Positions 1-49,770 of a DNA stretch of 49,770 nt are shown here, piece after piece. The notes beneath the pieces were generated by a model. That model saw nothing but the letters and a program-made list of their open reading frames with translations, did not search any database and had not been told where the DNA came from. This DNA is from a virus. The DNA lies in IMG/VR virus record IMGVR_UViG_3300048996_000129, positions 1 to 49,770 of that record; one strand, written 5' to 3'. The translations under genes and the position numbers were made by a program. Position 1 is the stretch's first letter; each line of letters starts with the position of its first letter.

Positions 1-100
1 GACATACGTTCGAGTCTACGATGCCGGCGACACCTGAAGCGCCCCACCCGTCGCCGCGCTCTGCCACCCTGTAGAGATCGACAAACGGCGGGAGCCCGAT

Positions 101-280
101 ATGGCAGTACAGCTCTTCAAGGTGACCCCGCACCCGGCCACGCAGGACCGGCTGGCCGAGGTAGGGCAGGCGTTCCAGCGCATGGCCGACGGGCTACAGG
201 CCGCCGCGCCTGCGTTTGAACGTCGCCTCGCCGAGGTCGGCAACAGCCTCCGCAGCGTCGGGAAGCGCGCCGGCGGCTGA
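101..280 (+). CDS. Small hypothetical protein (59 aa)
   Basis: ATG at 101 is preceded by a GGGAG ribosome site at 91-94. The product is a short amphipathic, mostly helical protein (starts MAVQLFKVTP, ends SVGKRAGG) with alternating charged and hydrophobic residues, as in a small coiled or oligomerising helix. No family is recognised. It stands alone, reading toward the minus-strand pair that follows. Support comes from the ribosome site and Streptomyces-like codon use. Function is unknown. Confidence 0.55.
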   Translation: MAVQLFKVTPHPATQDRLAEVGQAFQRMADGLQAAAPAFERRLAEVGNSLRSVGKRAGG

Positions 281-445
281 CCCCGACCCCGTTGTCAGAG
301 CCCCCGCCTAGACTTTGACCATCACATCCGCGCTGTGGCTGCAGCGCTGCCACCCCGCCTCTGGAGTGATGCCCGGGGGCGGGGTTCTCTGCCGTCAGAA
401 GCTCTTGCCGGTCAGAGCATCACTTTCGCGGCACCGCGGAAGTGA

Positions 446-655
446 TCAAGCCGCGTCGCTCTCCGGCTCCGGGTGCCGCACACGCTTCTTCAGTTCCGTC
501 TCAACGGCGAGCCGCGACTCCCCGGACTCTGCGGCGAACGTGACGATCCGCTCCTGCACGGCCAGTGCGGTGTCCACGGTCAGCGTCCCGGCTTGGATCT
601 CCTCCCAGGCGGAACGTTCCAGCGCGATCAGATCGTCAGGGAGTTCGATAGCCAC
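446..655 (-). CDS. Small acidic hypothetical protein (69 aa)
   Basis: GTG start at 655, 18 bp downstream of the stop of the minus-strand gene at 674-979, so the two probably form one operon. The protein is helical and acidic (MAIELPDDLIALERSAWEEI near the N terminus) with a lysine/arginine patch close to the C terminus. The shape, a small acidic partner of an HTH-like protein, would fit an accessory regulator, but no family is recognised and no function is assigned. Confidence 0.6.
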   Translation of the reverse strand: MAIELPDDLIALERSAWEEIQAGTLTVDTALAVQERIVTFAAESGESRLAVETELKKRVRHPEPESDAA

Positions 656-673
656 GGCGAGATCATAGATCGT

Positions 674-979
674 TCACCGTTCATCCACGGCGGTGGCGCT
701 CTGTTCGTCGCCCGCCCTTTTGCGTGGCGCCCGGCTGTGTCCGCGGGCGATGCCGCTGACGCGTTCGGGCTTCACGCCGAGGGCGGGCGCCATGTCGGTG
801 TAGCTCTGGCCGTCCCGCTCATGGAGGGTGCGGACGACGTGCTGTCGCTGCTCCCGTAGCCACTTCTGAAGGTCGGGGATTGCAGCGAGGGCCTGCGTGA
901 GGGCGACGGCCTGGTCGATGCTCTCGTCGCCGACGGTCAGGTCGGCGAGCTGCTCAAACGGTGCGGGCGGCTTGTTCAT
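674..979 (-). CDS. HTH-like regulator candidate (101 aa)
   Basis: ATG at 979, only 11 bp from the first GGGTACCC operator, with no convincing ribosome site, so the transcript may be leaderless. The N-terminal half is a helical segment. Residues about 45-85 (QHVVRTLHERDGQSYTDMAP, then LGVKPERVSGIARG) look like a helix-turn-helix of the sigma-70 region 4/MarR-like type that samples 'does this word match, then bind'. It is divergent from the 1105 gene and is the obvious candidate to bind the shared operator array. The DNA-binding role is inferred. Confidence 0.65.
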   Translation of the reverse strand: MNKPPAPFEQLADLTVGDESIDQAVALTQALAAIPDLQKWLREQRQHVVRTLHERDGQSYTDMAPALGVKPERVSGIARGHSRAPRKRAGDEQSATAVDER

Positions 980-990
980 GACGACAGGTT

Positions 991-1057
991 AGTGGGTACC
1001 CGTCAAGAAATCCAGTGGGTACCCACTTGACAAATGATGGGTACCCACTAATATAGA
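991..1057. promoter_or_regulatory. Divergent promoter with three phased GGGTACCC operators
   Basis: Three copies of a palindrome built on AGTGGGTACCCACT lie at 991-1004 (right half degenerate), 1014-1027 (perfect 14 bp) and 1036-1049 (one base changed). Their centres are 23 and 22 bp apart, about two helical turns. A consensus -35 TTGACA at 1027-1032 is followed after 16 bp by TAATAT (1049-1054), directed at the 1105 gene. The operators therefore straddle the promoter, and the first also sits at the start of the minus-strand gene. This is a typical autorepression layout. Confidence 0.75.
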
Positions 1058-1104
1058 GGTATCGGAAGGCGGGACCAGCCCGCCACCGTGACCGGGAGGT
1101 CACC

Positions 1105-1377
1105 ATGCTCGGAGCCCACCAGATCCCCGCCTGGCTCGACCGCCTCGACGCCAACCTGCCCGAGCAGATCACCGACTCCGAGTGGGACGCCCCACTGCGG
1201 CGCGCCGCCTTCGTCGGCACCATCCGCACCCAGCTCCTGCCGTACATCACCTGCGGCCCGCAAGCTCGGCGCAGCGTCGACGACCACATGCGTCAGGCCA
1301 TCTTCGAGTACCGGCGCGGCCACGGCTCCGAGGCCCTGTTCTGGCTCGGCCGGGCAGTGTCTGCCGCCATGCGCTGA
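1105..1377 (+). CDS. Hypothetical protein (90 aa) under the GGGTACCC operator
   Basis: ATG at 1105 with GGGAGG at 1093-1098; an upstream GTG at 1088 is less well placed. The protein is helical with a conserved-looking ending (YRRGHGSEALFWLGRAVSAA). It has no signal peptide, no membrane segment and no recognised domain. It is the first gene after the strong operator-controlled promoter and is followed directly by a perfect hairpin, so it may be made in excess over the genes beyond. Function unknown. Confidence 0.7.
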   Translation: MLGAHQIPAWLDRLDANLPEQITDSEWDAPLRRAAFVGTIRTQLLPYITCGPQARRSVDDHMRQAIFEYRRGHGSEALFWLGRAVSAAMR

Positions 1378-1380
1378 CCA

Positions 1381-1409
1381 CCAGGGCCCGCCACACGGGC
1401 GGGCCCTGG
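1381..1409 (+). terminator. Perfect 12-bp hairpin after the 1105 gene
   Basis: CCAGGGCCCGCC (1381-1392) and GGCGGGCCCTGG (1398-1409) are exact reverse complements around a 5-nt loop, starting three bases after the stop codon. There is no U tract, as is common for Streptomyces terminators. It may terminate fully or attenuate readthrough into the 1432 gene. Confidence 0.75.
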
Positions 1410-1431
1410 CCTCGTTGACCAGGAGACGCTC

Positions 1432-1641
1432 GTGCTCATCGCCGCCATCGGCCTCGTGGCCGGATACCTGATAGGCCGCCTCCAGCCATGGAACGCGCTG
1501 GACGCCTGGGCCGAGAACGAGGTCCGCTTCTGCGGACCTTGGGCCCGCGGCAACCGGATCCAGCAGGCAACCGTGCTGGCAGCCCACTGCATCACCCACC
1601 CCCGCCACTCCTGGGCAGCCCTGCGGAAGGGTCGACGCTGA
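1432..1641 (+). CDS. Small membrane-anchored protein (69 aa)
   Basis: GTG at 1432 with AGGAG at 1421-1425. Residues 1-18 (MLIAAIGLVAGYLIGRL) form one N-terminal hydrophobic segment, followed by a basic, Trp/Cys-containing cytoplasmic or surface tail. The stop overlaps the next start (TGATG), so the next gene is translationally coupled. No family is recognised. It could be a small membrane adaptor of the following zinc/HTH protein, which is only a guess from position. Confidence 0.6.
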   Translation: MLIAAIGLVAGYLIGRLQPWNALDAWAENEVRFCGPWARGNRIQQATVLAAHCITHPRHSWAALRKGRR

Positions 1642-2087
1642 TGGGCCGCCCGCCGAAACCCAAGCAGCCCTGCACCAACGACTGGTGCGACCGCCTACAA
1701 CATGCCCGCGGCTACTGCCACGCCTGCTACCAACGGGGCTGGTCTACCGGCGACATGGGCAGGGCGGCCACCGTCCACCGCGAATGGGACCTCAGCCGGG
1801 TCGATGTGGATGAAGCTGCGGTACAGCGGCTCATGGCGGGCAATCCACCCGAGCGCACCACACTCGGCGATCGCGAAGAAGCCGTCCGCCGCCTGCACTC
1901 TTTCGGCCTGAACGATCGCGAGATCGCTGAACGGATGCACCGCCGCGTCCTGTACGTGTGGCGCGTCCGCGACCGGCTCGGCCTGCCAGCGAACCAGCGC
2001 GGGCACGCCCGTCGCGGCAACGTCTACTTCACCGACCATCTTGCCCGCGCCCGCCTCAAGGCCATCCAGTCGAGGAAAGCCTCATGA
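1641..2087 (+). CDS. Zinc-binding HTH protein (148 aa)
   Basis: ATG at 1641 overlaps the previous stop. Residues 10-30 carry a cysteine cluster (CTNDWCDRLQHARGYCHACY) that looks like a small treble-clef zinc site, common in actinophage and plasmid proteins. Residues about 75-120 (RREEAVRRLHSFGLNDREIAERM-type text, then VWRVRDRLGL) form a resolvase/Sigma70-r4-like helix-turn-helix. The expected role is DNA binding, possibly regulation. A related Cys plus HTH design occurs in the 18225 gene. Confidence 0.7.
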   Translation: MGRPPKPKQPCTNDWCDRLQHARGYCHACYQRGWSTGDMGRAATVHREWDLSRVDVDEAAVQRLMAGNPPERTTLGDREEAVRRLHSFGLNDREIAERMHRRVLYVWRVRDRLGLPANQRGHARRGNVYFTDHLARARLKAIQSRKAS

Positions 2088-2188
2088 CCGTCAAAGCCAC
2101 CGTCGAGCAGCGCGCCTACGTGGCGGGCGTCATGGATTTCCAGTCGGAGATCGACCTGCTAGACACGTCGTGGCTGGACGAGCAGTAG
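2084..2188 (+). CDS. Very small hypothetical protein (34 aa)
   Basis: ATG at 2084 overlaps the previous stop (ATGA). The product is acidic toward its C terminus (DFQSEIDLLDTSWLDEQ). It is supported only by the coupling and codon use. The gene ends two bases from the convergent minus-strand gene. Confidence 0.4.
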   Translation: MTVKATVEQRAYVAGVMDFQSEIDLLDTSWLDEQ

Positions 2189-2189
2189 C

Positions 2190-2384
2190 TCACGCCGCCT
2201 CCACGATCTCCCCACGCAGCGACTCCGCCCGCGAAACCGTCGTCCACTCGGCGATCAGCTCCTCATACCGCGCCCGCTGCTCCGACGACAGCCGCACCGC
2301 AGGATGCGGCCACAAGCGGCGGATCTCCTCATTCACGACCGCAGCAGGCCGCACAGGGCCACAGTCAAGGGGAGCGGGGATCAT
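2190..2384 (-). CDS. Small hypothetical protein (64 aa)
   Basis: The minus-strand frame ends at 2190. I use ATG at 2384; an in-frame TTG at 2414 would add ten residues, and neither start has a strong ribosome site. The body (LSSEQRARYEELIAEWTTVS) is a charged amphipathic helix preceded by a proline-rich segment. It lies downstream of and in the same direction as the XRE-TPR gene, with a 63-bp gap. No family is recognised. Confidence 0.5.
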   Translation of the reverse strand: MIPAPLDCGPVRPAAVVNEEIRRLWPHPAVRLSSEQRARYEELIAEWTTVSRAESLRGEIVEAA

Positions 2385-2447
2385 GTCGGCCAGTCTAAGC
2401 GGCGAGTCTGACAAGACGCAGGAAGCGGCAAGATCGGCATATGACGA

Positions 2448-3791
2448 TCAGGCGCCGAGAACATCCATCAGATGGTCGTCCAGATCAGCAACCCAATCCT
2501 CGCGCCGCCACGGCCGCAACTCCTGACGGGCCCGCCGCAGCCGGATCGCAGGCACCCGCCCGCCCGTCGCCGACGCAGCACCCACACACTCGTGAAGAAG
2601 CTCCGCCGCCGCCCGCGGATCGTCCAGGCGGATCCGTGCGAGCGCCTGATCCGTGGTGACAATCGCCCGCTGCACCTGCTCTCGCGGCGCCGACAACGAC
2701 GCCGCCGACCGCGCGAACCGGTCGTGAGCCGCAGCAGGATCGCCCACGTACAGCTCACACACGCCCTCGAAGCCGCGTAGATGCCCGGGTGAGAACGAGG
2801 TGGGCGCCGGATCCCCGACGTGCGCGGCCTCCAGGTCATACCAGGCCAGACCCAAGGCGGCCTGTGACTGCCGCTCCTGCCCGGCCCGCGCCGCGATCTC
2901 CGCCTGCAAGGCGTGCGCACGCGCCCGCACCAGAGGACTGTCGCCCGACCGGGCCGCCCGCACCGCCTCATCCACCAGCAGCCGTGCAGGCTCCAACCCC
3001 TGCGTCGAATACAGGGTGACCAGAGCGTGACTCATGTGGACCCCCGCCCGCCGCCACGGATCCTCCAGCAGCGCAGCCTCACGGCTCGCCTCCGCGTACA
3101 AGGCGCGCGAGGCAGCATCGTCGCGGGTCTCGAAGGCCAGCCTGCCCGCAAGCGCAGACGCGGCGACCGCCGCCTCCCGCAAGCTGGCCTGGAGCGGATC
3201 CGGCAACGAGCCCGCGAGCAGACGACGGCACGCCTCCACCGCAGGCGCCAGCATCAACTGCAGCCGCACGAACGGAAGCGAGCCGACCTCGGCGTTCACG
3301 TCGGAGACGACCGACGCCAGCCCAGCCACCACGTCCTCGTCTGCCCGGGATGGATCTGCGAGTGCTGCGGCGAGACCGGACTGTGCGCCGGGCGCCATGA
3401 AGGCGAGCATCCCGCCGCCGGCGTCCGTGAGAGCCCGCACCAACAGCGACCGCAGCTCCGCAACCCGCCGCTCGCTTTCCCCGAACAGACGCAGTGCAGA
3501 AAGGAGCTCCGAGACGTCGGAGCCCACGCCGAGGGACAGTTCACCGGCCGGGGTGCGGGCGTACAGGTGGGCGAGTAGCAGCTGGTAGCGCTCGTCCGGC
3601 ATCGTCGGCCTGGCCGACTCCCAGCGGGCCACGGAGCGCTGCACGGACGCCACGGCAGGCAGATGCGGCTGGTGCAGGTCGGCGGCGTACTGGTGGAGCG
3701 CCCGCGCTACATCGGACAGGGACAGACCGCGGCGGTGTCTCAGCCGCTTCAAGACCGCAGCCCCTGCCGCTCTGTCGTCCATACCGGTCAT
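2448..3791 (-). CDS. XRE-family regulator with TPR-like repeats (447 aa)
   Basis: Residues 1-75 hold an XRE/Cro helix-turn-helix (VLKRLRHRRGLSLSDVARAL, then SVARWESARPTMP). The remaining ~370 residues are alanine-rich helical hairpins of the tetratricopeptide type (for example AALGLAWYDLEAAHVGDP). This design is widespread in Streptomyces (NsdA- and BldD-independent XRE-TPR regulators), where the repeat domain senses a partner or peptide. ATG at 3791 is chosen because the protein then begins just before the HTH; ATG at 3782 is also possible. It lies 17 bp downstream of the SLOG-like gene, so the two are likely co-transcribed. Confidence 0.82.
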   Translation of the reverse strand: MTGMDDRAAGAAVLKRLRHRRGLSLSDVARALHQYAADLHQPHLPAVASVQRSVARWESARPTMPDERYQLLLAHLYARTPAGELSLGVGSDVSELLSALRLFGESERRVAELRSLLVRALTDAGGGMLAFMAPGAQSGLAAALADPSRADEDVVAGLASVVSDVNAEVGSLPFVRLQLMLAPAVEACRRLLAGSLPDPLQASLREAAVAASALAGRLAFETRDDAASRALYAEASREAALLEDPWRRAGVHMSHALVTLYSTQGLEPARLLVDEAVRAARSGDSPLVRARAHALQAEIAARAGQERQSQAALGLAWYDLEAAHVGDPAPTSFSPGHLRGFEGVCELYVGDPAAAHDRFARSAASLSAPREQVQRAIVTTDQALARIRLDDPRAAAELLHECVGAASATGGRVPAIRLRRARQELRPWRREDWVADLDDHLMDVLGA

Positions 3792-3808
3792 GGTGGCGCA
3801 GATGCCGC

Positions 3809-4258
3809 CTACACGGGCACGATCAGGCGCGGCTTCCCCATATCGGATGTGTAGTTGAGGGTCTGCCACGTCCCTGACGAGGGTTCGCCGCTGTGCGGGA
3901 AGCCGATCGTCATTGACGACCGGTCGACCATCCACCGGTTCCGTGCGTGGTAGGCGGCCGACCGCAGCTCGGCAGCCTTCAGCTCGACGATCTCCGTGAT
4001 GCGGTCCCGGGTGCGCGCGATGGCCTGCCGGGCTTCGGCGGGCTGTTGGTCGATGGTGCCTGGCACGACGATCACGACGCGGGCGTCCGTGTTCCCTGCC
4101 AGCCAGAGCAGGCCGAGCGAGTCGATGCCCTTCGCGCCGCCGAGGTAGAACAGCGCGTCCGTGGCGAAAGGCCCAAGATAGCAGGCGAAGAGCTCCGCGT
4201 ACTCGTCGAGCCTGCGACGCCCGGTGCTGCGCGTGCCCGTGATAGCAACCGTCCGCAT
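3809..4258 (-). CDS. SLOG/Rossmann-fold nucleotide-binding protein (149 aa)
   Basis: The protein begins MRTVAITGTRS and continues with FYLGGAKGIDSLGLLWL and ARVVIVVPGTIDQQPAEAR. This is the pattern of SLOG/DprA-like Rossmann domains: an initial beta strand with G-T-R-S, a GGAxGID loop, and a VVxVVPG strand. ATG at 4258 is chosen because GGAG stands eight bases before it; starts at 4285 or 4294 would add a non-conserved leader. SLOG proteins bind nucleotide-derived ligands and often sit next to a sensor or effector. Here the partner would be the XRE-TPR regulator downstream (inference). Confidence 0.72.
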   Translation of the reverse strand: MRTVAITGTRSTGRRRLDEYAELFACYLGPFATDALFYLGGAKGIDSLGLLWLAGNTDARVVIVVPGTIDQQPAEARQAIARTRDRITEIVELKAAELRSAAYHARNRWMVDRSSMTIGFPHSGEPSSGTWQTLNYTSDMGKPRLIVPV

Positions 4259-4322
4259 GATCCACTCCGTGTCATAGGTTGTCATATCCCGCACTGACCT
4301 GCGGAATTGAGATCGTCAAGGC

Positions 4323-4586
4323 GTGGACATCGACGACCTGCACCGCCTGGGCAAGAACCTCGAAAACCGTGGGCTGCGCGTAGCGGCCTGCGACCCCGAG
4401 CTCCGGCTCCATGTATCCAACCCCCTCAACTCGCGCCTCGGCGAAGAGATCCTGCTCACCGGCGGCCGGTACATCACCAGCTTCGACTACGAAGTCGGAG
4501 AACGCGGAGACGAGGACGCCTGCGCTGAACGCATCGCCCGCATCCTCGCCGTCGGCAGCGAGTCCGAGACGGAGCGCCTCACGTGA
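4323..4586 (+). CDS. Hypothetical protein (87 aa)
   Basis: GTG at 4323 with only a weak AAGG just before it. The protein is a compact alpha/beta domain (GLRVAACDPELRLHVSNP, then LLTGGRYITSFDYEVG) ending in a helix that includes AERIARILAVG. It is divergent from the SLOG gene and coupled to the next gene by a GTGA overlap. It resembles many short Streptomyces hypotheticals; no family is named. Confidence 0.65.
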   Translation: MDIDDLHRLGKNLENRGLRVAACDPELRLHVSNPLNSRLGEEILLTGGRYITSFDYEVGERGDEDACAERIARILAVGSESETERLT

Positions 4587-4798
4587 GCGGCCCCGACGAG
4601 GTGTTCAGGGCCCTCACCGAAGGCGCCGCCCAGGAGGACGAGGCCTACCGGCGCCTCCTCGACCACGTGCAGCGCTGCGCCGCCTGCAACGGCGATGGCC
4701 AATGCGAGGCCGGTGGAGTCCTGCGCGAGGCACTCAAGCAAGCGCGACGGTGGTCATGGATACGGACGCGCCGTGAGCGTGGCGTGCCGAAAAGGTGA
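4583..4798 (+). CDS. Small zinc-ribbon-like protein (71 aa)
   Basis: GTG at 4583 overlaps the previous stop. A cysteine cluster, CAACNGDGQCEAGG (residues about 34-47), follows a helical N terminus, and the C terminus is strongly basic (WIRTRRERGVPKR). This suggests a nucleic-acid- or protein-binding zinc site. No specific family is recognised. The 168 bp after it, up to 4966, contain no gene I can support. Confidence 0.6.
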   Translation: MSGPDEVFRALTEGAAQEDEAYRRLLDHVQRCAACNGDGQCEAGGVLREALKQARRWSWIRTRRERGVPKR

Positions 4799-4966
4799 AG
4801 CGTTACCCATGGCCTGACCAGCAGTGATCAGTTCACACGGGGCGCGAACGGAACGCGGAGACTCCTGTGCGCAGCAGGGTTCCGCGCCGCAGATATATGC
4901 ATTTGAATGCTCGACATCATCAGCAACAGCGCCCAGAAGCATTACCTCCCGGTAGCGCTGGTGGCC

Positions 4967-5194
4967 CTAGTGGAGGAGGTCGGTTACGTGGACGCGCAGC
5001 TGGTGTGCGACCCGCAGGAGATGGCTCAACTTCATCTCTGCACCGCCTTCCATGCGCTGAAGCGTCGACCGGTCGATTTCCGCCTTGGCGGCGAGAGTCT
5101 CCTGGGTCATGTTCTCGTGCAGCCGCCGGACCCGGATACGGTCGCCGACGGCCTTGCGGGCATCGATGATCCATCGGGGCTGCTCGTCGGGCAC
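4967..5194 (-). CDS. XRE-family HTH regulator (75 aa)
   Basis: A single-domain Cro/C1-type repressor. Residues 12-70 give the five-helix XRE fold: VGDRIRVRRLHENMTQETLA is helices 1-2, AEIDRSTLQRMEGG is the recognition helix, and SHLLRVAHQLRVHVTDLL is the terminal pair. ATG at 5194. Upstream is a GATCATGATC palindrome at 5212-5221 in a relatively AT-rich stretch, a possible autoregulatory operator. It is divergent from the 5493 gene. Confidence 0.82.
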   Translation of the reverse strand: MPDEQPRWIIDARKAVGDRIRVRRLHENMTQETLAAKAEIDRSTLQRMEGGAEMKLSHLLRVAHQLRVHVTDLLH

Positions 5195-5492
5195 CCGTCT
5201 AACGCTTTACCGATCATGATCACATGTCAGCAGCACTTTTGCGGCATTAATTGATCTTGAAGTGAGTGCCCAGACCCCGCACTCCAGGGCGCCCAGACCC
5301 CGCGCCCGTCACCCCATCCCACAGCCCTGCGGCGATATGGCATATGCCGCAGGGCCCGAGGTAGTGTCCGAGACTCGAACACGCGTTCACCCGAAAGGGC
5401 GAACATCACCAGGTCTGCGCTTGTCGTTGGGCAGCGAGGGAACCTGCGCGTCACCCCCCGGTAAAGGCCAGCCAACCCACAGGAGCAGGGAC
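5195..5492. promoter_or_regulatory. Divergent control region with LexA-like box
   Basis: The gap between the XRE gene and the 5493 gene holds four notable elements. GATCATGATC lies at 5212-5221. There is a direct repeat of CCCAGACCCCGC near 5267-5305. A near-perfect 19-bp dyad (GTGTCCGAG, A, CTCGAACAC) spans 5364-5382. An overlapping GAAC-ACGC-GTTC at 5377-5388 matches the core GAAC-N4-GTTC of actinobacterial LexA boxes. No protein-coding gene is supported here. Confidence 0.55.
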
Positions 5493-5732
5493 ATGGACAG
5501 CGAAGAGATCCTCAGGCGCTACGAGTGGGCCCAGGGAGTCTGCTTCCGCCATCCCGCGGACGGGGAGGTGCGGACCACCATCGTGCGCACCCTTCACCCC
5601 CGGGCCGACGGTGACTATCCGGTGCGCGCCTGCCGCCGCTGTGTTCTCGCCATAGAAGCCGCACGCAGAGAAGCCGCCCGCCGGTCGGGGGTCAAGTACG
5701 ACCCAGGACACGCAGGAGACGCCCTGGGGTAG
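5493..5732 (+). CDS. Small Cys-containing protein, possible SOS gene (79 aa)
   Basis: ATG at 5493 with AGGAG at 5481-5485; longer upstream starts lack ribosome sites. The protein (MDSEEILRRYEWAQGVCFRH) carries Cys at about residue 17, then ACRRCVLAIEAARREAARR. This C...CxxC spacing with nearby histidines resembles a small zinc-binding domain found in many Streptomyces hypotheticals. It lies about 105 bp downstream of the LexA-like box and is the last gene before the attP region. Confidence 0.65.
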   Translation: MDSEEILRRYEWAQGVCFRHPADGEVRTTIVRTLHPRADGDYPVRACRRCVLAIEAARREAARRSGVKYDPGHAGDALG

Positions 5733-5774
5733 GGCGTTGGGCCTGGCTGGGGCGGGTGAAGGGTGCCAAATTCT

Positions 5775-6228
5775 GGGGAGAATATGGGGGGTGATCTTCG
5801 CTGGGGAGCCGTGGGGGAGTGCCAACTTCTCAACTCAAGGGAATTGGCGGGAACTCGGGGGATGTTAAAGGCGGCAGGTCAGGGGCATGCCGCGACGGCG
5901 CCGAGACAAACCGCCTGGTGCAACAATCTGAGGGGCCAGTTCTTCACGGACTACAACCTCCTGGCGGCGGGCTCGGTCCTGGTGGCACTCCCCACGGTCC
6001 TGGTCTTCCTGCTCCTGCAGCGGCACTTCATCGCGGGGCTGACGCTGGGGTCCACCAAGGGCTGAGCGGGCGGGCCTGCGGAAACAGCCACAGGGGGCCG
6101 CCCCGAGCCTACGAGAGCTTCGCCCCTGCGACAGCGACCGGAACGCCCTGTGCGGGGACGGCAGGGGCCACTTCCGGAGTGGCTTCTCCTGCACCATCCG
6201 TCTCGTGGGGAGAATCTGGGGAGATCTT
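5775..6228. other. Probable attP region
   Basis: Two copies of a G-rich motif beginning GGGGAGAAT(A/C)TGGGG and ending GATCTT lie at 5775-5798 and 6207-6228. They flank the permease 3' fragment at roughly equal distance. This is the geometry of integrase arm-type sites around a core in tyrosine-recombinase attP sites. The right copy lies inside the 3' end of the integrase gene, whose stop is 43 bp from the permease stop. The core crossover site cannot be fixed without an attB sequence. Confidence 0.6.
5925..6065 (+). pseudogene. 3' fragment of a sugar ABC transporter permease gene
   Basis: The last ~46 codons before TGA at 6063-6065 read LRGQFFTDYNLLAAGSVLVA, then a hydrophobic segment, then LQRHFIAGLTLGSTKG. 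This is the conserved C terminus of MalG-type (CUT1) permeases: last transmembrane helix plus the (R)xFxxGLTxGxxKG tail. The preceding ~160 bp, although open in frame, show no permease similarity, so only the 3' end is present. Its neat preservation beside an integrase suggests gene-end capture, in which integration restores the host gene. Confidence 0.75.
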
Positions 6229-7515
6229 TTCAGAACTGGCGGCAGGACCTCCTTCGAACCAGGCGTCCATCGCCTTCCGCCCACGGCCGTCGGCCTCCGG
6301 CATGAAGTGCGCATACACCCGCAGGGTGATCGCAGCATCCGCATGGCCCAGCCACTTCGACACTGACACCACCGACTCCCTCGCGTCCAGCATCACCGAG
6401 GCATAGGTGTGCCGCATCGCATGGAAGCCGAACTCCCGCGTATCCCCGTAGGCCAGGTTCGCGTGCGAGCCGCGCACCCGCTCCGGCGGAGCCGCGATCA
6501 CGCCGGCCGCCGCCAGAGCCTTCTTCCAGTAGTGCTGGTTCCAGGACCACGCCCGGATCGCGCCGCCCTCCAGATTGGTCACCAGAAGGTTGTGGGTGCG
6601 CGGCGCCCGCTCCTCGGCCTCCTTCTTCGTCCCCGGCGGCCTCGAGTCCCGCCACGGCAACGTGACCTTCTGCGGCGGGCACGCCTGCCTGTAGGCCCGG
6701 ATCGCGGCGGCAAGGTGATCGGGCAGCGGTACTGTGCGCTCCTTGCCGCCCTTCGGCGGGGCGAACACCAATTTGCCCGACACCCGCTTCACCTGACGGC
6801 GGACATGAAGCACGCCGGCCACCTCGTCGATGTCCAGGTCCGCGTCGATAGCGAACGCCTCGCCCTGCCGGTGCCCCGCCCCCACTCCGATGTCGACGAG
6901 GATCCGATATCTCGAGTGCAGCTCAGCCTTGACTGCCATCACCCGCTCATGCGACCAGGCGCGAGCCTTCTGCGGCGGCACCATGGGGGGCTTGATGGTC
7001 TTCGCCTTGCACGGGTTCTTCGTGATTCGCTCGTCGTCGATGGCGTAGGCGAGGATGTTGGACAGGTAGCCCCAGACGGCGTTCGCCGTGCCGGGAGCAA
7101 TGGACCGCTCGAGATCCTTGAGCCAGATCCTGAGCGTGCCGACCTTGATGTCGCGCAGCTTCATCTCGCCGAGGTGGGGGAGGATATGCGTCCAGACGCG
7201 GCCCTTGATGGTCTCGAGCGTCGCGGGGTCCGCCTTCAGTGAAGGCCACCAGTCGGATTCGACATACTCGCGCAGCAGGATGTTCCCGTCGCGAGGGTCA
7301 ATGAACTCGCCTTTTGCGGACTCGTGTTGGGCTTTGGCGAGCCAGGCGTTGGCGCCGGTGGGCCCGGTGAGTTTCTCGAAGCTCCGGTCTTTGACGCCGG
7401 GAACACCCGCCACGCGGTAGCGCTTGCCCTGCCCGTGCCGGGCGGTCTTGCGCTTCTGTCCGGTCTTGGGGTCGGCGCGTTTCGTGTACCAGCGGTCCTC
7501 GATGTACCCCGGCAT
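6109..7515 (-). CDS. int: Tyrosine-family site-specific integrase (468 aa)
   Basis: A full-length phage-type integrase. Residues 1-75 form a basic N-terminal arm-binding region, about 80-170 a SAM-like core-binding domain, and about 185-410 the catalytic domain. The active-site set is visible: R216 in GAGHRQGEAF, a lysine in PPKGGKERTVPL (255-258), H365 and R368 in FHAMRHTYAS, H391 in WLGHADAAIT and nucleophile Y401 in RVYAHFM. ATG at 7515 follows a GAGGAGGAG ribosome site. The long tail after Y401 is low-complexity. The gene ends 43 bp from the permease fragment, the usual int-attP arrangement. Confidence 0.95.
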   Translation of the reverse strand: MPGYIEDRWYTKRADPKTGQKRKTARHGQGKRYRVAGVPGVKDRSFEKLTGPTGANAWLAKAQHESAKGEFIDPRDGNILLREYVESDWWPSLKADPATLETIKGRVWTHILPHLGEMKLRDIKVGTLRIWLKDLERSIAPGTANAVWGYLSNILAYAIDDERITKNPCKAKTIKPPMVPPQKARAWSHERVMAVKAELHSRYRILVDIGVGAGHRQGEAFAIDADLDIDEVAGVLHVRRQVKRVSGKLVFAPPKGGKERTVPLPDHLAAAIRAYRQACPPQKVTLPWRDSRPPGTKKEAEERAPRTHNLLVTNLEGGAIRAWSWNQHYWKKALAAAGVIAAPPERVRGSHANLAYGDTREFGFHAMRHTYASVMLDARESVVSVSKWLGHADAAITLRVYAHFMPEADGRGRKAMDAWFEGGPAASSEKISPDSPHETDGAGEATPEVAPAVPAQGVPVAVAGAKLS

Positions 7516-7537
7516 CGGTCTCCTCCTCGCGTGGTGT

Positions 7538-7969
7538 CTACGGTGAGGACATGTCGACTATCTCGCCCTGCCACAGCTGGAACCATTGCGCGCCGGCCAA
7601 GAACTCTTCTATGGCCGGATTGGCAGCCTGCACGAACTGATCGACGCTCGCGGTACGTTCGACGCGGATGTCGACGAGTCCCTTGCTCTCCCGGATCTTG
7701 ACGTAGTCCCCGGGGTCCAGGTCGTCGATGGTGAAGATGACATCCAGCGAACACGTGCCGCCGCTGCGGGCGATGACCTCCTCGCGCCAGAGCTGAAACC
7801 ACTCGGCGCCATCAAGGAATTCCTGCATCGCGATGTTCAGGGCCTGTGTGTAGACCTCGACTCCGACCCCTCTGGCGACGCGCACCCGGGTGCCACCACG
7901 AACCTCGCTGATCTCAGCCAGCGTGCCGGACCCGAGGCTTTCAACCGCTTCGTATATGACTTGCAGCAT
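7538..7969 (-). CDS. Internally duplicated hypothetical protein (143 aa)
   Basis: ATG at 7969; the gene is read just before int (22-bp gap) and is probably co-transcribed. It consists of two ~70-residue halves that each end in the same sequence block: MQEFLDGAEWFQLWREEVI and IEEFLAGAQWFQLWQGEIV. Each block is preceded by short beta-rich segments containing VRVARG or VDIRVER. No known family is recognised. The position next to int raises the possibility of a recombination directionality factor or accessory protein, but size and composition do not resemble known Xis proteins. Confidence 0.7.
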   Translation of the reverse strand: MLQVIYEAVESLGSGTLAEISEVRGGTRVRVARGVGVEVYTQALNIAMQEFLDGAEWFQLWREEVIARSGGTCSLDVIFTIDDLDPGDYVKIRESKGLVDIRVERTASVDQFVQAANPAIEEFLAGAQWFQLWQGEIVDMSSP

Positions 7970-8127
7970 GACGCCCTCCCCGCAAATCGGTGCACCTGTG
8001 GCACGAACGGCCAGAAGTGCACGGTTGGTGAAGGGTACGACTACCGACAGCCATCGACAATCACTTGGCGCAATGTCTACTTACGGACAGAAGCGATCAG
8101 GGAACTGGCTGAACCAATGGCGGCGTG

Positions 8128-8562
8128 TTACAGGCCGGATTCGCGCCGCGCCCGCTCATCGGCCTCGATCATCATCCGCCAACGCAGCAGGTCCGCCTTC
8201 GACTTGCCAGCCAAATGCCCGACGATGATCCGGACCTCCTCGTCGTAGCCGGCCAGCTCGGTCGCCTCGTACCGCAGCCACTGCTCGGCAGCGGCCTCTT
8301 TGATGCGACGCAGGGGCTTGCCTGTGGCGGCGGACAGCGCGTCCATCTGCTCCAGCGACGGCGGATTCACCGGCGGAGTCTTGACCAGCTTCTGGTACCA
8401 CTGCCGCGGCAGGCGGGAGCCGGGAACGGCTGCGGCGCCGCGATCGGCCATCTCCTGGTAGGTGATGCCGGAGTCATTGGCCGCCTGGACCAGTAGGGAG
8501 AGTGCACCTGCGGGGGAGGGTTCGGCCGCGCCGGGGTCCGGGGCTGTGGCCGGAGCCGTCAT
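8128..8562 (-). CDS. XRE-like repressor candidate (144 aa)
   Basis: ATG at 8562 is preceded by GAGAGGACGACC; longer upstream starts would add a non-conserved leader. After a proline/alanine-rich N terminus, residues about 25-95 form an HTH domain (SLLVQAANDSGITYQEMADR, PPSLEQMDALSAATGKPLRR), followed by a charged helical tail (LLRWRMMIEADERARRESGL). It faces the HTH gene at 8810 across a palindrome-rich gap, the classical repressor/early-promoter layout. I infer the element's main repressor. Confidence 0.7.
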   Translation of the reverse strand: MTAPATAPDPGAAEPSPAGALSLLVQAANDSGITYQEMADRGAAAVPGSRLPRQWYQKLVKTPPVNPPSLEQMDALSAATGKPLRRIKEAAAEQWLRYEATELAGYDEEVRIIVGHLAGKSKADLLRWRMMIEADERARRESGL

Positions 8563-8809
8563 GTCCTGGTCGTCCTCTCGTGGCACTTCTGCACCGTCTG
8601 TCTCTTGGTCGGGGAGTTTCAGCCGGAAAAGTAGCAGGTCAGTCCCTACAACCATCGGGTATCCGGGACGCATCGTCCACAGATCAATGCTAACCAGCCA
8701 GAAACTTTGCCGATACCCGACCACCGAGTGTCCCGAAGTTGTTGACAACACGTCCCTAATGCACTTCACTCAAGGGTAGTGAAAGGCACCTCCGCAACGG
8801 GGAGATCCA
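8563..8809. promoter_or_regulatory. Divergent switch region with operator-like dyads
   Basis: TGTTGACAACA (8740-8750 region) is an odd palindrome containing a consensus -35 TTGACA at 8742-8747. Further on, TTCACT (8765-8770) and AGTGAA (8778-8783) form an inverted repeat with a 7-bp spacer at the expected -10/+1 position of a promoter reading toward 8810. The two dyads are candidate repressor operators. No coding sequence is supported here. Confidence 0.55.
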
Positions 8810-9094
8810 TTGAACGTGCGCTATCACCTGAGAGACCTGGACTACTTCCAGAGAACCCTGAAAACCCCAGGTCGCGGCATCCCCTATGAACCCCCCGAGC
8901 TGGCTCAATTCGTCGGCATTTCCAGATCGCAGATGTACCGGATCCTCGCAGGCGAGGTGTCCGAAGTTCCTGTCACTCAAGCCCATGCGTTTGCGGAGGC
9001 ACTCGGTGTCGCCGTCCTGGTGCTTTTCATGCCCCCAATGTCCCCAGAACTGGGACGCACTGACACGTTCATACCCCCAAACAGGAAGGAGTAG
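8810..9094 (+). CDS. XRE-type HTH protein (94 aa)
   Basis: Starts on TTG at 8810, with GGGGAG at 8799-8804; a GTG at 8816 is the alternative. Residues about 25-70 hold a helix-turn-helix (PPELAQFVGISRSQMYRILA, then QAHAFAEALGVAVLVLFMPP) of the compact XRE type found in Cro-like phage regulators. It is the first rightward gene after the switch region and probably plays a Cro-like role. The excisionase-like gene follows by 4 bp. Confidence 0.72.
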   Translation: MNVRYHLRDLDYFQRTLKTPGRGIPYEPPELAQFVGISRSQMYRILAGEVSEVPVTQAHAFAEALGVAVLVLFMPPMSPELGRTDTFIPPNRKE

Positions 9095-9098
9095 CCAG

Positions 9099-9380
9099 GT
9101 GCCCAGGCTCGCCAAGAACCCCCCACCGCCGCCGCCCGGCCACGTCTGGACCCCCGAAGCCGCCCGCCTCATGGGCGTCACCGTCAAGACGCTCTGGAAC
9201 TACCGCGCCCTCGGCAAGGGCCCCAAGCCCGTCATTCGAGGCCGCAAGCTCGCCTACCCGATCCATCAAATCGAGGCCTACCTCGAAGAGCAGGACAACC
9301 CGGAGCCCGACGCCGACGCCGAGCACGACGGCCGGCCGCCCGAGGCCCGCCTCGCCCGCCGCAGCAAGTCCGTCGCCTGA
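9099..9380 (+). CDS. Excisionase/AlpA-like HTH protein (93 aa)
   Basis: GTG at 9099 with AGGAAGGAG at 9083-9091. After a poly-proline leader, residues 15-65 match the MerR-like HTH_17 fold used by excisionases and AlpA: VWTPEAARLMGVTVKTLWNY, RALGKGPKP, and YPIHQIEAYLEEQ. The C-terminal ~25 residues are charged and disordered. It may act as the recombination directionality factor for int, or as a plain regulator. Unlike the usual case it is not next to int. Confidence 0.75.
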   Translation: MPRLAKNPPPPPPGHVWTPEAARLMGVTVKTLWNYRALGKGPKPVIRGRKLAYPIHQIEAYLEEQDNPEPDADAEHDGRPPEARLARRSKSVA

Positions 9381-9403
9381 CCCCGCCGCCTAGAGCGGCA
9401 TGC

Positions 9404-9441
9404 GGCCCCAACCACCGGTCTCTACACCGGCAGCCGGGGCC
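9404..9441 (+). terminator. Two-part hairpin after the excisionase-like gene
   Basis: An outer stem GGCCCC (9404-9409)/GGGGCC (9436-9441) encloses an inner stem ACCGG/CCGGT around 9414-9430. It starts 23 bp after the stop codon. It has no U tract and may attenuate transcription entering the antirepressor operon. Confidence 0.55.
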
Positions 9442-9492
9442 TCTGAGGAACTCCCTCGCCTGCAGTCCACCTGCAAGAGAAAGAGACACCCC

Positions 9493-10320
9493 GTGTCCGA
9501 CATGATTCCATCTCCGAGCACCCCACTGGTGTTCACCTTCCCGGAGACTGCGCAGCACGTGCGGTCCGTGATGATCGACGCGGAACCCTGGTGGGTTGCT
9601 GCGGACGTCTGCACCGTCCTGGAGATCGGCAACGCTCGCCAGGCTGTGAGCTATCTCGATGACGACGAGGTGCAGCAGGTACCCGTCACTACTAATGACG
9701 GGTCGTCCCGCTCGCTCCCGACGAACGTCATCAACCAGCCCGGCCTCTACTCGCTGATCCTCCGGTCGCGTAAGCCGCAGGCGAAGGCGTTCAAGCGCTG
9801 GATCACCCACGAGGTCCTTCCTTCCATTCGCCGCACCGGCTCGTACTCGGCTGCTCCCCGCGAGATGACGAAGCTCGAAGCGCTGCAGGCTGCGATCGAG
9901 TCCGAGGAAGGGCGCCTCGCCGCCGAGGCCCGCGTCGCTCAGCTGGAGCCGGCTGCCCGTTCGTGGCAGGTACTCGCCTCTGGAGAGGGCGACTTCGCAG
10001 TCGCTGACGCGGCGAAGATCCTCGGCCGCGACCCGTCAATCACGCTCGGACGGAACCGGCTCTTCGCTCTGCTCGCCGAGTACCGGTGGACGTATCGGCA
10101 GGGCGTTGACGACAAGCCGAGGGCGATGCAGACGGCGGTGACGCGCGGCTGGCTTTCCGAGCTGCCGCAGTCCTACGAGCACCCGCGCACCGGTGACTTG
10201 ATCCTCGCCGCCCCGCAGGTCCGCATCACCGCTAAGGGCCTGCATGAGCTGCACAAGCGGCTCGGCGGCACGGCCACGGTGCAGATCCCGACCGCGCCGG
10301 TTCAGGGCGGTGCGTCATGA
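9493..10320 (+). CDS. Phage antirepressor, BRO-N plus KilA-C/ANT domains (275 aa)
   Basis: The N-terminal ~110 residues are a BRO-N domain: VMIDAEPWWVAADVCTVLEI, ARQAVSYLDDDEV, INQPGLYSLILRSRKPQAK, FKRWITHEVLPSIRRTGSY. The C-terminal part (FAVADAAKILGRDPSITLGR, RLFALLAEYRWTY, VRITAKGLHELHKRL) is the KilA-C/ANT domain. Proteins of this type antagonise phage repressors. GTG at 9493 is chosen because longer starts encode an atypical leader; ATG at 9502 is possible. The next gene overlaps by ATGA, starting a run of coupled genes. Confidence 0.92.
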   Translation: MSDMIPSPSTPLVFTFPETAQHVRSVMIDAEPWWVAADVCTVLEIGNARQAVSYLDDDEVQQVPVTTNDGSSRSLPTNVINQPGLYSLILRSRKPQAKAFKRWITHEVLPSIRRTGSYSAAPREMTKLEALQAAIESEEGRLAAEARVAQLEPAARSWQVLASGEGDFAVADAAKILGRDPSITLGRNRLFALLAEYRWTYRQGVDDKPRAMQTAVTRGWLSELPQSYEHPRTGDLILAAPQVRITAKGLHELHKRLGGTATVQIPTAPVQGGAS

Positions 10321-10502
10321 GTGACTTGACCCCGGAGCTGATCGCCGACGTCGAGGAGTCCTTCCTGGGCTACTGGGACGACGCGCTCATGGACATCGTG
10401 CGCCAGCCGTACACCGGCGGTGCGATTGTCGCCTACGCCTGGCGCGATGGCGGCTCCTACATCCCCTCCGACGGCTCTGAGGTCGGCGGTGGTGAGCGAT
10501 GA
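10317..10502 (+). CDS. Small acidic hypothetical protein (61 aa)
   Basis: ATG overlaps the antirepressor stop. The protein begins MSDLTPELIADVEESFLGYW and ends in a glycine-rich tail. It is acidic and probably a small soluble domain. It has no family match by eye. Coupling on both sides supports reality. Confidence 0.6.
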   Translation: MSDLTPELIADVEESFLGYWDDALMDIVRQPYTGGAIVAYAWRDGGSYIPSDGSEVGGGER

Positions 10503-10738
10503 GCATCCCGACCTTCCTGGCCGCCCTCTCCGGCGGCGACCTCCCTGCGGACGCGGTGGCCGAGGAGCGGTGCTTGAAGCCGCCGATCGGCTGCGGTGAG
10601 CCGCTGATCGACGAGGACGGCAGCACCCGCGTCTTCTGGGACGACGACGAAGCCGCCCGCTACAAGGCCGAGTGGGAGATCACCGGCCTGTGCCCGAACT
10701 GCCAGGACTCGCTCGATGGCGGTGAGGGCGATGAGTGA
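10499..10738 (+). CDS. Small zinc-ribbon hypothetical protein (79 aa)
   Basis: Coupled by ATGA to the preceding gene. Two cysteine pairs are visible: ERCLKPPIGCG (about 24-33) and LCPNCQDS (about 65-72). They probably form one zinc ribbon around a short acidic beta hairpin (RVFWDDDEAARYKAEWEI). This short two-knuckle design is common in actinophage accessory genes. Function unknown. Confidence 0.65.
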   Translation: MSIPTFLAALSGGDLPADAVAEERCLKPPIGCGEPLIDEDGSTRVFWDDDEAARYKAEWEITGLCPNCQDSLDGGEGDE

Positions 10739-11123
10739 GTCGCCGCAGCGCGAAGCCGAGACGGCCGCCGAGCTCCGTGAAGCCCTCATCGGTTTCTGCC
10801 TGGTTGCCTTGCCGAACGAGGTCGGGTTCGAGAAGGCGGGACGACTCGCCGACCGGTTCGAGGCCGCCGTCCGCGCCGAGTCCGCCGCCGAGCTGGCTGC
10901 GGTCCGCGCCGAACGCGACGAGGCCGAACTGATGCGGGACTTCACCGACTTCCACCTCCGTCAACTGAGCGATCAGCGGGGCGAAGCCGAGTCCGCCAAC
11001 GAGGCGTGGGAGCTCGGGAAGATCACGGCCGAGGAGGCGCTGCGCCGGACTGACGCCGCGATCCAGAGCCACAAGGCCGTCACTCTCGACGAGTTCCGCG
11101 CCGAGCGGGAGGCCCGGTCATGA
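10731..11123 (+). CDS. Coiled-coil hypothetical protein (130 aa)
   Basis: ATG at 10731 overlaps the previous stop by eight bases; an ATG five codons earlier lies deeper in the preceding gene. The sequence is nearly all helix with heptad-like spacing of Ala/Leu and Glu/Arg (FEAAVRAESAAELAAVRAER, DEAELMRDF). It is predicted to be a coiled coil. No function is recognised. Confidence 0.65.
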   Translation: MSESPQREAETAAELREALIGFCLVALPNEVGFEKAGRLADRFEAAVRAESAAELAAVRAERDEAELMRDFTDFHLRQLSDQRGEAESANEAWELGKITAEEALRRTDAAIQSHKAVTLDEFRAEREARS

Positions 11124-11386
11124 CGACGACCCGCCCCCGCACCATCGCCGCCCTGGACGTGGATGTCGACGTGACCGCTGAGGCCGAGCGGCTCGCAGCC
11201 CAGCGGAAGGTCGAGGAGTCAGTGGCCAAGCTCCGCTACCTCCTCGCCCACCCCGGCGAGTTCGCGAAGCCCACCGACGACGCCCACGTCGCCGAATACC
11301 GGCATCTGCTCCACGACGCCGACCCGGACTCCAAGGTCCCGCCGTTCCGCGTCGTCCTCACCAAGCGCCCCCAGGAGGCGTCATGA
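11120..11386 (+). CDS. Hypothetical protein (88 aa)
   Basis: Coupled by ATGA. The central segment (AERLAAQRKVEESVAKLRYL) is a charged helix, followed by EYRHLLHDADPDSKVPPFRV. It is soluble, with no motif I can place. It is a member of the coupled early cluster between the antirepressor and the methyltransferase. Confidence 0.62.
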   Translation: MTTTRPRTIAALDVDVDVTAEAERLAAQRKVEESVAKLRYLLAHPGEFAKPTDDAHVAEYRHLLHDADPDSKVPPFRVVLTKRPQEAS

Positions 11387-11700
11387 CCTCGTTCGCTGAC
11401 CTGTCCCGACCGCTGGCCCTCCTGCGCCTGCTGGCCGCCGATCACCCGGACCTTCCGGCCCCTGACGTGCATGTGTCGCCGATCTTCCCGGAGCAGCTGG
11501 TGCTGTCCGTGCACGACAGCTTCGGGACGTTCGAGGCATGGCGTGAGGCCCTCGGAATCGACCCGGCGATGGTCGAGCGCAAGCTGCAGAGCTCGGACAC
11601 CAAGGCAGTCCTCAGGGCGTCGGCCACCATCGCGGACGCATCCGTCGAGCTCGTCGGCTACGGCCCCAACGTGGCCCTCCTCGCGGCGGTGGCGGCATGA
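11383..11700 (+). CDS. Hypothetical protein (105 aa)
   Basis: Coupled by ATGA. It is a small alpha/beta protein with a leading helix (LSRPLALLRLLAADHPDLPA) and a beta segment (EQLVLSVHDSFGTFEAWREA). This short pattern resembles domains in Streptomyces phage proteins annotated only as hypothetical. No catalytic motif is visible. Confidence 0.62.
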   Translation: MTSFADLSRPLALLRLLAADHPDLPAPDVHVSPIFPEQLVLSVHDSFGTFEAWREALGIDPAMVERKLQSSDTKAVLRASATIADASVELVGYGPNVALLAAVAA

Positions 11701-12431
11701 GCGACTACCCGGAGATCGCCCGGCACTTCGAGAACGACTTCGCGAAAGCCGTACAGACGGAGTGCCGTGAGGACGGCCTGTTCCGCCACATCGAGTACTC
11801 GGCGCCGAAGTCGATGAACCGCCTGATCGTGATCACCTGGCCGTACAACCTGCTGGTCGCAGGCAGCCACGGCTCGTACCACTTCGAGCGGTACGGCCAG
11901 GACACCGAGGACATGTTCGCCTGGCTGCGCGGCATCCGCATCGAACCCGACCGGTGGGCAAGCAAGCTCATCAACGGCCGCGACTCGGTCGAGGAGTACG
12001 ACCGCAACCTGATGGTCGCCGCGATAAACGACCGTGTCGCCGAGGCAGTCCGGGACAAGTGGGCGCCGGAGGGACTGGAGGCGGACGTCCGCGAGGAGAT
12101 CCTCGACAGCCACCTCCTCGACACCAAGGACACAGCGCAGCAGCTCGTCAACGAGTATGAGTTCAGCGTGACGTACCGGGCCGAGTGCTCGTGCGGACTC
12201 TCCGGCAGTGAGGGCTCCTACGACTCGGCTGCGATCTGGAAGCACTTCACACACAAGGCGGACGGTAAGCGGCACACCGTCAAACTCCGGCGTCTCAGCG
12301 GCTTCGACTTCGACGACTTCACCGAATGGAACGTCGACAAGGTCAGCTACCACTTCGCCTACCAGTGCCACGCCGCCGCATGGGCCATCGCCCAGTACGA
12401 CGCCGCCCGCAGCGTGAAGGCGGTGGCGTGA
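11697..12431 (+). CDS. Hypothetical protein (244 aa)
   Basis: The largest gene of the coupled early cluster; ATG overlaps the previous stop. The first ~75 residues form an alpha/beta domain (LFRHIEYSAPKSMNRLIVIT, SHGSYHFERYGQDTEDMF). A helical middle is followed by a Cys-containing segment (YRAECSCGLSGSEGSY, WKHFTHKADGKRH) that may bind zinc. The C terminus contains YHFAYQCHAAAWAIAQYDAA. Proteins of this look recur in actinophage early regions without known function. Confidence 0.68.
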   Translation: MSDYPEIARHFENDFAKAVQTECREDGLFRHIEYSAPKSMNRLIVITWPYNLLVAGSHGSYHFERYGQDTEDMFAWLRGIRIEPDRWASKLINGRDSVEEYDRNLMVAAINDRVAEAVRDKWAPEGLEADVREEILDSHLLDTKDTAQQLVNEYEFSVTYRAECSCGLSGSEGSYDSAAIWKHFTHKADGKRHTVKLRRLSGFDFDDFTEWNVDKVSYHFAYQCHAAAWAIAQYDAARSVKAVA

Positions 12432-12781
12432 TGGTCTCCCTCTCGCTGACCCGTTCCCGTGTCGCCGCCCTCCTGGGCCGCACCGCCACCGATGTTCTGA
12501 CGCGCGGCTGGCATCCGCTGCGGGCGCCGCTCACCGCCGCGCTCGACCGGTCCGCCGGCTTCTGGCCCGGCCAGGGATCGGTCGCCGACGAAGACCTCAC
12601 CCTCGCCGCGTGGGAGGCGCTTGCCGACTACGTGCGGGCGGAGCCGCACGAGTGGGAGCGCAAGGCGGGCCGCAGCAAAGCCGAGGTGATCGAAGCCCTG
12701 TATGGGGCGAGGACGCACCTCAACTTCCTCGACACCCAGGCGGCGGGCCACATCGCGCCGCTGCTGAAGGAGGCGTCGTGA
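12431..12781 (+). CDS. Hypothetical protein (116 aa)
   Basis: ATG at 12431 overlaps the previous stop; GTG at 12428 is an alternative. A basic N terminus (RSRVAALLGRTATDVLTRGW) precedes an acidic helical C-terminal half (DLTLAAWEALADYVRAEPHE). No family is recognised. It is coupled by GTGA to the following 49-residue gene. Confidence 0.6.
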   Translation: MVSLSLTRSRVAALLGRTATDVLTRGWHPLRAPLTAALDRSAGFWPGQGSVADEDLTLAAWEALADYVRAEPHEWERKAGRSKAEVIEALYGARTHLNFLDTQAAGHIAPLLKEAS

Positions 12782-12927
12782 AAGCCCCGCGCTCGACGTT
12801 CACCGAGCGGAGCGAAGGACGCGCCCGCCTGACCGCCCAGATCCGGGCGATCGAGAAGCGGATCAAACAGCGCCGCGCCGACCGCGACAAGGACGACCAG
12901 CCGACCGCCGAACGGAGGCCCAAGTGA
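12778..12927 (+). CDS. Very small basic protein (49 aa)
   Basis: GTG at 12778 overlaps the stop of the previous gene and the stop overlaps the next start. The product is extremely charged (RARLTAQIRAIEKRIKQRRA), a single basic helix that could bind nucleic acid or the following coiled-coil protein. It is supported by coupling on both sides. Confidence 0.55.
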   Translation: MKAPRSTFTERSEGRARLTAQIRAIEKRIKQRRADRDKDDQPTAERRPK

Positions 12928-13421
12928 CTCTCACCGACCTCATCCCCGGCCTGCGGGACAAGCAGCCGAAGGGCGACCCCAAGCACCGCGTCGACGACTA
13001 CATCGCCGCGCTGAAGGCCGACCACGAGCAGCAGATGGAGGGACTCCGCGAGGAGAACCGGGCGCTGCACAACGCGAAGGCCGGGACCGACGACCACTTC
13101 ATGGTCATGGACCAGCTCGTCACCAACCTCGAAGCGGACAACCGCGCGCTGACCGAGCAGGCAGCAATCGACCAACGGCACCTGGCACAGCAGCAGGGCG
13201 TCATCCGCACCCTCCGCGAAGACCTCGACGAAGCGCTGGGGCGTCGCAAGGACAAGAAGCGCGTCGAGACCGCGGCCACCAAAACCCAGCCGATCCCCGT
13301 CGTGCCCGTGCCGCTGCACCAATCGCCAATGGCCGCCACCACCAACCCCGCCCACGTCCGGCACACCAGCTGGGGCGTCGACGACACGACGCCGCTGAAG
13401 ACCGTCGCGCCCGCCACCTAG
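12924..13421 (+). CDS. Coiled-coil protein (165 aa)
   Basis: GTG at 12924. Residues about 25-115 form a long coiled coil (YIAALKADHEQQMEGLREEN, LVTNLEADNRALTEQAAIDQ, VIRTLREDLDEALGRRKDKK). The tail is proline/threonine-rich and disordered (TQPIPVVPVPLHQSP). It may be a scaffold or oligomerising partner. Function unknown. It is the last gene of the coupled run; 107 bp without a gene follow. Confidence 0.65.
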   Translation: MTLTDLIPGLRDKQPKGDPKHRVDDYIAALKADHEQQMEGLREENRALHNAKAGTDDHFMVMDQLVTNLEADNRALTEQAAIDQRHLAQQQGVIRTLREDLDEALGRRKDKKRVETAATKTQPIPVVPVPLHQSPMAATTNPAHVRHTSWGVDDTTPLKTVAPAT

Positions 13422-13528
13422 ACCGCCGGCCGGGCGGCGATCCGCTCCCGCCCCGCCGGCGACCAACGAAAGAGCCCCGAGTGCGAGAGACACCCGGGGA
13501 TCAGCCACCAGCATCCCAGGAGCACACC

Positions 13529-14287
13529 ATGAAGGTCGCCACCGACGTCCTCGAAGTCCTCGACCGTGCCGAAACCGACGGGCCGCGCCTCGTGCTTACC
13601 GGCACCCTCGACCGCAAGCTGTACACAGCCACCGCCAAGACGATCGAAGCAGCGGGCGGGAAGTGGAACCGCAAGGCCGGGGCCCACCTGTTCGACGGCG
13701 ACGCCGCCGAAGCCATTGATCCCGTCCTCCTAACCGGCGAAGTCGTCAGCCGCAAGCAGCAGTTCGGCTACTTCCCCACCCCCGCCCCGATCGTCCAGCA
13801 GCTCATCGAGCTTGCCGACCTCAGGCCCGGACAGCTCGCCCTCGAACCGTCCGCAGGGCGGGGCGCCATCGCCTATCCGATGGCAGAGGCTGGCGCCATC
13901 GTCGACTGCTACGAAGTGCAGGACGACAACCATGAGCAGTTGATCGCGAATCGGCCCACCATGGACCGCCCCGTCCAGTGCACGGTCGGTGATTTCCTCT
14001 CCATCCCGCCCTACCCGATCTACGACCGGGTGGTGATGAACCCGCCGTTCGCCCGTCAGGCCGACATCCAGCACGTCACCCACGCCTACCGGTTCCTGAA
14101 GCCTGGCGGGCGCCTCGTCGCCGTCATGTCGAACGGTGTGACGTTCCGCAACACCGCGGCCTACCGGGAATTCCGGGCCCTGCTGGAAGGCGCAGGCGGC
14201 GCAATCCACCCGCTGCCGGATGACGCATTCAAGGAGTCCGGTACCGGCGTCACGACCGTCATCGCTGTCATCCCGAAGCCCGCGTGA
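13529..14287 (+). CDS. DNA N6-adenine-type methyltransferase (252 aa)
   Basis: ATG at 13529 with AGGAG at 13518-13522. The SAM-binding motif I is LEPSAGRG (105-112) and the catalytic motif IV is NPPF (171-174), the signature of N6-adenine/N4-cytosine methyltransferases. FPTP at 82-85 with the following helix is typical of the type I/phage adenine methylase branch. No restriction endonuclease is adjacent, so it is probably an orphan methylase that protects or marks the element's DNA. The coupled 14287 gene follows. Confidence 0.88.
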   Translation: MKVATDVLEVLDRAETDGPRLVLTGTLDRKLYTATAKTIEAAGGKWNRKAGAHLFDGDAAEAIDPVLLTGEVVSRKQQFGYFPTPAPIVQQLIELADLRPGQLALEPSAGRGAIAYPMAEAGAIVDCYEVQDDNHEQLIANRPTMDRPVQCTVGDFLSIPPYPIYDRVVMNPPFARQADIQHVTHAYRFLKPGGRLVAVMSNGVTFRNTAAYREFRALLEGAGGAIHPLPDDAFKESGTGVTTVIAVIPKPA

Positions 14288-14463
14288 TGGCCCGCCGCAA
14301 GCAAGAGCCGATCGATCCGGCAGACCTGCCGCCGCCCGCGGTCATAGCCCGGCAGATCGAAGCCGACCTCGCCAAAGCGCTGCACGAGTTCAAGGCCGTA
14401 GTGCGAAGCCTCGAAGGACCACCGCCAGAGCCATCCGACGGGCAGCTAGCCATCGATCTCTAG
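14287..14463 (+). CDS. Small hypothetical protein (58 aa)
   Basis: ATG at 14287 overlaps the methyltransferase stop (TGATG). It reads MARRKQEPIDPADLPPPAVI, then a helix (EADLAKALHEFKAVVRSLEG) and a proline-rich end. It has no recognised domain. Its coupling suggests it is made with, and perhaps assists, the methyltransferase. Confidence 0.55.
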   Translation: MARRKQEPIDPADLPPPAVIARQIEADLAKALHEFKAVVRSLEGPPPEPSDGQLAIDL

Positions 14464-14525
14464 CCACCACCCCATAGACGCCGCGTCGAACCGCCACCCC
14501 CCTTGGCGGATCCGCGGCAGCCGAG

Positions 14526-14557
14526 GCCCCGCCCTCCCACCCCCTGGCGGGCGGGGC
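14526..14557 (+). terminator. Hairpin before the exonuclease operon
   Basis: GCCCCGCCC (14526-14534) pairs exactly with GGGCGGGGC (14549-14557) across a 14-nt loop. It lies in the 123-bp gap after the small gene and ends 30 bp before the next start. Confidence 0.55.
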
Positions 14558-14586
14558 CCGGCAACCCACACCCGAAAGCGAGCCCC

Positions 14587-15327
14587 ATGAGCACCAGCAG
14601 CCCCGCGAAGGCCCCTCGGCCTCTCGCCTTCGTCGATGTCGAAACAACGGGCCTGGACGTTGACCACCATGACGCGTGGGAGATCGCCGTCATCCACCGG
14701 CGGCCCGGCTACCCCGACGCCGAGTACCTGTGGCAGATCCGCGTCAGCCTCGCCGAAGCCGACCCCGACGCCCTCGACATCAACGGCTACCACCAGCGGT
14801 TCGCCGTTCCCGAGGGCGAGATGGCCGTCCGGCTGGCCACCGGCGCCATGCCTGCCGACCGTCCGGTCTCCGGCCGGGACTTGATGCTCGACCTGATGGG
14901 GATCCTCGACGGCTCCGTCCTCATCGGCTCCAACCCCGCCTTCGACGAGCGGTTCCTCACCAAGCTCTTCCGGCAGGCCGGCACCACCCCGGCATGGCAC
15001 TACCGCAGCCGTGACATCGCCACGATGGCCGTCGGCCACCTCTACGGGCAGGCCTACACGCTCACCAAGCAGAACTGCGACGCCGAGTTCTACGCCCGCG
15101 CCGACCGGCTCCTCGACGACGGCTGGCACTCCTACGAACTGTCCCGCCTCATGGGCATCGAACCGCCCGCCAAGGGTGTCGCCCACACGGCGCTTGGTGA
15201 CGCGCGCTGGGCCCGCGACGTGTACGACGCAATCACGAAGGCTGACGCGTTCTACGCCGCGTCCGATGAGCAGCTCGCCGAGATGGCGGGCGAGGCGCTC
15301 TCGCAGTTCCACGGCGGCCAGCAGTGA
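14587..15327 (+). CDS. DnaQ-like DEDDh 3'-5' exonuclease (246 aa)
   Basis: The three exonuclease motifs are visible: Exo I FVDVETTGLD with D17 and E19, Exo II IGSNPAFDERF, and Exo III with histidine and aspartate in AHTALGDARWA. The length suits a stand-alone epsilon-like proofreading or RNase T-type exonuclease. ATG at 14587 begins just before Exo I; longer frames add a shadow leader. It heads an operon coupled by GTGA to the PD-(D/E)XK nuclease. Confidence 0.88.
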   Translation: MSTSSPAKAPRPLAFVDVETTGLDVDHHDAWEIAVIHRRPGYPDAEYLWQIRVSLAEADPDALDINGYHQRFAVPEGEMAVRLATGAMPADRPVSGRDLMLDLMGILDGSVLIGSNPAFDERFLTKLFRQAGTTPAWHYRSRDIATMAVGHLYGQAYTLTKQNCDAEFYARADRLLDDGWHSYELSRLMGIEPPAKGVAHTALGDARWARDVYDAITKADAFYAASDEQLAEMAGEALSQFHGGQQ

Positions 15328-16184
15328 CCGCCGCCGTCGAGGTCGAAGCGCCCGCCATCGTCGACGGGCTTCCGGCCGACGTCTACCACGCAGACGTCAC
15401 GTCGATCTCATCGACCGGGCTGCGGGCCCTCCTCAACCCCGGCTGCCCCGCCCAGTTCAAGTACGACCGCGACCACCCGCAGCCGCCGAAGCGGGAGTTC
15501 GACCTCGGCAACGCCGTCCACGCCGCGGTACTGGGGGAGGGCCACGACATCGTCGAGATCGACGCGCCCGACTACAAGAAAGGCGACGCACAGGCCGCGA
15601 AGCGTGCTGCCTACGCCGCAGGCAAGGTGCCGCTCCTGCCCAAGGAGAAGGCCCAGGTCGACGCGATGACGGAAGCCATCCGCCAGCACCCAGTTGCCGG
15701 ACCGCTGTTCGCCCCCGGTACAGGGGTCGCGGAACGGTCGATCTACTGGACAGACACTGCGACCGGCGTCCGCTGCCGGGTACGCCCGGACTGGATGCCC
15801 GCCCGGGGGGACGGCCGGCTTGTAGTCGTCGACTACAAGACCTGCCGCGCCGCAGACCCCGCCAGCCTCCAGAAGGCCGTCTACGAGCACGGATACCACC
15901 AGCAGGCCGCCCTCTACCTCAACGGCGTCAAAGCCCTCGACATCACCGGCGACCAAGAACCCGCATTCGTCTTCGTCTTCCAGACCAAGACCGCGCCCTA
16001 CCTGGTGCACCTCGTCGAGCTCGACTTCCCCGCCCTCGCCCTTGGTGCCGCCCGCAACGAACGGGCCCTACGCATCTACGCCGACTGCGAGCGCACCGGC
16101 ATCTGGCCCGGCTTCAACGACGCCATCACCTACCTGCCCCTGCCCGTCTGGGGCGAGAAGCGCGACCAAGAGGAGTACCTGTGA
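15324..16184 (+). CDS. PD-(D/E)XK exonuclease, RecE/Exo8-like (286 aa)
   Basis: Matches the putative exodeoxyribonuclease-8 PDDEXK-like family. It has an N-terminal helix (SISSTGLRALLN), H66 in LGNAVHAAVL, E137 in VAERSIYW, D156 in CRVRPDWMP, D170 and K172 in VVVDYKTCRA, and the following Q-rich helix YHQQAALYLNG. Such nucleases resect double-stranded ends to feed an annealing protein. GTG start overlaps the previous stop and the gene is itself coupled to the putative annealing protein. Confidence 0.85.
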   Translation: MTAAVEVEAPAIVDGLPADVYHADVTSISSTGLRALLNPGCPAQFKYDRDHPQPPKREFDLGNAVHAAVLGEGHDIVEIDAPDYKKGDAQAAKRAAYAAGKVPLLPKEKAQVDAMTEAIRQHPVAGPLFAPGTGVAERSIYWTDTATGVRCRVRPDWMPARGDGRLVVVDYKTCRAADPASLQKAVYEHGYHQQAALYLNGVKALDITGDQEPAFVFVFQTKTAPYLVHLVELDFPALALGAARNERALRIYADCERTGIWPGFNDAITYLPLPVWGEKRDQEEYL

Positions 16185-17011
16185 ACCAGCCCGTCCCACT
16201 CCCGTCCAGCCAGAGCCCGGCCCGCATCGGGCAAGGCACCGCCGTCGAGCAGTCCCGCGCCGCCGCCGAAGTTCAGGCCGCAGTCGTCGTCGCCCAGCAG
16301 TGCCCCCGCAACATCCAGGGCGCCGTCGCCCAGATGCGCGAGTCCTGCAACCAGATGTTCCTCGCCGAGCGGGCCTTCTACCGCTACCCCAAGGGCGGGC
16401 AGACCATCACCGGCGCCTCCGTGCACCTGGCCCGCGAACTCGCCCGCTGCTGGGGCAATCTCCAGTACGGGCTCGTCGAGATGCGCCGCGACGACGACTA
16501 CGGCCAGTCCGAGATGCAGGCCTTCGCCTGGGACGTACAGACCAACTCCCGCAACAGCTCGACGTTCATCGTCCCGCACCGCCGCGACACGAAGAACGGG
16601 CCGCAGGCCGTCACGGACATGCGGGACATCTACGAGCTGAACACGAACAACGGCTCCCGCCGCGTCCGTGAAGCGATCTTCGCGATCCTGCCGCCCTGGT
16701 TCGTCGAGGAAGCCAAGGAGATCTGCAACAAGACGCTCCGGGACGGAGGGGGCAAGCCCCTCGCCCAGCGCGTAGCCGACGCGATCAAGACTTTCGAGGG
16801 CATCGGCATCACTGCCGACCGCATCGAGGCCCGCCTGGAGCGGCCGTCGGCGAAGTGGACCGAGCACGACGTCGCCCAGCTCATCGTCATCTACAAGTCG
16901 ATCCAGCGCGGCGAGATCACCGCCGAGGACGAGTTCCCCGCCCCGCGCGTAAGCACCGACGAGCTCACCGGCGGCAAGACGCCGAAGCCTGCCGAACCCG
17001 CCCAGCAGTAG
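16181..17011 (+). CDS. Probable single-strand annealing protein (276 aa)
   Basis: GTG at 16181 with AAGAGGAG just upstream, overlapping the exonuclease stop. The core (ITGASVHLARELARCWGNLQ, EMQAFAWDVQTNSRNSSTFI, DMRDIYELNTNNGSRRVREA) matches a family common in Gram-positive phages and usually found next to such exonucleases. By that pairing and general shape I infer a RecT/Red-beta-like annealing role. The ~40-residue ends are low-complexity. The family match is from memory of sequence patterns, so the function is moderately sure. Confidence 0.6.
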   Translation: MNQPVPLPSSQSPARIGQGTAVEQSRAAAEVQAAVVVAQQCPRNIQGAVAQMRESCNQMFLAERAFYRYPKGGQTITGASVHLARELARCWGNLQYGLVEMRRDDDYGQSEMQAFAWDVQTNSRNSSTFIVPHRRDTKNGPQAVTDMRDIYELNTNNGSRRVREAIFAILPPWFVEEAKEICNKTLRDGGGKPLAQRVADAIKTFEGIGITADRIEARLERPSAKWTEHDVAQLIVIYKSIQRGEITAEDEFPAPRVSTDELTGGKTPKPAEPAQQ

Positions 17012-17024
17012 CCCGCACACGCCA

Positions 17025-17053
17025 GAGCTGGCCGCGGGCAGTGCGGCCAGCTC
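17025..17053 (+). terminator. Perfect 11-bp hairpin
   Basis: GAGCTGGCCGC (17025-17035) and GCGGCCAGCTC (17043-17053) are exact complements with a 7-nt loop, 13 bp after the annealing-protein stop. It is probably a terminator or attenuator separating the recombination module from the next small genes. Confidence 0.7.
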
Positions 17054-17077
17054 ATAACCCCAAGGAAAGCACACGCC

Positions 17078-17299
17078 ATGGACAGCACGCCGCGCAACGG
17101 CCGGTGCCAGCACTGCGGCCAGACCCGCCCCCTCTTCAAGCACGAGGGCGAGCTCCAGTACTGGGGCTACGACCCGACCGACACCGCGTGGCTCTGCGCC
17201 CGCGACCACAGCGCCCGCGAGATCGCCATCGAGAACGACCGCGCCTTTCACATCAACCGCGCCATCAAGCCCTTCGCCGAGACGGAGGCCGCGTCATGA
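17078..17299 (+). CDS. Small zinc-binding protein, paralogue A (73 aa)
   Basis: The N terminus GRCQHCGQTRPLFKHEGELQ has a CxxC pair and shares the pattern GRC-x2-C-x-Q-x-RPLF with the next gene, so the two are tandem paralogues. A second Cys/His group (WLCARDHSAREIA) completes a likely zinc site. ATG at 17078. The role is unknown; such proteins recur in actinophage replication regions. Confidence 0.68.
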   Translation: MDSTPRNGRCQHCGQTRPLFKHEGELQYWGYDPTDTAWLCARDHSAREIAIENDRAFHINRAIKPFAETEAAS

Positions 17300-17562
17300 C
17301 CCCCGAGCCGGCCGAGGGCCGGTGCGAGCGCTGCCGTCAGCCGCGCCCCCTGTTCCCCCGCAAGCCCGACCACGACTGCATCGACGGCATCGGCCGCGTC
17401 GACCTCATCGAAGCCGCCCGCCTGATCGCAGAGATCGAAGACCAGGGCGACCACTGGTGCACCCGCCGCATCGAAGGCCTGCCGCCGATCCAACTCTGCG
17501 TCCGCTGCCACGACGCCGACGCCGCCGAAGAAGCCGCACACGCCAAGGAGCACCAGCTGTGA
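17296..17562 (+). CDS. Small zinc-binding protein, paralogue B (88 aa)
   Basis: ATG at 17296 overlaps the previous stop. GRCERCRQPRPLFPRKPDHD repeats the motif of paralogue A, and a second pair is LCVRCHDADAAEEAAH. Between them is a helical insert (VDLIEAARLIAEIEDQGDHW) containing one more Cys. It is probably a zinc-binding adaptor derived by duplication. Coupled to the next gene by GTGA. Confidence 0.68.
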   Translation: MTPEPAEGRCERCRQPRPLFPRKPDHDCIDGIGRVDLIEAARLIAEIEDQGDHWCTRRIEGLPPIQLCVRCHDADAAEEAAHAKEHQL

Positions 17563-17918
17563 CCACCACCCCCGCTGAGGCTCGCGAGCAGGCGAACGCG
17601 ACGCTCGCCGTCCTGTACGCCGACGTCACTGACTGGGACACGGCAGTCCTCAACCAGGCCATCGACGCAATCGGCGGCGACGGCAGGCCCTTCTCGGCCA
17701 ACGACTTGCGGGCCGTCCTCCCCGAACTCGCCCACGGCGCGGCCGGCCTCTTCTTCCACTCGCTGGTCCGGCGCCGTAACCCCCGCCAGCTCGTCACCGT
17801 CGGCGAAGAGCCGTCCACCGCCGCATCCACCCACGGCAAGGCGATCAAGGTGTACGTGCTGTCCGCCGAACGCCTCGAAGCCATCGCCGCCCGCACCGAG
17901 CAGCGGAAGGCGGCGTGA
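17559..17918 (+). CDS. Hypothetical protein (119 aa)
   Basis: GTG at 17559. It is an alpha/beta protein whose centre (AIDAIGGDGRPFSANDLRAV, LPELAHGAAGLFFHSLVRRR) looks like a winged-helix fold, with a positively charged wing (RRRNPRQLVTVGEE). Phage proteins of this length and pattern are often DNA-binding, but no family is claimed. Coupled both sides. Confidence 0.62.
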   Translation: MTTTPAEAREQANATLAVLYADVTDWDTAVLNQAIDAIGGDGRPFSANDLRAVLPELAHGAAGLFFHSLVRRRNPRQLVTVGEEPSTAASTHGKAIKVYVLSAERLEAIAARTEQRKAA

Positions 17919-18016
17919 TGGTCATCGCCCTCACCGTCGGCCTGCTCGCCGCCGCCTGCGGCCTCTCCGCCGCCCTGTACACGCTCATCGAGTGGTGGGC
18001 CGGGAGGCGGACGTGA
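17918..18016 (+). CDS. Tiny membrane peptide (32 aa)
   Basis: ATG at 17918 overlaps the previous stop (TGATG) and the stop overlaps the next GTG. Almost the whole product is one hydrophobic helix (MVIALTVGLLAAACGLSAAL) followed by a basic end (EWWAGRRT). It is followed by a second membrane protein gene, suggesting a two-component membrane complex. Confidence 0.5.
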   Translation: MVIALTVGLLAAACGLSAALYTLIEWWAGRRT

Positions 18017-18228
18017 AGGAAGACGCGCTCGAGCTGATCGCCACCTACACCGCCATCGCCAACGCCCTCGCAGTGGTCATGGTCCTCGCCGCGGTCATCG
18101 TCCTCGGCTTCACCGCCTGGGTCGTGATCTCCCTCGGCTGCCTGGCCTTCGACCGCATCGGCGACTCGTACACCCGCGCCAACCAGACCATCGCCGACAT
18201 CCAGCAGACAGGGGAGGAGAAGCCGTGA
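18013..18228 (+). CDS. Small single-span membrane protein (71 aa)
   Basis: GTG at 18013 overlaps the previous stop. One long hydrophobic segment (IANALAVVMVLAAVIVLGFT and onward to SLGCLAF) spans about residues 14-46, with a soluble charged C-terminal helix (YTRANQTIADIQQTGEEKP). It is coupled to the HTH gene that follows. Function unknown. Confidence 0.6.
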   Translation: MKEDALELIATYTAIANALAVVMVLAAVIVLGFTAWVVISLGCLAFDRIGDSYTRANQTIADIQQTGEEKP

Positions 18229-19019
18229 CCACCGCCGATCACATCCCGTCCCGCGGCTGCTACCAGCGGGGATGCCGCGACAACCAGTGCACCCGCATCA
18301 ACAAGCAGTACGAGACCCAGCTGGAGCTCGACCACCTCCATGGGTACCAGCGCAAGATCGACGCCACGCAGACCCGCAACCACATCGAACGCCTCCACGC
18401 CAACGGCTGGATCAACCGACAGATCGCCGAAGCCGCGAACGTCTCACGAACCGCAATCAGCGACATCGCCCGCGGTCAAGCCGAAGCCCGGACCACCACC
18501 GCCACCGCCGTACTCGCCCTCCGCATCGGGCCCCCGCCCGTTCAGGTCTTCGGTGTCGACGCCACAGGCACAATCCGGCGCATCCAGGCCCTCATGTACC
18601 TCGGCCACACCTGCAAGGTCATCTCGACACACACCGGCATCGGCGTCGACAAGCTCCAACGGATCGCCGCCGGATGGTTCCCCCGCATCAGCGAGAAGGA
18701 CGCCACAACCGTGGCCCGCGCCTACAGGCGGCTCATCGCCATACCCGGCCACAGCGACAAAACCCGCGCGCACGCCCGCAAGAAGGGCTGGCACGGACCT
18801 CTCGCCTGGGACGCGATCGACGACCCGAAGTGCAAGCCCGACGCGGCGACAGGCCGTGAACGTCCTGGCCGCGAACGGCAGCCGGTCGACCCGCGCAGCG
18901 TCGTCCGCCTCACCGGACAAGGCCTCAGCGCCGCTCAGATCGCCTCACGGCTCGGAGTCGACAAACGCACCGTCACCCGCGCACGCAGCCGCGCACGAGA
19001 CCTGGAGGCAGCAGCATGA
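18225..19019 (+). CDS. Double-HTH DNA-binding protein with Cys cluster (264 aa)
   Basis: GTG at 18225. The N terminus has a Cys group (RGCYQRGCRDNQCTRINKQY). Residues about 50-90 carry a resolvase-like HTH (LHANGWINRQIAEAANVSRT, AISDIARGQAEA). A middle module looks like another degenerate HTH (YLGHTCKVISTHTGIGVDKL). The C terminus has a third (LTGQGLSAAQIASRLGVDKR). The type is common in actinophage genomes upstream of methylases. It overlaps the cytosine methyltransferase start by ATGA and may regulate it. Confidence 0.75.
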   Translation: MTTADHIPSRGCYQRGCRDNQCTRINKQYETQLELDHLHGYQRKIDATQTRNHIERLHANGWINRQIAEAANVSRTAISDIARGQAEARTTTATAVLALRIGPPPVQVFGVDATGTIRRIQALMYLGHTCKVISTHTGIGVDKLQRIAAGWFPRISEKDATTVARAYRRLIAIPGHSDKTRAHARKKGWHGPLAWDAIDDPKCKPDAATGRERPGRERQPVDPRSVVRLTGQGLSAAQIASRLGVDKRTVTRARSRARDLEAAA

Positions 19020-20824
19020 GCTACCGCAACGACGAAACTGCCCTCACGGTCATGGACTGGTTCTGTGGGGCCGGCGGCAGCTCGCAGGGCATGCACTCCA
19101 TCCCCGGCGTGCGCATGGAGCGGGCGGCGAACCACTGGGAGCGGGCGATCGAGTCGCACGCAGCGAACTTCCCCACCGTCGACCACTACCGCGGCGACAT
19201 CCGCGAAGCCCCCGTGGAGACTTGGCCTGTCACCGACATCTTCTGGGCCTCGCCGGAATGTCCGCAGTGGTCCAACGCCCGCGGCAAGAAGCGTGACTTC
19301 GACGCCTCGATGCAGGGCGATCTCTTCCAGGGGTTCGGCCCCTCCGAGGAAGTCGAGCGCTCCCGCGCGCTCATGGAGGAAGTCCCCATGTACCTGCGGG
19401 GCGTCCAGCAGCGCGGCGGCCTCGTCAAGGCCGGCGTCGTCGAGAACGTCGTCGACGTCCGCGCCTGGGACCAGTGGGACCGCTGGATCGGCGAAATCCG
19501 CAAGCTCGGCTACGAGACCCGCGTCATCGCCCTCAACTCCATGCACGCCGACCCGCGCACCGTCCACAAGGCGCCGCAGTCCCGCGACCGCCTGTACGTC
19601 GCCTACTGGCACACGAGCCTTGGCCGCACCCCCGACTGGAACAAATGGCTGCGCCCGCGCGCCTGGTGCACCGGCTGCGACACCTGGGTGCAGGCCGTGC
19701 AGCGGTTCAAGCAGCCCGGACGTGACATGGGCCGCTACCGCCAGCAGTACGTCTACCGCTGCCCCAACGCGACGTGCCGCAGCCAGATCGTCGAACCCGA
19801 AACGCTGCCCGCCGCCGCAGCTATCGACTGGGCCATCCCCGGGCAGCGCATCGGCGACCGCACCAAGCCCCTGGCCGACAAGACCCTCGCCCGCATCCAA
19901 GCCGGCCTCGACAAGTTCGCCCGGCCGATCACCCTCGAAGCCGCCGGGAACACCTTCGAGCGCAGGCCTGGCGTGCGGACCTGGCCTGTCGACGCTCCGC
20001 TCACCACGCAGACGACGACGCCGACCAAGGCCATGGCCTACGAGCCGTTCATGGTCCCGGCCGGGGGCACCTGGCGAAACGACCCCTCAAGCGTCCTCGA
20101 CCCTATGGCGTGCCGGACCACGCGCGAGAACGACGGCCTGGCCATACCGCCCCTGCTGATCCCCGTCGAAGGCCGTGACGGCAAGGAGCCCGCCTCCGCC
20201 CACAACCCGCTGCGCACCCAGACCGCCCGCAACGAGACGGGCCTGGCCTGGCTGCCGTTCATGGTGACGATGCGCGGCGGCGGCGACCAGCTCCGCGGGC
20301 GGTCCATCGGCGAGCCCGTCGGGACCGTCTCCGCCAATGGCAACCACCACGGCCTCGTCACCCCCGACATCCCCGCCATGGTCATGCGGAACAACGGCAG
20401 CAAGGGAGACGGCGGCGAGCACTGCACCAGCGTTGCCGAGTACCTCCGCACGATGACGACCGCAGGCCACCAGTCCCTCGTCACCTGGGAACACCTCCTC
20501 GTCCCCTACTACGGCAACGGCACCGCCAAGACCGTCGCCGAACCAGTCGGGACGCTCTCCACCCGCGACCGGTACGCCCTCGTCACCGGCGACGTCGACA
20601 TCAACGACGTCCTCTTCCGGATGCTCGAACCCCACGAAATCGGCCGCGCAATGTCGTTCGCCGATCAGTACATCGTCCTCGGCTCCAAGCGTGAACGCGT
20701 CCGCCAATACGGCAACGCCGTCACCCCCAACTGCGCCGAAGTCATCGTCTGCGCCCTCGTTGAAGCCATCACCGGCGACGACATCGACCGGCATGCAGAG
20801 ACCGAGTTCCAGGCCGCGGCCTAA
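19016..20824 (+). CDS. C5-cytosine DNA methyltransferase (602 aa)
   Basis: The 5-methylcytosine methylase motifs appear in order: motif I MDWFCGAGGSSQGM (13-26), motif IV ASPECPQWSNARG with the catalytic Cys82, motif VI VENVVDV (142-148), motif VIII QSRDRLYVAYWH, and the C-terminal IX-X segment RMLEPHEIGRAMSF then RQYGNAVTPN. Between VIII and IX is a ~330-residue region with repeated P(M/V)GT(L/V)S-type segments, the expected target-recognition part. It is much longer than bacterial enzymes and typical of actinophage Dcm proteins. No cognate nuclease is adjacent. Confidence 0.92.
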   Translation: MSYRNDETALTVMDWFCGAGGSSQGMHSIPGVRMERAANHWERAIESHAANFPTVDHYRGDIREAPVETWPVTDIFWASPECPQWSNARGKKRDFDASMQGDLFQGFGPSEEVERSRALMEEVPMYLRGVQQRGGLVKAGVVENVVDVRAWDQWDRWIGEIRKLGYETRVIALNSMHADPRTVHKAPQSRDRLYVAYWHTSLGRTPDWNKWLRPRAWCTGCDTWVQAVQRFKQPGRDMGRYRQQYVYRCPNATCRSQIVEPETLPAAAAIDWAIPGQRIGDRTKPLADKTLARIQAGLDKFARPITLEAAGNTFERRPGVRTWPVDAPLTTQTTTPTKAMAYEPFMVPAGGTWRNDPSSVLDPMACRTTRENDGLAIPPLLIPVEGRDGKEPASAHNPLRTQTARNETGLAWLPFMVTMRGGGDQLRGRSIGEPVGTVSANGNHHGLVTPDIPAMVMRNNGSKGDGGEHCTSVAEYLRTMTTAGHQSLVTWEHLLVPYYGNGTAKTVAEPVGTLSTRDRYALVTGDVDINDVLFRMLEPHEIGRAMSFADQYIVLGSKRERVRQYGNAVTPNCAEVIVCALVEAITGDDIDRHAETEFQAAA

Positions 20825-20883
20825 CTGACCACCAGGTCACGTGCCCGTGCGTGGCCACAACCACTTCCAGATCGGAGAACCCC

Positions 20884-21180
20884 ATGACCACCCAACCGAC
20901 CGCGTACTGCGGCCACGGCGACTGCGTCCAGGCCGTGAACGAGTGGACCGCCGTCGGCCACCCCAACGTCACCTACGAGCACGTCGGTCCTGTCATGACC
21001 CACCGCAGCGAAGTCCTCTTCTACGCTCGCCGCGACTGGCTCGCCAACGGCTATGAGGCAGCCGCCGCTGATGGCAGCCCTTACACGGACGAGCAGCGAA
21101 GCGCCTACGCGATGCGCGACCGCGAGCGGCTCCACCGGGCCGCTGCGCGGGAGGCTCGGCGCCGTCGCGCCGCCGCGTGA
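20884..21180 (+). CDS. Hypothetical protein (98 aa)
   Basis: ATG at 20884 with GGAG at 20874-20877; an upstream start adds a poor leader. The N-terminal half has a Cys/His pair (AYCGHGDCVQAVNEWT) and a beta-rich core (VTYEHVGPVMTHRSEVLFYA). The C terminus is strongly basic and helical (RERLHRAAAREARRRRAAA). It may be a small nucleic-acid-binding protein. The 125 bp after it contain no supported gene. Confidence 0.6.
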   Translation: MTTQPTAYCGHGDCVQAVNEWTAVGHPNVTYEHVGPVMTHRSEVLFYARRDWLANGYEAAAADGSPYTDEQRSAYAMRDRERLHRAAAREARRRRAAA

Positions 21181-21305
21181 CCGGCCGCCGGACCCGCGCC
21201 GGGCCCTGACCCGGACGACGACCGCAGACCGCCTTATCCGTACCGCACCAGCAGGAAGAAGACCGTCGTGACCTTGGACGCCATGCCGCGATCGGAGGGG
21301 GAGTG

Positions 21306-22232
21306 ATGGGGATCAAGCGCGTAGTCGAGGTTCTGCTGCACGCCCCCGCCGACCTCACGCCGGCCGAGCGGATGGTGCTGATGGCTATCGGTGAGAACGT
21401 CCGAGACGGCGATCCGAAGCGGATGACCTGGCCGGATTTCAACATGCACGTGTTGGCTGAGCGGTCTGGTCTCACGGGTACCGGCACGTTGAAAGCGGCC
21501 CTGCAGCGGCTTGGTAAGCGCGGCCTCGAGGTGCGCGTCCCGATCATGTCTGACCGGAATGGCAGGCCGGTCTTCGCGCTCCCGGGCAAGCAGTGCCGCT
21601 ACCGCTTTCCGGTCCTGAACGAAGGGGAGAACACAGTCTCCCCTTCGGAGGCGGAAGGGGAGAACACAGTCTCTCCAGGGGAGAACACAGTCTCCCCAAT
21701 GGGGAGAACACAGTCCCGTCAGGAGAGAACAGGGTCTCCCCCTACCCCTCACCCCTCAACCCCTCCCCCCTCCAAGCGCGCCGAGGGGGACACCGCGGCG
21801 CCGTCGGAGCTCGCCGAAGAACGCCAGCAGCAAGACGAAGCTGTCGCCGAAGCGGTCCAGTTCCTCGAGAACCTGCCCGCCCCATGGACCGTCGGGCCAC
21901 GCACCGCCACCGCCATGGCCCATGACCTCGTCGCCATGACCGACCGGCAGGGCTGGGCCCTCGACGACGAACTGCTCGTCAGGCTCACCGACAAACCCGA
22001 AGGCGTCCGCAACCCCAGCCAGATCCTCCGCATCCGCATCGGCGACCTCCCCAAGCGCATCAAGAAGCCGAAGCCCCGCGCCTCCCCGCCGCTGCACCCC
22101 TGGTGCGGTGCATGCGCCGACGGAGCCAAAGCCGCCGAACGCGAAGGCCGACTCCGCCTCGTCTACGACGACGCCGGCCACGCCCACCCCTGCCCCAAGT
22201 GCCATCCGGACATGACCAGCAAAGCCGCCTGA
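21306..22232 (+). CDS. Winged-helix replication initiator-like protein (308 aa)
   Basis: ATG at 21306 with GGAGGGG at 21294-21300. Residues 1-105 form a winged-helix domain of the phage replisome-organiser type (LTPAERMVLMAIGENVRDGD, HVLAERSGLTGTGTLKAALQ, RLGKRGLEVR). Residues about 107-150 are a low-complexity linker built from GENTVSP units and proline runs. The C-terminal half is helical and ends in a zinc ribbon (PWCGACADGAK then PCPKCHPDM). It directly precedes dnaB. Like lambda O, the gene carries iteron-like repeats in its middle. Confidence 0.75.
   Translation: MGIKRVVEVLLHAPADLTPAERMVLMAIGENVRDGDPKRMTWPDFNMHVLAERSGLTGTGTLKAALQRLGKRGLEVRVPIMSDRNGRPVFALPGKQCRYRFPVLNEGENTVSPSEAEGENTVSPGENTVSPMGRTQSRQERTGSPPTPHPSTPPPSKRAEGDTAAPSELAEERQQQDEAVAEAVQFLENLPAPWTVGPRTATAMAHDLVAMTDRQGWALDDELLVRLTDKPEGVRNPSQILRIRIGDLPKRIKKPKPRASPPLHPWCGACADGAKAAEREGRLRLVYDDAGHAHPCPKCHPDMTSKAA
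21624..21741. repeat. Five phased palindromic iterons, candidate replication origin
   Basis: The unit is GGGGAGAACACAGTCTCCCC, a 7-bp inverted repeat around ACACAG. Copies start at 21624 and 21678 (perfect), 21657, 21701 and 21722 (degenerate right arm or spacer). Start-to-start spacing is 33, 21, 23 and 21 bp, close to whole helical turns. A C/T-only-rich stretch runs directly after (about 21739-21774). They lie inside the initiator-like gene upstream of dnaB, as the lambda origin lies inside O. Confidence 0.65.
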
Positions 22233-22246
22233 ACGGAGAACACGTC

Positions 22247-23578
22247 ATGGAAGAGCCGAACTTCGACCGCATCCCTCCGCAAGACATTGACGCCGAGCAA
22301 TGCGTCCTCGGCGGAATGCTCCTCTCCAAGCGCGCCATCGCCGAAGTCCTCGAGGTCGTTGCCGCGGACGACTTCTACCGGCCTCAGCACGAGACCGTCT
22401 TCCGTTCCATCGTCGATCTCTACAGCCGCAACGAGCCGGCCGACCAGATCACCGCCGCCAACTACCTGCGCGAGCTCGGCATCCTCGGCAAGGTCGGCGG
22501 CCCGGCCTACCTCAGCGAACTCGTCCGGTCCGTCCCGACCGCCGCGAACGCCGAGTACTACGCGGAGATCGTTCGCGACTGCGCCATTCGCCGCCGCATC
22601 GTCGAGGCCGGGCACCGCATCACCGAGATTGGTTACGCCGGGGAGGGGGAGGCGCAGCACGCAACCGATGCCGCACAGGCGGAACTCGCCGGCGTGATGA
22701 AGGCCGCCGAGGACGCCGACTCGGCCTTGCTTGGTGAAGATCTCCCTGACGTCGTTGCCGAACTCGAGCAGCTGCAGACCGAAGGTCGCGCCATCGGAGT
22801 CTCGACCGGCTTCAATGATCTCGACGACCTGCTGCACGGTCTCCACCCCGGCCAGATGATCATCATTGCTGGGCGTCCGGGTCTCGGGAAATCCACCCTC
22901 GGTGTCGACTTCCTGCGCGCCGCGTCCCTTCGCGACAAGACCCCTGCGGCGTTCTTCAGCCTCGAAATGTCCCGCCGCGAAGTCCAGCACCGCATCATCT
23001 CTGCCGAATCCATGATCGGCCTGCACAAGATCCGCGGCGGCCAGATGACCAACCAGGACTGGGCCGCCTTCGCCAACCAGATGGACCGGCTCACCACCGC
23101 CCCGCTGACCATCGACGCCACACCCAACCGGACCGTCACTCAGATCAAAGGCCGCTGCCGCCAGATCAAGCTTAAGACCGGCCTTGGCCTCGTCGTCATC
23201 GACTACCTGCAACTCCTCGACACCCCCGGCAAGAAGCGCGCAGAGAACCGCCAGGTCGAAGTATCCGAGATGAGCCGCGGCATCAAGCTCATGGCCAAGG
23301 AACTCGGCGTCCCCGTCGTCGTCCTTTGCCAGCTCAACCGTGGGCCCGAACAGCGCACAGACAAGAAGCCCCTGGTGTCCGACCTCCGCGAGTCCGGAAG
23401 CCTCGAGCAGGACGCCGACGTCGTCATCCTCGTCCACCGCGAAGACGCCTACGACCGGGAGTCCGCGCGCGCAGGCGAAACTGACCTGATCGTCGCCAAG
23501 CACCGGGCCGGGCCCCTCTCGACGGTGACCGTCGCCAGCCAGCTTCACTTCAGCCGCTTCCGCGACATGGGCGCGTGA
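22247..23578 (+). CDS. dnaB: Replicative DNA helicase DnaB (443 aa)
   Basis: ATG at 22247. The N-terminal domain begins IPPQDIDAEQCVLGGMLLSK, the hallmark of DnaB. The RecA-like domain has Walker A GRPGLGKST (209-217), Walker B LVVIDYLQLL and the H4-type loop CQLNRGPEQR. Length is normal for DnaB. It hydrolyses NTP to unwind the fork as a hexamer. Being element-encoded and adjacent to the initiator-like gene implies autonomous replication. Confidence 0.95.
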   Translation: MEEPNFDRIPPQDIDAEQCVLGGMLLSKRAIAEVLEVVAADDFYRPQHETVFRSIVDLYSRNEPADQITAANYLRELGILGKVGGPAYLSELVRSVPTAANAEYYAEIVRDCAIRRRIVEAGHRITEIGYAGEGEAQHATDAAQAELAGVMKAAEDADSALLGEDLPDVVAELEQLQTEGRAIGVSTGFNDLDDLLHGLHPGQMIIIAGRPGLGKSTLGVDFLRAASLRDKTPAAFFSLEMSRREVQHRIISAESMIGLHKIRGGQMTNQDWAAFANQMDRLTTAPLTIDATPNRTVTQIKGRCRQIKLKTGLGLVVIDYLQLLDTPGKKRAENRQVEVSEMSRGIKLMAKELGVPVVVLCQLNRGPEQRTDKKPLVSDLRESGSLEQDADVVILVHREDAYDRESARAGETDLIVAKHRAGPLSTVTVASQLHFSRFRDMGA

Positions 23579-23820
23579 TGGCGGGCTACCAGGCGGACGA
23601 CCTCGCAGCCATCCGTGAAGAAGGCTCCCTCGTCGCCCTCTTCACCCAGCTCGCCGGTCAGACCCTCAAGCCGGAGTCCGAGTCCGAGCCCGAGCCGGAC
23701 GACGGACCGAGCTACCACATATCCCGCCCCGGGGCCTGGCCGTGCGGCACCGCCCCCGCCGGGGCCATCCCGGTGCCCTGCGGCGACTGCCAGACGACGC
23801 CGCCTGATCCCCGCACGTAG
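23578..23820 (+). CDS. Small hypothetical protein (80 aa)
   Basis: ATG at 23578 overlaps the dnaB stop (TGATG). A short N-terminal helix (YQADDLAAIREEGSLVALFT) is followed by an acidic, proline-rich linker (PESESEPEPDDGPSYHI) and a C-terminal CGDC pair. It could be a helicase-coupled accessory, but no family is recognised. Confidence 0.55.
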   Translation: MAGYQADDLAAIREEGSLVALFTQLAGQTLKPESESEPEPDDGPSYHISRPGAWPCGTAPAGAIPVPCGDCQTTPPDPRT

Positions 23821-23860
23821 AACCACGCCCGACCACCAGCACGCAATCAAGGAGCACGAC

Positions 23861-24052
23861 ATGACCGAGATCCACCAGCACGACCGGCTCGCTGCCTGTC
23901 CGGCTGGCGAGGAGTGCACCGAGGGGGTGCGAACGCTCTTCAAGCCGTTGAGGAGCGGCGCACTGCCCATGCACCGCAGCCGCTCTGGCGAGCCCTGCAA
24001 AGGCGCCCGGCAGATGCCGACCGCGCCGCCGGTGTACGCCCCCGCCCCGTGA
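23861..24052 (+). CDS. Small Cys-containing hypothetical protein (63 aa)
   Basis: ATG at 23861 with AAGGAG at 23849-23854. The product has CPAGEEC and a later single Cys, a basic middle and a proline-rich end (PTAPPVYAPAP). It lies between dnaB and a strong terminator hairpin. Unknown function. Confidence 0.5.
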   Translation: MTEIHQHDRLAACPAGEECTEGVRTLFKPLRSGALPMHRSRSGEPCKGARQMPTAPPVYAPAP

Positions 24053-24061
24053 TCCCTGGTA

Positions 24062-24096
24062 CTGGCCTCCGCCTGCAGCTATCAGGCGGAGGCCAG
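24062..24096 (+). terminator. Perfect 14-bp hairpin ending the replication operon
   Basis: CTGGCCTCCGCCTG (24062-24075) and CAGGCGGAGGCCAG (24083-24096) are exact reverse complements with a 7-nt loop. It starts 9 bp after the stop. It is among the strongest hairpins in the window. Confidence 0.8.
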
Positions 24097-24133
24097 CCCG
24101 AACATCCTCTCTCACCGATCAAGGAGAACCGCA

Positions 24134-25171
24134 ATGCCCGAGCAGACCGCCGCCGTCGAAGGGTGGGCCCGCATGCTGTGTGCTGCTGACGTTCACGTGA
24201 ATGACGGCGATCACCCCACCTGGCAGCAGCTTTCCGCAATGCCGGGCGGCCAGGACGAGTACCGCAAGGCTGCCCGGTGGCTGCTGCCGCGCCTGACGGT
24301 CGGCCAGCCCGCCCCGCCGTCCGCGCCCGCCGACGCCGACCTCCGCGACCGCATCCGCCGCGCCTGCGCTGAGGCCGACGGGTTCCGCTTCGCGTGCCTT
24401 GAGTCGCACGACTACCAGAAGCACGCCGACGCAATCCTGGCCCTTTTCCCGCCGTCCGCCTACCGCCGTCTCCTGGCCCGCCTGGAAGCCGACCGCGCCA
24501 GCCATCTGCGGGCAGCCGGGCAGGCCACGGAGGAGGTGCTGCGCATCGACGGCGCCGTTTCCGCCTCCACCCTCCGTCACGCCACCGCGATGGCCGTCCA
24601 CGCCTTCGAAGGGCCGGACGCGGCGGAGGCCTACATGCAGCGCACGGAGGGCGGGGAAGCCGGGCAGGACCCCGCTGTCCTCCCCGCACCTGCTGACCAG
24701 GCCGCCGATGGGGCGTTCCGTGTCGGCACAAACGTGCGGGCCGAGCTCCGCCGCATGGCCGACGAGGCGCAGCAGGCCGAGCCGGAATGTTCGGCGTCCA
24801 TCTCCGGCATCTGCCTGTCCCTGTTCGAGGCGGACGTGCCGTGCGACACCAGTGCCGGTGAGTGTGTACACGGAGGCAAGTCCGGCGACGAGCAGGCGGA
24901 CCGCGTCCTCGACGAGCGTGTGGCCGCCGCGAAGGAGCAGTCCAGCTTCGAGCGCTCGGACGTTGGCACGGAGTTCGTGCAGCAGATCGACAACCTGGAT
25001 GAGCAGGCGCTCGCCAAGGTCGAGGCGGAACTCGTCGAGTCCGGCGTCGAAACCCCCGGCTGCGACTGCGGGCACGACGGGATGGGCGTCCGCTGGCACG
25101 ACACCGCCTGCATGTGGAGGTCTGGCAAGGACGAGGCGCGGCAGGTCGACGCGGCGGGGGAGGACCGGTGA
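24134..25171 (+). CDS. Hypothetical protein (345 aa)
   Basis: ATG at 24134 with AAGGAG at 24121-24126. Residues 1-55 form a small helical domain (WARMLCAADVHVNDGDHPTW). Residues about 65-190 are helix-rich (RDRIRRACAEADGFRFACLE, YRRLLARLEADRASHLRAAG). The C-terminal third is acidic with Cys groups (CSASISGICLSLFEADVPCD) and ends CDCGHDGMGVRWHDTACMW. It looks assembled from the modular pieces seen in Streptomyces phage proteins. No enzyme motif. Coupled to the MazG-like gene. Confidence 0.65.
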   Translation: MPEQTAAVEGWARMLCAADVHVNDGDHPTWQQLSAMPGGQDEYRKAARWLLPRLTVGQPAPPSAPADADLRDRIRRACAEADGFRFACLESHDYQKHADAILALFPPSAYRRLLARLEADRASHLRAAGQATEEVLRIDGAVSASTLRHATAMAVHAFEGPDAAEAYMQRTEGGEAGQDPAVLPAPADQAADGAFRVGTNVRAELRRMADEAQQAEPECSASISGICLSLFEADVPCDTSAGECVHGGKSGDEQADRVLDERVAAAKEQSSFERSDVGTEFVQQIDNLDEQALAKVEAELVESGVETPGCDCGHDGMGVRWHDTACMWRSGKDEARQVDAAGEDR

Positions 25172-25491
25172 GGGAGAAGCTGATCCGCGACGGTATCCCG
25201 AAACTCGCCGCCGACGCCGGTGACCCGATCACCGTCCGTACCGCCACACCCGCCGAGCTTCCGGCGCTACTGCGGGCCAAGCTCACCGAAGAGACCGCCG
25301 AGGCCATCGACGCAGGCGAGGACGGGCTGCTCGGCGAACTGGCCGACGTCCTGGAAGTCGTGCACGTCATCGCCGCCCTGCACGGCCACACGCCCGCCGA
25401 CCTTGAGCAGGCGCGCGTCGACAAGGCCGGGGCACGCGGCCGGTTCGAGCAAGGGCTCGTCATGCAACTGCCCGATGGGGAGGGCCGATGA
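25168..25491 (+). CDS. MazG-like nucleotide pyrophosphohydrolase (107 aa)
   Basis: GTG at 25168. The protein starts VREKLIRDGIPKLAADAG and continues LLRAKLTEETAEAIDAGEDG, LLGELADVLEVVHVIAALHG. This is the all-alpha phosphoribosyl-ATP pyrophosphohydrolase/MazG-like pattern, with acidic residues in K-x2-EE-x2-E and E-x2-D placed for metal binding. The likely role is hydrolysis of a nucleoside triphosphate to its monophosphate; the substrate is unknown. Confidence 0.78.
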   Translation: MREKLIRDGIPKLAADAGDPITVRTATPAELPALLRAKLTEETAEAIDAGEDGLLGELADVLEVVHVIAALHGHTPADLEQARVDKAGARGRFEQGLVMQLPDGEGR

Positions 25492-25898
25492 TCCGCGAGG
25501 ACAAGTTCCTGATCTCCCGCAAGCCCTACGCCGTCGACCTGGGCAGCCTGCGCGGCAGCCGCACCGACACCCCACAAGGCCGCAACGAGTACTACTTCTC
25601 CGGCCGCATCAACGCCGTCTGGTTCCGCCGCCGCAACGGCGTAACCGTCGCCTGCATCGGCGAACTGTGGGACCTCCAACACCCCGAGCCCGCCGACGGC
25701 CGCCAGTTCCTGGAACGGCACGCCGACGGCCGCCACGGAGGCGACTGCCACGGCCGATGGGACGGCGACTCCTACTGGGGCAACGTCACCCTCGCCGAAC
25801 AGGAACGGCACCTCGCCATCCTGCGGCCGATGCTCGCCAACTACGCGGCCATACCCGACGGGTTCGACGGTTGGTACACGTTTCAGGAGGCGAGGTAG
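25488..25898 (+). CDS. Hypothetical protein (136 aa)
   Basis: ATGA overlap with the MazG-like gene. It is a beta-rich protein with many aromatic and charged residues (RNEYYFSGRINAVWFRRRNG, GDCHGRWDGDSYWGNVTLAE). One Cys/His group is visible. It ends in YTFQEAR. It is conserved-looking, but I cannot place it. Confidence 0.62.
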   Translation: MIREDKFLISRKPYAVDLGSLRGSRTDTPQGRNEYYFSGRINAVWFRRRNGVTVACIGELWDLQHPEPADGRQFLERHADGRHGGDCHGRWDGDSYWGNVTLAEQERHLAILRPMLANYAAIPDGFDGWYTFQEAR

Positions 25899-25900
25899 TC

Positions 25901-26608
25901 GTGCCAAATCAGCTTTGCGATCTTGCTGGCAGCCGCTTCGGACGACTCACGGTTCTACGCCAGGGACCTCGGGACCGGGGCCGTACCTACTGGATCTGCA
26001 TATGCGACTGCACCCCTGGCCGAGAGGTGAAAGTGCGTGCCGACGTACTACGCCGGGACGGCGGGGTCCGGAACTGTGGGTGCCGGAAGAACGAGAAGGC
26101 CGCCCAGGCTGCTCGGAAGTCGGACGACGTGATCGGGTACGGCAGCGCGCACGACCGCGTCCGCAAAGCGCGAGGCCACGCCCGGACTCACTTGTGTGTG
26201 ACCTGCGGGGGAAGCGCTACGGATTGGGCTCTGAAGAAGGACGCCCCGACCAGGCGCATCGCGCAGGCGGGCCCCTCTGCCGGCTACCCGTTCTCCCCCA
26301 ACCCGGGCGACTACCAGCCGATGTGCCGCTCCTGCCATGGCTCATATGACCGCGATGTTCCTTGGCGGCCGAAGCCCAGGGTCGTGCGCGGGATTACGCG
26401 GAAGATCCTGAGCGGCGACTTTGCCGTGGGCGTGCAGCTGCCGCCGTTGAAGGAGATCGCGGGCGAGTACGGCGTGGGGTCGAACACAGTCCACCGCGCC
26501 ACGGTCGCGCTCGCCAGGCTGGGGCTCATCGAGCCGCACGGCCGAGGCTATCGAGTCGCCCCTCCTGACGGCTGGTGGACGTTCCAGCCCGCGAGGGGAG
26601 GCGCGTGA
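25901..26608 (+). CDS. AP2/HNH-like nuclease fused to a GntR winged helix (235 aa)
   Basis: GTG at 25901, ribosome site CAGGAGG near 25884. Residues 1-65 are an AP2-like/homing-endonuclease-associated zinc module (GSRFGRLTVL, then WICICDCTPGREVKVRADVL, then RNCGCRKN). Residues 95-150 look like an HNH-type zinc core (HLCVTCGG, MCRSCHGSYDRD). Residues 163-220 are a GntR-type winged helix (ITRKILSGDFAVGVQLPPLK, GSNTVHRATVALARLGLIEP). The combination suggests a DNA-cutting domain with its own DNA-reading head. Catalytic residues are not certain. Confidence 0.68.
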   Translation: MPNQLCDLAGSRFGRLTVLRQGPRDRGRTYWICICDCTPGREVKVRADVLRRDGGVRNCGCRKNEKAAQAARKSDDVIGYGSAHDRVRKARGHARTHLCVTCGGSATDWALKKDAPTRRIAQAGPSAGYPFSPNPGDYQPMCRSCHGSYDRDVPWRPKPRVVRGITRKILSGDFAVGVQLPPLKEIAGEYGVGSNTVHRATVALARLGLIEPHGRGYRVAPPDGWWTFQPARGGA

Positions 26609-26928
26609 TGGCCGCATGTACTCCCGTGGACGAGCTGATCGCGGCAGCCGACAAACTCCAGCCCCTCGCTACAGCAGCCCAGCACGATCTCGAAACCGGC
26701 GACTACTGGTCCGGCTACGACAAGAAGACCGCCTGGTTCGACGGCATGACCAACGGCATGGGCGGCGAGTCCGGCGATCTCGCCGGGGTGCTCAGCCCGA
26801 CCGTGGCCCTCGAACTGTGCCGCCTGCTGCGCGCCGAAGCCCGCCGCCTCACCACAACCACGCACCCGGGCTGGCAGGAAACCGTCTCCCCGCACGCCAT
26901 CGCCATCGCCCGCGCCATCAACACCTGA
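26608..26928 (+). CDS. Hypothetical protein (106 aa)
   Basis: ATG overlaps the previous stop (TGATG). A helical start (PVDELIAAADKLQPLATAAQ) is followed by WSGYDKKTAWFDGMTNGMGG and a C-terminal helix with LCRLLRAEARRL. It is soluble and resembles small Streptomyces proteins without assigned role. Confidence 0.62.
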   Translation: MAACTPVDELIAAADKLQPLATAAQHDLETGDYWSGYDKKTAWFDGMTNGMGGESGDLAGVLSPTVALELCRLLRAEARRLTTTTHPGWQETVSPHAIAIARAINT

Positions 26929-26941
26929 CCAGGAGGAACCC

Positions 26942-27265
26942 ATGCTCGAACCCGACCAGTGGAAGACGATCTACAGGCTCGTGGGCTGGCTCGACCGCGA
27001 GAACGGCCGCGACCAGACCGAGTTGACGCTGCGGCTGCTGAAGCTGTCCGAGGAAGTCGGCGAAGTCTCGCAGGCCTGGATCGGTCACACCGGCCAGAAC
27101 CCCCGCAAGGGCATCACGCACACCCGGCGTGACGTGTGCGACGAGCTGGTTGACGTCATCGTCACCGCAGCTGTCGCTCTCGTGTCGATCGCGGACGGCA
27201 ACCCGGACGACATGGTCGCCGAGAAGCTCGCCAAGATCGAAGCCCGCGCCGGGGTGGCGACCTGA
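26942..27265 (+). CDS. MazG-like pyrophosphohydrolase (107 aa)
   Basis: ATG at 26942 with AGGAGG at 26931-26936. The MazG metal-binding signature is clear: LLKLSEEVGEVSQAWIGHTG (E-E-x2-E) and VCDELVDVIVTAAVALVSIA (E-x2-D). It is a second, unrelated-looking member in the same cluster as 25168. Such phage enzymes adjust nucleotide or (p)ppGpp pools; the substrate here is not known. Coupled to the next gene by TGATG. Confidence 0.85.
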   Translation: MLEPDQWKTIYRLVGWLDRENGRDQTELTLRLLKLSEEVGEVSQAWIGHTGQNPRKGITHTRRDVCDELVDVIVTAAVALVSIADGNPDDMVAEKLAKIEARAGVAT

Positions 27266-27534
27266 TGGGCCGCGCGATCCGCCTCCGCGACGTCGACGCC
27301 GTGCTCGCCTACAACGGCTACGAGCCGTCCGAGTACGGCCCCGAGGCCGGGTGGGCGCCCGGCTACCGCCTCGCCCAGGCAGGCCGACGGCAGGTCAACG
27401 CCTTCCACGACGGGCCCGGTGAGCAGGACGGCCTCGAGCAGTACCGGCTCGAACTCCAAGCCGCCGGCTACTGCGTGATCCCCGACCGGATGGAAGGCGG
27501 CGGACGACGCCGCCTCCACGTCACCCGACCCTGA
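27265..27534 (+). CDS. Hypothetical protein (89 aa)
   Basis: Coupled to MazG. A basic N terminus (MGRAIRLRDVDAVLAYNGYE) is followed by helical segments and an ending GYCVIPDRMEGGGRRRLHVT. The short beta strand VIPDRMEGG followed by basic residues hints at a small alpha/beta fold. Function unknown. Confidence 0.6.
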   Translation: MGRAIRLRDVDAVLAYNGYEPSEYGPEAGWAPGYRLAQAGRRQVNAFHDGPGEQDGLEQYRLELQAAGYCVIPDRMEGGGRRRLHVTRP

Positions 27535-27541
27535 ACCCCCG

Positions 27542-27571
27542 GTGGGTGGCGGTCACGGCCGCCGCCCACCC
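27542..27571 (+). terminator. 11-bp RNA hairpin
   Basis: GTGGGTGGCGG (27542-27552 region) pairs with CCGCCGCCCAC ending near 27571, allowing one G-U pair. It starts 7 bp after the previous stop and precedes the next gene's ribosome site. Confidence 0.55.
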
Positions 27572-27590
27572 CCACCGCAAGGAGCACCCG

Positions 27591-27833
27591 ATGACCCTCG
27601 TCCGCCTGACCTGGCAGCCCGACGACTCCGTCGCCGAGACCATGACCGCAGACTTGCCGGCGGCCCGGGTCGGTGAACTCCAAGCCCTGCTCGCCGACCC
27701 GGACACCGATTTCGGCGAGGCGGCCATGTGGATCCCGGTACGCCTCGACACCGAGCCGCCTGGTGCGCCCTTCATGAAGCGCCTGTTCCGGCTGTCCCGC
27801 ATCACCGCCGTGACCCGCGCGGACAAGCGATGA
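27591..27833 (+). CDS. Hypothetical protein (80 aa)
   Basis: ATG at 27591 with AAGGAG at 27579-27584. The predicted fold is a small beta/alpha protein (VRLTWQPDDSVAETMTADLP, MWIPVRLDTEPPGAPFMKRL). No family is recognised. Coupled by ATGA to the next small gene. Confidence 0.6.
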   Translation: MTLVRLTWQPDDSVAETMTADLPAARVGELQALLADPDTDFGEAAMWIPVRLDTEPPGAPFMKRLFRLSRITAVTRADKR

Positions 27834-28027
27834 CCGCCCGTCCGGCTCCCGTCTACCTCGATCCGGCGATCACCGAGATCCTCACCCGCTGCTACCGCGG
27901 CGAACTCGCGCGCGACGTGATCGGCCGCGCCGTGAAACTCCTCGCCGACGCTGACGGGCACCTCGACCCATCCGGCCGCATCAAAGGCCGCCCCGGCGGA
28001 CGAACCACCACCAGGTGGCCCGCATGA
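27830..28027 (+). CDS. Small hypothetical protein (65 aa)
   Basis: ATG overlaps the previous stop. Its middle (YLDPAITEILTRCYRGELAR, DVIGRAVKLLADADG) is helical and ends in a basic, flexible tail (GRPGGRTTTRWPA). No known domain. Confidence 0.55.
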   Translation: MTARPAPVYLDPAITEILTRCYRGELARDVIGRAVKLLADADGHLDPSGRIKGRPGGRTTTRWPA

Positions 28028-28185
28028 TCGCCGGGCAGGCTGTCGAGCCGTGCGGTCCGAGCGACGGTGTCCACGCCGACCACGCCACCGACGAGGCCGG
28101 CTGGCACCCCGACTACCGCGGCCAGATCGCCAACGACGACACCGCCGCCATCGAACTCGTAGCCGTGACGGGGGAGTGGCTGTGA
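28024..28185 (+). CDS. Small acidic hypothetical protein (53 aa)
   Basis: ATG overlaps the previous stop and its own stop overlaps the next GTG. The sequence is His/Asp-rich in the middle (GVHADHATDEAGWHPDYR). It is a plausible small metal-binding or adaptor peptide, supported by coupling. Confidence 0.5.
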   Translation: MIAGQAVEPCGPSDGVHADHATDEAGWHPDYRGQIANDDTAAIELVAVTGEWL

Positions 28186-28649
28186 CGATCAAGCTGACCG
28201 CCCGCGAGCTTGAAGTCCTGGAGCTGATCGCCAACGGCTTCACCCACGAGGAGATCGCCGAGAGGCTTGCCGTCAGCAAGGGCGCCGTCGATAAAGCATT
28301 GCAGCGTGCCGTGATGCGCGTCGGCGCTCTCACGACCCCTCAGGCCGTCTATCTCGCAGTCCAGGCGGGAATCCTTGCCGGACGCCCCAAGAGGCGCACA
28401 GGGCCGCCCAGGCAGCCGCTCACGGCCAAACAAGCCGAAGTCCTCACCAGCGCAGCCGACGGAGCGAGCCTCACCACTGTCGCCGGACGCCTCGGCATCA
28501 CCCGCGATCAAGTCTCCGCGCGCCTCGCCGAGGGCTACCTCCGCCTAGGCGTCACCCACCTGCCCCGCGGCCAACGCCGTGCCGCAGCCGTCACCGTGGC
28601 CCGCGAACGCGGACTCATCCCAGCCACCAGCCAGAAGGACGCCGCATGA
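28182..28649 (+). CDS. LuxR-type double HTH protein (155 aa)
   Basis: GTG at 28182. Residues 1-60 match the GerE/LuxR DNA-binding domain: LTARELEVLELIANGFTHEE, IAERLAVSKGAVDKALQRAV. A second, weaker copy occupies residues 80-140 (LTAKQAEVLTSAADGASLTT, VAGRLGITRDQVSARLAEGY). With no sensor domain it is probably a constitutive or partner-controlled DNA-binding regulator. Confidence 0.8.
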   Translation: MTIKLTARELEVLELIANGFTHEEIAERLAVSKGAVDKALQRAVMRVGALTTPQAVYLAVQAGILAGRPKRRTGPPRQPLTAKQAEVLTSAADGASLTTVAGRLGITRDQVSARLAEGYLRLGVTHLPRGQRRAAAVTVARERGLIPATSQKDAA

Positions 28650-28762
28650 GCACCGCCCTGACCGTCGCCATCTGGCTGGCCTGCGCCTGGATGGTCCTCG
28701 GCTTCATCGCCCTCGGGGTCGCCATCCACCGCATCCGCCGCGACCGCAAGGAACAGCCGTGA
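28646..28762 (+). CDS. Tiny membrane peptide (38 aa)
   Basis: ATG overlaps the LuxR-like gene's stop; its stop overlaps the next GTG. One hydrophobic span (LTVAIWLACAWMVLGFIALG) ends in a basic tail (HRIRRDRKEQP). It is one of several coupled single-span peptides in the element. Confidence 0.5.
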   Translation: MSTALTVAIWLACAWMVLGFIALGVAIHRIRRDRKEQP

Positions 28763-29334
28763 CCGAGCCCCGCGCCCCCCGCCCCCTGACCGACGCCGAC
28801 CTCCTCGCCTGGGCGGTCGTCCTCGAATACCGCCGCCAGCAAGGCAGGGCCGGGATCCAAGACCTGCTGCTGCCGTTCCCGCCCTGCCCGGCCTGCGGCC
28901 AACCCGTCGCCGAGGCAACCGCATGGTGGGAGCGTGAACCCCACTGGGACGACGTCACCATCGACATGCGGCCGTGCGGCGACGCCCACCACGCCTCCAT
29001 CGGCGACGTCCAGCGAATCCAGCCGCATCTCACCGCCATGCTGGCCAGCCTCGAGGACAAGCCCCGGCACACCGACGACATCGTCCGCGACGCCATCCAA
29101 CTGGCCGGCGGGGCGGCCGAACAGCCGGACACGGATCTCCGCCAACTCGCCTACGACGCCGCGGTCGCGTGCCTCGCCGCCAACCCCGACGTACCGCGCG
29201 ACCTCGTCAGCCGCAACGCCATCGCCTGGCTGGCCATCCACGCCGCAGTCGACGCGATCCTCGGCGCCCGGATAACCCCGGACAACCCTGCGGCCAGCAG
29301 CGATAGGGCGGACAACTCGCGGGAGGGCTGGTGA
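28759..29334 (+). CDS. Hypothetical protein with zinc-ribbon-like pair (191 aa)
   Basis: GTG at 28759. CPACGQPVAEATAWWE (about 36-51) gives one CxxC pair; a later Cys/His group occurs near RPCGDAHHAS. The rest is helical (DIVRDAIQLAGGAAEQPDTD, AIAWLAIHAAVDAILGARIT). It is probably a soluble accessory protein. No enzymatic motif. Confidence 0.62.
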   Translation: MTEPRAPRPLTDADLLAWAVVLEYRRQQGRAGIQDLLLPFPPCPACGQPVAEATAWWEREPHWDDVTIDMRPCGDAHHASIGDVQRIQPHLTAMLASLEDKPRHTDDIVRDAIQLAGGAAEQPDTDLRQLAYDAAVACLAANPDVPRDLVSRNAIAWLAIHAAVDAILGARITPDNPAASSDRADNSREGW

Positions 29335-29564
29335 CCGCCTACCTCCTCGACGTTCCCGAGCTCCGCAGGCGCCTCGAGACCCGGCGCCGGGAGCAGGGCC
29401 TGACCTGGCGGCAGCTCGCTGACCTCGTCGACGTGTCCCCGTCCACGTTCTCCCGCATGGCCGACGACAAGCGGCCCGACGCCGACGCCCTCGTATCGCT
29501 GCTCGTATGGCTCGACCTCGATACCGACATAGCCGTCATGATCAAGCCCAAGGAGTCTGCATGA
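29331..29564 (+). CDS. XRE-type HTH protein (77 aa)
   Basis: GTG at 29331. The protein is one Cro/C1 HTH: LRRRLETRRREQGLTWRQLA, DLVDVSPSTFSRMADDKRPD, ALVSLLVWLDLDTDIAVMI. It resembles the small regulators encoded in other Streptomyces mobile elements. It lies mid-operon, which is more usual for an auxiliary factor than for a master repressor. Confidence 0.82.
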   Translation: MTAYLLDVPELRRRLETRRREQGLTWRQLADLVDVSPSTFSRMADDKRPDADALVSLLVWLDLDTDIAVMIKPKESA

Positions 29565-29878
29565 CCGACCAGTTGCCCCGCCGTTTCCACCTCGTCCGCG
29601 ACGTCGACGAAACCGGCACCTCCGGTGTCGGCACGGTCGTCGAGGGCCTGGAGTTCACCGACGGGACTGTCGCCCTCCGCTGGCTGACTGCCACCACTTC
29701 GACTGCGATCTACGCGTCGATAGCGGACGTCGAAACCATCCACGGGCACGGAGGGAAGACCCGCGTCGAGTGGGTCGACGACCACCCCACCCCCGACGGC
29801 CCGACCGTCGCCGAAGCCGCCGCCGACGACCTCGCACACTGGCAGCAGCGTGAGTGGGAAGACACCAGCCATGAATGA
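29561..29878 (+). CDS. Hypothetical protein (105 aa)
   Basis: ATG overlaps the HTH stop. It is a beta-rich domain (RRFHLVRDVDETGTSGVGTV, VEGLEFTDGTVALRWLTATT) with a charged helical end. The strand pattern resembles small barrels, but no family is confirmed. Confidence 0.62.
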   Translation: MTDQLPRRFHLVRDVDETGTSGVGTVVEGLEFTDGTVALRWLTATTSTAIYASIADVETIHGHGGKTRVEWVDDHPTPDGPTVAEAAADDLAHWQQREWEDTSHE

Positions 29879-30086
29879 CCTCCGAACCCGCCTGGCCGCC
29901 GCCCTCCAACGCGCCAGCCACCGCATCGCCGGACGGCACGTGTACCTGTCCACCGGCTGCCTCCACGACGACCACGACTACTGCCAGAACATGACCGGGC
30001 TTGGCGGGGCCAAAAGGCCGGGGCGCTGTAAGCACTGCGATGCGTTTTGTCGGTGCTCTTGTCACGGGGAAAGGAGTGCCTCGTGA
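29871..30086 (+). CDS. Small Cys/His-rich protein (71 aa)
   Basis: ATG at 29871 overlaps the previous gene by 8 bp. A basic helix (LRTRLAAALQRASHRIAGRH) leads to CLHDDHDYCQNMTGLGGAKR and CKHCDAFCRCSCHGE. The many Cys/His residues suggest one or two zinc sites. It probably binds nucleic acid or protein. Confidence 0.6.
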   Translation: MNDLRTRLAAALQRASHRIAGRHVYLSTGCLHDDHDYCQNMTGLGGAKRPGRCKHCDAFCRCSCHGERSAS

Positions 30087-30805
30087 GCGAAGTGGCAAGC
30101 CAGACGAAGTTGTGCACCTGCGGATGCGGAGAGCCTGCACCCATCGCCACAAGGAACCGGAAAGCCATCGGCCACGTGAAGGGCGAGCCACTGCGGTACA
30201 TCCACGGGCATCAAGGCCGTGGGCTCGGCGCTCAACAACGTGCCCGCATAGCCGCCGAACTCGAGAGTCTTGAGGTGTGCGGCCTCTGTGAGTGCGGCTG
30301 CGGGCAAGAGGCTCCGATAGCAAAGGTCACCAACCGCAGGAGGGGCTTCGTCAAGGGGCAGCCGCAGAGGTACATCAGGGGGCACTCGTCCCGCAAGCAG
30401 CGCAACCCCTGCACCGCCGACGAGTGCGAGCAACTCACAACATCGGTGTACTGCGTCAAGCACGAAGCCCGCATGCGTCGCCACGGCGATCTCGTCGGCA
30501 AGCGACCCAGTGGAACGGCGGAGGAGCGCTACTGGCGCTACGTGACTACGACCGACGGCTGCTGGGAGTGGTCCGGTAGCCGAGCCGACACCGGATACGG
30601 CGTCCACTGGACCGACGAGAAGAAGCTAGTGGGTGCTCACCGCTTCTCCTATGAGCTACACAATGGCCCGATTCCAGATGACCTCCACCTCGACCATCTG
30701 TGCCGTGTCCGGCACTGCGTCAACCCTGCCCACCTGGAGCCAGTGACTCCGGCGGAGAACAATCGGCGTGCGCGGGCCGCCCGCGCTGAGCCGAATGCGG
30801 CATGA
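30083..30805 (+). CDS. HNH endonuclease with duplicated zinc modules (240 aa)
   Basis: GTG at 30083. Two copies of one Cys-rich module lie at residues 11-46 (CTCGCGEPAPIATRNRKAIG...) and 69-104 (CECGCGQEAPIAKVTNRRRG...), both ending R-Y-I-x-G-H. A third Cys group (CTADECEQL, YCVKHEARM) follows. The HNH core is at 160-220: GCWEWSGSRADTGYG, then HLDHLCRVRHCVNPAHLEPV. The layout is that of phage homing-type HNH endonucleases, which nick or cut DNA. Confidence 0.88.
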   Translation: MSEVASQTKLCTCGCGEPAPIATRNRKAIGHVKGEPLRYIHGHQGRGLGAQQRARIAAELESLEVCGLCECGCGQEAPIAKVTNRRRGFVKGQPQRYIRGHSSRKQRNPCTADECEQLTTSVYCVKHEARMRRHGDLVGKRPSGTAEERYWRYVTTTDGCWEWSGSRADTGYGVHWTDEKKLVGAHRFSYELHNGPIPDDLHLDHLCRVRHCVNPAHLEPVTPAENNRRARAARAEPNAA

Positions 30806-30861
30806 GCGATGCCCACTGCATCTGCCGTTGCCACCGCACCACCAGCAAGGAGCAGTCGTGA
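30802..30861 (+). CDS. Possible coupled micropeptide (19 aa)
   Basis: ATG overlaps the HNH stop and the stop overlaps the next GTG. The product, with CICRCH, is Cys/His-rich and echoes the CRCSCHGE end of the 29871 product. Evidence is only the coupling at both ends. Confidence 0.3.
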   Translation: MSDAHCICRCHRTTSKEQS

Positions 30862-31184
30862 CCAGTCCTCTCGCCGTCGGTGACGTGATCCACGGCTTTG
30901 CCCACGGGGCATTCGGCCGCGATCACTACGACTGCGTCCGCATCGAAGCCGTCGGACCGGACTGGATCGTCGCCCGCGACCCCGACTCCGAATGGAACGG
31001 GCCCAGCTTCACGACTGGCCAGCGCAGCCTCGAGCTGTGCCAGCAATCCCGCGACGAACCGTGCAGCCACGCCCGTCACCGGCAAGAAATGGTCGGCGAA
31101 CCCGACGCGCGCTGTCCCCTCGACGGCCGTCGGCCGCCGCTCGCCGATGATCAGCGGCCACTCACCGACTATCACCCAACGTGA
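30858..31184 (+). CDS. Hypothetical protein (108 aa)
   Basis: GTG at 30858 with AAGGAG at 30847-30852. It starts with a beta-rich portion (AVGDVIHGFAHGAFGRDHYD, CVRIEAVGPDWIVARDPDSE) resembling small barrel domains, and has a Cys/His tail (EPCSHARHRQEM). It is the last plus-strand gene before the convergent hairpin. Confidence 0.62.
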   Translation: MTSPLAVGDVIHGFAHGAFGRDHYDCVRIEAVGPDWIVARDPDSEWNGPSFTTGQRSLELCQQSRDEPCSHARHRQEMVGEPDARCPLDGRRPPLADDQRPLTDYHPT

Positions 31185-31201
31185 CCACGGAAGGCCTCAT
31201 G

Positions 31202-31239
31202 CGCAGAGATAGTTACACCCAGGCGAAACTATCTCTGCG
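31202..31239. terminator. Convergent-gene hairpin, 13-bp perfect stem
   Basis: CGCAGAGATAGTT (31202-31214) pairs exactly with AACTATCTCTGCG (31227-31239) across a 12-nt loop. It lies between the plus-strand gene ending at 31184 and the minus-strand gene ending at 31258. The stem is unusually AT-rich for this DNA. It probably terminates transcription from both sides. Confidence 0.7.
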
Positions 31240-31257
31240 AGAACAGCAGCCCGGTAG

Positions 31258-31452
31258 TTACGCAAGGTCACGCGACGGCACCCGCGCGGCCAGGTTCGAC
31301 AGCAGCACCCCGACCGTCCCCGCGTCCGGCCTCCCGCCGTTCACCACCGCCGCGAGCACGTCCAGCACGTCGTGCGCCTCGCCGAGCGTCAACAGCGGCA
31401 GCAGCGGGGCCGGCGGATCGGCGGCAGTCGGAAGGTCAGCGGAGAGGTCCAT
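31258..31452 (-). CDS. Small hypothetical protein (64 aa)
   Basis: ATG at 31452; last gene of the minus-strand operon that starts at 32371. The middle (LLTLGEAHDVLDVLAAVVNG) is hydrophobic and helical. No motif. The opposite-strand frames here are less convincing. Confidence 0.5.
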   Translation of the reverse strand: MDLSADLPTAADPPAPLLPLLTLGEAHDVLDVLAAVVNGGRPDAGTVGVLLSNLAARVPSRDLA

Positions 31453-31500
31453 GACCGAGACAACGACGAAGATCCGGGTGGGGGACGGGTGGGAGTTCGA

Positions 31501-32172
31501 CTACGCCTTCTCGGACGTGCGGTACCGGTCGATGAACTTGTCCACCGTGGCTGGGTCGCGGCGCATCGCCGCCATCAACTGGTTCTTGCGGAAGCGCTCA
31601 CGCCCCGCCTCCAGGAGCTTCTCGTAGCCGTCACGCGCCTCGACGATGCGCTCCACAGCCAGGAACTCGATCACGTCCTCCAGGCACGGCCTGAACCTCT
31701 TCCCGCCCACCGGAAAGTGAAGTGCGGCAAGAGACCGCCCAGGATCGCACTTCGGATCGTTCAGCGTTCCGAAGAACTGCGATGACGCGTTGACCTGCAG
31801 GTGGGCGTCCGGGTAGCCGTCAGCTTTGTCTCGCTCGTAGTCGTAGTGGAACAGGCCGTGCTTGGCATCCTCGGAGCCGAACAGGCCGACGAACGACTTG
31901 TGGACCATCAAGTGTTCGCGCTCCGCGTCCAGGCGCATCTGGAAGCTGACGTCCATCCACAGCTCGACCTTCGGTGCCCGCGGCTTCAGCTGGAAACGCT
32001 GGGCCGTCAGTGTTCGCTTGTCGAGCAAGTGTCCGAGCATGAAAAGGCGGTCGTCACCCACTTGGAGTGCGACCGCCTTTATCTGCACGTGATGAGCGAT
32101 CGTGCCGTTCAGGAGAGCTTGGATCTCCTTGGTGAATCCGATCGTCTGGTCACGAAGCTTGTCAGAGATCAA
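31501..32172 (-). CDS. Hypothetical protein (223 aa), second gene of a two-gene unit
   Basis: The longest reading starts on TTG at 32172 (11-bp overlap with the preceding gene); no strong ribosome site is seen. It is an alpha/beta protein with beta-rich stretches (ALQVGDDRLFMLGHLL, PKVELWMDVSFQMRLDAERE) and a helical C terminus (EFLAVERIVEARDGYEKLLE). GC content and codon use look lower than neighbours in places (for example Phe/Lys-rich GLFHYDYERDK), hinting at separate origin. Function is unknown; a toxin or defence effector is possible by arrangement only. Confidence 0.68.
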   Translation of the reverse strand: MISDKLRDQTIGFTKEIQALLNGTIAHHVQIKAVALQVGDDRLFMLGHLLDKRTLTAQRFQLKPRAPKVELWMDVSFQMRLDAEREHLMVHKSFVGLFGSEDAKHGLFHYDYERDKADGYPDAHLQVNASSQFFGTLNDPKCDPGRSLAALHFPVGGKRFRPCLEDVIEFLAVERIVEARDGYEKLLEAGRERFRKNQLMAAMRRDPATVDKFIDRYRTSEKA

Positions 32173-32371
32173 GTGCGCCGCCGATGGATACCCATAGGGA
32201 CTGCGCCTGAGCTGAGCTGAAGTCGCGTTCGCGGGCCATGTCGCGCAGCTGCGCGTAGCTCAAGCCGAGCCGGTCCAGGGCCGCGTAGGCAGCCTCGCGG
32301 AACTCTTCCTGAGTGACCTCGGTGATGACGTCGTCGTCGTGGTCGGCGTGCCGCTGTTCCTGAATGGTCAT
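32162..32371 (-). CDS. Small HTH-like protein (69 aa)
   Basis: ATG at 32371 is preferred over a start 20 codons upstream. After an acidic N terminus (HADHDDDVITEVTQEEFREA) comes a helix-turn-helix-like segment (AYAALDRLGLSYAQLRDMAR). The overlap with the larger downstream gene is the arrangement seen in toxin-antitoxin and phage control pairs. The function is inferred from that only. Confidence 0.62.
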   Translation of the reverse strand: MTIQEQRHADHDDDVITEVTQEEFREAAYAALDRLGLSYAQLRDMARERDFSSAQAQSLWVSIGGALDL

Positions 32372-32628
32372 CCGAATCGCCCCTACCCCCCAGTAGCTTC
32401 TCGATGACAGTGTCCCCCAAGGGTCTGACACTCTGGCCTAGGCCACCAGACGGCGTCCACCCCGACGACGCCCCTACCGATAGGTTCCCCCTTTCGCGCG
32501 GACAGCACCCACTCGCTTGCCTCTTTGTGCGGATCCGCACCGCCACCCGTTCGAACCGGCGCCAAGCGTGGGGCGCCTTGCCGCCCACCGCCTACAGCGG
32601 GACCCTGACGGAGACGCAAGGAGCACCG
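32372..32628. promoter_or_regulatory. Divergent gap with a 12-bp palindrome
   Basis: TGGCCTAGGCCA at 32434-32445 is a perfect palindrome about 65 bp upstream of the minus-strand operon. It is a candidate operator for the 32162 HTH-like protein. The rest of the gap contains AAGGAG at 32617-32622 for the plus-strand gene at 32629 and no supported gene. Confidence 0.45.
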
Positions 32629-32877
32629 ATGGCCTGGGTTGATCGCGAGCACATCCCGACGCTGGAGCAAGACCACCGCTACGTCCGGCTGATCAACCTG
32701 TCGAAGCGGCTCCTGGAGGCCAAGGTGCCCGCATGCGGCAACTGCACCGGCGGAACCATCACCGTGCGGGACGCCGACGGCAACGAAACCACCGTCGACT
32801 GCGGCGAATGCCAAGGCACTGGAGAAGTCGGCACGCTCGTCGACAACGAGGAGAACGGCGAAGCCGGCGGACGGTAG
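32629..32877 (+). CDS. Small zinc-finger protein, DnaJ-like Cys repeats (82 aa)
   Basis: ATG at 32629 with AAGGAG at 32617-32622. Two Cys pairs are spaced as in a DnaJ-type zinc finger: CGNCTGGTITV and DCGECQGTGEV (CxxCxGxG). The N terminus is helical (YVRLINLSKRLLEAKVPA). The same finger type recurs in the 44224 protein. Probably protein or nucleic-acid binding. Confidence 0.7.
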   Translation: MAWVDREHIPTLEQDHRYVRLINLSKRLLEAKVPACGNCTGGTITVRDADGNETTVDCGECQGTGEVGTLVDNEENGEAGGR

Positions 32878-32883
32878 GCGCGG

Positions 32884-33378
32884 TTAGCTGACGTCGGGCA
32901 GCTGCTCAACACCAGGCGGCAACGGTGCCGGGTTGTACAGGCTCGTGGCCCGCTCTGCATTCGCGTTGCGCATCACCACCAGCCACGACCACGGATTCGG
33001 CAGTTCGATCCCCGGACAGACCAGCCGGTGCGGAATCCGGCACATCGCACCGGGTGGCGGCTCCTCGTTCCGCGTCCAGCACGCCCTCCCCGCACCGTCG
33101 ATCACCCAGCGGAAGAATGGCGGCACCATATGCGCCGGAACCTCCACCACCGGACGTAGCGGCTCGAGCAGCACCCAGTGCCCCGACCACGTCTCGATCC
33201 GGTCCGCGTCCAACCCGCATTCCCGGCACACCGGTAAGGCCGGCGGACCATCAGCGTCCGCCCCCGAGTCCTGCGCCTCCACCCGGTCCGTCAACTCGCC
33301 AACCCGCCCCCAGTACGCCGTATCCGACTCGCCGGGCAGCTGCTCAGGCAACGCCAAACCCTCGTCGAAGACCCCCAT
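32884..33378 (-). CDS. DUF6083-like protein (164 aa)
   Basis: ATG at 33378 is chosen because longer starts give a low-quality arginine-rich leader. The core (CRECGLDADRIETWSGHWVL, VPAHMVPPFFRWVIDGAGRA, CRIPHRLVCPGIELP) matches the Streptomyces family I know as DUF6083, with Cys residues likely to bind zinc. It converges with the 32629 gene over a 6-bp gap. Function unknown. Confidence 0.7.
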   Translation of the reverse strand: MGVFDEGLALPEQLPGESDTAYWGRVGELTDRVEAQDSGADADGPPALPVCRECGLDADRIETWSGHWVLLEPLRPVVEVPAHMVPPFFRWVIDGAGRACWTRNEEPPPGAMCRIPHRLVCPGIELPNPWSWLVVMRNANAERATSLYNPAPLPPGVEQLPDVS

Positions 33379-33641
33379 GCCTGCACCGTGCGGGCGGGAC
33401 CGACGCCGGGGAAGCACGCGAACCAGACGGGACGCGAGGGCCGCGGCGTGGGCCACACGGCAGGTGAGGCGCGCACCGCACGCCCCCGACCCCCGTGGCG
33501 CAGCGGGCGCGGCTGGGCAGACGCTCTAGACAGCAAGGCGCTGCACGCCTACTCAGGCGACAGACCGCAGCGGAAAACGGACCAGCCAGGACGGCAGGCC
33601 GCTGTCGGCGTAGTGCAGCAAGGCGTACTTGTAGCTGAGCG
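33379..33641. other. 263-bp stretch without a supported gene
   Basis: Frames are open on both strands, but their products are arginine/proline-rich and inconsistent with the codon pattern of neighbours. I see no convincing RNA gene, promoter or repeat. It may hold the promoter of the 32884 gene. Confidence 0.4.
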
Positions 33642-34310
33642 TCAGGGAGTGCAGGCGTCAGAAGGGGCGAGGTAGTACGCGTCCGTCGCCTTATCGACTT
33701 CGGCGACAGGATCGGCGTCCCTGAAGTCGAACCACTCACCCTCCAGGCGCAGTTCAGTGAAGCGCCTATGAAGGTAGTCCTCCAGTTCCACGCTGCCCCC
33801 GAACGACCACCTGACGTGCAGTTTGTGAGGGTGGCCGGTTTGGATCTGCCTGAGGCGCGAGCGCGTGTTCTCCGTAGTGCCGATCTTCACAATGCTTGAG
33901 CCGAGCTCGCCGATGACGTAGACAACGCCGACCTGGCCGGGCGCTGGTAGAGGGGCTTGCGGTTCATCGACGATCAGGTCGTCCCAGCTGTTCGGTATGT
34001 CCGCCACTTCGAGAACGGTGAAGAACTCCCCGTTGGCGCGTCGCTGTCGAGTGCGCCGCATGTACCCCACCGACTCCAACTCGGCGAAGATCGCGCGAAC
34101 CGCACGACGGCCTTCTCCGAGAGTGCTCCCTCGCGCAGCCCTCGCGGCCTGAGAGAGATCATCGGCGGTGGCGTCCCAGTCGTCCGGCCGGGTGAGGATC
34201 TCCAGCAGGACGCCACGAGCTGCGTAGCTCAGCCGATCGTCGAGTGCCGTGGCCAGGGGGACTGTCGTCTGGACTTCACTCTGGGCCTGGCGATAGATCT
34301 TCAGAGTCAT
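33642..34310 (-). CDS. wHTH protein fused to GIY-YIG (T5orf172-like) domain (222 aa)
   Basis: ATG at 34310 with a G-rich ribosome site. Residues 1-105 are a winged helix of the phage replisome-organiser type (LSYAARGVLLEILTRPDDWD, RRAVRAIFAELESVGYMRRT). Residues about 125-205 are a T5orf172/Mug113-type GIY-YIG nuclease fold (VGVVYVIGELGSSIVKIGTT, RLRQIQTGHPHKLHVRWSFG, YLHRRFTELRLEGEWF). Such fusions are probably site-recognising nucleases. Confidence 0.8.
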   Translation of the reverse strand: MTLKIYRQAQSEVQTTVPLATALDDRLSYAARGVLLEILTRPDDWDATADDLSQAARAARGSTLGEGRRAVRAIFAELESVGYMRRTRQRRANGEFFTVLEVADIPNSWDDLIVDEPQAPLPAPGQVGVVYVIGELGSSIVKIGTTENTRSRLRQIQTGHPHKLHVRWSFGGSVELEDYLHRRFTELRLEGEWFDFRDADPVAEVDKATDAYYLAPSDACTP

Positions 34311-34367
34311 AGCGTGGTCCCCTTCGGAGGGCGTGCGCCAATGGGTTCGGAGAGGGATGCGGGCCCG

Positions 34368-35129
34368 CTACTGGGGGATACGGCTGTACTTCGCCAGCGC
34401 GGCCTGGTTGGTGGAAGCGTCCTGGAGGGAGAGCTCCCACGGGCCGCTGTTGATGTCCATGTCCTTGCCGAAGCCGACCCACTTTCCCGCCATGCGGGTG
34501 CCGGTCGGTTCGATGAGCATCTGGATCGCCCCGTGGTAGCGGGCGCCTCGGTAGTAGCCGTCCTTGGCGGTCTGCTCGACCCAAGCGCCGGTGACGACGT
34601 TGCCGTCGACGGTGAGGTCCATCGTGAGCGGCGAGTCCGGGTTGGTGGACGCTCCGGGGAGGGAGCGAACTGTGAGTCGGTTGCCGTGCTGGAGGACGAC
34701 CACGTAGTGCATGGCGACGAAGCTGGAGTCTCGGCCGCTGGAGAAGTACTCGTACCGCGACAGCCAGATACCGGAGTGGTTCGCGCGGGGCACCGCCTGC
34801 GGGGTGCGGTTGGCGGCCGGTGCGGCGACACCCTCGGGGGAGGGCTCAACGTCGTGTCCGCCGCGCCCGTCGCCGGTGATGTGCGCCATCGCCGGATTGG
34901 TGAAGCCGAGCGTGTCGATCGGCATGCCGGTGACGGCTTCGAGGGCGCGGGCGTAGCGGGGGCTGGGAGCGGCGATAGCGCCGGATTCCCACCGCTGAAC
35001 GAGCCGCTTGCTGGCGTCGAGCGGGTAACCAGCCCTCTCGCCAGCGTCCCGGAGTGCGGTGGCGAAGTCGTCCTGGCTGAGCATCATGGAGACACGCACC
35101 GTCCGGAGCGTGACGTTTGGAGTCGTCAT
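34368..35129 (-). CDS. XRE HTH protein with beta-rich C-terminal domain (253 aa)
   Basis: ATG at 35129. Residues 8-75 form an HTH (VRVSMMLSQDDFATALRDAG, KRLVQRWESGAIAAPSPRYA). After a ~45-residue linker, residues 118-250 are a beta-rich domain (GIWLSRYEYFSSGRDSSFVA, MHYVVVLQHGNRLTVRSLPG, GTRMAGKWVGFGKD) like a small ligand-binding barrel. It reads like a ligand-responsive repressor. Operator-like ATGTCGCC repeats lie immediately upstream. Confidence 0.75.
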   Translation of the reverse strand: MTTPNVTLRTVRVSMMLSQDDFATALRDAGERAGYPLDASKRLVQRWESGAIAAPSPRYARALEAVTGMPIDTLGFTNPAMAHITGDGRGGHDVEPSPEGVAAPAANRTPQAVPRANHSGIWLSRYEYFSSGRDSSFVAMHYVVVLQHGNRLTVRSLPGASTNPDSPLTMDLTVDGNVVTGAWVEQTAKDGYYRGARYHGAIQMLIEPTGTRMAGKWVGFGKDMDINSGPWELSLQDASTNQAALAKYSRIPQ

Positions 35130-35225
35130 GTCTCCACGGTAACGCCAATGACGCCGAGATGTCGCCTAGAGACGTTGCAATGTCGCCTCGCAAGTCGTCG
35201 CGGGACATGTCGCCGCGATGTCACC
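35128..35225. repeat. ATGTCGCC direct-repeat operator array
   Basis: Copies of ATGTCGCC lie at 35159, 35180 and 35207, with variants ATGTCTCC at 35128 and ATGTCACC at 35218. Spacings are 31, 21, 27 and 11 bp, several near whole helical turns. The array covers the start region of the XRE-barrel gene, so autoregulation is likely. Confidence 0.6.
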
Positions 35226-35263
35226 TTGGGGATATGACGGATTCCGGGCCTACCGGCTGGACG

Positions 35264-35536
35264 CTACGAGGCTTCCTTAGTGCTGCGCACGGTGCGCTCC
35301 CGCAGGGGAGGGACGCCAGCGTCCTTGGCGAGCCGGCGAATGTGATTGCGGTCGTATGGCGTGTGGTCGGCTACCTCACCGGGGCGCGCATTGCGCTCCA
35401 TGAGGTGCCGAACGATGGCGGAATGGAGAGCTTCGCGCCGCTGATCGAGGGCGCGTTCCGCCACCTCGTAGGCGGCGGTGAGCCTGTCAAGCTCCTTCAG
35501 TGCCGCGTCCCGGCGCTCGCTCTCCTCATCCGTCAT
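35264..35536 (-). CDS. HTH-like small protein (90 aa)
   Basis: ATG at 35536; longer starts add a poor leader. A long charged helix (RRDAALKELDRLTAAYEVAE) precedes the C-terminal HTH-like part (SAIVRHLMERNARPGEVADH, NHIRRLAKDAGVPPLRER). This is a common Streptomyces small DNA-binding design. It is divergent from the 35743 operon across two GTTGCAAC palindromes. Confidence 0.7.
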   Translation of the reverse strand: MTDEESERRDAALKELDRLTAAYEVAERALDQRREALHSAIVRHLMERNARPGEVADHTPYDRNHIRRLAKDAGVPPLRERTVRSTKEAS

Positions 35537-35560
35537 GGCCAGATGATCCCACACCCCCCG

Positions 35561-35640
35561 GTTGCAACCTGAGGGTGTAACCACCGACAGTTCCGGCCAG
35601 CTTCTGCCTCCCACTTGCGCTTGCTGCCTCATGTTGCAAC
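35561..35640. promoter_or_regulatory. Divergent region with two GTTGCAAC palindromes
   Basis: Perfect 8-bp palindromes GTTGCAAC occur at 35561-35568 and 35633-35640, 72 bp apart (near seven helical turns). The second is followed at once by a TATAGA -10-like element (35641-35646) reading toward 35743; no good -35 is found. They are candidate operators for the 35264 protein. Confidence 0.5.
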
Positions 35641-35679
35641 TATAGAGCGCAAGAGGCCGCTACGACAGGGCAAGAAAAA

Positions 35680-35706
35680 GCCCCGCCCGGTGTTGCTGCA
35701 CCGGAC
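35680..35706 (-). terminator. Minus-strand intrinsic terminator in front of the 35743 operon
   Basis: Read on the minus strand, GCCTCGTCCGGTG, a 6-nt loop and CACCGGGCGGGGC form a 13-bp RNA stem (two G-U pairs) followed by UUUUU. On the plus strand the stem has two mismatches and no U tract. It would stop transcripts arriving from the plus-strand gene block in antisense direction. Confidence 0.6.
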
Positions 35707-35742
35707 GAGGCGCTGGTTCGGATCGAGAGAGGACCCGGAACC

Positions 35743-36234
35743 ATGACGACAACCGTACAGCCCGCCATTGAGACGGCGAACCCCACCAATGTCCGCCCCT
35801 TCCCGGCCATCAAGCCCGGCCACCGGTTGGCCCCTCTCGCCCTCGGCGTGCCGGGTGCGGGGCAGCAGATCGTGTTCGTGGAATGCCCGGACTGGTGCAC
35901 CGAAGATCACGTGCAGAACTTCGTCCACTTCATGGAGGACGTCGACCACAAGGGTGACGAGTTCGCCATCGCCATCCCTTCCTTCTGGAACGAACAGCAG
36001 GCGGCCTACCGACTCACGGCCGCCCTCGCCTCCGACCCGATGGCCGAGGACTCTCGCATGCGAGACGCCCACGTCATCGTTGGAGACTCCGGCAGCGTTG
36101 ACGCCTACCTCGCACCGCACAAGGCGGACGCCGTAGCGGACGACCTGATCCAGCTGGCGGCGAAGATCCGTGAGGCCGCCCGCACCGCCCGCCTGCACAA
36201 CCAGCACGAGGCGTCGAAGGCGGTGACGGCATGA
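35743..36234 (+). CDS. DUF6907-like protein (163 aa)
   Basis: ATG at 35743. The core (FVECPDWCTEDHVQNFVHFM) contains the C-P-x-W-C motif of Streptomyces DUF6907 proteins, followed by a beta segment and long helix (DLIQLAAKIREAARTARLHN). These are usually encoded in phage or plasmid clusters; their function is unknown. First gene of a coupled series. Confidence 0.72.
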   Translation: MTTTVQPAIETANPTNVRPFPAIKPGHRLAPLALGVPGAGQQIVFVECPDWCTEDHVQNFVHFMEDVDHKGDEFAIAIPSFWNEQQAAYRLTAALASDPMAEDSRMRDAHVIVGDSGSVDAYLAPHKADAVADDLIQLAAKIREAARTARLHNQHEASKAVTA

Positions 36235-36671
36235 GTACCGCAACCCGCACCCTCGCCTCGACCCCCTATTCCCCGGTTGTCGAGGCGGAGCGCACTGCCC
36301 GTCTGTCGGCGGCGTCCCTGCTGCTGGCCGAGCCTGGCCGCTATCTCCTCGCGGTTGCCCTGCGCCAAGACTCGGCGCTCGTGCTCCGTCAGCTGCAGGC
36401 CACATCCCGCCTCCTGGTCTGTGAGGGTTGGGCGCAGGGTGAGATGCGGTCGGAGAACGGCTGGTGTCTGGCTGCCGCGCTCGATCGGGCTGCTCCTGGC
36501 GTGTCGGTCGCGGTGGCGTTCGATGTCCTGCATCTGATGGTGGAGGTGCGGGTCGGGGCGAGCATGTCGGCGATCGTCTGGAATGACGTCCCGGGCCGCA
36601 CGGTCGGTGAGGTGCTGGAGCTGGTCGAGGACGGCGCCGCTTTCGCCCGGACTTTCGCGGAGGTGGCGTGA
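36231..36671 (+). CDS. Hypothetical protein (146 aa)
   Basis: ATGA overlap with the previous gene. It is a helical-plus-beta protein (LLAEPGRYLLAVALRQDSAL, MVEVRVGASMSAIVWNDVPG) similar in style to the 39656 product, which also ends in a regulatory-looking helix. No motif. Function unknown. Confidence 0.62.
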   Translation: MSTATRTLASTPYSPVVEAERTARLSAASLLLAEPGRYLLAVALRQDSALVLRQLQATSRLLVCEGWAQGEMRSENGWCLAAALDRAAPGVSVAVAFDVLHLMVEVRVGASMSAIVWNDVPGRTVGEVLELVEDGAAFARTFAEVA

Positions 36672-36672
36672 G

Positions 36673-36942
36673 ATGACTACCGCAACCCCCATGTTGCGCC
36701 CCGCCCCGACTCAGCCGGGTCTGTCTCTGGCTGACCGCACGGCGCACGACAAGTCGACGCTGGTCCGCCGTCCGCGCACGGTCTTGTATCGGATCCCTGC
36801 TGGTAATCCGCGTGGCCAGTTCCCGGCGGACGAGTTCGCTCGTGACCGCCAGCGTGAGGGCATCCCGGCCGTGGTGATCATGAGCATGCGCGATGACGCC
36901 TTCCTCGTGATCGTGCGCACGGATGGGCTGGTGGCGTCGTGA
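36673..36942 (+). CDS. Hypothetical protein (89 aa)
   Basis: ATG at 36673, one base after the previous stop. The N terminus is basic and disordered; the C-terminal half is beta-rich (TVLYRIPAGNPRGQFPADEF, AVVIMSMRDDAFLVIVRTDG). Coupled by GTGA to the next gene. No family recognised. Confidence 0.58.
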   Translation: MTTATPMLRPAPTQPGLSLADRTAHDKSTLVRRPRTVLYRIPAGNPRGQFPADEFARDRQREGIPAVVIMSMRDDAFLVIVRTDGLVAS

Positions 36943-37268
36943 CGGCCAGGACCGCTAAGCCTCGTCACCGAGTCATCCACTACGCCTTCGTCGACGGACA
37001 GCGCGATCACCTGAATCTGAGCTTGACCGAGGGCAAGTCCTGGGTCCGCGGCGCCCGAAAGTGCGCCGACGTGTTCCAAAGCTATGAGTTCGTCAGCCGC
37101 GACGGCACTCCGATGCACGTTGTGTACGCGCTCTATCGGAGCGGCAGCAGCCGGCACGGGTTCACTGCCCTGGGCGTCGAGCACGACATCACGTACCTGT
37201 TCGTGTTGAGCGCTGATGCGGTGACCGCCGCTTTCGGGCTTGCCCCACGCGACAGCGCAGCCGCGTAA
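36939..37268 (+). CDS. Hypothetical protein (109 aa)
   Basis: GTG at 36939. A beta-rich protein (HRVIHYAFVDGQRDHLNLSL, EFVSRDGTPMHVVYALYRSG, LGVEHDITYLFVLSADAVTA). Cys appears once. It is soluble, with no catalytic motif. The homopolymer hairpin follows by 14 bp. Confidence 0.6.
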   Translation: MTARTAKPRHRVIHYAFVDGQRDHLNLSLTEGKSWVRGARKCADVFQSYEFVSRDGTPMHVVYALYRSGSSRHGFTALGVEHDITYLFVLSADAVTAAFGLAPRDSAAA

Positions 37269-37280
37269 CCCCTGTTCGTC

Positions 37281-37340
37281 GCGGGGGGGGGGGGGTGCCG
37301 GGCCCCCCCCCACCCCCCCCCCCCCCCCGGCACCCCGCCA
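37281..37340. terminator. Hairpin interrupted by long G and C runs
   Basis: GCGGGG...TGCCGG and CCGGCACCCCGC are reverse complements, giving a normal terminator stem. The stem now contains 13 consecutive G (37283-37295), and the loop has 9 C, an A and 16 C (37303-37328). The runs may reflect replication slippage or a sequencing/assembly error. Confidence 0.6.
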
Positions 37341-37386
37341 CCGCGACTCCACTTCTTGATCCCAAACCCTGCCCTGGAGGGCTGGC

Positions 37387-37839
37387 ATGCCGTACATCCG
37401 GATCGCCCCGAACCTGAAGATCGAGATTGCGGACGTAGTCCGCCGACACCGCAAGCTCCTGGCCGACTGGCCGGGGCGCTTCGGCTCCAGGGCCAGGCAC
37501 GAAGGGGCCGACAGGTACGAGGCCGGTCGCTTCACGACAGCTGGCCAGGCCGAGGTCTCCGTTGAGGCGGTCCTGGATTACCGGGTCGGCTACATCTACA
37601 ACCCGCCGAACTCAGCGAACTCGCAGGAAGAGCGCCGCATCCACGTGTCGGCTGAGGCGAAGTGTCATGGCTACGGCTGCGTCGAGCCTGACTTCGATCA
37701 GGGGCACGGCCCGTACTTCTTGCTGGCCGACGACGCTGACGTCACCGCCGAGGCCCTCGTCCCGCTGGTTCAGGCGGCCCGCGAGTGGGCGCAGGAGCAC
37801 GCGGAGAAGTGCCGCGCCCAGCCGTACACCGGCCGCTAG
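37387..37839 (+). CDS. Hypothetical protein (150 aa)
   Basis: ATG at 37387 with GGAGGG near 37375. It is an alpha/beta domain (IAPNLKIEIADVVRRHRKLL, SVEAVLDYRVGYIYNPPNSA, EERRIHVSAEAKCHGYGCVE) with two Cys in a short loop and an acidic helix at the end. No family is recognised. Confidence 0.62.
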   Translation: MPYIRIAPNLKIEIADVVRRHRKLLADWPGRFGSRARHEGADRYEAGRFTTAGQAEVSVEAVLDYRVGYIYNPPNSANSQEERRIHVSAEAKCHGYGCVEPDFDQGHGPYFLLADDADVTAEALVPLVQAAREWAQEHAEKCRAQPYTGR

Positions 37840-37877
37840 ACCCGCAACCCCACTTCTTGATCCTCGAAAGGATCGCC

Positions 37878-38315
37878 ATGTCCGAGACCGTAGAGACGAT
37901 CCGCTACACCGCCGACGTCGTGCTGCTGACGGCGAACCGCAACGCTGGTGTCCTTCCGTTCGATGTCCTGCTGATCGAGCGGGGCTGGGCCCCGTTTGAG
38001 GGCCGTTGGGCGCTGCCGGGCGGGCATGTCGACGTGGGTGAGACGAGCCGTGACGCGGCTGCTCGTGAGCTGGCCGAGGAGACGGGCGTTCACGTCGAGG
38101 CCGCCGTACTGCGGCAGTTGGGGGTCTATGACGCCCCTCGCCGTGACCCGCGGGGCCGGTACGTGACCGTCGCCTACGTCGCCATCGTCGACCGGGCTGT
38201 TCCGATGGCCGGTGACGATGCCCGCGCTGCCCGCTGGTGGCCGCTGAACGGGCTGCCGGAGCTGGCGTTTGACCACGCCGACATCCTCGGCGACGTCTCG
38301 GCAGCAACCGCGTGA
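37878..38315 (+). CDS. Nudix hydrolase (145 aa)
   Basis: ATG at 37878 with AAAGGA upstream. The Nudix box GX5EX7REUXEEXGU is intact: residues 49-71, GHVDVGETSRDAAARELAEE followed by TGV. The flanking strands (VLLIERGWAPFEGRWALPGG, PRGRYVTVAYVAIVDRA) fit an ADP-ribose/8-oxo-dGTP-type enzyme. The substrate is unknown; sanitising or recycling nucleotides is likely. Confidence 0.92.
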   Translation: MSETVETIRYTADVVLLTANRNAGVLPFDVLLIERGWAPFEGRWALPGGHVDVGETSRDAAARELAEETGVHVEAAVLRQLGVYDAPRRDPRGRYVTVAYVAIVDRAVPMAGDDARAARWWPLNGLPELAFDHADILGDVSAATA

Positions 38316-38356
38316 GACGGCACCCCAACCCCCTTCGTCCCGAGAGGACTTCTGCG

Positions 38357-38587
38357 ATGTCTCCCTACCTGCTGTCCGGTGATCTGGGTGCGACCGAGGT
38401 GGGCCGTAAGGCTCGCGCGGGCACGACTGTCGCCGAGGCGATGGTTCTCAGCATCAGCGACGTCTTCGGCGAGTACGCCGAGGCCCGCGGCGCCGGCGAC
38501 CTGAACCGCATGCGGCAGATCCGCGACGGCGCCGGCCCGGAACTGCTCGCGGAGCTCGACGGCTTCGACTATCCGGCGGCGGCGTGA
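38357..38587 (+). CDS. Hypothetical protein (76 aa)
   Basis: ATG at 38357 with CGAGAGGA upstream. A helical protein (VAEAMVLSISDVFGEYAEAR, LNRMRQIRDGAGPELLAELD). No motif or membrane segment. Followed by a stem-loop. Confidence 0.6.
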   Translation: MSPYLLSGDLGATEVGRKARAGTTVAEAMVLSISDVFGEYAEARGAGDLNRMRQIRDGAGPELLAELDGFDYPAAA

Positions 38588-38609
38588 TGTGGCGCCGTAC
38601 CCCCTGATC

Positions 38610-38650
38610 GCCGTGGTGGTGGGTCGTCCCCCGCACCCCGCCACCACGGC
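38610..38650 (+). terminator. 10-bp hairpin after the 38357 gene
   Basis: GCCGTGGTGG (38610-38619) and CCACCACGGC (38641-38650) are exact complements with a 21-nt loop. No U tract. It is a likely terminator in the 159-bp gap before the next gene. Confidence 0.55.
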
Positions 38651-38746
38651 CCCACCCAGCCCCGGCACACCGCCGTGAAGGCGTCGCATCGAATGCGGCC
38701 CGGGGCGCGCACCGATCCCAATCACACCCATCGAGAGGAGCCCGTC

Positions 38747-38902
38747 ATGGGCAAGGCCAGCGATTTCTTCTTCGGTTCGCCGGAGCAGCGCGAGCACAAC
38801 GCGACCTTCAACAACTCCAGCACGGACCCGGACAGCGACGAGTACCTGGCATCGCACGACCGAGTCATCGAAGCCGAGAAGGCCGCAAAGGACGGGCGGT
38901 AA
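38747..38902 (+). CDS. Small hypothetical protein (51 aa)
   Basis: ATG at 38747 with GAGAGGAG at 38733-38740. It starts MGKASDFFFGSPEQREHNAT, is polar and helical at the end. It is too short to place. Good ribosome site supports it. Confidence 0.55.
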   Translation: MGKASDFFFGSPEQREHNATFNNSSTDPDSDEYLASHDRVIEAEKAAKDGR

Positions 38903-38949
38903 GGGGAGCTAGCAGCCCCGGAATCCACAGAAGGGGAGGTTGATCGCCA

Positions 38950-39309
38950 ATGGCCTATCGCGGCCAGTTGTCGACGTCACTGCTCAACGACCGGCAGGTC
39001 CGGGCCAAGGAGTACAACCGGTGGTCCGAGTGCCGCACCGCCTTCGCCCGCGGTAAGCGCCGGGAGATCGTCGACCGTTACAAGGCGGAGATCGAACGAC
39101 GCGGCGGACCGAAGAAGCCGGTCTGGCTGGACGTCGACGACAAGTACGACCACGTGTACATCGGAGACGGACATCACCGGGCGATTGCCCTGCTCGAGCT
39201 AGGCGTCACCGACTTCGACTTCCACTGGCGGCTGATCTCCAGGGGCGGCTGGTTCAGCCAGCCTCCTCTGGAGCGCGACGAGTTTCCGTACCACCTCGTC
39301 GGCCACTGA
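38950..39309 (+). CDS. ParB/sulfiredoxin-fold-like protein (119 aa)
   Basis: ATG at 38950. The segment VWLDVDDKYDHVYIGDGHHR followed by AIALLELGV matches the ParB/Srx-type core: a beta strand, then D-G-x-H-R and a helix. This domain is found in ParB N termini (CTP-binding) and phage nucleases. No HTH follows, so a complete ParB is not present. A nucleotide-binding or partition-related role is possible. Confidence 0.6.
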   Translation: MAYRGQLSTSLLNDRQVRAKEYNRWSECRTAFARGKRREIVDRYKAEIERRGGPKKPVWLDVDDKYDHVYIGDGHHRAIALLELGVTDFDFHWRLISRGGWFSQPPLERDEFPYHLVGH

Positions 39310-39348
39310 ATCAGCCCGCCCGATCCACGCATCCGAGAGGAGCCCACC

Positions 39349-39645
39349 GTGCACGCGTATCTGATCACTGCGAAGCCTGGCCGGCTGACCCGTGCCGTCC
39401 GATTCGCGGGCCGGTGGGCTCTGCGGCTGCTCGCCCTGGCCGTCATGTCCGGGCTGGGCGCGGTCGTGTTCTCGGTGCGCTGCACCCGCCCGATCGTCAA
39501 CTACTTGGCGACCCGGGCGGCCTGGCTGGAGCTGTGGGCAGCCTCCGTGACCGGCATCGGTCCGGTCGGGGCAGCGCTCGGCGCCGGGCTGACCGACGAG
39601 TTCATCCGCGAATTCCACAAAGGGCGCGCCCGCGCCACCACCTGA
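39349..39645 (+). CDS. Small membrane protein (98 aa)
   Basis: GTG at 39349 with GAGAGGAG at 39334-39342. One or two hydrophobic segments (LRLLALAVMSGLGAVVFSVR and ASVTGIGPVGAALGAGLTDE) flank a short linker. N- and C-terminal tails are basic, so both may be cytoplasmic. Such small proteins lie upstream of plasmid transfer genes in Streptomyces (Spd-like), which would fit the location. Confidence 0.6.
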   Translation: MHAYLITAKPGRLTRAVRFAGRWALRLLALAVMSGLGAVVFSVRCTRPIVNYLATRAAWLELWAASVTGIGPVGAALGAGLTDEFIREFHKGRARATT

Positions 39646-39655
39646 GAGGACCCTC

Positions 39656-40117
39656 ATGTTTCGTAAGCCCCGCTGGTCGGTCACCTGGCCGACCCGCCCG
39701 GACGGCGCCTACACCCAGCTGGTCCGCGCCAACGACCCGAATGACGCGGTTCGGGTTGCGGCAGAGCAGGACGTCGTGCCGAACATCGACTACGCGCTGG
39801 CGTTCGACTATGAGCCGGAGGTGTGGCGGATACGGTGCCCCTACCGGTGGCGCTCGTACCACGTAGCGGGCCCCGACTACGGCAGCGCCGAAGCGAACGC
39901 TGAGGCTTTCGTGCCGCTTCCGCTGGACACGCGGGAGATCGCGGGTCATGTCCTATCTGCCGTCCGCGTCGGTGACGTCCGTGGCCGCACGATGGGCCAG
40001 ATCGGCGCTGAGGTCGTTCAGATCGTTAGCTGGATGCGCCCGGAGGACGTCGAGGCGGTCCTGTTCTACGTTGCCGCAGAGACCTGCGGGATGAATGTGC
40101 GCACGGCGGCCGTCTGA
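39656..40117 (+). CDS. Hypothetical protein (153 aa)
   Basis: ATG at 39656 with GAGAGGA upstream. It is an alpha/beta protein (TQLVRANDPNDAVRVAAEQD, IRCPYRWRSYHVAGPDYGSA) ending in a helical pair (EIAGHVLSAVRVGDVRGRTM, VEAVLFYVAAETCG). The C-terminal portion resembles the end of the 36231 product (GRTVGEVLEL versus GRTMGQIGAE), suggesting related folds. Coupled to the DUF4236 gene. Confidence 0.62.
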   Translation: MFRKPRWSVTWPTRPDGAYTQLVRANDPNDAVRVAAEQDVVPNIDYALAFDYEPEVWRIRCPYRWRSYHVAGPDYGSAEANAEAFVPLPLDTREIAGHVLSAVRVGDVRGRTMGQIGAEVVQIVSWMRPEDVEAVLFYVAAETCGMNVRTAAV

Positions 40118-40323
40118 TGCTGATCACGTTCCGCAAGAGCTTCCGGATCTTCCCCGGCGTCCGGTTGAACATCAATCGCAAGTCGTGGTCGGTCACGTTG
40201 GGCGGTCGGGGCGGTCCCCGCCACACGATCTCGTCGACCGGCCGCCGCACCACCAGCTACGACCTTCCCGGGCCGTGGGGCTACCGGAAGACCACCACCC
40301 GACGCAGCCGAGGAGACAGCTGA
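40117..40323 (+). CDS. DUF4236-like protein (68 aa)
   Basis: TGATG coupling. The sequence ITFRKSFRIFPGVRLNINRK, SWSVTLGGRGGPRH and TTSYDLPGPWGYRK shows the R-K-S-F-R-x-x-P-G-x-R-L-N and G-x-x-T-x-x-x-L-P-G patterns of DUF4236, a basic beta-rich domain. Function is unknown. Its place before the transfer genes is typical. Confidence 0.75.
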   Translation: MLITFRKSFRIFPGVRLNINRKSWSVTLGGRGGPRHTISSTGRRTTSYDLPGPWGYRKTTTRRSRGDS

Positions 40324-40550
40324 TGCGTGTTTTCTCCTATCTCAATCGCCGCTACACGCCGCCCCAGTTTCTGGCGCTGCTACTCCCGTCGTTGGCTGTG
40401 CTGCTGGCCGTGCAGTTCGCCGGGACGGCCCTCGGGATCGAGGAGTACGCGCTCGTCGGCGCCAGCTTCACCTCCTCCATCGCTGCACTCCTGAGCGTCG
40501 CCACCCTGATCGACCGCCGCACTCTTCGGCGGACAGGCGGGCAGCCGTGA
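40323..40550 (+). CDS. Small two-span membrane protein (75 aa)
   Basis: ATG overlaps the DUF4236 stop. Hydrophobic segments are QFLALLLPSLAVLLAVQFAG and ALVGASFTSSIAALLSVATL, with a basic C terminus. It resembles the very small Spd-type plasmid spread proteins in size and topology; identity is not certain. Confidence 0.6.
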   Translation: MRVFSYLNRRYTPPQFLALLLPSLAVLLAVQFAGTALGIEEYALVGASFTSSIAALLSVATLIDRRTLRRTGGQP

Positions 40551-40624
40551 TGCGCCTTGTGTACGCCGCCGGGATGATCCTGCCGCTCCCGCTGCTCGTC
40601 ATCGCCCTCCTGATCGCCCGCTGA
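40550..40624 (+). CDS. Single-helix membrane peptide (24 aa)
   Basis: ATG at 40550 overlaps the previous stop. It is one hydrophobic helix (AAGMILPLPLLVIALLIAR). Coupling and topology support a tiny membrane component, but evidence is limited. Confidence 0.45.
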   Translation: MRLVYAAGMILPLPLLVIALLIAR

Positions 40625-40640
40625 ACGAAGGGACTTGCAC

Positions 40641-41954
40641 GTGACTGCCACCTCCGTCGAGAAGGTCAACGGCGTCGCCGTGGCCTCACCCGAGCCCCGG
40701 TTCGACCCGGTGGCGCTGGCCGAGGCGGAGGCGATCCGTACCCGAGCCGCCGCCGAAGCCGAAGCACTGCGTACCAAAGCCGCGGGGGAGGCGAAGGCCG
40801 CTGAAATCCTCGCCGGCGAACAGGCCGAGAAAGACAGGCTCACCAACGAGCGGGCCCGACTCGCGCTGGAGCGCAAGCAGGTCGACCACGACGCCTACGT
40901 TGCGAAGAAGGCCGCCGAAACAGCCAAGTCACTTGCCGAGAAGCAGAAGGGCGAGAAGGCCGAAGCGGACCAAGCCGACCGCGAGGCGCAGCAGCTCGCC
41001 GAGCAGGCGCGCAGCGAACGGTTCTGGAAATGGGGTGCACGCGGCATCTACGCCGTCGGCCTGATCATCGCCGGGCCGGTGCAGTTCATGCACTTCTGGG
41101 ACCCGAAGCGGCCGTTCCTCGTCGCCGCCCCCGCTCTCCTCGAAGGGTTCGCGCTGGTCCTCGCATTCGGTGCCACATGGGCCGTCGCCCACCGGCGTGA
41201 CGTCGCCCCGTACCGGGTCGGCATCATGCTCGGCGCGATCATCGCCGCCGGGGTCAACCTGTACGGCGGCGTGTCCGACAAGGCGATCGGCTTCAATGCC
41301 GGCCTCATTGGGGCGATCGGCTCTATCGGCGGCCCGATCGTGCTGATGGCCTACGAGCACGGCATCGCGCAGAAAGCCGACGGTGAGCCCTCGCGGCGGG
41401 AGAAGAGGGCAGCCCGTAAGGCGGCCATGGTCAAGGCTGCCGCGGATGAGGAAGCGCGCATCGATAAGGGAGCCGTCGAGGCGAAGGCGGCAGCCGAGAA
41501 GAAGATCGCTGAAGCTGCAGCCGAGGCCGAGCAGAAGCGCCGCGACGACGACCGCCGCACATCCCACGAGGACGTGTGGGAAGTTGCCGACGCGATGCGA
41601 TCCGCGCGTGGCTCGCAGTACGTCACCGAGCAGATCTGGGCCGATGCCTGGTACCGCGTCACGGGCTGCCGGACTGTGGGGATTCGCCCAGAAGTTGAAG
41701 CGCAGTCACGCCTCGCAGAGGCTCGCATGCGGGCCGTCACCGACGCCCCCATTCTCGGCGACTTGTCGCTGATCAATTCCCAAAAGGTGCCTCGCCAGAA
41801 GAAGGATCCGAACACGCCTGACGGGCGGCGTCGGAACGGCGGCATTCCGCCCGTCCGTCGACCGGGCGACACGCAGCCGTACACGGCCGCCGCAAAGAAA
41901 CAGGCAGCCCTCGAGCAGGCCTCCGCGAACGCCAGCCAGAAGGAGCAGCGATGA
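40641..41954 (+). CDS. DUF2637 membrane protein with coiled coil (437 aa)
   Basis: GTG at 40641 (AAGGG at 40628-40632); TTG at 40635 is too close to the ribosome site. Residues 24-126 are a long Ala/Glu/Lys coiled coil. Four membrane spans lie at about 132-152, 159-184, 193-211 and 217-238, with the conserved-looking NLYGG between; this is the DUF2637 layout. The C-terminal cytoplasmic part is again charged helix. DUF2637 proteins accompany FtsK/TraB translocases in actinobacterial plasmids, and here the genes overlap by ATGA, so it is a likely membrane partner. Confidence 0.8.
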   Translation: MTATSVEKVNGVAVASPEPRFDPVALAEAEAIRTRAAAEAEALRTKAAGEAKAAEILAGEQAEKDRLTNERARLALERKQVDHDAYVAKKAAETAKSLAEKQKGEKAEADQADREAQQLAEQARSERFWKWGARGIYAVGLIIAGPVQFMHFWDPKRPFLVAAPALLEGFALVLAFGATWAVAHRRDVAPYRVGIMLGAIIAAGVNLYGGVSDKAIGFNAGLIGAIGSIGGPIVLMAYEHGIAQKADGEPSRREKRAARKAAMVKAAADEEARIDKGAVEAKAAAEKKIAEAAAEAEQKRRDDDRRTSHEDVWEVADAMRSARGSQYVTEQIWADAWYRVTGCRTVGIRPEVEAQSRLAEARMRAVTDAPILGDLSLINSQKVPRQKKDPNTPDGRRRNGGIPPVRRPGDTQPYTAAAKKQAALEQASANASQKEQR

Positions 41955-44014
41955 GTCTCGACACGAACCCGCAGCTGCCCGCCGACTGGGACACGTCGAA
42001 GGTCATCCCCGGTGAGCTCGTCGACCCCCAGGAGCCCGTCGACTTCGACGATGAGGACGATATTGCGCCGGGCATTGTCACGGTGTTCGAGCCGCGTACC
42101 CCCGTCATCCGCCAGGTCGGCTCGGCGGCGATGGTCGCCGCGTCGATCACCGGGCGGGCTGCCGGTCTGACGGCACGCGGCGGTTGGATCGGGTCCTGCT
42201 GGTTGGGGCGCGGACTTCGATCGGGCAGCCGCTGGTTTGCTCACGGGGTGCGGTCGGTGTCCTACCTCGGCTACCGGTACCTGCGCACGCACGACTACCA
42301 GGAGGCAGTCGGCGGGATCACCTCGTCCACGGACTGGCGACGCAACACCGAGGAACGCCACCGGCGTTGGAAGTGGCTGGGCATCGGCACCGGCGTTACG
42401 GCGCTCCTCAATGCCACCGGCTGGTGGGCGCTCGTGAAGTACGCGGAGATGACTGCCCTCGACTTCTCGTGGGCTATCCCGCCCGCCGCCACTGCCACGA
42501 TCCTCGGCTCAATCATCACGCTGTACGGCCGCTACCGGCTCGAGAATCCTGGCCTCGCACCCGAACAGATCGTCGCCGACGAGGACCAGGACGACGGCGA
42601 AGAGCCGTTCCCGCTGGCCTGGTGCACCTCGCCCGGCCAGGTCGCCGAGTGCGTGTCCCGTGCTTTCGCATACGAGGGGATCGGCACCCGCCGCGTCGAC
42701 ATCGTCGGCCACCGCCCGTGGGGCTGGGAGATCGACGTCGTCCTCAAGGGCTCCAAGGTCGGCAAGGTCAACGCTGTCGCCGACGATCTGGACGCCCACT
42801 TCAACATCAAGACCGGTGGGACGCTCATCGACCCCGACCCCCAGGAGGCCGCGCACCTGGTGCTGCGCCTGGTCACTGCGAACCCGTTCGAGGACATGGC
42901 CAAGCCGGCCGTGCACGCCCCGAACAGCCTCGACATTTCCGACCCGCACAACCTCGGCCGCCGCATGGATGGCCGCGTCTTCGACCTGGTTTTGGAGGGC
43001 CTGCGGATCCTGGCCATCGGCGTCTCCGGTGCGGCCAAGACCACCGGTGTTCTGCGCGACCTCGCCGAGATCATCACGGCCTGCCACAACGCGATCGCCC
43101 TCGACATGGACCCCGTCAAGGACGGGCTGCGCGAATTCGACGGGGCCATGGCCACCCCGCCAATCCGCGGCAACAGGGAATGCGAGAAGTGGCTCGGCTA
43201 TCTGGTGAAGATGGCGAAGGGCCGCAACTCCGTCCGGAACCGGCTCGGCATGGGCGACACCTGGGTGGCCACCGCAGACCATCCGGCGATCTTCCCGTTC
43301 GTGGATGAGTTCATCTTCCTCAGCCAGAAGGCCAAGGAACTGTTCATCGAACTCCTGCGGATCGGCAAACAGTCCGGGATCTACCCGATCGCCGCGGGCC
43401 AGGACGCCACCAGCGACAGCATGGGCGACGCGGTCGCCGACTCCTTCACCCTGCGGATCATGCTGGCAGCCCGGCACGCGGACATCCCGCTCGTCCTCGG
43501 CCAGGGGGCGATCGCCGCCGGATTCCGGCCCGACCGGCTGGTGCCCGCCCAGACGAAGGACATCCGCAATGACGCCGGCCAGTCGTACATCAAGGGCCCC
43601 GGCCTTGACCGGCCGCTGCTGTACGGGTGGAACGAGTACAGCAGCGACTCGATCAAGCGGGCTGTCGCGGAGCGCAAGTCGGCAGGACGCCCGTGGTTCG
43701 ACCGCGACACCCTGGCCGCGGCCGGTCTGCTCCACCTCGCCGACGGCGGATCGGGCGAGCGCGTGTCAGGGGACCGTCAGATCGCCTCGGATGCGGCGGC
43801 CGTGATGGCGAACGATGGAGTCACCCGCATTCGGACCGAGGCTCTCGCCGAGGCGCTCAGCGAGCACGACCCCGACGCCTATGGGGGCCTCACCGCGGCA
43901 GGGCTCCGCAAGCTCCTGAAGGACGCCGGTGCGGGATCCCCGGTGCCGATCGGGGACCTCGACGGGTTCATCAACCCTCGCGGCTACAAGATCGACGCTC
44001 TGACTGTTTTGTGA
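41951..44014 (+). CDS. FtsK/SpoIIIE-TraB-type DNA translocase (687 aa)
   Basis: Two membrane spans (about 145-165 and 174-193) precede a domain with AFAYEGIGTRRVDIVG and a motor domain. The Walker A region reads ILAIGVSGAAKTTGVLRDL (354-372), in which Ala362 replaces the usual Gly before K363. Walker B is AIFPFVDEFIFLS (446-458) with D452-E453, and the later GKQSGIYPIAAGQDATSD matches the FtsK family. No FtsK-gamma domain follows; the tail looks like a different winged-helix-like end (RIRTEALAEALSEHDPDAYG). It probably pumps double-stranded DNA, as TraB does in Streptomyces conjugation. Confidence 0.88.
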   Translation: MSLDTNPQLPADWDTSKVIPGELVDPQEPVDFDDEDDIAPGIVTVFEPRTPVIRQVGSAAMVAASITGRAAGLTARGGWIGSCWLGRGLRSGSRWFAHGVRSVSYLGYRYLRTHDYQEAVGGITSSTDWRRNTEERHRRWKWLGIGTGVTALLNATGWWALVKYAEMTALDFSWAIPPAATATILGSIITLYGRYRLENPGLAPEQIVADEDQDDGEEPFPLAWCTSPGQVAECVSRAFAYEGIGTRRVDIVGHRPWGWEIDVVLKGSKVGKVNAVADDLDAHFNIKTGGTLIDPDPQEAAHLVLRLVTANPFEDMAKPAVHAPNSLDISDPHNLGRRMDGRVFDLVLEGLRILAIGVSGAAKTTGVLRDLAEIITACHNAIALDMDPVKDGLREFDGAMATPPIRGNRECEKWLGYLVKMAKGRNSVRNRLGMGDTWVATADHPAIFPFVDEFIFLSQKAKELFIELLRIGKQSGIYPIAAGQDATSDSMGDAVADSFTLRIMLAARHADIPLVLGQGAIAAGFRPDRLVPAQTKDIRNDAGQSYIKGPGLDRPLLYGWNEYSSDSIKRAVAERKSAGRPWFDRDTLAAAGLLHLADGGSGERVSGDRQIASDAAAVMANDGVTRIRTEALAEALSEHDPDAYGGLTAAGLRKLLKDAGAGSPVPIGDLDGFINPRGYKIDALTVL

Positions 44015-44026
44015 TGGTTTGACTAC

Positions 44027-44177
44027 TGCTCGCGAGGTGCTCGCGGGTGCTCGACCGCAGGTCACAGCTGCTCGATCGGCTGCTCGGCCAACTGCTCGCC
44101 GAATCCGAGCACCACCGCGAGCAGCATTCCGAGCGGCTGTGACCTGCAACGGAGCAGTGCCGAGCAGCTCGCGAGCA
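44027..44177. repeat. 151-bp dyad-symmetric TGCTCG array, candidate transfer or segregation site
   Basis: Six TGCTCG units start at 44027, 44038, 44048, 44069, 44081 and 44093. The opposite arm carries CGAGCA units at 44106, 44118, 44161 and 44172, plus variants CGAGCG at 44130 and GGAGCA at 44151. The unit spacings mirror exactly: 11, 10, 21, 12, 12 against 12, 12, 21, 10, 11. A 12-bp block GCAGGTCACAGC (44057-44068) is perfectly repeated inverted at 44136-44147. The gap lacks a convincing gene and lies 13 bp after the translocase stop. Confidence 0.8.
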
Positions 44178-44223
44178 CCGCCCATACCCACACATTGCGA
44201 TCGACGATGAATGAGGACCGATC

Positions 44224-44988
44224 ATGCCCGCGAAGCGCAAGCCAGCCCGCCGAACCGCCCCCGCACGGCGCCGGAAACCCGTCTCGCGCGCCCGCCCCTC
44301 CAAGAGCGTCAAGGTCCCTCGCAGCGGCCCGATTCACGCCCGGATCGGCGCCTGGATGGCCCTTAAAGCAGCCGACCAGATCGTCACGCACAAGGACACC
44401 GTCCGCTCCCGTCAGGACGCCGCGATCCTCCGCGCCACCCACGAAGGTTGCACCAAGTGTGGCGGCAACGGGCAGATCTTCACCAAGGGCAAGGACGGAT
44501 CCTTCAGCGGCTCCAAACCGTGCCCGGCCAAGCCGACGAAGACGAAAGTCTCCAAGTGGGCGGTCTACAAGAACAGTCGCTTCGGCTCGGCCAAGAAGAC
44601 CGGCCTTGTCGGCTGCTCCTGCCCCTGCGGCTGGAAGCAGAAGCCGCGCTTCCGTGACGCCAAGGAAGCCACCAAAGTGCTCCGGACGCACGAGAAGGCC
44701 AAGCATGGCGGTAAGACCGTCGGCGGCGCCTGGTACGCGCAGACCGCCGCCGCTCCGACCACGGCGCCCGAGGCCAAGCCCGCCCTCTCCAAGGTCGTTA
44801 CCGACTCCGGCATGACCGACCAGCAGTGGATCAAGCAGAACAAGAAGATGAAACCGGGCACAGCCATCTCCAAGGGTCTGTGCTGGATGTGCGTCGGAAA
44901 CGGCAAGCTGCACGGCGGCCAACAGACCCTGACCGTCTGCCGCGAGTGCAAAGGAACCGGCAAGGCAGCGACGAAGGTTGCCGCCTAA
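44224..44988 (+). CDS. Basic protein with DnaJ-type zinc fingers (254 aa)
   Basis: ATG at 44224 with GAGGA upstream. The first ~35 residues are Lys/Arg-rich (KRKPARRTAPARRRKPVSRA). Two zinc-finger halves of CxxCxGxG type occur at about 76-100 (CTKCGGNGQIFTKG with KPCPAKP) and 220-248 (CWMCVGNGKLHGGQ, CRECKGTGKA). Between them is another Cys-rich region (LVGCSCPCGWKQ). A strongly basic tail plus fingers suggests DNA binding. It lies just downstream of the TGCTCG array. Confidence 0.72.
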   Translation: MPAKRKPARRTAPARRRKPVSRARPSKSVKVPRSGPIHARIGAWMALKAADQIVTHKDTVRSRQDAAILRATHEGCTKCGGNGQIFTKGKDGSFSGSKPCPAKPTKTKVSKWAVYKNSRFGSAKKTGLVGCSCPCGWKQKPRFRDAKEATKVLRTHEKAKHGGKTVGGAWYAQTAAAPTTAPEAKPALSKVVTDSGMTDQQWIKQNKKMKPGTAISKGLCWMCVGNGKLHGGQQTLTVCRECKGTGKAATKVAA

Positions 44989-45030
44989 CCCGCCAGCAAC
45001 ATCAACCCCGTCTGACTAGGAGACCCGCCC

Positions 45031-45534
45031 ATGTCCAGCCCACCGCCCGAGCGGCACCCGATCCACGCCGCGCCCGCGGCTGGACAGAACACCGGCCCTC
45101 TCACCGACGCGGTCATCGAGGCCGCCGTCGACGACGCCATCGAGAAGGCGAAACTCCACGACATCAACCCCCAGGGCGTCATCGGGAACACGCCGGCCGT
45201 GGCCCAGCCTGGCCGTCCGCCGATGAGCAGCAAAGCCCAGGACGACAGCGTCCGAATGCTCTGCTTCGGGGGGATGACGCTGCTCACCTGCGGCGGCATC
45301 GCCCTCGTCCTGGTCGCTTCGGAGCGTGCCGATCCGACCGCTGTCGGAGTGTTCTTCGGCGGCCTCGCTGTGATCGCCCTCGCCCTTGCGCGGCTCCTGC
45401 GGCGAGCGAAGGAAACCGTCGAGGCCGCCCCTCCCGAGATCCACAACCACATCGCCGGAAACGTCTACGAGGACAAGCGCGACGTCCGCACCAAGACCAA
45501 CGCCGTATGGGCCCGGAACAACATCAACCCCTGA
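45031..45534 (+). CDS. Two-span membrane protein (167 aa)
   Basis: ATG at 45031. A proline-rich and helical N terminus is followed by two hydrophobic spans, VRMLCFGGMTLLTCGGIALV (about 74-95) and VGVFFGGLAVIALALARLLR (about 103-123), then a soluble C terminus (EIHNHIAGNVYEDKRDVRTK). Topology and position resemble Spd-like accessory proteins of plasmid transfer. Family not certain. Confidence 0.65.
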   Translation: MSSPPPERHPIHAAPAAGQNTGPLTDAVIEAAVDDAIEKAKLHDINPQGVIGNTPAVAQPGRPPMSSKAQDDSVRMLCFGGMTLLTCGGIALVLVASERADPTAVGVFFGGLAVIALALARLLRRAKETVEAAPPEIHNHIAGNVYEDKRDVRTKTNAVWARNNINP

Positions 45535-45545
45535 AGGAGAACAAC

Positions 45546-45716
45546 GTGATCCGGACTATTCGCCGTGCGTTCAGCACGCGCGTCGAGTGTGACTGCGGGT
45601 TCGGGCAGTCCACAAGCAGCGATGCCCGCGCGGACGGCATCATCCGCTCCCACACCTGCCAGAGCCGTCCGCGGTCTGTCAGTCGCACCGCAAACCGCAA
45701 CAGCCGAAACGACTGA
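45546..45716 (+). CDS. Small Cys-containing protein (56 aa)
   Basis: GTG at 45546 with AAGGAG at 45535-45540. A basic start (VIRTIRRAFSTRVECDCGFG) with CDCG and a later His/Cys (SHTCQSRPR) suggests a small zinc site. It lies in the transfer region. No known family. Confidence 0.55.
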   Translation: MIRTIRRAFSTRVECDCGFGQSTSSDARADGIIRSHTCQSRPRSVSRTANRNSRND

Positions 45717-45727
45717 AGGAGATCACC

Positions 45728-46012
45728 ATGCCCCACACCGACACGACCACGATCGACGTCGCCGCGATGAAGGCACGGGCCGTCTATCTGCTCGTCGAGG
45801 CTGACAAGGCGGACCGCGCCGGCGCCTACAGCGCGCCCGTTGTGACGATGGCCCACAAGGCGACGCAGGCGCTGCACGATGCTGGCGTCCCGACTGCGGA
45901 TGTCCACCGTGAGCGCGACGAGCGGTTCATCCAGTACATCCAGGACTGCTGGGACCCCGGGTATGAGCCGACACTCGACGAGACCGGCGACGGCGCACCC
46001 GCCGCAGCCTGA
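45728..46012 (+). CDS. Hypothetical protein (94 aa)
   Basis: ATG at 45728 with AAGGAGATC upstream. It is helical (MKARAVYLLVEADKADRAGA, VTMAHKATQALHDAGVPTAD) with an aromatic/acidic C-terminal part (RFIQYIQDCWDPGYEP). Soluble. It directly precedes the gamma-like gene. Confidence 0.62.
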   Translation: MPHTDTTTIDVAAMKARAVYLLVEADKADRAGAYSAPVVTMAHKATQALHDAGVPTADVHRERDERFIQYIQDCWDPGYEPTLDETGDGAPAAA

Positions 46013-46027
46013 GAGGACACTCGAATC

Positions 46028-46441
46028 ATGACCATCGACTTGCTGTATGCGGCAACCCATCTGGTCACGACGTCCCGTCACGGTTCGCCAGCGATGATCC
46101 GCCGCTGTCTCCGGAGGGACCACGGCCTGCACATTCCCTACGCCACTGCCGAGCATCTCCTTGATCAGATGCAGGAACACGGCATCGTCGGGCCTTCGCA
46201 GGGCTCGCTGGCGCGGGATGTCCTCATGGACTACGAGGAGGCGTGCACAGCCCTCAAGCCCGCCCACGGCAGCAGCTGGGAAGACCCGGCCCCCCTGTGG
46301 GGTGTCCTGCATCCCGACTCGGAGACCGTCCTACCAACGACGGAAGGGAGCGCCCGGCATCTCGTGGCCTGCAACGACGACCGCCGCCTCGTCCGACGCG
46401 CGACCGCCGACAGCCTGTGGAAGGAGGTCGAGCCCGCCTGA
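46028..46441 (+). CDS. Free-standing FtsK-gamma-like winged helix (137 aa)
   Basis: ATG at 46028. Residues 3-67 match the FtsK gamma pattern: IDLLYAATHLVTTSRHGSPA, MIRRCLRRD, ATAEHLLDQMQEHGIVGPSQ, GSLARDVLMD. The G-I-V-G-P-x-x-G-S-x-x-R-x-V-L block is its hallmark. In FtsK this winged helix ends the protein and reads polar DNA motifs. Here it is a separate gene 2 kb after the translocase, with a different 70-residue C-terminal region. It may supply sequence reading in trans. Confidence 0.8.
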   Translation: MTIDLLYAATHLVTTSRHGSPAMIRRCLRRDHGLHIPYATAEHLLDQMQEHGIVGPSQGSLARDVLMDYEEACTALKPAHGSSWEDPAPLWGVLHPDSETVLPTTEGSARHLVACNDDRRLVRRATADSLWKEVEPA

Positions 46442-46457
46442 ACTACCCGCGCACGGC

Positions 46458-46492
46458 AGGGCCCTGATCGTCACCAGCATGATCGGGGCCCT
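46458..46492 (+). terminator. 12-bp hairpin after the gamma-like gene
   Basis: AGGGCCCTGATC (46458-46469) and GATCGGGGCCCT (46481-46492) pair with one G-U wobble around an 11-nt loop, followed by TT. It ends the transfer operon and precedes the secreted-protein genes. Confidence 0.7.
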
Positions 46493-46577
46493 TTCCTATG
46501 TCACAACCCGTGCACTTGCCAGCCGCGCCCAGCATTTCGGGCGCATCATGCCCGCACACCACGTTCCGGGGGGAACC

Positions 46578-46880
46578 ATGCACCGTCGAACACTCATCCT
46601 TGTCGCCGCGATCGCAGCCGCCGTCCTCGCCATCGGCGGCGGCACCTACTGGCTGAGCCGGCCGTCCTACGACGACCACGTAAAGAGCTGCGGGAAGGCC
46701 ATGACCTCGTCCGCGACGAAGACCGACCGGCCCGCAGAGTGCGACGAGTTGAGCCAAAAGGACTATGACACGGTGCGCGTGGGGTGGGCTCTGCAGCACA
46801 CGCTCGACAAGATGCCGAAGAAGGACCGGGACATGCTGGACTACTACGACGACGGGTCGATCAACGGCAGCATCGGCTAG
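46578..46880 (+). CDS. Signal-anchored or secreted protein (100 aa)
   Basis: ATG at 46578 with GGGGGGAACC before it. Residues 1-25 are a signal peptide or anchor (MHRRTLILVAAIAAAVLAIG). The exported part has two Cys (VKSCGKAM, AECDELS) that could form a disulphide and ends YYDDGSINGSIG. It resembles the small exported proteins of Streptomyces; function unknown. Confidence 0.68.
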   Translation: MHRRTLILVAAIAAAVLAIGGGTYWLSRPSYDDHVKSCGKAMTSSATKTDRPAECDELSQKDYDTVRVGWALQHTLDKMPKKDRDMLDYYDDGSINGSIG

Positions 46881-47080
46881 CCCGACACGACAGGGCCCCG
46901 ACCGCCATCTACGGCGGCCGGGGCTTTCGTCTGTGCGGGTACGGCCCGCGCCATCCAGCGATCATCGGTGACCTGCCGCGGGTACAGCGCCGGCTCCAAG
47001 CCCAGGCTGGCGCACAGGAGTTCTAGCGCCTGCTGGCACTCCCGCTGCGTGTCAGCGTGAACTCCGAAGCGGACCGCCAT
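46877..47080 (-). CDS. Small hypothetical protein (67 aa)
   Basis: ATG at 47080. The protein MAVRFGVHADTQRECQQALE then LLCASLGLEPALYP is a small alpha/beta domain with a disordered tail. Its end overlaps the hairpin and the neighbouring plus-strand stop. It may be the last gene of the minus-strand operon led by the RHH protein. Confidence 0.5.
   Translation of the reverse strand: MAVRFGVHADTQRECQQALELLCASLGLEPALYPRQVTDDRWMARAVPAQTKAPAAVDGGRGPVVSG
46895..46924. terminator. Hairpin with U tract after the exported-protein gene
   Basis: GCCCCG-A-CCGCC and GGCGG-C-CGGGGC form an 11-bp stem with one mismatch and are followed by TTT at 46925-46927. It serves the plus-strand gene ending at 46880. 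Confidence 0.65.
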
Positions 47081-47132
47081 AGGGGCAGTGTGACGGGCGG
47101 GCGGGGGAGTAGGGCGGGAACCGGGGAAGTGG

Positions 47133-47261
47133 CTACCGCCTGCGCCGGAAGTGCAACCACAGGCGGGCGACGATCAGACCCAGGACGATGACGCCGACCG
47201 TGATCTGCACCCAGCGGGGGAGAGTGCCCGAGCCGGGGAGATACAGGGCGAGGTCATCCAT
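47133..47261 (-). CDS. Small membrane protein (42 aa)
   Basis: ATG at 47261 overlaps the RHH gene's stop. A hydrophobic span (VQITVGVIVLGLIVARLWLH) ends in a strongly basic tail (FRRRR), so the N terminus is probably outside. It is short but well supported by coupling. Confidence 0.6.
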   Translation of the reverse strand: MDDLALYLPGSGTLPRWVQITVGVIVLGLIVARLWLHFRRRR

Positions 47262-47484
47262 CCGACGGCTCCTGGGGTTGAGGCTTCGACCATTCGCCAG
47301 CGGTGGGCCTGTCGGGCAGCTTGGCGCCGGTTTCGTGGACGTACCAACGCAGAAACTGGCGCAGCACCTTGGACATGTCGGCCTCGGGGTCGGGGCTTCC
47401 TTCGACGGCGTCTCCGAAGCGTTTCCACAGGTCTGCTGGTGCGCGGAACTTCCGAAGCCCGGTGGGCCCCTTGGTCGCTGCCAT
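47254..47484 (-). CDS. Ribbon-helix-helix-like DNA-binding protein (76 aa)
   Basis: ATG at 47484 with AAGGAGG upstream. The N-terminal half (LRKFRAPADLWKRFGDAVEG) and following helix (DMSKVLRQFLRWYVHETGAK) fit an RHH/CopG-type repressor: a short strand, then two helices. It is divergent from the 47602 gene across three TGTGGC(C/T)ACA sites and is their probable ligand (inference). Confidence 0.68.
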   Translation of the reverse strand: MAATKGPTGLRKFRAPADLWKRFGDAVEGSPDPEADMSKVLRQFLRWYVHETGAKLPDRPTAGEWSKPQPQEPSDG

Positions 47485-47506
47485 GCGGCCTCCTTGTGGG
47501 TTCGTC

Positions 47507-47563
47507 TGTGGCTACACGAATCTTCTCACGAGGCTTGTGCTGTGGCCACAGTGTGGCTACATT
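47507..47563. promoter_or_regulatory. Divergent promoter with TGTGGC(C/T)ACA operators
   Basis: TGTGGCTACA occurs at 47507-47516 and 47552-47561, and the palindrome TGTGGCCACA at 47541-47550. The last two are 11 bp apart, one helical turn. TTGTGC (47535-47540) and TACATT (47558-47563) with a 17-bp spacer form a promoter for the 47602 gene; two operators fall between and over its elements. Confidence 0.65.
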
Positions 47564-47601
47564 GGAACTATCGCCAAGGGGAACCAGCAGGGGAGACGGA
47601 A

Positions 47602-48234
47602 ATGGCAACCACCGAGATCAGCATCAGCGTCGAAGACCTTGTCATCGGCGACGAGATCGTCTCCCGCACCACGTTCTCCTTCGATCACGGAACCCAGACC
47701 CACACCGGATCCTGGACCGTCGACGCGATCCGCTGGATGGCCGACAACCGGCTCGCCGACGTCTGGACCGACAACGGCGTCCTCAGCTTCCGGCGTGGAG
47801 ACCAGGTCGTCGTCCGACGTCAGACCGCAGACGAGACCGTCAGCGACGCCACCGCATCAACTCCCGGCCAGCAGTTCGCCCAAGAGATGCGGCACTTCCT
47901 CTCCATCGGCACCCGCACTCGCCGCGACCGCAAGGGCCGCGACCTCCACCGCGAGATCGCCGAATGGATCGTCACCGCCGCCATGCAACGCGGCACCCTC
48001 CACCCTGACCAGGAAGCCGCCTTCGCCCCCGCCTTCGACGCCGCCAGTACTTGGGTCAAGGACATCAAGAACGGGCGCGGCTCCTGGATGGTCATCGAGC
48101 ACATCGACCAGCTCAGCCCCTGGCAGTTCTGCAAGCTCCTCGGCGACATGGTCGACGCCGAAGTCAACTCCACCAGTGTGGGCGCCCAGTACTTCGCGCA
48201 GATGCGCACCCGGCTCCTTGTCCAGGCTGCCTGA
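47602..48234 (+). CDS. Hypothetical protein (210 aa)
   Basis: ATG at 47602 with GGGGAGACGG upstream. The N-terminal ~75 residues are beta-rich (ISVEDLVIGDEIVSRTTFSF, VLSFRRGDQVVVRR). The rest is helical (IAEWIVTAAMQRGTLHPDQE, FCKLLGDMVDAEVN). It is the target of the RHH-operator promoter, so production is probably tightly repressed. No family recognised. Confidence 0.68.
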   Translation: MATTEISISVEDLVIGDEIVSRTTFSFDHGTQTHTGSWTVDAIRWMADNRLADVWTDNGVLSFRRGDQVVVRRQTADETVSDATASTPGQQFAQEMRHFLSIGTRTRRDRKGRDLHREIAEWIVTAAMQRGTLHPDQEAAFAPAFDAASTWVKDIKNGRGSWMVIEHIDQLSPWQFCKLLGDMVDAEVNSTSVGAQYFAQMRTRLLVQAA

Positions 48235-48243
48235 CCCACCCCA

Positions 48244-48269
48244 GGGCCCGGCCTTCACCGGCCGGGCCC
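48244..48269 (+). terminator. 10-bp hairpin
   Basis: GGGCCCGGCC (48244-48253) and GGCCGGGCCC (48260-48269) are exact complements around a 6-nt loop, starting 9 bp after the previous stop. No U tract. Confidence 0.65.
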
Positions 48270-48292
48270 GCCGATCCACCGAGGAGGACCTC

Positions 48293-48412
48293 ATGGAGTT
48301 GATCGTCGAAGCCGTCCGCTGGATGTGGGGCTACCACGACGTGATGGTCGCCGTCGCTGTCGGCGCCGCCGTGCTCGCCGTCGCGGACGCCGTGATCCGG
48401 CCCGCGCGCTGA
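48293..48412 (+). CDS. Small membrane peptide (39 aa)
   Basis: ATG at 48293 with GAGGAGGA at 48281-48288. It has an amphipathic start (MELIVEAVRWMWGYHDVM) and one hydrophobic span (VAVAVGAAVLAVADAVI). The strong ribosome site supports it. Confidence 0.58.
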   Translation: MELIVEAVRWMWGYHDVMVAVAVGAAVLAVADAVIRPAR

Positions 48413-48441
48413 CCACACCATCTGCACCCAGGGGGAACCGC

Positions 48442-48834
48442 ATGATTGCCAAGCTTCGTCGCCGGACAACCGCCGCCGCCCAGCGCGTCACCAAGGCCCT
48501 CGCCTACCGCGCCCGCAGCGGCCACATCGCCGCCCTCGTCGACGCCGGGGACCTCGTCCGCACCAGCGACGTCCTCGACCGGCTCGGCGCCACCGACCTG
48601 AAGGACGGCTACAAGTCCTGGTACGGCCGCCACGTCAAGAAGGCGCACATCGCCGCAGCCGGCGCCGAGCCGATCCGCGTGTGGGCGCAGCACCGCACCA
48701 CCGGCAAGTGGATCCACGTCCACGTCTACAGCCCGTTCGACATCGCCCTGTACGTCGGCCTCGCGAGCTACAAGCAGACCCAGCACCTCGCCCGACCGGC
48801 CTTCTTCCAGGCCGTATACACGGAGTGCGCCTAG
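48442..48834 (+). CDS. Hypothetical protein (130 aa)
   Basis: ATG at 48442 with GGGGGAACC. A basic start (LRRRTTAAAQRVTKALAYRA) precedes a soluble alpha/beta domain (DVLDRLGATDLKDGYKSWYG, HVKKAHIAAAGAEPIRVW, WIHVHVYSPFDIALYVGLAS). DNA-associated by charge, but no family is known. Confidence 0.64.
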   Translation: MIAKLRRRTTAAAQRVTKALAYRARSGHIAALVDAGDLVRTSDVLDRLGATDLKDGYKSWYGRHVKKAHIAAAGAEPIRVWAQHRTTGKWIHVHVYSPFDIALYVGLASYKQTQHLARPAFFQAVYTECA

Positions 48835-48867
48835 ACCAACTTCCAGGCAGCGGAGGCCGGACCGGTC

Positions 48868-48969
48868 GTGATCGATCTGCGCACCCCCGACTGGGATGAA
48901 ACCCCCGCCGAAGCGGCCCGCTTCGACGACCACTACTGGGACGACCTCTACGACCGAGACGAGGGCTGA
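48868..48969 (+). CDS. Tiny acidic peptide (33 aa)
   Basis: GTG at 48868 with GCGGAGG upstream; the stop overlaps the next ATG. It is highly acidic and aromatic (FDDHYWDDLYDRDEG). It could be a DNA-mimic-like peptide or simple leader for the next gene. Supported by coupling only. Confidence 0.45.
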   Translation: MIDLRTPDWDETPAEAARFDDHYWDDLYDRDEG

Positions 48970-49196
48970 TGACCGCCCCGACCGCCCTGTCGGCCGCCGA
49001 GGAGTACCCGATCCGCCGCGTCCGTTTCGTCAACGGCCGCATATATCACCGCACTCGACGCCCCACCGACGAACGCTGGTGGGACCTGCTGCACGCAGCC
49101 TGCGGGAAGACCGGATACCTGTGCCGCGGATACCCATCCGGCGCCGTCCGGGAATGCCGCGGATGCGCGCGAGCCGTCGGCGACGACCAGCCATAG
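48969..49196 (+). CDS. Small Cys-containing protein (75 aa)
   Basis: ATG overlaps the previous stop (TGATG). A beta-rich first half (EEYPIRRVRFVNGRIYHRTR) and two Cys groups (AACGKTGYLCRGYP and ECRGCARAVG) suggest a zinc ribbon. Common in Streptomyces mobile elements; no function. Confidence 0.6.
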   Translation: MTAPTALSAAEEYPIRRVRFVNGRIYHRTRRPTDERWWDLLHAACGKTGYLCRGYPSGAVRECRGCARAVGDDQP

Positions 49197-49207
49197 TCCG
49201 CCGCGCG

Positions 49208-49238
49208 AGAGCCCGCCCCGGTCAAAGGGGCGGGCTCT
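49208..49238 (+). terminator. Perfect 12-bp hairpin
   Basis: AGAGCCCGCCCC (49208-49219) and GGGGCGGGCTCT (49227-49238) are exact complements around a 7-nt loop, 11 bp after the previous stop. Confidence 0.78.
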
Positions 49239-49363
49239 ATCGCTGCTGCAGGACAAGGCGGGACGCCGCGGCGAAAGGCGATCCGGGGTGAATCCGCCGA
49301 TTCCATCGACTACCCCACCTGTGCGTCGATAGCATCCCCGCCTCACATGCACCGGGGGAAACC

Positions 49364-49717
49364 ATGCGCCGCACCACCGTCGCCGCTCTACTCACAGCTT
49401 CCACACTCGCTCTGGCCGGCTGCTCAGCCAGTGTCCCGAAGGCGCCGACGAAGACCACCGTTACGGCCACCAAAACCGCAACGTCCTCACTTAGCCAGGC
49501 GGAGACTGCCCGCCTGTGCATCGTCGCCGTCTCCAAGGCGGCCCCCAGGTGGGAGGACTGGAACTTCGACCTCGGTTCCTGGCAGGACGATCCGCGGACT
49601 CCCGCAGCCTGCCAGCCCCTAGCGGATGAGAAGTTCCCCCCGCGAGGCAATCGAAAGTTCCAGGATGCACTCATCGCTGGGTTGGAGTTGGCGGATGATC
49701 CGCGTGCGGATCAGTAG
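49364..49717 (+). CDS. Small lipoprotein (117 aa)
   Basis: ATG at 49364 with GGGGGAAACC. The signal peptide MRRTTVAALLTASTLALAGC ends in a lipobox (LAGC), so Cys20 should be lipidated and the protein anchored outside the membrane. A Thr/Ala/Lys-rich linker follows, then a small domain with two Cys (LCIVAVSKAAPRWEDWN, ACQPLADEKF). Function unknown; surface exclusion is one possibility for an element gene. Confidence 0.8.
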   Translation: MRRTTVAALLTASTLALAGCSASVPKAPTKTTVTATKTATSSLSQAETARLCIVAVSKAAPRWEDWNFDLGSWQDDPRTPAACQPLADEKFPPRGNRKFQDALIAGLELADDPRADQ

Positions 49718-49770
49718 GGGGCGGGCGTAGCGAAACCCGCGTCGTGGATCCTCCGGGAGGTGCCGTTGTC

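Follow-up and report, generated by a model that had tools for sequence, protein, structure and literature searches.

Directly behind the gene of an FtsK/SpoIIIE-like DNA translocase in a viral genome lies a large mirror-symmetric array of the short repeat TGCTCG, which raises the question of which protein reads the array and for what purpose. The initial annotation of this DNA drew a comparison with the clt/TRS repeats bound by TraB proteins of Streptomyces plasmids, proposed a transfer site, a centromere-like site or an origin, and named the translocase, a gamma-like protein and a basic zinc-finger protein as possible readers. The whole stretch of DNA analysed (the window) is 49,770 b long, constitutes an IMG/VR virus record and ends 5.6 kb past the array.

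The translocase locus and its surroundings

The features of the locus are, in order:

40635..41954, plus strand, membrane-type protein, overlapping the translocase start
41951..44014, plus strand, FtsK/SpoIIIE-like DNA translocase, 687 aa (PHROG 12531, E 7.5e-75)
43772..44011, plus strand, C-terminal winged-helix domain of the translocase, aa 608-687 (model pLDDT 84)
44027..44098, plus strand, left arm of the array: TGCTCG at 44027, 44038 and 44048, the GCAGGTCACAGC block, then TGCTCG at 44069, 44081 and 44093
44057..44068, plus strand, block GCAGGTCACAGC with core octamer GCAGGTCA, middle of the left arm
44106..44177, minus strand, right arm of the array: inverted units at 44106, 44118 and 44130 (CGAGCG), the block, then units at 44151 (GGAGCA), 44161 and 44172
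44136..44147, minus strand, mirror copy of the block, reading GCTGTGACCTGC on the plus strand, middle of the right arm
44224..44988, plus strand, basic zinc-finger-like protein, first gene past the array, conserved in phage relatives
46028..46441, plus strand, standalone FtsK_gamma-domain protein (PF09397, 43 bits, cut-off 30.6)

The translocase consists of an N-terminal part with long helices, an FtsK-fold motor (residues ~220-590) and a C-terminal winged helix (~608-687). The best Foldseek matches of the full-length model, the confidence of which was moderate (pLDDT 70), were the FtsK motor with dsDNA (6t8b/6t8o, E ~1e-12 (4e-12)). The C-terminal 92 residues were modelled as a winged helix with pLDDT 84; this domain had no Foldseek match in the PDB with E <0.001, winged-helix proteins ranking high, and is not PF09397, a Pfam search of the translocase giving no match. 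With the NCBIfam TraB model (NF041214) the protein scored 20.6 bits, the cut-off being 800, and judged by its sequence it is a remote TraB homologue and not a member of the TraB family proper. Its Walker A motif is GVSGAAKT (aa 357-364, 43019-43042), and that of the phage clade is GxSG[AS]AK[ST] rather than ...GK[ST]. Alanine replaces the glycine before the Walker A lysine at 32 loci, nearly all of them in the phage clade, and most motors of plasmids and integrated elements keep GK; the ATPase activity of the phage-clade motors is therefore assumed.

The membrane-type protein encoded upstream gave a BLASTP match (E 3e-6) to a DUF2637-annotated protein of plasmid pFP1 and is a remote counterpart of the plasmid DUF2637 protein found at the equivalent position. 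The window also encodes a tyrosine integrase, a RecE-like exonuclease, a DnaB helicase, a C5 methyltransferase and an anti-repressor; no terminase, portal or HK97 capsid gene was found within its limits. Just 5' of the DnaB gene, GGGGAGAACACAGTCTCCCC-like hairpin units are repeated at 21624-21740, forming the second-best dyad of the window, and these are possible replication iterons. The gamma-like protein of the initial annotation is a real FtsK_gamma protein, but its gene is present in only two of 25 virus records (the window and the record of L032), so it is not a general reader of the array. In Streptomyces/Kitasatospora plasmids (L078, L239, L241) the translocase itself carries the FtsK_gamma domain, as an N-terminal fusion.

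Architecture of the array

The array starts 12 bp past the stop codon of the translocase gene, and the next gene starts ~45 bp past its end. The description given in the initial annotation was borne out in each part, namely six TGCTCG units on one arm, six inverted partners of which four are exact and two are variants, a 12-bp block conserved in both arms, and an exact mirroring of the unit spacings (11, 10, 21, 12, 12 on the left and 12, 12, 21, 10, 11 on the right). On the right arm, CGAGCA is exact at 44106, 44118, 44161 and 44172, and CGAGCG and GGAGCA have one mismatch each. Each arm thus has the layout of three units, GCAGGTCACAGC and three units on a lattice of 10-12 bp, the 21-bp gap being a seventh lattice slot that is occupied by the block. 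GCAGGTCACAGC and its reverse complement each occur once in the window.

Around the dyad axis (44102) 61 of 95 positions are complementary, the mean over the window being 26.6 (sd 4.8) and the next best place having 47, which makes this the strongest dyad in the window. The ten exact units within 151 b are also its densest hexamer cluster, and in 60 first-order Markov shuffles of the whole window the count never rose above four. The array is real and non-random.

The lattice was measured in the 19 phage-type relatives belonging to the same kind as the window. The left units start 12, 23, 33, 54, 66 and 78 b past the stop codon, nearly constantly (with a +3 shift in two relatives), and the right units at ~93, 104, 116, 137, 147 and 158 b, so that adjacent units are 10, 11, 12 or 21 apart. 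Conservation of the unit spans ~6 bp. Complementarity across the axis was 94% for the units and 93% for the block, and 30%, near chance, for the spacer bases beside the units, a pattern expected of protein sites on the same side of the double helix rather than of an RNA stem.

Occurrence in related elements

Close relatives were drawn from IMG/VR, genome contigs, Streptomyces genomes, an order-level search and plasmids. Of the 393 Streptomyces genomes, 33 had a relative at E 1e-20; a class-level sample of 395 genomes yielded only three, one of these being G001. Arrays directly follow homologous translocase genes in phages and virus records, integrated elements and plasmids of Streptomyces, plasmid pFP1 carrying a form of the array. 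The unit varies between relatives (TGCTCG, TGCTCA, TGCTA, CCTCG, CGTCT, CGTCC, CCGGCG, TGACA, GTGACG, GGAAC and CTCTAC) and is nearly uniform inside each array, the spacing lattice being retained. Arrays were irregular, weak or absent in some relatives (e.g. L061, L067, L211, L224, L230, L243 and L244), and there was no array after the translocase gene of the lytic Stanwilliamsviridae (Evy, LilMartin), where the next gene starts 2 bp past the stop. The presence of arrays beside homologous translocases, on which the initial annotation had made its proposal depend, thus holds for most relatives but not for these lytic phages and a few others. With a mechanical 5-mer dyad score 57 of 98 loci were above the 99% null and 33 above the 99.9% null; this score is too noisy as an array detector in GC-rich DNA and misses irregular arrays, and therefore no claim is made of an array in all relatives.

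The gene after the array differs in most non-phage elements, and the array is retained where it does (L003, L050 and others). At least one phage structural marker (terminase, portal or capsid) was present in at least 16 of the 25 array-bearing virus records, and an integrase in 14 of them, indicating that many array carriers are temperate phages. Repeats of the GATCGG type, found after the translocase gene in L057, L063, L213 and L214, resemble another class of array. Four plasmids (L073, L074, L077 and L078) were MOBF-relaxase positive as typed by PLSDB and have an FtsK-type pump and array as well; two transfer systems may coexist in them.

A translocase residue tracks the array unit

Among 53 distinct C-termini of the window's type, arrays were classed by counting and residues read from the alignment, giving 49 clear cases with G, A or TA units. 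The window translocase has proline at position 666. Proline was found with GCTCG (n=12), threonine with GCTCA (n=33), glutamine with GCTA (n=3, in the separate lineages of L023, L058 and L231) and glycine with GCTCG (n=1, L055). The one other proline case, L025, has the unit CCTCG and asparagine in place of arginine at 677, and three threonine cases (L061, L224 and L230) have mixed or irregular arrays. Over the whole protein alignment column 666 was the only perfect predictor of the unit in the 49 cases, the next best column having an MI/H of 0.71, and no column of the motor body predicted the unit perfectly. Fisher's test of proline against G/A gave 3e-10, a value that ignores relatedness. 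G or A units occur in 16 phage relatives, and there the only columns to separate the two perfectly were 627, 666 and 667, all of them in the C-terminal domain.

When placed on the motor tree the unit labels required 12 changes, the mean for shuffled labels being 12.3, and shared motor ancestry is therefore not the explanation of the match between residue and unit. There were two independent G/A contrasts on supported branches, too few for significance in an independent-pairs test, and eight on the best tree; the main weight of the association therefore falls on the three recurrent glutamine cases, on L066 and on how the units are scattered inside the phage clade. In a second C-terminal type, with the units CGTCT, CGTCC and CCGGCG, one column (Q/R/Y) was a perfect three-state predictor, with few independent changes.

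Columns 627, 666, 667 and 677 lie on or beside three short beta strands (626-628, 665-666 and 677-680) of the modelled winged helix, and the unit-tracking columns are outside its helix 649-659. The translocase very probably reads the array through this C-terminal winged helix, because residue 666 tracks the unit while the motor body and the basic protein do not. The proposal that the translocase recognises the array much as TraB does clt/TRS is well supported, by the position of the arrays after homologous translocase genes and by the tracking residue. The basic zinc-finger protein, which had been suggested as another reader, is disfavoured, as none of its columns tracks the unit (best column 0.43, compared with 0.92 for the translocase) and this neighbour is replaced in most non-phage elements.

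The invariant octamer

GCAGGTCA or its complement was present in 74 of 98 distinct stretches after the translocase gene, ~0.06 being expected per 200 b, and this core was unchanged in relatives whose units differ. We rejected GCAGGTCA as a KOPS sequence of the host FtsK read by the gamma domain: in 800 kb of one Streptomyces genome (chromosome arms) it occurred 30 times on the leading and 25 times on the lagging strand, i.e. with no strand skew and a count as expected without over-representation, and among the 25 virus records only the two given above encode a gamma domain, although plasmid motors have one at the N-terminus. The most strand-skewed octamers in 800 kb (L247-L286; genome G358, contig C1, both arms) were CGGGGGAG (83 leading, 6 lagging) and GGGGGAGC (70 leading, 5 lagging), which are candidates for the orienting sequence of the host FtsK of Streptomyces.

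Alternative explanations

The array lies between two co-directional genes, and the translocase or a regulator could bind it as an operator, only for control of its own operon or of the basic-protein gene, in the manner of the tra genes of pIJ101, which are under KorA/KorB-type control (PMC4170104). We consider this unlikely: an operator would need far fewer than twelve phased sites in a 150-bp dyad, the array persists beside a different downstream gene, the unit tracks a translocase residue, and no sigma-70-like promoter was found in a scan that covers only some promoter types. Transcript folding, with a z of -9.4 relative to shuffles, would suit an RNA hairpin or attenuator; any dyad, however, would fold better than shuffles, the 10-12 bp rhythm is a signature of DNA, and there was no Rfam match or terminator-like site. 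Such a hairpin was rejected on the near-chance pairing of the spacers, set against that of units and block, and is barely conceivable. ParR/ParB and Rep sites typically consist of helically phased repeats. The phasing of the array would thus agree with a parS/parC-like centromere or with iterons, serving partition or initiation, but the unit follows the C-terminus of the translocase, many of the elements with an array are integrated in a chromosome and the repeat cluster 5' of the DnaB gene is a better iteron candidate, so that the centromere-like site or origin of the initial annotation is disfavoured and appears decidedly improbable.

Two further explanations concern a relaxase and the terminase. 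The octamer, invariant while the units change, could be the nick region of an oriT used by a relaxase, and four plasmid relatives are MOBF-typed by PLSDB. No TrwC relaxase domain, the one family searched for, was found in the window or the 24 related virus records (0 of 25), on which ground the oriT was rejected, and transfer of the FtsK/TraB type moves unprocessed dsDNA (PMC3583192); a nick site is thus very unlikely. A pac or cos site read by the terminase would suit the many carriers in which terminase, portal or capsid genes indicate a phage, but the array is found in plasmids too and adjoins the translocase rather than the terminase, which makes a packaging site highly improbable.

Comparison with known transfer systems

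In plasmid pWTY27, TraA binds and leaves footprints on the adjacent clt, which consists of direct and inverted repeats and is needed for transfer (PMC3583192). This clt resembles the array in its size (~175 bp), its location where an FtsK-type tra gene ends and its repeats in both orientations; it differs in having the units TGACACC/CCCGCCC in four copies with no regular 6+6 mirror. TraB of pSVH1, as described in papers that cite the work on it, is a hexamer (PMC3583192, PMC10191066, PMC4170104) whose C-terminal winged helix recognises 8-bp TRS repeats (PMC3583192, PMC10191066). It shares with the window translocase an FtsK-like dsDNA pump, short repeats and the C-terminal winged helix, but reads its TRS with helix alpha-3; the tracking residues of the window type are in the wing sheet, and its array has 6-bp units in a mirrored phased lattice and the extra invariant octamer. 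FtsK is loaded directionally by oriented KOPS sites (PMC2680272), likewise short and read by a winged helix behind the motor. KOPS are dispersed on the chromosome, however, whereas the sites of the window are gathered in one dyad beside the gene, and the C-terminal domain there has no PF09397 match, FtsK_gamma being encoded by a separate gene.

Streptomyces plasmids of the pFP1/pSLUN2 type have a homologous translocase (34% identity between the motors of the window and of the NBC_00285 plasmid), a DUF2637-type partner and, downstream, an array with a pair of GCAGGTCA copies. They differ in their CTCTAC units, in an FtsK_gamma-like domain at the N-terminus of the motor and in a PLSDB-typed MOBF relaxase. 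The Tra protein of pFP1 is listed among those of conjugative plasmids (PMC3218068). The lytic Stanwilliamsviridae phages Evy and LilMartin resemble the window in a homologous FtsK-like translocase (33%). Plasmid pZL12 is presumably a phage-plasmid. Its transfer genes are cited in PMC3583192.

The array probably works like clt/TRS and differs from them in unit length, mirrored lattice, additional octamer and position of the tracking residues. The dyad architecture, the correspondence of residue to unit, the presence in temperate phages and the invariant octamer are new. The initial observation is confirmed and is more general than first described.

Proposed role

The array is probably a clt-like cis-acting site for recognition by, and loading of, the adjacent FtsK/TraB-like dsDNA translocase. 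Binding by the C-terminal domain is strongly indicated by the tracking residue, and a role in DNA transfer is suggested by analogy. The C-terminal winged helix of each subunit would grip one 6-bp unit, the subunits, with units about one helical turn apart, would all sit on the same side of the double helix, and the six units of an arm would match a single hexamer. Two motors facing opposite ways, or else a symmetric assembly, would then be loaded on the dyad; the sequence itself does not show the polarity of loading, which we infer, like the oligomeric state and the role of the octamer, within this model. The likely task of the array would be to mark the element's own dsDNA for transfer between hyphae or compartments, a mark parallel to clt of the Streptomyces plasmids; the unit would serve each element as an address of its own.

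A wider reading, which we hold possible and propose only tentatively, is that temperate phages of Streptomyces carry a plasmid-style dsDNA transfer module, in which an FtsK/TraB-like pump is joined by a membrane partner and a dyad loading site of its own, and that cell-to-cell pumping thereby offers them a route of spread besides virions. The private and fast-changing address word would be read via the wing residue (P, T or Q at 666 for TGCTCG, TGCTCA or TGCTA), and the fixed GCAGGTCA beside it would be bound by a separate factor.

Very few examples show how pumps of the FtsK/TraB type select their own DNA and load on it. The family described here offers many natural lock-and-key pairs that are one residue and one base apart, and single swaps could probe how sites are recognised, with what polarity motors load and how exclusive each element is. 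For temperate phages, a dsDNA transfer module of the plasmid type would mean a second route of spread in mycelial bacteria.
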